Assembly (NCBI GenBank): GCA_020444765.1
Contig: JAGRHW010000019.1
Coordinates: 1-19,051, forward strand
Length of the DNA stretch: 19,051 bases
Direction: 5' to 3'
Source: Gammaproteobacteria bacterium
Lineage (GTDB): Bacteria > Pseudomonadota > Gammaproteobacteria > Granulosicoccales > Granulosicoccaceae
The stretch's first letter is position 1, and every line of letters begins with the position of its first letter. This document shows, in pieces, positions 1-19,051 of the stretch. Both the position numbers and the translations under genes were made by a program. Below the pieces are notes generated by a model, which ran no database searches, had not been told where the DNA came from, and saw only the letters and a program-made list of their open reading frames with translations.

Positions 1-41
1 TTCCGTACGGCTTGCATCATTGGCGAGTTTTCCATGTTCCG
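1..41. repeat. Terminal direct overlap (left copy), circular-contig signature
   Basis: Bases 1-41 are identical to 19011-19051. The overlap lies inside a 36-bp coding repeat (one unit plus 5 bp), so the assembly was probably broken in the repeat array of a circular molecule. The copy number of the repeat may have been collapsed or miscounted. Confidence 0.85.
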
Positions 42-209
42 TACGGCTTGCATCATTGGCGAGTTTTCCATGTTCCGCACGGCTTGCATCGATGGTAAGT
101 TCTCTATGTCCCGCACGGCTCTCATCATTGGGGATAGAGAACGGGAGCAGTCGATGCAGATCATTTCCTCATTTTTAATATTTTTACTACATAGTATGCA
201 TTTTTTCAT
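1..209 (-). CDS. N-terminal part of zinc-ribbon/repeat/SH3 protein (continues at 19051)
   Basis: This is the 5' part of a minus-strand gene that runs off base 1 and continues from the right end of the window. The ATG at 209-207 lies 18 nt after the repA stop and is followed by an open frame reading MKKCILCSKNIKNEEMICIDC. Two CxxC pairs (residues 4-7 and 18-21) make a short zinc ribbon. From about residue 24 a 12-residue repeat begins, first degenerate (SLSPMMRAVRDI, ENLPSMQAVRNM), then nearly perfect (MENSPMMQAVRN). Merging the identical 41-base ends keeps the frame and gives about 321 residues in total. A GGGGAAAG stretch 8 nt before the ATG could be a weak ribosome site. The gene is probably co-transcribed with repA. 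The zinc ribbon and the reading frame are seen directly; function is unknown. Confidence 0.75.
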   Translation of the reverse strand, partial: MKKCILCSKNIKNEEMICIDCSRSLSPMMRAVRDIENLPSMQAVRNMENSPMMQAVRNMENSPMMQAVR

Positions 210-227
210 GGGACATGCTTTCCCCGC

Positions 228-1286
228 TTATATACCTTGTTTCGTCCGTGCATAACGGTTGCGGCAAAATCCAATAAACGCTTTGTCGGGGTCTGTTAGG
301 GGGGGGCATCCGGTATCAATCCAGTGAGTAATCCAATCGGACTCCCAAGCATAAACATCTTGACCAAGTGTATAGGAGCGCGCTTTCTCGTAGGTTTCAT
401 CAGGGTTTTGAATGTAAGGTCTGCGTTCCGTAAGCTTCTTATCTTCCCACCATTTTTTGCGATTAATAAAAATCATTTTATCATTGAGTTCGTCAATTTC
501 TATTGCATAGTCTGGCAGACTATTACGTTCGGCGATTTCTTTTAGCGCTTGTTTAAAGCGTTTTTTTGTCCCGCGCGAACCGCTTTTTTTGTAAATCAGA
601 TCGATACTTATCGGGTGCTCATCTTTTCGACCGCAATGCTTACGTCCAAGCTCGTAAATGCGCCGTTCTATTGGTTTCCTAAGTCTGAAGTAATCGGGAT
701 GTAGGGTTAAGACACTGGTGTTTTCAACGGCTTGATACATCCAGTTTGATAGGGTTATGTCACACCACAAAAGTCGACCATCAATCCCATTTTTTCGTCG
801 TATCCCTGCCTCATCAATAAGATTAAATGCCCTCCACTCCTCTTCATCGCCTGTTTGTATATTGGTTCGAATTTTGGTGCCTTGCAGGCGGTCTAGGCTG
901 TCTTGTAAAGCCATATAATCACGGCCAGACGTGCCTCGGTTAGTAAATATCAGCAAATCTTTGCTGTTAATTCGTACTGTGCGGGATATTGCCTCTCCCC
1001 TATTTTTTTTTGCCATAAGTTGAGAAATAGCAAATATCAAAATGTCTTTGTCGTAGATCGTGGCGGCTCCGCCTATGTCAGGCCGAATTTCGATCCAATT
1101 GCCATTATGCTCATACCGTCTTACGGTGGTATCCGGCTTTTTTGATAGTGAGTAAAACGGATGCTCCATTTCTTGGGTGATGTCTTTTAGAACAGCGTCA
1201 GCAACATCGCAAATGAAGAAGTCACCTTGTGGATATCGAAGAGGTGAAAGTTGTTTCTCGTCGTTTTTCGTGGTTTTAGGTACCAT
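228..1286 (-). CDS. repA: Plasmid replication initiator RepA (RPA family)
   Basis: This is the initiator that should bind the adjacent iterons and open the origin with DnaA. The region MEHPFYSLSKKPDTTVRRYEHNG, followed by IEIRPDIGGAATIYDKDILIFAISQL (about residues 40-95), is the hallmark of the 'replication initiator protein A' (RPA) family of proteobacterial plasmids. The later RKPIERRIYELGRKHCG segment looks like a winged-helix DNA-binding part. Length (352 residues) fits the family. I chose the ATG at 1286; an upstream in-frame TTG at 1292 is possible. Iteron 1 (1269-1284) lies inside the first codons, and iteron 2 fills the spacer of a likely promoter, so autorepression by RepA is expected. 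No good Shine-Dalgarno precedes the ATG. The stop lies 18 nt before the zinc-ribbon/SH3 gene. Confidence 0.93.
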   Translation of the reverse strand: MVPKTTKNDEKQLSPLRYPQGDFFICDVADAVLKDITQEMEHPFYSLSKKPDTTVRRYEHNGNWIEIRPDIGGAATIYDKDILIFAISQLMAKKNRGEAISRTVRINSKDLLIFTNRGTSGRDYMALQDSLDRLQGTKIRTNIQTGDEEEWRAFNLIDEAGIRRKNGIDGRLLWCDITLSNWMYQAVENTSVLTLHPDYFRLRKPIERRIYELGRKHCGRKDEHPISIDLIYKKSGSRGTKKRFKQALKEIAERNSLPDYAIEIDELNDKMIFINRKKWWEDKKLTERRPYIQNPDETYEKARSYTLGQDVYAWESDWITHWIDTGCPPLTDPDKAFIGFCRNRYARTKQGI

Positions 1287-1291
1287 CTTCA

Positions 1292-1321
1292 AATATTCGT
1301 GGTTTTAGGTACCTGTGTCAA
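1292..1321 (-). promoter_or_regulatory. Likely repA promoter, overlapped by iteron 2
   Basis: On the minus strand TTGACA (1321-1316) is followed after 18 nt by AATATT (1297-1292). The spacer is essentially iteron 2 (1298-1313). The predicted transcript start (about 1285-1286) coincides with the repA ATG, which implies a leaderless message and direct repression by RepA bound to the iteron. Confidence 0.55.
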
Positions 1322-1350
1322 TAATTCGTGGTTTTAGGTACCTTTCTGAT

Positions 1351-1359
1351 TGTGGATAA
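1351..1359 (-). promoter_or_regulatory. DnaA box 1
   Basis: TGTGGATAA is the exact complement of the DnaA consensus TTATCCACA. It sits in the 30-bp gap between the two iteron groups. Confidence 0.8.
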
Positions 1360-1533
1360 CTTTTTCCTTCATCGTGGTTTTAGGTACCTTTCATCGTGGT
1401 TTTAGGTACCTTTCATCGTGGTTTTAGGTACCGTGCACAATATATTTTTGTTGTTTTTCATTACGTTATAGGATTTTTTCTGTTCCTAACACATATTTAA
1501 CACTATTTTTAACACTTAAAACACCTCATTTTC

Positions 1534-1542
1534 TGTGGATAA
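1534..1542 (-). promoter_or_regulatory. DnaA box 2
   Basis: This is a second exact TGTGGATAA, at the far edge of the AT-rich tract. The two boxes bracket the probable melting region together with the upstream iterons. Confidence 0.75.
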
Positions 1543-1559
1543 CTTTCACCAGTCCCTAA

Positions 1560-2020
1560 ATCCACGTTTAAAAACCCCCTGCCCTTCGTTCGCTATCGCT
1601 CACTACGCCCCGCCCTTAACGGGCGGCCTGATAATGAATTCGCTTCGCTCATGCTTAAAACAATCGGCACAAGGCCGATTGAAAGGCGGTTTGGCAAGAA
1701 AAGAACTTTACAGGCTTCAATAAGCCCTGTTTTTGTTCCGGCGGCCATAGAACGGGGCTTTCGGAGAGTTCATCGTGCCGCCTACCGTGCTTCGCACCTA
1801 TCGGGACGTTTGGAAGATTGGCTTTGCAGGAAGCCAAAGACGCTTTTTCAGCCCTTGAAAAGGCAATCACAGGGAAAGAGGTTAGGCCAGAAGTGCCATT
1901 TTTCGCAAAATTTGCCCTCCTGATAGCCCCAAAACCATTTTTCGGTACTCTCCCCTACCCCAACCAAAAAACGCCTGTACGGGCTTCTATGGGCTTCCTA
2001 TAAGGCATAGTATCATTGAA
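1560..2020. other. Hairpin-rich non-coding region beside oriV
   Basis: No convincing gene is visible; the short open frames here have no recognisable domain. The stretch is dense in stem-loops: CCGCCC/GGGCGG (1610-1626), CAATCGG/CCGATTG (1661-1681), ACAGGCTT/AAGCCCTGT followed by T5 (1710-1734, terminator-like on the plus strand), GTGC/GCAC (near 1790) and TTGGCTT/AAGCCAA (1818-1837). It could be a single-strand initiation site, a structured RNA or decayed sequence. Nothing in the sequence decides between these. Confidence 0.4.
1710..1734 (+). terminator. Possible intrinsic terminator
   Basis: An 8-bp stem with one bulged C (ACAGGCTT / AAGCCCTGT, loop CAAT) is followed by TTTTT. No gene clearly ends here, so it may serve an unseen RNA. 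Confidence 0.35.
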
Positions 2021-2028
2021 TTTTTTCC

Positions 2029-2077
2029 TTGGAATTATGCTAATAATGGCATAATATATTAAAAAAGGCATAATATA
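2029..2077 (+). promoter_or_regulatory. Toxin-antitoxin promoter and operator
   Basis: TTGGAA (2029-2034) and TAATAT (2052-2057) are 17 nt apart. A perfect inverted repeat ATTATGC/GCATAAT (2034-2040 and 2049-2055, 8-nt gap) covers this promoter. GGCATAATATA occurs twice (2048-2058 and 2067-2077). These are plausible sites for autoregulation by the downstream HTH antitoxins, as is usual for type II modules. Confidence 0.55.
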
Positions 2078-2081
2078 ACCG

Positions 2082-2408
2082 ATGACATGGATAGTAGAAA
2101 CGCTCAATGAAACCGTAGATGCTGAATTAGAAGCCTTGCCCAAGGATATGAAAGCCAGGTTTTCTTTTATCGGCAGATTGATACAAAGTCACGGATTGGA
2201 AAAAATCCATGAACCGCACATCAAACACCTTGAAGGTGATTTGTGGGAAATGCGGATGAAGGGCAAAGACGGGATTTCAAGGGCAATCTATGTTACGGCA
2301 AGACCCAAGCGGGTTGTTGTTGTGCGGGTTTTCATCAAGAAAACGCAAAAGACACCACGGCGGGAAATAACCCTTGCCTTGAAACGCGCAAAGGAGATAA
2401 ACCAATGA
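2082..2408 (+). CDS. RelE/HigB-like (Gp49 family) toxin
   Basis: This 108-residue protein resembles the phage-derived Gp49/HigB branch of RelE-type toxins, which cleave mRNA on the ribosome. Visible family features are the helical N-terminal half, the KHLEGDLWEMRMK strand, then SRAIYVTARPKRVVVVRVFIKKTQKTPRREI followed by a basic helix. That is the usual order WElR-(x)n-R(I/A)iY...vvlL..F.KK..KtP..ei. It is first in a three-gene operon, the toxin-first order of higBA loci. Its TGA overlaps the next ATG (2405-2408). The ATG at 2082 has no clear Shine-Dalgarno, which would keep toxin translation low. The assignment rests on sequence pattern only. Confidence 0.85.
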   Translation: MTWIVETLNETVDAELEALPKDMKARFSFIGRLIQSHGLEKIHEPHIKHLEGDLWEMRMKGKDGISRAIYVTARPKRVVVVRVFIKKTQKTPRREITLALKRAKEINQ

Positions 2409-2689
2409 CAAAATTAAAAGATTTACATGACAAGTGGTATAAGAACGATCCCGAGTATGCCGCCGAATATGATGCGCTCGAAGATGAATTTGCCTTGGCT
2501 TCCGCAGTCATCAACGCGCGAAAACAAGCCAATTTGACGCAAGAGGAGCTGGCGAAAAAAATGGAAACCACGCAAGCGCAAATTGCCCGTATTGAAGGCG
2601 GAAAAATGCCTTCCATGCGCACATTGGAGCGTTTGGCCGCAGCCACGGGCACACAGTTGAAAGTCACTTTTGAATCAGTGCCTAAATAA
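2405..2689 (+). CDS. HigA-like XRE-family antitoxin
   Basis: The protein has 94 residues. I set the start at the ATG at 2405, which overlaps the toxin stop (ATGA) and is preceded by AAAGGAG. A C-terminal Cro/C1-type helix-turn-helix is clear: INARKQANLTQEELAKKMETTQAQIARIEGG, then a further MRTLERLAAATG helix. The acidic N-terminal half (DPEYAAEYDALEDEF) is typical of HigA-type antitoxins paired with Gp49 toxins. It should neutralise the upstream toxin and repress the operon through the inverted repeat at 2034-2055. Its stop overlaps the start of a second HTH gene by one base. Confidence 0.88.
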   Translation: MTKLKDLHDKWYKNDPEYAAEYDALEDEFALASAVINARKQANLTQEELAKKMETTQAQIARIEGGKMPSMRTLERLAAATGTQLKVTFESVPK

Positions 2690-3009
2690 TGGTTAGAAAA
2701 CACAGAACCAACAGCGAAGCCATGGAAGATTATTTCCGCGCCTGGCCGGAAGACATCGAGCGGTATCTAAAAGGGATTTTCGAAGATTACGCGGAATATG
2801 GGGATAGCGCGGTGCTGTTGACCCAGCTTCGCACCGTTGCCCGCGCCAAGGGCATCAGTGAAATGGCCAACGAAATCGGCATGACCCGCCAAGGGCTACA
2901 AAAAGCCCTCTCGTCAAAGGGAAATCCCCGCTTGGAGAACGTCAACGCCATCATGAAGGCCATGGGCTATCACCTTGTCCCCCAGAAACTGGACAGCCTC
3001 AACGGATAA
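2689..3009 (+). CDS. HI1420-family addiction-module antidote-like HTH protein
   Basis: This 106-residue protein has the order DYFRAWPEDIERYLKGIFEDYAEYGD, then a helix-turn-helix, ISEMANEIGMTRQGLQKALSSKGNPRLENVNAIMKAMGYHL. That is the pattern of the 'probable addiction module antidote' (HI1420-like) family. Such proteins normally follow an HI1419-type toxin, but here the gene follows the toxin/HigA-like pair with a one-base stop/start overlap (TAATG at 2687-2691). It is therefore a second antitoxin without its own toxin, in the same operon. It could add repression or protect against a chromosomal toxin. Its 3' end overlaps the convergent 67-residue ORF by 11 nt. Confidence 0.82.
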   Translation: MVRKHRTNSEAMEDYFRAWPEDIERYLKGIFEDYAEYGDSAVLLTQLRTVARAKGISEMANEIGMTRQGLQKALSSKGNPRLENVNAIMKAMGYHLVPQKLDSLNG

Positions 3010-3202
3010 AGACGTTTCCATTGAGCCCCTTCCGCGCTAAAGATTTCTGCAATTTTTCGATAGCATCGCGCATGGTATAGGCTTCGTCTTCGTCTATTGC
3101 GTTGTTGCTGATTTCCTGCCAGCCAATACGCTTAACAAATTGCGCCAAGGCCATGGTTTGGGCTTGCGTGATGTTTTCCAGCTCAAGAATTAAATCGCTC
3201 AT
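2999..3202 (-). CDS. Small conserved-looking hypothetical protein (67 aa), par-linked
   Basis: The protein is 67 residues, mostly helical by composition, acidic in the middle (NNAIDEDEAYTMRDAIEKLQKSL) with a short basic C-terminus. I do not recognise a family with certainty; small ORFs of this kind often follow par genes. The start ATG at 3202 has AGGTGA a few bases upstream. The 65-bp gap to the RHH gene holds the same direct repeats found upstream of parA (ACAAACCCACAT and ACATTACCACATTTG), so it is probably regulated with the par operon. It is convergent with, and slightly overlaps, the antitoxin gene. Confidence 0.65.
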   Translation of the reverse strand: MSDLILELENITQAQTMALAQFVKRIGWQEISNNAIDEDEAYTMRDAIEKLQKSLARKGLNGNVFIR

Positions 3203-3210
3203 AAGTCACC

Positions 3211-3263
3211 TTCCCCTATTTTGCGGGAAACCACAAACCCACATTTGTACATTACCACATTTG
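3211..3263. repeat. Par-type repeat block between the RHH gene and the 67-aa ORF
   Basis: The block contains ACAAACCCACAT (3233-3244) and ACATTACCACATTTG (3249-3263), both also present upstream of parA (4210-4221 and 4178-4192). Positions 3214-3247 are a 34-bp identical copy of 3743-3776 inside parA. Likely binding sites for the RHH partition protein. Confidence 0.7.
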
Positions 3264-3267
3264 AAGG

Positions 3268-3555
3268 TTATTGTTTTTCCAGTTCTTCGCACCGCACGAG
3301 AATGAAATTTTCAATTTCCTTGGTCATTTTCAGACCGTGAGCAGAACAAACGGTTTTAAAGCGTGTATGGACGCTTTCCGGCAAATCAACGCTCAAGCGC
3401 TTGGTTTTTTCTGCGACCGCCAAACCCACATTTGCGGGTTTGCGGGTTTGTGGGGGGGTGTCTTGCCCTGCCCCGCCACGCTCAAACGCTTCAATATCAG
3501 CTATTGACAGTTGATTGCTCGGTTTCGGCGCTGTCTGAAAACTCTTCTTTGCCAT
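3268..3555 (-). CDS. Ribbon-helix-helix partition protein (ParG/ParB-like)
   Basis: This 95-residue protein has a flexible Pro/Thr-rich N-terminal half and a C-terminal ribbon-helix-helix fold (about residues 50-93: KTKRLSVDLPESVHTRFK strand and helix, then MTKEIENFILVRCEEL). The arrangement matches ParG-type centromere-binding proteins, which bind the parC repeats, repress the par promoter and stimulate the ParA ATPase through the flexible arm. Its ATG lies inside the 3' end of parA (59-nt overlap), so the two are translationally linked. The coding DNA itself contains a CAAACCCACAT motif (3421-3431). The domain is clear; the exact name is not. Confidence 0.82.
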   Translation of the reverse strand: MAKKSFQTAPKPSNQLSIADIEAFERGGAGQDTPPQTRKPANVGLAVAEKTKRLSVDLPESVHTRFKTVCSAHGLKMTKEIENFILVRCEELEKQ

Positions 3556-4171
3556 AGTTCGTTATTTCTTTCGTTAGGTTAATAATTTGCAGTTGAGCTT
3601 TTTTGTCCGTGCCCCATTCAAAAATACTTTGTCCCATGGTCGCACTTTCGGCGAAGGACACGCGATTTTCGATATCGGTATCGAATATGCGGACATTTTC
3701 GCCGCTCACCATGTCGCGAATTTCCCGACCGATAATCGTATTCCCTATTTTGCGGGAAACCACAAACCCACATTTGAGGGTTGGCTTGTAATCTTGTGCT
3801 TGGCGGATTTGCTGGACAGTTACATCCGAAGCCCATGAAGACAGGCCGGAAGGTTCTATCGGCATAATGACCAAATCAGAGGCAATAATGACCGAACGGG
3901 AAATACTTTCTGCATGGGGCGGGGCGTCGATAATCGTGTAGTGATAATCAAGCGCCATTTTCAACGTGTCTTTTGCCATGTTCTCCCGCGCCATGGCGAC
4001 CACTTGAAAGGGCGTTTCTTCCCGCAGGCTTGCCCACGTACTGGCCGAAGCCTGTTTGTCCGCATCGATGAGCAAAACTTTATGTCCGGCTTTTGCCAAG
4101 GCACCGGCGACATTGATGGACAGGGTTGTTTTGCCCACGCCGCCTTTTTGATTGATGAATGAAATAATCAT
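3497..4171 (-). CDS. parA: ParA-family partition ATPase (type Ib, ParF-like)
   Basis: The protein is a deviant Walker-type ATPase of plasmid segregation, forming dynamic assemblies on the nucleoid that move the plasmid. The Walker A motif KGGVGKTT is at residues 9-16, right at the N-terminus, followed by VLLIDADKQASASTW (A') and YTIIDAPPH (Walker B). At 224 residues with no N-terminal HTH it belongs to the short ParF/type Ib class, which pairs with an RHH protein, as it does here. The C-terminal tail (EEFSDSAETEQSTVNS) is encoded by the overlap with the RHH gene. A 34-bp coding segment (3743-3776, residues KCGFVVSRKIG) is duplicated at 3214-3247. The promoter and operator sites lie at 4172-4262. 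Confidence 0.93.
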   Translation of the reverse strand: MIISFINQKGGVGKTTLSINVAGALAKAGHKVLLIDADKQASASTWASLREETPFQVVAMARENMAKDTLKMALDYHYTIIDAPPHAESISRSVIIASDLVIMPIEPSGLSSWASDVTVQQIRQAQDYKPTLKCGFVVSRKIGNTIIGREIRDMVSGENVRIFDTDIENRVSFAESATMGQSIFEWGTDKKAQLQIINLTKEITNYGKEEFSDSAETEQSTVNS

Positions 4172-4262
4172 AAACCCACATTACCACATTTGCGTATTCA
4201 CACAATACCACAAACCCACATTTTAACAAACACGCTTTTGTGTTTTTTTACATTCCCACATT
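4172..4262 (-). promoter_or_regulatory. parA promoter with centromere/operator repeats
   Basis: On the minus strand TTGTTA (4229-4224) and TATTGT (4207-4202) are 16 nt apart. The spacer contains the 12-mer ACAAACCCACAT (plus-strand 4210-4221). Related copies lie at 4170-4181 (one mismatch, overlapping the parA ATG), 4178-4192 (ACATTACCACATTTG) and about 4253-4262 (TCCCACATTT). A repressor bound here would block parA transcription; the same repeats are the natural candidate for the partition site. Confidence 0.65.
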
Positions 4263-4319
4263 TATTTGCCATAGTGTATTATCAGGACATTTATTTTTTC
4301 CTTTCAAATATCAATAGCT

Positions 4320-4460
4320 TGCGTAATGATTCCAGCTAGGGACGTTGATGCCAACAGACCCGCCTTGCCTGTCAATAGGGACGTGGTTTCCTCTTTGACA
4401 GGCTTCGGCTTTGGATCTGTTAAACGGTTTTCAACGAGCTGGAATGACCCAGCTTGATAG
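4320..4460. promoter_or_regulatory. Nested inverted repeats upstream of the 64-aa ORF
   Basis: Three structures are nested. ATTCCAGCT/AGCTGGAAT lies at 4329-4337 and 4437-4445. GCCTGTCAA/TTGACAGGC lies at 4367-4375 and 4395-4403, giving outward-facing TTGACA boxes on both strands. AGCTGG/CCAGCT forms a hairpin at 4437-4454. TAGGGACGT is also directly repeated (4337-4345 and 4376-4384). The TTGACA at 4395-4400 is a plausible -35 for the downstream gene, although the TGTTAA 17 nt later is a poor -10. It may be a regulatory or recombination site. Confidence 0.45.
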
Positions 4461-4480
4461 ATAAGAAAGGAACTAAAACC

Positions 4481-4675
4481 ATGTCTAAAAAGCCACATGA
4501 TATTTTAATCGGGGAAGCCTACAAAAACGCCAATGGCGAGGATAAAACAAGCTGGACGCGGGCAGGGGTCTGCTTTCCCATGGATAACGGCGGTTTTTCC
4601 GGCCAGATTACCGAAGGCTTGGCCTTAACGGGCAAATTCATCATCAAAGAGCGCACCGCCAAAGATGAAGGCTAA
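4481..4675 (+). CDS. Small plasmid-borne hypothetical protein (64 aa)
   Basis: I chose the ATG at 4481, preceded by AAAGGA at a good distance, rather than the upstream in-frame ATG at 4454, which lies in the hairpin. The sequence includes EDKTSWTRAGVCFPMDNGGFSGQ, then ALTGKFIIKER. It resembles a widespread family of small proteins of unknown function on plasmids and integrative elements that share a W(S/T)R(I/A)G.(A/C)FP...G.G(F/S) core and a G(R/K)(I/F)..(R/K)E end. No membrane segment or signal peptide. A strong terminator follows directly, so it is probably a single-gene unit. Confidence 0.72.
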   Translation: MSKKPHDILIGEAYKNANGEDKTSWTRAGVCFPMDNGGFSGQITEGLALTGKFIIKERTAKDEG

Positions 4676-4692
4676 ACCCCGAAAATTTTCAG

Positions 4693-4728
4693 GCTTTGGC
4701 GTGGTGACACGCCAAAGCTATTTTCTTT
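4693..4728 (+). terminator. Intrinsic terminator after the 64-aa gene
   Basis: A perfect 11-bp stem GCTTTGGCGTG / CACGCCAAAGC with a GTGA tetraloop (4693-4718) is followed by TATTTTCTTT. It lies 17 nt after the stop codon. Confidence 0.82.
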
Positions 4729-4810
4729 GGCAATATAGCCGCCCACGAGGACGGCCATCAAATTGTTAAGCTAAACTTATTCCTTGAACCGATAGGGTAG
4801 GGGGCTATTT

Positions 4811-5176
4811 GTGGCTTCTATGGTTTGGCGCTTCCGTCGATGGTTTGCGCTAAAAAAATATCAAGCAATCGCGACACAAGAACGCATCGAAACCATAGCC
4901 AATAAATGTTACGTCACTGATGACGACATCCCAATCAAAGAACTGGATGAACTCTCGGAGCTGATCGCCATCTTTGCCGACTATGATTATTGGAACAATC
5001 GGTTACTAGGTGATTGCTTAGGGGTTGGGATACGTTATCGAGATAGTGATTTTATCCGGCGTATGGGTAATGAATTCTATCAACCGCGTATCTATGAAGA
5101 TGACCAAGAGTTTGTTGACAAATACAACGCCTACCATGCCAGAAGACATCCGCCAGCTTTACGGATCGTTGATTAG
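4811..5176 (+). CDS. Hypothetical protein (121 aa)
   Basis: I do not recognise this protein. The frame can start at GTG 4811 or at ATG 4820 (MVWRFRRWFALKKYQ). The N-terminus is very basic and aromatic, the rest acidic with many Tyr, Asp and Glu residues (LIAIFADYDYWNNRLLGDCLGVGIRYRDSDFIRRMGNEFYQPRIYEDDQEF). No transmembrane segment or known motif is evident. Codon use looks like the neighbouring plasmid genes and the frame is undisturbed, which supports a real gene. A clear terminator lies about 190 nt downstream. Confidence 0.6.
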   Translation: MASMVWRFRRWFALKKYQAIATQERIETIANKCYVTDDDIPIKELDELSELIAIFADYDYWNNRLLGDCLGVGIRYRDSDFIRRMGNEFYQPRIYEDDQEFVDKYNAYHARRHPPALRIVD

Positions 5177-5421
5177 AGTGTAGGGGAAACGAAAACGGCG
5201 ACCCATAAGAGTCGCCGCCAATTTCGTGCACGCCCAGTGTCCCCACTGGAACGTCTTTCCACGCTACCCGTAACTTTTGAATATATCAATTCAATTTTGT
5301 GCCGATATCCTAGCCTGCGCGGCAATGAGCGCAAAAATATGTGTGCCGAAGGCACTCCTTAACCCGCCGTTAGGCGGGATTTTTATTTTCTTCAACAGGT
5401 AAAGTGGACTTACTAAAATCT
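5177..5421. other. Non-coding, structured 3' region
   Basis: No gene is visible. The stretch contains a CGGCGAC/GTCGCCG hairpin (5196-5217), a GTGCC/GGCAC hairpin (5343-5355) and the terminator at 5363-5389. The order hairpin, short spacer, terminator is compatible with a small RNA, but no promoter is obvious. Confidence 0.35.
5363..5389 (+). terminator. Intrinsic terminator
   Basis: CCCGCC-GTTA-GGCGGG is a perfect 6-bp GC stem (5363-5378) followed by ATTTTTATTTT. It acts in the plus direction, ending transcription from the 121-aa gene before it meets the minus-strand operon. Confidence 0.8.
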
Positions 5422-5916
5422 TCATGAGCTGAGCCTGCGATATGAATATACCAGCCATTGAAGTGGCTTTGTCTGTGGTAAAAAGGAAGAAACAATCAGC
5501 CATGATATGCATAATCCACCGACGATATATAAACGAAGCGAAGGACTAACGGCATCATCGCTTCCTAATTGCCACAAGGCTATCTTAAAAATTAAAAGAG
5601 CCGCTATGAAGGCTGCAAAAGTTCGAGACAAAGTCCAAAAATTATTAAGTAGACCTAGTAAAATAGCACCGCTGAAAATGAGCATGAAGGGATTGTCCCA
5701 GGATGGTAGATTGGGGGTAGCATATTTCTGCCACAGAGCAATATACCCCCCAAACAGGGAATCTATCAAATTTGCGATTAACTCCTCACCTAACCATGTT
5801 TTGATGCCGAAGAACAAAGTAATCATGAAAAGCCAGTAGGCTATTGATGCTACCGCATCGCGAACTCCCAAAGATTGTTGTTCGTTGCTGGGATGATGAT
5901 GGATTTGTTTAGCCAT
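5422..5916 (-). CDS. Polytopic inner-membrane protein, last gene of the coupling-protein operon
   Basis: I chose the ATG at 5916, which overlaps the 3' end of the coupling-protein gene by 8 nt (ATGGCTAA) and has AGGAG 11 nt upstream. The 164-residue protein has a His-containing hydrophilic N-terminus and about four hydrophobic segments (roughly residues 23-40, 77-95, 98-117 and 128-146). I do not recognise the family. Because the adjacent VirD4-like ATPase lacks its normal N-terminal membrane anchor, this protein could serve as a separate membrane partner. That is an inference from position and topology. Confidence 0.75.
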   Translation of the reverse strand: MAKQIHHHPSNEQQSLGVRDAVASIAYWLFMITLFFGIKTWLGEELIANLIDSLFGGYIALWQKYATPNLPSWDNPFMLIFSGAILLGLLNNFWTLSRTFAAFIAALLIFKIALWQLGSDDAVSPSLRLYIVGGLCISWLIVSSFLPQTKPLQWLVYSYRRLSS

Positions 5917-7231
5917 ATTTTTTAAATCTCCTATCTTTAAAGTAGGGTTTCGGACGGAGCGAAAGGACATCATCGCCCCGGGCAATGACGATCATGCGGC
6001 GGGCAACATCATCCTTTTCACGAACAGCGATGTGCTTTCTGATTTCCTGTGGGGTCATCAGCCGTCTTCCAACGAACTCTTTATCAACGCCAAACAATCC
6101 CGCTGATTCTCTTGTTCCAATTAAGTTAGAGAGATATTCGAGTGTGTCGATATCATCTACGCCAAAGTAACTCTGAAAATCCGCCCCGGAGAAAAAATTA
6201 GCAGTGCCATCCTTGCCATATAATGATAAAAATTGTCCATAGTTTTGTAGAACACTGATCAGATGAAGCCCGCGTGATCTAAGAAGGCCATAACTCGTGG
6301 ATATTTCGTCGATTGTTCCACAGGCAGGCATTTCATCTAACAGAAACAAGCATTCACGGCCTTTCTCTTTTCCGTCTTTCGTCCTCCTAGACATTTGATC
6401 GATTGCACAGCGAACAAACACTCGAAGGAATCGACCATGTTGTTTCAAGTAGTTTGGCGGCAAGACCAGGTACACAGAAGTTTTTTTCTCTTTTAGGTCT
6501 GAAAGTGAGAAGGAAGCTGTCCCGTGTGTTGTAACCATCGGGTCACTATCGAGCCATCGAGTATTTTCTTCTGCATTCGAGATGTATTCGTCTCCCTTAG
6601 CGCATAAAATCGACTTTGCGGCTGTCTGTATTGTCCCACCACAACGAGTATCATCTTGCATATGGGTTTTAGCCATATGTTGTAAGTCACTTGTGCGAAT
6701 GACTTTCCTGACTTCTGACAAAGTTTGTAGTTCAGGCGGGGCATCGCATTTTACAAGTGCAATCACCCCTGAAATGATATTATGCGCGTGGTTATCCCAC
6801 ATGGCATGTCTTGGTTCATGGCGCATGATAAGGCCATCTGATATCACATTGATGTCCTCTACAATGTTCGGGGCATTAATATCGATATCGGAGAGAGGGT
6901 TGTAAGATACCCGAAATTCATCAGGAAGCTTTTTGGCCTCTTTGAAAGGGTCTATGACATAGCTGTTTTGCTTGAACTTCTTTTGCCGATAGACAGCGGT
7001 TAGTTCAGAGAGCTCTCCCTTAGGGTCAATCGTTAACGCGTTGTGTTTCCATCTGAAGAGATTTTGAGAAAGTAGGCATGCACCTTTACCGCCTCCGGAG
7101 CTGGAAATTATGATGCCATGGCGGCGTAGCTTAACGCCGACCGACCGTCTTAGAAGTGATGAGACACCCAAGAAGAATTTGTTCCTGCCGTACTTATATT
7201 TACCAGCACTAGTGAATTTCATTGAAGGCAT
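5909..7231 (-). CDS. VirD4/TraG-type coupling ATPase (T4CP), anchor-less
   Basis: A type IV coupling protein brings the relaxase-DNA complex to a secretion channel. Seen here: a Walker A variant SSSGGGKGA (residues 43-51), TIDPKGEL (67-74), the NPLSDI region, Walker B CLFLLDEMPACG (294-305), and the SRGLHLISVLQNYGQFLSLYG segment typical of TraG/VirD4. At 440 residues it is short, and no hydrophobic segment precedes the NTPase domain, unlike canonical T4CPs of about 600-700 residues with an N-terminal membrane domain. AGGAG lies 10 nt before the ATG at 7231. The plasmid carries no recognisable VirB channel genes, so it probably works with a helper system. Several small membrane proteins share its operon. 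Confidence 0.9.
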   Translation of the reverse strand: MPSMKFTSAGKYKYGRNKFFLGVSSLLRRSVGVKLRRHGIIISSSGGGKGACLLSQNLFRWKHNALTIDPKGELSELTAVYRQKKFKQNSYVIDPFKEAKKLPDEFRVSYNPLSDIDINAPNIVEDINVISDGLIMRHEPRHAMWDNHAHNIISGVIALVKCDAPPELQTLSEVRKVIRTSDLQHMAKTHMQDDTRCGGTIQTAAKSILCAKGDEYISNAEENTRWLDSDPMVTTHGTASFSLSDLKEKKTSVYLVLPPNYLKQHGRFLRVFVRCAIDQMSRRTKDGKEKGRECLFLLDEMPACGTIDEISTSYGLLRSRGLHLISVLQNYGQFLSLYGKDGTANFFSGADFQSYFGVDDIDTLEYLSNLIGTRESAGLFGVDKEFVGRRLMTPQEIRKHIAVREKDDVARRMIVIARGDDVLSLRPKPYFKDRRFKKYG

Positions 7232-7256
7232 CGATGCAAAACTCCTGTTCCAGCTA

Positions 7257-7664
7257 TTAAGAGTAATGAGTGCTGTTTTTGTAGTGGGATTGTCGGCGCT
7301 CAGAGGTCTCTAATGCTCGGTTGAGTGCGAGCTCTATAGGCTCCATTTTCCAGTACAAGCCAATCGCGGCTATACCATCAACATTCAGTCCTCTTAACTC
7401 CAAGGTAACGACAGACCAGGCTAGGCCACTGATCACGGCAGTAGCGACTATGCTGAAAAGAATTTCGTAGGCATAAAGCAACTCATAGCAAAAGCCAACC
7501 ATGCCCAGAGTCCCAAGTAAGACTGGCAGCAAAACGTAAAAATGGGCACGTCCGAGTCTCACATGCGTAATAGCCGATACTCGATATCCCTTGTTCGGCG
7601 TTTTAAAATGTCGCGATGTCACCGTGTATTGCTTGTCTTTGTAGAGGTCTCTTTCACCGCCCAT
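7257..7664 (-). CDS. Small inner-membrane protein of the transfer operon (135 aa)
   Basis: The protein has a hydrophilic N-terminus of about 40 residues, then two hydrophobic helices (about 42-61 and 66-88) and a cytoplasm-like C-terminus (LGLYWKMEPIELALNRALETSERRQS). Size and two-helix topology resemble small bitopic subunits of secretion systems such as VirB3-like proteins, but I see no diagnostic motif and do not assign it. The gene overlaps the upstream one by 11 nt and ends 25 nt before the coupling-protein gene. Confidence 0.75.
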   Translation of the reverse strand: MGGERDLYKDKQYTVTSRHFKTPNKGYRVSAITHVRLGRAHFYVLLPVLLGTLGMVGFCYELLYAYEILFSIVATAVISGLAWSVVTLELRGLNVDGIAAIGLYWKMEPIELALNRALETSERRQSHYKNSTHYS

Positions 7665-8328
7665 AGCCGTACCTCATCTTGTATTCTTGACGTTTCCGGT
7701 CAATCCAATTTAGGCCGTCTTCCCATAGATCCATGCTGGTGTCGGTTGTTCGGTTTCTTAGCTCGTCAGCCCGTTGAATACGTTCCAATTGTTCCTGGGC
7801 ATATTGGCTTCCCGGCAAGTTCTGCGTGAGTTGTGAAAGGTTCCCAGATGTTGGTGTCAGCTGGGAGGGCAATGTGAAGGACGGTAATTGTACGGTTGCC
7901 GTAGTATTTTCTGATTCTTGTCCAGAGTCAGTCTCTAGTGGATTTTCTTGTTTATTAGCTTTCTGATTTGTCGAGGCAACGATAGGGTGATTGCAGCGTT
8001 TACGGCGATCTGTATCTTGCATTTGCAGTGAAACATATTCCACATAGGGATTGCGCTTTGAGCCGAAAAATTCGACACGCGGTTCTGACAGTGAAAACGA
8101 TGATAAAAACAGGGCATTCATGAGCGCCCCTCGACCAACCCGGATATCCTCAATAATACATTGGCATAGGGGCTGACTGGCTCCGGCTTCACACTCGGAT
8201 GCTAAATGGAGATTTGCGGCTCGCACCGTTAATTCTGGTGCGAGCCACAGGTAACAAATGACAAACCAAACCCCTGCGCCGACTAAAAACGGCACCATAC
8301 TTTCAGGTATTTTAAAGGGCATATCCAT
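7654..8328 (-). CDS. Membrane-anchored, Cys-containing, Pro/Thr-rich protein (224 aa)
   Basis: One N-terminal hydrophobic segment (about residues 11-30) is followed by a part with clustered cysteines (SECEAGASQPLCQCIIED), then a low-complexity Gln/Pro/Ser/Thr linker (about 125-175). The C-terminus is charged (RIQRADELRNRTTDTSMDLW, ending RYGYGR). The cysteines suggest that the part after the anchor is periplasmic. No known family recognised. It starts 5 nt after the vWA-like gene and overlaps the next gene by 11 nt, so it belongs to the same operon. Confidence 0.75.
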   Translation of the reverse strand: MDMPFKIPESMVPFLVGAGVWFVICYLWLAPELTVRAANLHLASECEAGASQPLCQCIIEDIRVGRGALMNALFLSSFSLSEPRVEFFGSKRNPYVEYVSLQMQDTDRRKRCNHPIVASTNQKANKQENPLETDSGQESENTTATVQLPSFTLPSQLTPTSGNLSQLTQNLPGSQYAQEQLERIQRADELRNRTTDTSMDLWEDGLNWIDRKRQEYKMRYGYGR

Positions 8329-8333
8329 CGGCG

Positions 8334-9353
8334 TTACCCCATGTCAGTATGGCAGTGAGAGCATATATAGGGCTCTTCTGTGTCGTCCCCTGCGCCGGAT
8401 TGAGCCGTTTGATCTATGGTATAACGTAACCGTTTTGCGGGAGCCACCACCTCTGCACCGGCATCTTCAAAGAATGCTGGCCAGAAATCTCTCAACTCAT
8501 CATTCGTACAATATTCAAGACCTGCGGAGGGTAAAGACAGCAATTCAACAAGTAGAAAATCCACCTTTGTTTGTTCGAAGCCTTCGGGCTTTACAAGATC
8601 ATAGGTGCGTGTTTTCTTAAACAAAGGGAATGGAGGCAGGTGATTACGTGTTTGGCAAAATTGTGCAATCTCTGAATTCTGTATTCCGTCTGTGTAGACG
8701 TAAAAGTGGTTGAGTTGTTGCTTTTGACGGAGGTAGTAACCACCGATGCCCTGAATTTGCTCTAGAATTGGGGACTCTTTACTCGACTTCTCTGCGCGCT
8801 CCGCGATCAGCGTGTCCACCGCTTCCATGTATGTCTTCTTGGCTTGATCATATTGATACTTGTGTTGGGCAAGTGTTTTCTCTGGAAGACCCACTCGCTG
8901 CGACTCCAGAGGAGTCTTCGCGGGTCTGCACATAGTAAAAAACGGTTTGACAACCGAACTGCTGATACCGCTCGCTGTACTGAACCAATTAACCCGTCCC
9001 CCAGCTTCACTAGCTTCAAAAGCATTTTCTAAAGAGTTTCGCAGATCACGAATTTGCTCCGGTGATGCAAATTCGGTGACTGAATAATCGATAAAGAATC
9101 CGGTTTGATATTGATCGGGTATATCTTCGTAGCAGAAGGTCTTCATGTTCATGCTGACCTGGTTGGCGGCGTTACCTACGAACCAATAGGCGCTTCCCAA
9201 GGTAGTGGCGAGCATTAGGATGAAAGCGGTCAATAGCGGCCAGCTTTGATGATTTCGGCGGCTTGATCGGGAAGGGCTTCGACGACGGACGCCGGCGCGG
9301 CGAGATTTCGATGGACGTTGTTTGGAGCGGTTGTTTTTTGATCTACTCAACAT
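8334..9353 (-). CDS. Membrane-anchored von Willebrand A-like protein of the transfer operon
   Basis: An extremely basic Ser/Arg-rich N-terminus (about 35 residues) precedes one transmembrane helix (about 38-59), so the rest should be periplasmic. The core has the order FFIDYSVTEFASPEQIRDLRNSLENAF, RVNWFSTAS, VVKPFFTMCRP, ESPILEQIQGIG, then LNHFYVYTDGIQNSE. This is the pattern of a widespread vWA-like family found beside coupling-protein genes, in which the first strand usually reads (L)D.TDPL. Here the MIDAS-type DxSxS is reduced to DYS. The C-terminus ends with CSHCHTDMG, a CxxCH that could bind metal or, less likely, heme. It overlaps the preceding gene by 11 nt. Its molecular role is not known to me. 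Confidence 0.78.
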   Translation of the reverse strand: MLSRSKNNRSKQRPSKSRRAGVRRRSPSRSSRRNHQSWPLLTAFILMLATTLGSAYWFVGNAANQVSMNMKTFCYEDIPDQYQTGFFIDYSVTEFASPEQIRDLRNSLENAFEASEAGGRVNWFSTASGISSSVVKPFFTMCRPAKTPLESQRVGLPEKTLAQHKYQYDQAKKTYMEAVDTLIAERAEKSSKESPILEQIQGIGGYYLRQKQQLNHFYVYTDGIQNSEIAQFCQTRNHLPPFPLFKKTRTYDLVKPEGFEQTKVDFLLVELLSLPSAGLEYCTNDELRDFWPAFFEDAGAEVVAPAKRLRYTIDQTAQSGAGDDTEEPYICSHCHTDMG

Positions 9354-10080
9354 GAGGGGCGTCCTCCTCTTTGTGTGAATTCAAAAAAGCTTGATAAGCG
9401 GCTCTGACTTCGGTTAATGCAGTTTGGCGTTGAACATCCAGTCGGCTTAGAACATCAGTGGGGTCAGGTGTCGGCGTATTGATTTCTAATTCCTGCATGA
9501 CCTTGTCCACAAAAATACGGTATTTTGAAAAATCAGTTGCGGAGTCGATATTTTTGGCGTTGATGTGTTTAGAGGCGTTGACGCGGTCTGATTCTTTCCG
9601 TTCCAATTTGTCAATCAATTGGTTGTACGCAATCAGCTCATCACGTAGTTCATCAAGTTGTGCGTTGTACTCGTCAGTTTCTTCTTGCACATCGATGGCT
9701 TGCTCCATGGCCTCAACTGCATAGTCATAGGCCGATTCAATCGTTTCTTCGGCATCCTCAAGAGCGTTTTGTGCTACTTCGTCTATGGCAGAAGTCGCTT
9801 GGCGCTGCGTTTTCGAAAATCCAGGGATTACATCTGAGAATCCTGAATATGATTTGAGAATTGACAATAATGACCCGATGACAGCCAGAGCCAGAATCAA
9901 TAGCGTGTAACCATCATTAAAGGTCTGAAAGAAGGAAATTTCTGAAAAAGTGAATATATGATCGTGGCCACCGAGAGCGCGTACACGGGCGGCCGAAAAT
10001 ATTAATAATCCGAGCAGGCCGCCGAGTAGAACAAAACCAATGCGAGCTAAGAGGCGGGTTCTGACGGCGGCGGTCATCAT
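9343..10080 (-). CDS. Membrane protein with acidic coiled coil (245 aa)
   Basis: Two hydrophobic helices (about residues 14-32 and 57-77) are followed by a long acidic helical stretch (about 95-165: IDEVAQNALEDAEETIESAYDYAVEAMEQ and on) with coiled-coil character. A second helical part is at the C-terminus. I do not recognise a family. The start ATG at 10080 overlaps the preceding stop (ATGA) and has an excellent AGGAGG. The long coil could scaffold or space the membrane complex. Second gene of the seven-gene operon. Confidence 0.77.
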   Translation of the reverse strand: MMTAAVRTRLLARIGFVLLGGLLGLLIFSAARVRALGGHDHIFTFSEISFFQTFNDGYTLLILALAVIGSLLSILKSYSGFSDVIPGFSKTQRQATSAIDEVAQNALEDAEETIESAYDYAVEAMEQAIDVQEETDEYNAQLDELRDELIAYNQLIDKLERKESDRVNASKHINAKNIDSATDFSKYRIFVDKVMQELEINTPTPDPTDVLSRLDVQRQTALTEVRAAYQAFLNSHKEEDAPHVE

Positions 10081-10574
10081 CGTTCCTCCTGGAATCTCAC
10101 GTTCAAATAGCGGAGTACGTAAAAGCCGATGAATGCACCCAGGGTGACATTGACCGATGAAAACACCAAACCATAGAGAATCCCTTCACCAGGCCCCATT
10201 TTGCCTTCCAGCCCGAAGACTATGCCAGCCATCAGACCTTCAGCCAGTGCGCCTAAACCAATGGCAATCACAGTTTTCACTGAGTCAGGCTCATCTGCAT
10301 CCCGGTCAATTCCACGTTGATGCTTAAATAACTTCAGGATGTCCGTAGCCTTGCGACGTTGTCGTGATAGCTCACCTCGGAAGTGTTGCACCGCTTTGTT
10401 GGCACAGTGCTGTATATCCTCTGTGTGTTGCTGAACACGCATGTCCGTGGTTGAAAAATCAAATCGTGGTTTACTTGCTCGGACTTCGGCAATACGACGA
10501 GAGGTTCCCCGGTATGCATCGTCGGCTTCGAATTTTATCTTTTCACGTTCTTTGATGATGGCTTTGAATTGCAT
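10077..10574 (-). CDS. Membrane protein, first gene of the transfer operon (165 aa)
   Basis: A basic, helical, soluble N-terminal part (about residues 1-95) is followed by two glycine-rich transmembrane helices (about 100-121 and 130-155) and the short tail RYLNVRFQEER. The small-residue pattern (GLGALAEGLMAGIVFGLEG) suggests tight helix packing, as in membrane oligomers. No family recognised. A strong GGAGGTGA precedes the ATG at 10574, marking the start of the operon. Tandem CAAACTGCA repeats upstream may be its operator. Confidence 0.77.
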   Translation of the reverse strand: MQFKAIIKEREKIKFEADDAYRGTSRRIAEVRASKPRFDFSTTDMRVQQHTEDIQHCANKAVQHFRGELSRQRRKATDILKLFKHQRGIDRDADEPDSVKTVIAIGLGALAEGLMAGIVFGLEGKMGPGEGILYGLVFSSVNVTLGAFIGFYVLRYLNVRFQEER

Positions 10575-10607
10575 AGAGTCACCTCCAACTACACACTAAG
10601 GCATTCA

Positions 10608-10638
10608 CAAACTGCAGAAAAGGATATATCAAACTGCA
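10608..10638. promoter_or_regulatory. Tandem CAAACTGCA repeats upstream of the transfer operon
   Basis: CAAACTGCA occurs at 10608-10616 and 10630-10638, a 22-bp period (two helical turns), 34 nt upstream of the operon's first ATG. That is the typical placement for a repressor or activator site. The binding protein is unknown; the divergently encoded 347-aa protein is one candidate. Confidence 0.45.
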
Positions 10639-10721
10639 CCTGAAAAGTGGTTTTTTTGTAGTTATTTCAGTGGTTTACAGATGCCGAAGGTATTCGTGTG
10701 AAATTCTTCCGGGTTCCTAAT

Positions 10722-10740
10722 AGAATTCCCTGAGAATTCT
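10722..10740. promoter_or_regulatory. Perfect inverted repeat before the 347-aa gene
   Basis: AGAATTC-cctga-GAATTCT is a perfect 7-bp inverted repeat ending 17 nt before the ATG at 10758. It sits in the 183-bp divergent gap and probably acts as an operator. Confidence 0.5.
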
Positions 10741-10757
10741 TGTAGGAATGATAAAAA

Positions 10758-11801
10758 ATGGCACGTTTGATAGATAAAGCAGCTTTAATAAAGAGTGAGC
10801 AAACGCCTCTATATGAAGCTGCGAAAAAAGAGCTTGGCAAAAGTGGAAGGTCTCTTCATTTGGCAATATGGGGAGAGTCACTAGCGACGGTGGAATCCTG
10901 GTTTAAGCGAGCGAACCCACCTAAATATGATGTAAATGTTACAAACAACGTATTATCGACGCTTTGTAACAATTACAACAATTTCATCAGTAGTTATGGC
11001 TCTAAGCTTTCGATCCGTGATCGTAATAGGGTACTGGAAGAGAGGCGCGTAATTACTCAAAAACTAGAACCTATTGACTTCCACAAGTCCGTAAAGAGAT
11101 TTGATTTTGCTGAAAAAATTGGCTGTGAGATGACTGACTGGCAAATTACTCAGCAGGCGATAGATAATGTTCTTTTAGATTATAGCTTGATCGGTCGTGA
11201 AAACAGTTCTTCAAGAGAGGATGCGTCCGCTATATGGAATTTGTTAGGTGGGGCAAATACGATTTATTTTAAGTCACTATCTGTCAATCAGATTGTGCCT
11301 ATTTTGTTACGAGCAATCCTTAGAGTTAAACGACCTATTCAAGCGATTGAGGGCATATATTACGTTCCTTGTCGATTATATATTCCTCCCCCGACTACTC
11401 AACAATTGAATATAAACATGGGAGAGGATGGTGAAAAACCATGGGTTGAGTATCAAGGGAAAGTCGCTCTGAGGGACAACAACCTCTATTTTACCTTCAC
11501 CAGTGTTGCTTCTGGAATTGGTGACTCTGTCATGATCATCCTCAGTATGGAATCACCTTGGCACCGTGGTTTCTATAATGGTCTGTATAGTTCAACTAGT
11601 GTTGCAAAAAAACTATATTCATCAGCGTTATTATTGAAGCGTAATGACCTTGATTTGTCCCATCCTCGTCATATGAGGGAGTTTATAGATAGTCATATAA
11701 CGTATATGAATAATAATTTGTTAGAAAGCGACTTATCAGAGGCCGAAAAAAGAATTGTAGAAGAAAGGCTAAAAACCAGTCCATTTTCACCATTCACATA
11801 A
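10758..11801 (+). CDS. Unrecognised AT-rich protein, possible regulator (347 aa)
   Basis: I do not recognise this protein. An AGGAA ribosome site lies 9 nt before the ATG. The N-terminal 60 residues (LYEAAKKELGKSGRSLHLAIWGESLATVESWFKRANPPKYDV) are helical with a hint of a helix-turn-helix (SLATVESWFKRAN). The middle is helical and Asn/Arg-rich. The second half is strand-rich (GIYYVPCRLYIPPP, KVALRDNNLYFTFTS, GDSVMIILSME). A DNA-binding head plus sensor-like body would fit a transcription regulator for the divergent transfer operon, but that is an inference. Codon use and GC content are lower than in mobA, suggesting separate origin. Confidence 0.65.
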   Translation: MARLIDKAALIKSEQTPLYEAAKKELGKSGRSLHLAIWGESLATVESWFKRANPPKYDVNVTNNVLSTLCNNYNNFISSYGSKLSIRDRNRVLEERRVITQKLEPIDFHKSVKRFDFAEKIGCEMTDWQITQQAIDNVLLDYSLIGRENSSSREDASAIWNLLGGANTIYFKSLSVNQIVPILLRAILRVKRPIQAIEGIYYVPCRLYIPPPTTQQLNINMGEDGEKPWVEYQGKVALRDNNLYFTFTSVASGIGDSVMIILSMESPWHRGFYNGLYSSTSVAKKLYSSALLLKRNDLDLSHPRHMREFIDSHITYMNNNLLESDLSEAEKRIVEERLKTSPFSPFT

Positions 11802-11865
11802 AAAAACTTTATTTTTGTATAAAAATATGTAATTTAAAGAGTTGAAACTAGAAAAGGTAGTCAAA

Positions 11866-12183
11866 ATGGAATCAGACACACTTAGGGAAAGTCAAATGAG
11901 AAATATAGAGGAAGGTGTTTATTTTGAAGAAGTTACGAGACCTTTGGAGCGGGAGTTTCTAGATGCTGTAGCCCGATCAATGTGTCCTATTGCTTATGCC
12001 GCAAATGATATTTTGGTCGAAGCATTCAAGTATGCTGCCGTGGCAAATTTTTCGAAAGAAGACATTATAAAAATGCTCGATGGATATGAGCCAGATTCGA
12101 ATCTGACCTCTTATTTAGCATATGCTATTAAAGTCAATCGTGAAGAAGTATATGGGGGAAGGTTTGATCTTGATAACCGGTAG
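11866..12183 (+). CDS. Hypothetical small acidic protein (105 aa)
   Basis: The start is set at ATG 11866 because AAAGG lies 8 nt upstream; an in-frame TTG at 11842 is less likely. The protein is acidic and helical (RPLEREFLDAVARSMCPIAYAANDILVEAFKYAAVANFSKEDIIKMLDGYEPDS). No membrane segment or known motif. It follows the 347-aa gene by 64 nt on the same strand and is likewise AT-rich, so the two probably form one unit. Function unknown. Confidence 0.62.
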   Translation: MESDTLRESQMRNIEEGVYFEEVTRPLEREFLDAVARSMCPIAYAANDILVEAFKYAAVANFSKEDIIKMLDGYEPDSNLTSYLAYAIKVNREEVYGGRFDLDNR

Positions 12184-12279
12184 TTAGCATCTCTTGATCC
12201 TGGGTTCTACTATTCACGGTTATCAATTTCAGGGATGATTACCCACATTATTCGGCTTAGTTCGAAACCTGGTTCAATG

Positions 12280-12567
12280 TCAGATATCTGCAAACAGTTT
12301 TTTATCTTCTTCACGCTCGATCTGTTCATCAAGCAATTTGCGCATCGTATCGGCAAAAGCGGGATCAAGCTCCATATGCTTTAACGCCAGAGCGCCGGCA
12401 ATGACCTTGCGGCGTGTGTCCTGCTTGCGTGCAGTGGCGGCAAGCTTGGCGTTTTCATTGGCAATTTGTGCTTTGATCTGATCGAGCTTTTTTTTCGCCT
12501 TCTCTTTTTCCGCTTCCTGCTTTTGTTTCAGCTCGGCGATTTTCTGCTGTGGCGTTTTTCGTGGCAT
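12280..12567 (-). CDS. MobC/TraD-like mobilization accessory protein
   Basis: This 95-residue protein begins with a Lys/Glu/Gln-rich coiled coil (residues 5-55), followed by ARKQDTRRKVIAGALAL and MRKLLDEQIEREEDKKLF. The (R)K.(D/A)(T)RR..(I)..GA.....D..........L......R..D..LF layout is that of small accessory proteins encoded divergently from MobQ relaxases (TraD/MobC type), which help open oriT. It lies across the oriT region from mobA. A promoter TTGAAA (12635-12630) and TATGCT (12611-12606), 18 nt apart on the minus strand, fits. No clear Shine-Dalgarno. Confidence 0.75.
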   Translation of the reverse strand: MPRKTPQQKIAELKQKQEAEKEKAKKKLDQIKAQIANENAKLAATARKQDTRRKVIAGALALKHMELDPAFADTMRKLLDEQIEREEDKKLFADI

Positions 12568-12605
12568 GGGTATAACTCGACTGCATATGGTGTTGATTCA
12601 TTGAC

Positions 12606-12635
12606 AGCATAACGCAGATTTTGAGATCATTTCAA
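12606..12635 (-). promoter_or_regulatory. Probable promoter of the mobC-like gene
   Basis: On the minus strand TTGAAA (12635-12630) and TATGCT (12611-12606) are separated by 18 nt, about 40 nt before the ATG at 12567. It lies just beyond oriT, where relaxosome binding could control it. Confidence 0.45.
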
Positions 12636-12684
12636 CCATAGGGTAGTCACAACTGAACGACGGAGCAAAGCGACAGAGATCAGG

Positions 12685-12734
12685 AAGTGCGCACTTATAC
12701 ATTGCAAGCAATGTGTGCGGTCGGCAAAGCCGAC
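12685..12734 (-). other. oriT: Origin of transfer (oriT), R1162/MobQ type
   Basis: Read on the minus strand, a perfect inverted repeat ACATTGC-TT-GCAATGT (12714-12699) is followed after one base by TAAGTGCG (12697-12690), then CACTTCC. In R1162/RSF1010 the MobQ oriT has the same order: an inverted repeat, a short spacer, then TAAGTGCG with the nick after the last G. By analogy the nick here falls between 12690 and 12689 on the minus strand. A further hairpin GTCGGC-AAA-GCCGAC (12720-12734) lies beside it. The location between divergent mobC and mobA genes agrees. Confidence 0.83.
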
Positions 12735-12754
12735 AAAAGCCGCTAACGCGACTA

Positions 12755-12774
12755 TGGAGGTTTTTCGACCTCCA
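12755..12774 (+). promoter_or_regulatory. Hairpin in the mobA leader
   Basis: TGGAGGT-ttttcg-ACCTCCA is a perfect 7-bp stem-loop 34 nt before the mobA ATG. It contains a GGAGGT sequence that would be hidden in the stem. It may limit mobA expression or form part of the relaxosome binding area. Confidence 0.45.
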
Positions 12775-12808
12775 AACCTCCCGACAATTTGCACGGGTGA
12801 AATTGAGC

Positions 12809-14338
12809 ATGGCTGAGTATCGACTGAGTTCAAACGTGATAAGCAGGAGCAACGGATCGTCTTCCGTGGCATCGAGCGCTTATCGTTCGGGTACTCGTCT
12901 CGTGGATGAACGCACCGGCGTTATCCACGACTACAGCCGCAAGGGCGGTGTTCTGCACCACGAAATTCTGGCACCAGAAAACACGCCCCATTGGATGCTT
13001 GACCGTGGCCAACTTTGGAACGCTGTCGAGACAATCGAGCGGCGCAAAGATGCCCAGCTATCGCGCGAAATCCAATTATCCTTGCCCCATGAACTGACCC
13101 ACGAACAACGCCTGGAGCTTGCTCGTGGATTTGTTCAGGAGCAATTTGTCGATAAAGGCATGATTGCCGATGTGGCGATTCATGCCCCCGACAAAAACGG
13201 CGACCAACGCAACCACCATGCACATATCATGTTGACCATGCGCAACCTGACGCAGGACGGTTTTGATAAGAAAAACCGTGACTGGAACAATAAGGATTTG
13301 CTCCAGTCTTGGCGGCAGGAATGGGCGAACCATCAAAACCGTGATTTAGAGAAATACGGTCATGATGCGCGTGTCGATCACCGCTCTTACCTCGATCAGG
13401 GTATCGATCGAGAACCCCAACAACACTTAGGTACGCACGCTTCGGATATGAAACGTAAAGGCAAGCCTTCGCGTATTGTTGAAGAAAATGACGCCATCGA
13501 GAAACGTAACGCCATGCGAGCCAGCCACTACGCTCGACTGGCGCAAGAGGCCGCCGCTATGTCGCGCAAAAATGAGTTTGAACAAGCCGCAACCCGTAAA
13601 CGAAATGAATCCTTAGCGCAAAGTGCGGCCGCCAAGCGGCAGATGGAAGCAAGACACAAAAAAGAGATCGCCGCTTTCAATGACTGGAAGGCTCAGAATG
13701 GACGGCAGACCATCAAGCAAGAGATCAAGGCGACCCAGGAGCGCCTGGAAACCACAGGGATTAAAAAAGTGGTGCGCGATGTCTTGGGAAGAACGACGGC
13801 GGATAAACAGGCGCTTATCGATTTGAAGATTGCCGCGAAGCAGTTGAAAGAGCAGGAGAACACCAAACAGCTTCAGCTTGAAATTGCCCAACAGCGCGAG
13901 CGTGAACAATTTCAGCATAAGGCGAAGCGGCAACAAGAACAACAGAAGGCGCAAGAAAAAAAGCGGCAGGTATCTCAATCACGCAGTGAGCGGAGCGGTG
14001 ATAATCGATCACTGAAGCCGCGAACACGCAAGGAAGACCAACCCAAGCCCGAGCCTCCGCCGCCCCGTGAGGCACTTTCTATCGCTCAGTCCTGGGCGGA
14101 GAAGTCCGGACAGAACGCCAGGCGTGTGAGTGAGGCGGTGCAGGCTAGAAAGATCGATACCAGCAAGATGAAAATTGCTGAAAATGAACCGAGCAAACCA
14201 GCCAAGCCAGATGCTTCAAAGCAGGATATTGCCCAATCTTGGGCAGAGAAGTCCGGTCAACAGTCATCACAGCGTGCCAATGACAACAAACCTAAGCGGA
14301 CATTGACGCCGAAGCGGCCGCGAGGGTTAGAGAGATAG
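12809..14338 (+). CDS. mobA: MobQ-family relaxase (MobA/MobL)
   Basis: The relaxase nicks oriT and pilots the strand to the recipient. The start is set at ATG 12809 (MAEYRLSSNVISRSNGSSSVASSAYRSGTRL), the conserved N-terminus of the family; the longer frame from 12713 would run through oriT. The catalytic tyrosine is probably Y25 (SSAYRSG), and the metal-binding motif III is H125..D128..NHHAHI (135-140). After about residue 270 comes a Gln/Lys/Glu-rich coiled-coil tail instead of a primase or helicase domain, 509 residues in all. The tail holds two copies of IAQSWAEKSGQ (425-435 and 474-484) and a basic end KPKRTLTPKRPRGLER, probably the type IV secretion signal. The same motif recurs in the nearby Doc protein. 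Confidence 0.93.
   Translation: MAEYRLSSNVISRSNGSSSVASSAYRSGTRLVDERTGVIHDYSRKGGVLHHEILAPENTPHWMLDRGQLWNAVETIERRKDAQLSREIQLSLPHELTHEQRLELARGFVQEQFVDKGMIADVAIHAPDKNGDQRNHHAHIMLTMRNLTQDGFDKKNRDWNNKDLLQSWRQEWANHQNRDLEKYGHDARVDHRSYLDQGIDREPQQHLGTHASDMKRKGKPSRIVEENDAIEKRNAMRASHYARLAQEAAAMSRKNEFEQAATRKRNESLAQSAAAKRQMEARHKKEIAAFNDWKAQNGRQTIKQEIKATQERLETTGIKKVVRDVLGRTTADKQALIDLKIAAKQLKEQENTKQLQLEIAQQREREQFQHKAKRQQEQQKAQEKKRQVSQSRSERSGDNRSLKPRTRKEDQPKPEPPPPREALSIAQSWAEKSGQNARRVSEAVQARKIDTSKMKIAENEPSKPAKPDASKQDIAQSWAEKSGQQSSQRANDNKPKRTLTPKRPRGLER
14081..14113 (+). repeat. IAQSWAEKSGQ-coding repeat, copy 1 (mobA)
   Basis: This is one of three in-frame copies of a segment encoding IAQSWAEKSGQ (14081-14113, 14228-14260 and 15087-15119). 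Copy 1 and the doc copy share their first 23 bases exactly; copy 2 has diverged at synonymous positions. Confidence 0.9.
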
Positions 14339-14357
14339 GGACAAAGTTGCTTTATTC

Positions 14358-14403
14358 TTGAAAAATAGATAATTTAGTGATAATGTCTAATATGTGGGTT
14401 TGT
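14358..14403 (+). promoter_or_regulatory. phd-doc promoter region with a par-type motif
   Basis: TTGAAA (14358-14363) is followed by GATAAT (14379-14384, 15-nt spacer) or TAATGT (17-nt spacer). Just downstream, ATGTGGGTTTGT (14392-14403) is an exact 12-bp match, in the opposite orientation on the plus strand, to the partition repeat ACAAACCCACAT found around parA. Its position at the expected transcription start fits an operator. Confidence 0.5.
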
Positions 14404-14424
14404 CGATAACAAAAAGGAGGTTCT

Positions 14425-14661
14425 ATGCCGCGCGTTACATCAACCGAGTTCCAACAAAGTGTTGGTACTTACAGTGATACGGCTTTGAAAGAGCCTGTCA
14501 TCATCACGAGTCACAACCGCGACCGCTTGGTTCTTATGGGTGTGGAAGAATATAACCGTTTGAAAGGATTGGAAGAAGCAATGGATAAAGAAACAGAAAA
14601 ATTGATCACTCAAAGCATTAATGATCATCGAAGCACGTTAGAAAAACTTGCTCTGAAATGA
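14425..14661 (+). CDS. phd: Phd/YefM-family antitoxin
   Basis: This 78-residue protein has the Phd/YefM fold signature: a short N-terminal strand and helix (TSTEFQQSVGTYSDTAL), then EPVIITSHNRDRLVLMGVEEYNRL. The N-terminal domain would bind DNA and autoregulate; the C-terminal helix (about 50-78) would fill the active-site groove of Doc. An excellent AAAAAGGAGG precedes the ATG. The gene overlaps doc (ATGA at 14658-14661), the usual antitoxin-first translational coupling. It lies 86 bp after mobA on the same strand. Confidence 0.92.
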   Translation: MPRVTSTEFQQSVGTYSDTALKEPVIITSHNRDRLVLMGVEEYNRLKGLEEAMDKETEKLITQSINDHRSTLEKLALK

Positions 14662-15188
14662 GTGATCCCAAGTGGCTTTCTCGTAAAGACGTTGAAAAAA
14701 TTCACACGCAAGTAATTGAAGCGGCGGGCGGATCGCATGGTTTGCGAGATGCCGGCTTGCTTGAGTCTGCCATAGCTCGGCCATTAAACCAGCATGCCTA
14801 CGGTGAAGAAGACACTTTTCAATTAGCGGCCAGTTACGCCGAAGGCATTGCTCGTAATCATGCCTTTGTCGATGGCAATAAGCGCACAGCATGGACGGCG
14901 GCGGATGTCTTTTTGCGGAAAAATGGTTATGCGATCCAAGCGCGTGAAGATGATCAACATGTCAACATGATGGAAAGTTTGGGACAAGGAAAAATGAGCC
15001 GGGAAGATGCCGGCAGTTATTTGCGTGAAAACTCTCGTGAGTTCCGGCGAGAGCAATCACGATCTGATGCTACAGAGCAACGTGATATCGCTCAGTCCTG
15101 GGCGGAGAAATCAGGACAACGTAAAAATAAAAATGATAGCCTAGAGAAAAAACCTACTCAAACCCCTTCCCGAGGTCGTAAGTATTAA
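14658..15188 (+). CDS. doc: Doc (Fic-domain) toxin with relaxase-like C-terminal tail
   Basis: The Fic active-site motif HAFVDGNKR lies at residues 68-76. The P1 Doc toxin phosphorylates EF-Tu, using the same histidine-containing motif. The domain order WLSRKDVEKIHTQVIEAAGGSHGLRDAGLLESAIARP, then AASYAEGIARNHAF and the motif, is canonical for Doc. The family is normally about 125-130 residues; this one has 176. The extra C-terminal ~45 residues contain DIAQSWAEKSGQ (143-154), also present twice in MobA, and end with KKPTQTPSRGRKY, similar to the MobA end. The first 23 nt of the motif are identical to mobA copy 1 (14081 and 15087). This suggests the tail was copied from the relaxase and could act as a type IV secretion signal. 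Confidence 0.92.
   Translation: MSDPKWLSRKDVEKIHTQVIEAAGGSHGLRDAGLLESAIARPLNQHAYGEEDTFQLAASYAEGIARNHAFVDGNKRTAWTAADVFLRKNGYAIQAREDDQHVNMMESLGQGKMSREDAGSYLRENSREFRREQSRSDATEQRDIAQSWAEKSGQRKNKNDSLEKKPTQTPSRGRKY
15087..15119 (+). repeat. IAQSWAEKSGQ-coding repeat, copy 3 (doc)
   Basis: The doc copy encodes the same peptide as the mobA copies. Its DNA is closest to mobA copy 1, with differences only in the last third, so duplication or gene conversion between adjacent genes is likely. Confidence 0.9.
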
Positions 15189-15373
15189 GCATTTTTTCCG
15201 TTACCGCCGCTATGTTTTCAAAAAACAGAACAGCTATCGAGTACTGCATATTCACAAAGTGATTTTATGTTAAATGAAAGATTTAACACATGATGACATT
15301 GAAGAGGAAACTGTCGAGCTTTCTATCGGAGTCTGAGGTCAAGAGGCACGAAATCAATATGGAAACAATCTAG

Positions 15374-15423
15374 TAATTAGTGTTAACTAATTATATTTAT
15401 CTGTGGCTCCACACAATTTGTGT
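15374..15423. promoter_or_regulatory. Two inverted repeats before the membrane-protein gene
   Basis: TAATTAGT-GTTA-ACTAATTA (15374-15393) is a perfect 8-bp inverted repeat. ACACAATTTGTGT (15411-15423) is a palindrome with one central base that overlaps the likely start codon. The rest of the 230-bp gap after doc is AT-rich with only a 20-codon frame. These repeats are probable operator or promoter elements. Confidence 0.4.
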
Positions 15424-16040
15424 TGAGCAATTTAACTGGATATGAACTATTGCTTGAAACAATTGGCCTTATTGCATCCATATTAGGGATAGCATCCTTT
15501 TTTGGAATAAGTGTAAAAACTCTATTAGAGATAGAGTCTGATGATTTTTTTGGCTGCATCACGTTTCTTATACAGTTATCTTTTGTAATCTTTATATCAT
15601 ACTTCATTTTTTATGGTGATGGACTTGTGATTCTTTGGGAGGGGAAATGGTTTTTTGGTACTTTGTTGATAATAATTGGAATTGTACGTTTTACATTAGA
15701 TGTTGAGGGCTGGTGGGACGTTCTACTAATTACGATTATAATTTTTTTATGTTTACTTTTGCTTTGGATCGGTGGCTATATTTTATATAGTCTATTTACG
15801 GAATTTATTCTCCCCATAGATATACAACCAACTATAATTTTTGGTAAGAGTCTTGATTTCCTAAGAGAAGCGAAATGGTATATTGGTGTATTTTTTATAC
15901 TATTTGTGATTAGTCGTGTTACTGGTCGAAAATTTGATGATGTGATAGGCTATTTTTTTAAATCTATTCCCTACATACTCCTTGCCATTGCAATAGTCGG
16001 ATTTGTATATCTTATATTTAAGGAGTTCATTTTCAATTAA
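15420..16040 (+). CDS. AT-rich polytopic membrane protein (about 206 aa)
   Basis: Not recognised. The start is GTG 15420 or TTG 15423; no strong Shine-Dalgarno is visible, so the start is uncertain. About five or six hydrophobic segments span most of the protein (around residues 10-35, 45-67, 75-90, 100-125, 150-165 and 180-203). Loops are short and contain acidic residues. The codons are strongly AT-biased compared with mobA and doc, pointing to recent acquisition. Neighbours are phd-doc upstream and a convergent sigma-like gene. Function unknown. Confidence 0.62.
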   Translation: MLSNLTGYELLLETIGLIASILGIASFFGISVKTLLEIESDDFFGCITFLIQLSFVIFISYFIFYGDGLVILWEGKWFFGTLLIIIGIVRFTLDVEGWWDVLLITIIIFLCLLLLWIGGYILYSLFTEFILPIDIQPTIIFGKSLDFLREAKWYIGVFFILFVISRVTGRKFDDVIGYFFKSIPYILLAIAIVGFVYLIFKEFIFN

Positions 16041-16269
16041 CCTCCAGTGTTACTATTGCTCTAATTGTTTTAGCAATATTTTCATACAAAGGGTCGACGC
16101 TTGGCAGTGGAATTTGAATTTACAGACTATTTGCTAGACCTCTATTCCGGGCCAAACGAATAGGTAGAAACTATCTGCATAACCAACTTAGCTATCGAAC
16201 CTTAAAAGCTAAGTAAACACTTTGCTAGTAATGTGTTCGAAGTTCGCCATGTGGTAAATCAATATTTCT
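16041..16269. other. Convergent intergenic stretch, no gene seen
   Basis: This 229-bp stretch lies between two convergent genes. A TTAGCT/AGCTAA inverted repeat near 16188-16214 is the only structure noticed. No T-tract terminator is evident. Confidence 0.4.
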
Positions 16270-16932
16270 TTAAATATCAATTGCTTTTCTGCGTATAATA
16301 TAGTTTATGTTAAATGGCTTGTTGTCCCTGTCTTTTTTGTAATTCAATACAGTCCGTTTAAGAGATTTTTTTGCGTTTAATATTTCGCTCATTGGTTTAT
16401 TTAATTCCTTGCATAGTTCCGAGTTACTCACTTTTCCTCTCACCATGTATATTTTCAGTATTAAGGTATCAAGTTCGTTCCCACTATTGCTAACAAAATT
16501 CAATAAGCTCTCAATTTGTTCTTTATATTCTAAGCTACTCTCTGGAGCTGAATAAATATCTGGATCTGAAACTGAATCTGAATCTCCATCACCTTGAATA
16601 ATATCACGCCCATGGAATTTTTTGTGATGATGATAGATAAGGCTCTGAACAGTAGAAGTCAATTGATGTACAAAATGTTTTTCTGTTGTCAAAGTCCTTT
16701 GTCCTTCAAGAAATCGCTGCATTGCATCATTAACGAAGTCTTCTGCGGACATCCCATGATCAAAGCGTGATCCTACCTTTTTTCGAGCATAGTTAACTGC
16801 ATAATTCAATGCAGATGAAATTTCAAATTCACCTAGGTTTGAAATTATATCCCTATTAATTTCTCCGCGTTTTTCACGGCTAGTCGGTGTTTTAGGTAGA
16901 TTTTTTATCATTGTAACTTTAGCAGGCTGCAT
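16270..16932 (-). CDS. Sigma-70-like (ECF-type) regulatory protein, divergent
   Basis: Residues 38-105 resemble sigma region 2: ISSALNYAVNYARKKVGSRFDHGMSAEDFVNDAMQRFL, then FVHQLTSTVQSLIYHHHKK, matching the (D/E)D..(N/Q)(D/E)...(K/R)(F/L) order of ECF factors. After an acidic linker (110-145) comes a helical part like region 4 (LDTLILKIYMVRGKVSNSELCKELNKPMSEILNAKKSLKRTVLNY) that could be the DNA-binding helix-turn-helix. The start is ATG 16932, inside a hairpin loop, or ATG 16911. A 49-residue membrane peptide is encoded just upstream on the same strand. It may be a dedicated sigma factor; the match is by pattern and not strong. Confidence 0.6.
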   Translation of the reverse strand: MQPAKVTMIKNLPKTPTSREKRGEINRDIISNLGEFEISSALNYAVNYARKKVGSRFDHGMSAEDFVNDAMQRFLEGQRTLTTEKHFVHQLTSTVQSLIYHHHKKFHGRDIIQGDGDSDSVSDPDIYSAPESSLEYKEQIESLLNFVSNSGNELDTLILKIYMVRGKVSNSELCKELNKPMSEILNAKKSLKRTVLNYKKDRDNKPFNINYIIRRKAIDI

Positions 16933-16945
16933 TATGCAGCCTGCT
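16921..16945. promoter_or_regulatory. Perfect 10-bp hairpin at the sigma-like gene start
   Basis: AGCAGGCTGC-ATTAT-GCAGCCTGCT is a perfect stem-loop with the first ATG of the sigma-like gene in its loop. No T-tract follows on either strand, so it looks like an operator or a translation-control structure and not a terminator. Confidence 0.6.
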
Positions 16946-16960
16946 AGACCGATATTATAA

Positions 16961-17110
16961 TTAGGACAGGTTAGAATATCGTATCAAATACAATGTTAGT
17001 GGGACGGTGATGAGAGCCAGAACTAATATTGCTAAAAATAGTTTGGCTGGTCCGTGACGGGAGTCGTAGATTTCGCATATCACGTGCAGTAGACTAATAA
17101 TTTTAGTCAT
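16961..17110 (-). CDS. Small single-span membrane peptide (49 aa)
   Basis: A short gene with a good AGAGGAAA ribosome site 6-8 nt before the ATG at 17110. The product starts MTKIISLLHVICEIYDSRHG, then has one hydrophobic helix (about residues 23-43, LFLAILVLALITVPLTLYLI) and ends RYSNLS. The positive charges near the start and the single helix give a bitopic membrane peptide. It ends 28 nt before the sigma-like gene on the same strand, so the pair may be co-transcribed. By position it might be an anti-sigma-like or toxic peptide; neither is shown by the sequence. Confidence 0.55.
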   Translation of the reverse strand: MTKIISLLHVICEIYDSRHGPAKLFLAILVLALITVPLTLYLIRYSNLS

Positions 17111-17119
17111 GGTTTTTTC

Positions 17120-17137
17120 CTCTGTGATTTAAAGAAA
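17120..17137. repeat. 18-bp direct repeat, copy 1
   Basis: CTCTGTGATTTAAAGAAA occurs here and at 17328-17345, 208 bp apart. On the minus strand copy 1 lies directly upstream of the small membrane peptide and supplies part of its ribosome site. Confidence 0.8.
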
Positions 17138-17327
17138 GTCGTTAAGCCTCTGGCAAGTACTTAACTATGCCGGATCGGATCACAAATTTCTCCATATGTC
17201 AATTAATTTATTTTTTGGTCGTTGTGGCAAATTCTGGGTTTAATTGGGCTTATATATACAGGAGGTACTAAGCTCCTTGACTAGGTAACTAGAGCGACTG
17301 GCATCGCTTAGGACGCTTCAGCTATTA

Positions 17328-17345
17328 CTCTGTGATTTAAAGAAA
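17328..17345. repeat. 18-bp direct repeat, copy 2
   Basis: An exact second copy of CTCTGTGATTTAAAGAAA, just upstream of the bidirectional terminator. The repeated block could be a promoter or operator, or a short duplication from an insertion. Confidence 0.8.
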
Positions 17346-17367
17346 ATATTCGATTCCGAATAGAGAA

Positions 17368-17398
17368 AAGGCCCTGTGGTATCACAGGGCCTTTTTTT
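17368..17398 (+). terminator. Strong intrinsic terminator
   Basis: A perfect 11-bp stem AAGGCCCTGTG / CACAGGGCCTT with a GTAT loop (17368-17393) is followed by TTTTT. The complement also has some T-richness (CCTTTTC), so it may work in both directions. No plus-strand gene is seen directly upstream, so an untranslated RNA from about 17140-17390 cannot be excluded. Confidence 0.85.
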
Positions 17399-17543
17399 AT
17401 CAAGCAGTACTCACTGATCGAATGATTCTATCTATTTGATAAAAAACAGATATTTCTGAGACAGGGCTGTTCATTTGTGTTGCCTCTTCCTCTATCCAGC
17501 CACTATTGATTGAAAGTTAGAAGAGATTCATATTTGGATAGAT

Positions 17544-17570
17544 GTAGACACTTCTTATGAAAGTGTCTAC
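17544..17570. other. Candidate crossover site for the tyrosine recombinase
   Basis: A perfect inverted repeat has 10-bp arms (GTAGACACTT and AAGTGTCTAC) around a 7-bp centre (CTTATGA). Two inverted arms of 10-13 bp around a 6-8-bp centre is the architecture of tyrosine-recombinase core sites. It lies 88 bp before the recombinase ATG, and base composition jumps from AT-rich to GC-rich exactly after it. A half-site-like GTAGACA recurs at 17651-17657, beside the ATG. Confidence 0.5.
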
Positions 17571-17596
17571 TCCGACCCGCGCCAGGTGTCGCGGCC

Positions 17597-17606
17597 GGCA
17601 GCTGCC
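17597..17606. repeat. GGCAGCTGCC palindrome
   Basis: A 10-bp perfect palindrome with partly symmetrical flanks (CCGGCAGCTGCCCGG), between the candidate crossover site and the recombinase promoter. It may be an accessory or operator site. Confidence 0.4.
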
Positions 17607-17624
17607 CGGACGTGAAATAAAGCC

Positions 17625-17652
17625 TTGACGGGTGCGGCGTAGCGGTTACAGT
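17625..17652 (+). promoter_or_regulatory. Recombinase promoter
   Basis: TTGACG (17625-17630) and TACAGT (17647-17652) are 16 nt apart. The predicted start of transcription, seven bases after the -10, falls on the A of the ATG at 17659, so the message would be leaderless. This matches the absence of a Shine-Dalgarno sequence. Confidence 0.55.
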
Positions 17653-17658
17653 AGACAG

Positions 17659-18240
17659 ATGTCTAATGAACTGTTTACTTTTGACGGAAAACGAAAATAT
17701 CTCACTCAAGACGAGCAAGACCGCTTTTTGAAGGCGGCAAGCGACCTTGACCGCGCCGAGGTGCGCACCTTCTGCATGACCCTTGCCTTTACCGGTTGCC
17801 GGATTTCCGAAGCCCTACAGCTCACTGTGGCGCGAGTTGACCTATCGGCCAAGGTGATACGTTTTCGAACCCTGAAAAAGCGCGATAAGGTCGAATATCG
17901 CGCCGTCCCCGTTCCGGATGACTATTTGGACGCCATGAAGCTGGTTCACAGCATCGCCAAGCGCCAGAAACTCAAAACGGGCAAAGATGCCCTACTCTGG
18001 GATTTTAAGCGGGCGATGGCGTGGAAACACATTAAGGCGGTGATGCAGGCGGCCGGCATCGAGGGCGCACAGGCAACCGCTAAAGGGTTACGGCATGGCT
18101 TCGGCGTCAGAATGGCACAGAAGACCCGAAACCCGCGCCTTGTGCAAAAGCTTCTTGGTCATTCCAGCCTTGAAACGACGGTTATCTATATGGATTTGGT
18201 TGGCGAGGAAGAACGCGCCGAGGTCTTGGGGGCTTGGTAA
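17659..18240 (+). CDS. Short tyrosine recombinase (catalytic domain only)
   Basis: The start is set at ATG 17659 (MSNELFTFDGKRKYL); an in-frame GTG at 17632 overlaps the promoter. The catalytic residues are present: Arg in TFTGCRISEAL, a Lys in the TLKKRDK beta-turn, HxxR in GLRHGFGVRMAQ, His in LLGHSSLETT and the nucleophile Tyr in VIYMDL. At 193 residues there is no N-terminal SAM-like core-binding domain, so its size is like FimB/FimE (about 200) and not XerC/D (about 300). It probably recombines a site on this plasmid, for multimer resolution or DNA inversion; the inverted repeat at 17544-17570 is the best candidate. It converges with the SH3-protein gene (14 nt between stops). Confidence 0.88.
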   Translation: MSNELFTFDGKRKYLTQDEQDRFLKAASDLDRAEVRTFCMTLAFTGCRISEALQLTVARVDLSAKVIRFRTLKKRDKVEYRAVPVPDDYLDAMKLVHSIAKRQKLKTGKDALLWDFKRAMAWKHIKAVMQAAGIEGAQATAKGLRHGFGVRMAQKTRNPRLVQKLLGHSSLETTVIYMDLVGEEERAEVLGAW

Positions 18241-18253
18241 AAAAGAGTCGTTT

Positions 18254-19051
18254 TCACTCTTCACTTTTTGAATCGACTATCAATAGATACCGGCTATGAA
18301 CCCAGCCAACCCTGCTCAGATTGGCCAAGTAATCAAAAAACTCAATTTTTACCCAATCTCGGTTCCTCTCTAACTCTACAACCTTTTTATTCTTTGGAAG
18401 AACTTCAATAACCTTGTGATCTACACTCGGCCCCGCCCTGAGGTTCAGCTCCCTATCTGTAACGGAAAAAACATAGTTGGCATTGTTGCTCTGCAGGATA
18501 TCAAACTGTGTCGTTATGGTCTGTTCCAAATCATTAATTCTCTCGGAAATTCTTGTCTCTGATTCTATCGCTGATTTTTGAGAGAGAAGATAAAGAATAA
18601 ATGAGAAGATAAGGGCTAAATAAAACTCCGCGCTTAAGCGGGTTTCCGGTGTGCGGCTTGCCCTATCTTTGACTTTTTCCGAGAAAGACTCCCAATTATC
18701 ATCATTCTTTACTTCTGTAATCTCATCTAATAGAAGGTCGTATGCTTCGGATAAAGCTAATGCACCGTATTCATGTTTGAGTTGATCAGCTACTCTGGAG
18801 AACGCTTTTATAGAAGGGAGTTTTTCAAGTTCTTTTATAGCCAGAAATGTGGAAATGTTTTGTATTTCACGTATGGCTTTGAAAGCTGCAGAATTCTCTA
18901 AGTCATGAATCATCCGCCATGCCGCCGAGTTTTCCATGTCCCGTACGGCTTGCATCATTGGCGAGTTTTCCATGTTCCGTACGGCTTGCATCATTGGCGA
19001 GTTTTCCATGTTCCGTACGGCTTGCATCATTGGCGAGTTTTCCATGTTCCG
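18254..19051 (-). CDS. Repeat / membrane / SH3 protein (C-terminal part; N-terminus at 209-1)
   Basis: This is the main part of the gene that starts at 209 and crosses the circular junction. From the N-terminus of this part come 12-residue repeats, perfect at first (MENSPMMQAVRN) and then degenerate (MENSAAWRMIHD, LENSAAFKAIRE, IQNISTFLAIKE, LEKLPSIKAFSR). Next is a helical region (QLKHEYGALALSEAYDLLLDEI), one transmembrane segment (FYLALIFSFILYLLS), a short coiled coil (RISERINDLEQTITTQFDILQ) and a C-terminal SH3b domain (LNLRAGPSVDHKVIEVLP, ending VGWVHSRYLLIV). SH3b domains often bind peptidoglycan or peptides outside the membrane. With the N-terminal zinc ribbon the topology would be cytoplasmic ribbon and repeats, then a periplasmic SH3b. 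Function unknown; it may connect plasmid or replication factors to the envelope. Confidence 0.82.
   Translation of the reverse strand, partial: RNMENSPMMQAVRNMENSPMMQAVRNMENSPMMQAVRDMENSAAWRMIHDLENSAAFKAIREIQNISTFLAIKELEKLPSIKAFSRVADQLKHEYGALALSEAYDLLLDEITEVKNDDNWESFSEKVKDRASRTPETRLSAEFYLALIFSFILYLLSQKSAIESETRISERINDLEQTITTQFDILQSNNANYVFSVTDRELNLRAGPSVDHKVIEVLPKNKKVVELERNRDWVKIEFFDYLANLSRVGWVHSRYLLIVDSKSEE
18930..19051 (-). repeat. 36-bp tandem coding repeat (MENSPMMQAVRN)
   Basis: Three near-identical 36-bp units are present here and two more at 1-75, plus older degenerate units on both sides. After merging the 41-base overlap there are about four near-perfect copies, but the count is uncertain because the assembly ends inside the array. 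Such arrays change length readily. Confidence 0.85.

What the first reader, a model, noticed from the sequence alone, without database searches (positions are those of the whole stretch)
14081..15188. Doc toxin shares the relaxase's C-terminal tail: a possible conjugation-exported Fic toxin
Seen: IAQSWAEKSGQ occurs twice in MobA (residues 425-435 and 474-484) and once in Doc (144-154). After the last copy both proteins end within about 22-25 residues in a basic tail with a TxTPxRxR-like pattern (MobA KRTLTPKRPRGLER, Doc KKPTQTPSRGRKY). The Doc copy shares 23 identical bases with mobA copy 1. Known: Doc is normally about 126 residues without such an extension; relaxases and VirB/D4 substrates carry basic C-terminal signals, and Bartonella Bep effectors join a Fic domain to a relaxase-derived BID signal. 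Inference: Doc may be recognised by the same coupling protein and delivered to recipients or rival cells along with the DNA, turning an addiction module into a transferred effector.
Basis: partly seen in the sequence, partly recalled or inferred. Interest (0 to 1): 0.93.

Follow-up and report, generated by a model that had tools for sequence, protein, structure and literature searches.

The report
Toxin wearing its relaxase's export tail
A plasmid-borne Doc toxin ends in the same motif and the same kind of basic tail as the plasmid's own DNA-transfer enzyme, and other plasmids pair a Doc with their own, differently worded transfer-enzyme tail, so the tail is likely a shipping label that would send the toxin into recipient cells along with the plasmid DNA.

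Summary
In detail: IAQSWAEKSGQ occurs twice in the MobQ relaxase and once in Doc. All codon differences among the three copies are synonymous. Both proteins end in a basic tail (net +6 in the last 25 residues). Doc is a Phd-Doc toxin with an intact Doc motif plus a 50-residue extension.

It is part of a pattern. On Loktanella (L002) and Jannaschia (L003) contigs, whose relaxases are of another family, a tailed Doc carries that contig's own, different relaxase tail; the relaxase is by far the best match among all ORFs. L046 matches weakly; L001 and L012 do not match. Tail type and presence changed repeatedly on the tree of Doc cores. A non-Doc protein on a Pelagovum plasmid shares its relaxase's tail too.

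Best reading: a relaxase-derived signal for the type IV coupling protein, so Doc would be a toxin exported during mobilization. Export is untested. The nearest precedent is VbhT (FIC plus BID), hence a new variant of a known kind. Against: 45 of 56 tailed Doc relatives, including all 22 of the KDW type, match none of the 240 relaxases compared at z of 4 or more.

The parts
12809..14338 (+). mobA, MobQ-family relaxase, 509 aa; C-terminal tail with two IAQSWAEKSGQ copies and a basic end
   Evidence: PF03389 250.7 bits; NF041496 MobQ 286.2 bits, cut-off 200
14081..14113 (+). IAQSWAEKSGQ copy 1 in mobA (residues 425-435), the copy closest in DNA to that of doc
14228..14260 (+). IAQSWAEKSGQ copy 2 in mobA (residues 474-484)
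14261..14335 (+). basic end of MobA, 25 residues
   Evidence: net +6 in the last 25 residues
14425..14661 (+). phd, antitoxin, 78 aa; its stop overlaps the start of doc by 4 bases; no such tail
   Evidence: PF02604 43.0 bits; TIGR01552 25.8 bits, cut-off 20.8; sequence
14658..15188 (+). doc, toxin, 176 aa, motif HAFVDGNKR at residues 68-76
   Evidence: PF02661; TIGR01550 DOC_P1 76.5 bits, cut-off 38.65; P1 Doc by sequence and fold; motif
15036..15185 (+). C-terminal extension of Doc (residues 127-176): IAQSWAEKSGQ plus basic end
   Evidence: helix 137-158 at modest confidence, the rest unstructured
15087..15119 (+). IAQSWAEKSGQ copy in doc (residues 144-154)
5909..7231 (-). type IV coupling protein (VirD4/TraG type), 440 aa, the likely receptor of both tails (inferred)
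   Evidence: PF02534 172.8 bits
12689..12697 (-). possible nick region of a MOBQ oriT (TAAGTGCGC; motif recalled, from no call) in an inverted repeat upstream of mobA
   Evidence: 1 match, 0.14 expected; 25 of 200 shuffles have one; inverted repeat 12690-12719: weak

Best explanation
This is a Phd-Doc toxin whose 50-residue C-terminal extension repeats the motif and basic end of the plasmid's own MobQ relaxase, and the extension likely acts as a transport signal by which the plasmid's coupling protein would send Doc into recipient cells during mobilization. Shown: the shared motif with synonymous changes only, basic ends on both proteins, an intact Doc motif, a coupling protein on the same plasmid, and own-relaxase tails on the Docs of other plasmids. 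Inferred: Phd keeps Doc inactive in the donor; the coupling protein accepts the relaxase tail and the Doc tail alike and feeds both into a helper type IV channel (no channel gene above a family cut-off was found in the 25 window ORFs scanned); unfolding on the way would strip off Phd; in the recipient Doc would phosphorylate EF-Tu and stop translation until Phd is made from the incoming plasmid. Recipients would thus become dependent on the plasmid, or be held in arrest while it establishes, before any plasmid gene is expressed. The tail was probably taken from the relaxase gene by recombination, since doc is closest in DNA to mobA copy 1.
For: Own tail against all other ORFs: window Doc 91 with MobA, next 30; L002 Doc 79 with its relaxase, next 35; L003 Doc 104, next 37; z = 9.9, 7.9 and 11.4. 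The L002 and L003 relaxases are PF03432, the window's is PF03389. Own-versus-other pairing: best of 24 permutations for four DNA-linked pairs, 2 of 720 for six. Two further Doc/relaxase pairs on contigs of equal length (8514 and 7969) share tails. P0002 and P0242, relatives of the window's Doc and MobA, share an extra tail stretch absent here and score 144 (linkage not shown). Synonymous-only changes in the window and in L002. Repeated gain or loss of the tail: 'no tail' needs 21 changes on the core tree, at least 12 forced by well-supported branches. MobQ or PF03432 relaxases found with 5 of 6 tailed Docs and 2 of 36 tail-less ones (but see evidence against). Basic last 25 residues (net above +1): 40 of 56 tailed Docs, 19 of 64 short ones, 119 of 120 and 85 of 120 relaxases. 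Published: the last 48 residues of RSF1010 MobA carry Cre through VirB/D4 (PMC10025392, passages); cloned positively charged C-termini generally supported Cre transfer through an F system (PMC11288057, passages).
Against: No transfer was tested. 45 of 56 tailed Docs reach no z of 4 with any of 240 listed relaxase tails, among them all 22 of the KDW type. Two of six tailed loci with a relaxase-like gene show no tail match: L001 (MobQ-like) and L012 (Mob_Pre). L046 is weak (z 2.9). Most Docs of one class end acidic (median net -8 for 7), which does not suit a positive-charge signal. The relaxase models do not cover Mob_Pre (they missed L012's), so the 2 of 36 may be an undercount; stretches also differ in length. 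PMC10025392 says RSF1010 MobA's signals for conjugative systems are internal, not C-terminal. No helper channel is known for this plasmid.
Confidence: 0.65

Rival explanations
1. The tail docks Doc on the coupling protein or relaxosome inside the donor only, for example to regulate mobilization, and Doc is never exported.
For: All sequence evidence for a shared binding site fits equally.
Against: Binding to a coupling protein is the step that commits known substrates to export (established knowledge); at least one Fic toxin, VbhT, with a relaxase-type signal is exported (PMC5675462, abstract and two sections).
Confidence: 0.15
2. The tails are DNA- or partner-binding basic extensions (or stability signals) shared by relaxase and Doc for a purpose unrelated to the transfer channel.
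For: Tails are strongly charged; the acidic class is hard to fit into one signal type; most tailed Docs have no matching relaxase among those compared.
Against: In three loci the specific word order of the own relaxase is copied, not just the charge; shuffles of the same letters score far lower.
Confidence: 0.1
3. Recent DNA duplication or recombination between neighbouring genes left a neutral copy of the relaxase end on doc.
For: 24 identical bases and neighbouring genes in the window; in L002 the shared 33 bases differ at 3.
Against: Only synonymous changes in the window and L002; in L003 7 synonymous and 6 other codon changes in 17 codons yet a score of 115; recurrence in three unrelated tail types; in L002 and L003 the two genes are about 4.1 and 3.8 kb apart.
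Confidence: 0.07

Closest known systems
VbhT/VbhA of Bartonella schoenbuchensis plasmid pVbh (PMC5675462; abstract, Results section 10 and Discussion seen)
   Same: A Fic-family TA toxin, encoded near the relaxase, with a relaxase-derived C-terminal signal; there shown to be transferred by the conjugative T4SS, and explained by fusion with the relaxase's signal domain.
   Different: VbhT has the FIC/AMPylation motif class and a folded BID domain; here a Doc core with a short BID-less tail, on a plasmid with its own coupling protein but no recognised channel, and with tails that differ from plasmid to plasmid together with the relaxase. Transfer is not shown here.
FicT of Methylobacterium extorquens p1METDI and PezT of Chelativorans plasmid 1 (same paper, section 10)
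   Same: TA toxins with a C-terminal extension in a mobile element's transfer region (p1METDI: directly downstream of the relaxase; Chelativorans: between the T4SS and its DNA-processing genes), proposed as substrates.
   Different: BID-like or BID extensions; not short relaxase tails; not Doc.
Fic proteins of Campylobacter fetus subsp. venerealis with a shared C-terminal KEKE motif (PMC5651007, passages seen)
   Same: Several Fic TA proteins near T4SS loci with a short shared C-terminal motif proposed as a translocation signal, not validated.
   Different: Shared among Fic proteins; the term relaxase does not occur in that main text.
CcdB and SrnB carried through pKM101, not through the F system (PMC11288057, passage seen)
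   Same: TA toxins as passengers of a conjugation machine.
   Different: No relaxase-like tail is described in the passages seen.
Phd-Doc of phage P1
   Same: Doc fold, motif and Phd partner.
   Different: P1 Doc lacks the 50-residue extension.

Membership tests
Phd-Doc toxin-antitoxin family | Doc sequence family above curated cut-off | tested here: met
   TIGR01550 76.5 bits, cut-off 38.65; Foldseek best hits 3dd7, 3k33, 3kh2
Phd-Doc toxin-antitoxin family | Catalytic motif HxFx(D/N)(A/G)NKR (consensus from PMC4177925, passages) | tested here: met
   HAFVDGNKR, residues 68-76
Phd-Doc toxin-antitoxin family | Adjacent Phd antitoxin, overlapping genes | tested here: met
   PF02604 and TIGR01552 above cut-off; phd ends at 14661, doc starts at 14658
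Phd-Doc toxin-antitoxin family | Phosphorylates EF-Tu, neutralised by Phd | not testable with these tools
   inferred from the motif; P1 Doc does so (PMC4177925, passages)
VbhT-type conjugation-exported FIC-BID toxin | FIC motif HxFx(D/E)GNGR | tested here: not met
   the window has HAFVDGNKR, the Doc form
VbhT-type conjugation-exported FIC-BID toxin | C-terminal BID domain | tested here: not met
   Pfam finds only Fic in Doc at E up to 0.001
VbhT-type conjugation-exported FIC-BID toxin | Signal shared with the plasmid's own relaxase | tested here: met
   works like it, without being a member
VbhT-type conjugation-exported FIC-BID toxin | Transfer into recipient cells | not testable with these tools
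   needs a Cre transfer assay
Short positively charged C-terminal T4SS signal | Net charge above +1 in the last 25 residues (class used in PMC11288057, passages) | tested here: met
   +6 for Doc and +6 for MobA
Short positively charged C-terminal T4SS signal | Necessary and sufficient for transfer | not testable with these tools
   none
MOBQ relaxase (partner protein) | MobQ equivalog model above cut-off | tested here: met
   NF041496 286.2 bits, cut-off 200

The most novel reading that the evidence does not exclude
Small mobilizable plasmids repeatedly stamp the export tail of their own relaxase onto passenger proteins (Doc toxins in at least three unrelated tail types, and other proteins such as P0361), so that the toxin rides into the recipient ahead of its antidote and makes the recipient dependent on the plasmid during transfer; asking which proteins share the relaxase's tail would then be a general sequence rule for finding conjugation-exported effectors.
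Probability: 0.42. Interest if true: 0.87.

Novelty: new variant of a known kind. Interest (0 to 1): 0.76.

Why it matters
Harms et al. wrote that most T4SS signals are short, positively charged and notoriously hard to predict, and expected that more TA toxins carried by conjugation would be found (PMC5675462, Discussion). Matching a toxin's tail to the relaxase of its own plasmid offers a way to find them without a folded BID domain. It also gives natural pairs of different signals on the same toxin core, with which recognition by coupling proteins can be tested. If true, a plain addiction module becomes a device that acts at the moment of transfer.

Tried and rejected
Chance or low complexity: rejected. 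A known domain in the tail: none beside Fic in Pfam or DOC_P1 in NCBIfam. Relatives of the tail in PLSDB: none at E up to 10. More tailed Docs in whole genomes: a Doc match in 5 of 394 genomes of the family of G001, of which 2 are tailed (L002 and L046); 4 of 397 in an order-wide draw, none with a tail over 10 residues (two of them are contigs already held, L004 and L016); 10 of 385 in a class-wide draw, of which only G002 (L003, known before) is tailed and the 9 places in 8 new genomes have at most 13 residues past the core. Viral contigs: 6 distant Docs without a tail. A relaxase for the KDW-type tails: none at z of 4 or more among 240 listed relaxase relatives; the genome of the KDW carrier L012 has no PF03389 match and two PF03432 matches on other contigs, whose ends I did not compare, and a Mob_Pre gene about 1.5 kb from doc with a different end. 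Screen of 28 relaxase ORFs for any tail-sharing ORF (some are copies: L054 repeats L002, L061 holds two and L062 a near-identical one): besides the three strong Docs and the weak L046 Doc, only P0361 in L051, and in L052 a piece of a broken second relaxase copy, which I count as an artefact. BrnT toxins on L051 and L053 are not tagged. P0361: no other full-length match in plasmids, one weak partial match, no Pfam family above cut-off. Rows dropped before counts: one search examined 48 loci; 6 with an incomplete Doc core (L024-L028, L032) were left out, leaving 42. In 'none' means under 25 residues past residue 129 and may include proteins cut by contig ends; 4 of the other classes rest on patterns that I chose. 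Homology lists show the best 120 of 2169, 441 and 2403 proteins.
Full report
Observation. MobA is a MobQ relaxase. Doc has the sequence family, motif and fold of P1 Doc plus 50 residues past the core. Pairwise, 3, 7 and 8 of 11 codons differ between the copies and every difference is synonymous. The remaining parts of the two tails have diverged but both are basic (net +6 in the last 25 residues). Against the ends of the other window ORFs, the Doc tail scores 91 with MobA and 30 with the next.

Setting. The first and last 77 bases of the window are identical, within a 36-bp tandem array, so it is likely, not proven, to be a whole circular plasmid. It carries an RPA-type replication protein, direct repeats beside it, ParA with a ParG-like partner, a coupling protein, MobQ, Phd-Doc and an integrase. 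Among 25 window ORFs scanned with Pfam no T4SS channel family is above cut-off; one ORF (15420-16037) has a TrbL match below it. A sequence like the RSF1010 nick region (recalled) lies upstream of mobA on the minus strand, weak evidence.

Relatives. Of the 120 best Doc relatives listed (of 2169), 56 have at least 25 residues past residue 129 and 64 do not. The extensions fall into several kinds by patterns of my choice: 4 IAQSW-like, 9 RRSAR-like, 22 KDW-like, 7 mostly acidic, 14 other. On the tree of the Doc cores (126 columns, many forks unresolved) these classes need 29 changes against 52.6 in shuffles; having no tail needs 21, of which at least 12 are forced by well-supported branches. Three close relatives of the window's Doc (P0003, P0004, P0006; 79-82% identical over 72-73% of it) have no extension.

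Co-variation with the relaxase. In L002 (Loktanella) and L003 (Jannaschia) a tailed Doc shares its contig with a coupling protein, a NikA/MobC-like protein and a relaxase of PF03432, not the window's PF03389. The L002 pair shares RRSARDIMQEQ; the L003 pair aligns RTAAEIRAEKRERSKGR with RSASEVQAEKRKRAKGR. In a screen of 28 relaxase ORFs against the other ORFs of their loci, the matches with z of 7 or more were the Docs of the window, L002 and L003, one protein in L051, and in L052 a piece of a broken second relaxase copy. In L046 the relaxase is the top match of the Doc tail but weakly (45 against 35; z 2.9). Two more Doc/relaxase pairs sit on contigs of equal length (8514 and 7969 bases), which suggests but does not prove one contig each, and share tails; in all, 4 of 4 pairs with equal contig length share tails, two of them being the window and L003 themselves. 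Own-versus-other pairing is the best of 24 permutations for the four DNA-linked pairs and 2 of 720 for all six, the tie lying between the related L002 and 7969 pairs. Relaxase P0242 and Doc P0002, relatives of the window's MobA (74%) and Doc (73%), both have an extra stretch that the window's proteins lack and score 144 with each other against 82 for P0002 with the window's MobA; their linkage is not shown.

Linkage. Of 48 Doc loci examined, 42 have a complete core. A MobQ or PF03432 relaxase was found on the fetched stretch in 5 of 6 with a tail of at least 25 residues and in 2 of 36 without, the 2 being a 118-residue fragment and a weak match (Fisher p = 0.00014, 0.0007 without the window). 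Two cautions: stretches differ in length, and these models do not see Mob_Pre relaxases. When I checked, L012, the sixth tailed locus, has a Mob_Pre gene that one search had missed; the tail-less loci were not scanned for that family.

What does not fit. 45 of 56 tails reach no z of 4 with any of 240 listed relaxase tails, among them all 22 KDW tails. Of the six tailed loci, three match their relaxase strongly, one weakly, two not at all (L001; L012, which lies between two IS240-type transposase genes). The mostly acidic tails do not suit a positive-charge signal, although the L046 relaxase, linked to a Doc whose core is 67% identical to the acidic P0104, also ends acidic.

Mechanism. The simplest reading is that the extension is the relaxase's transport signal moved onto Doc. 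As seen in print: the last 48 residues of RSF1010 MobA carry Cre through VirB/D4, while its signals for conjugative systems are internal (PMC10025392, passages); cloned positively charged C-termini generally supported Cre transfer through an F system (PMC11288057, passages); the FicT toxin VbhT with a relaxase-derived BID is transferred by a conjugative T4SS (PMC5675462, abstract and two sections). By analogy Doc would reach recipients without Phd and arrest their translation until Phd is made there. P1 Doc phosphorylates EF-Tu, and the lysine form of the motif is said to mark kinases (PMC4177925, passages); for this Doc that is inferred. AlphaFold2 places a helix at residues 137-158 with modest confidence and leaves the end unstructured. 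If the possible nick site is real and the plasmid circular, phd-doc would enter last; this is inference.

Novelty. In seven literature searches no listed title or abstract describes a toxin that shares a short tail with its own plasmid's relaxase and follows it across plasmids; of the listed papers I saw passages or sections of six, and most subscription journals are not held. The principle, a TA toxin with a relaxase-derived signal, is known from VbhT; new here are the Doc core, the short tail without BID, the mobilizable setting and the co-variation.

Noticed in passing
L051 1922-2323 (Pelagovum pacificum plasmid p_SM1903_2, NZ_CP065917.1): A 133-residue charged hypothetical protein (P0361), not a Doc, ends like the relaxase of its plasmid (score 111, z 11.8); the next gene is annotated as super-infection exclusion protein B.
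   Followed up: partly
P0011, P0013, P0023 and 19 others; L012 10001-10504: The commonest Doc extension (KDW...KAPAPKRDxDRxR-like, 22 of 56 tailed) has no relaxase partner among those compared, although its end is well conserved across many of these proteins.
   Followed up: partly
P0061, P0070, P0074, P0077, P0088, P0104: Docs, some named as Phaeobacter, with a mostly acidic tail end.
   Followed up: no
window 1-77 and 18975-19051: Identical ends inside a 36-bp tandem array that also encodes the repeated start of the 18254-19045 protein (MENSPMMQAVRN repeats, bacterial SH3 domain): likely a circular plasmid.
   Followed up: partly
window 1267-1432: Direct repeats of 29 and 22 bp beside the replication gene, iteron-like.
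   Followed up: no
window 2082-3009: A Gp49-like protein (PF05973) followed by two HTH or addiction-module-antidote-like proteins: probably a second toxin-antitoxin cluster.
   Followed up: partly
window 5422-10574: A row of minus-strand genes beside the coupling protein without Pfam families above cut-off apart from it.
   Followed up: partly
window 15420-16037: Hydrophobic protein just downstream of doc with a TrbL/VirB6 match below cut-off (19.4 against 25.9 bits).
   Followed up: no
L052 484-1882: On a Sulfitobacter pontiacus plasmid a second relaxase copy is in two pieces; described only.
   Followed up: no
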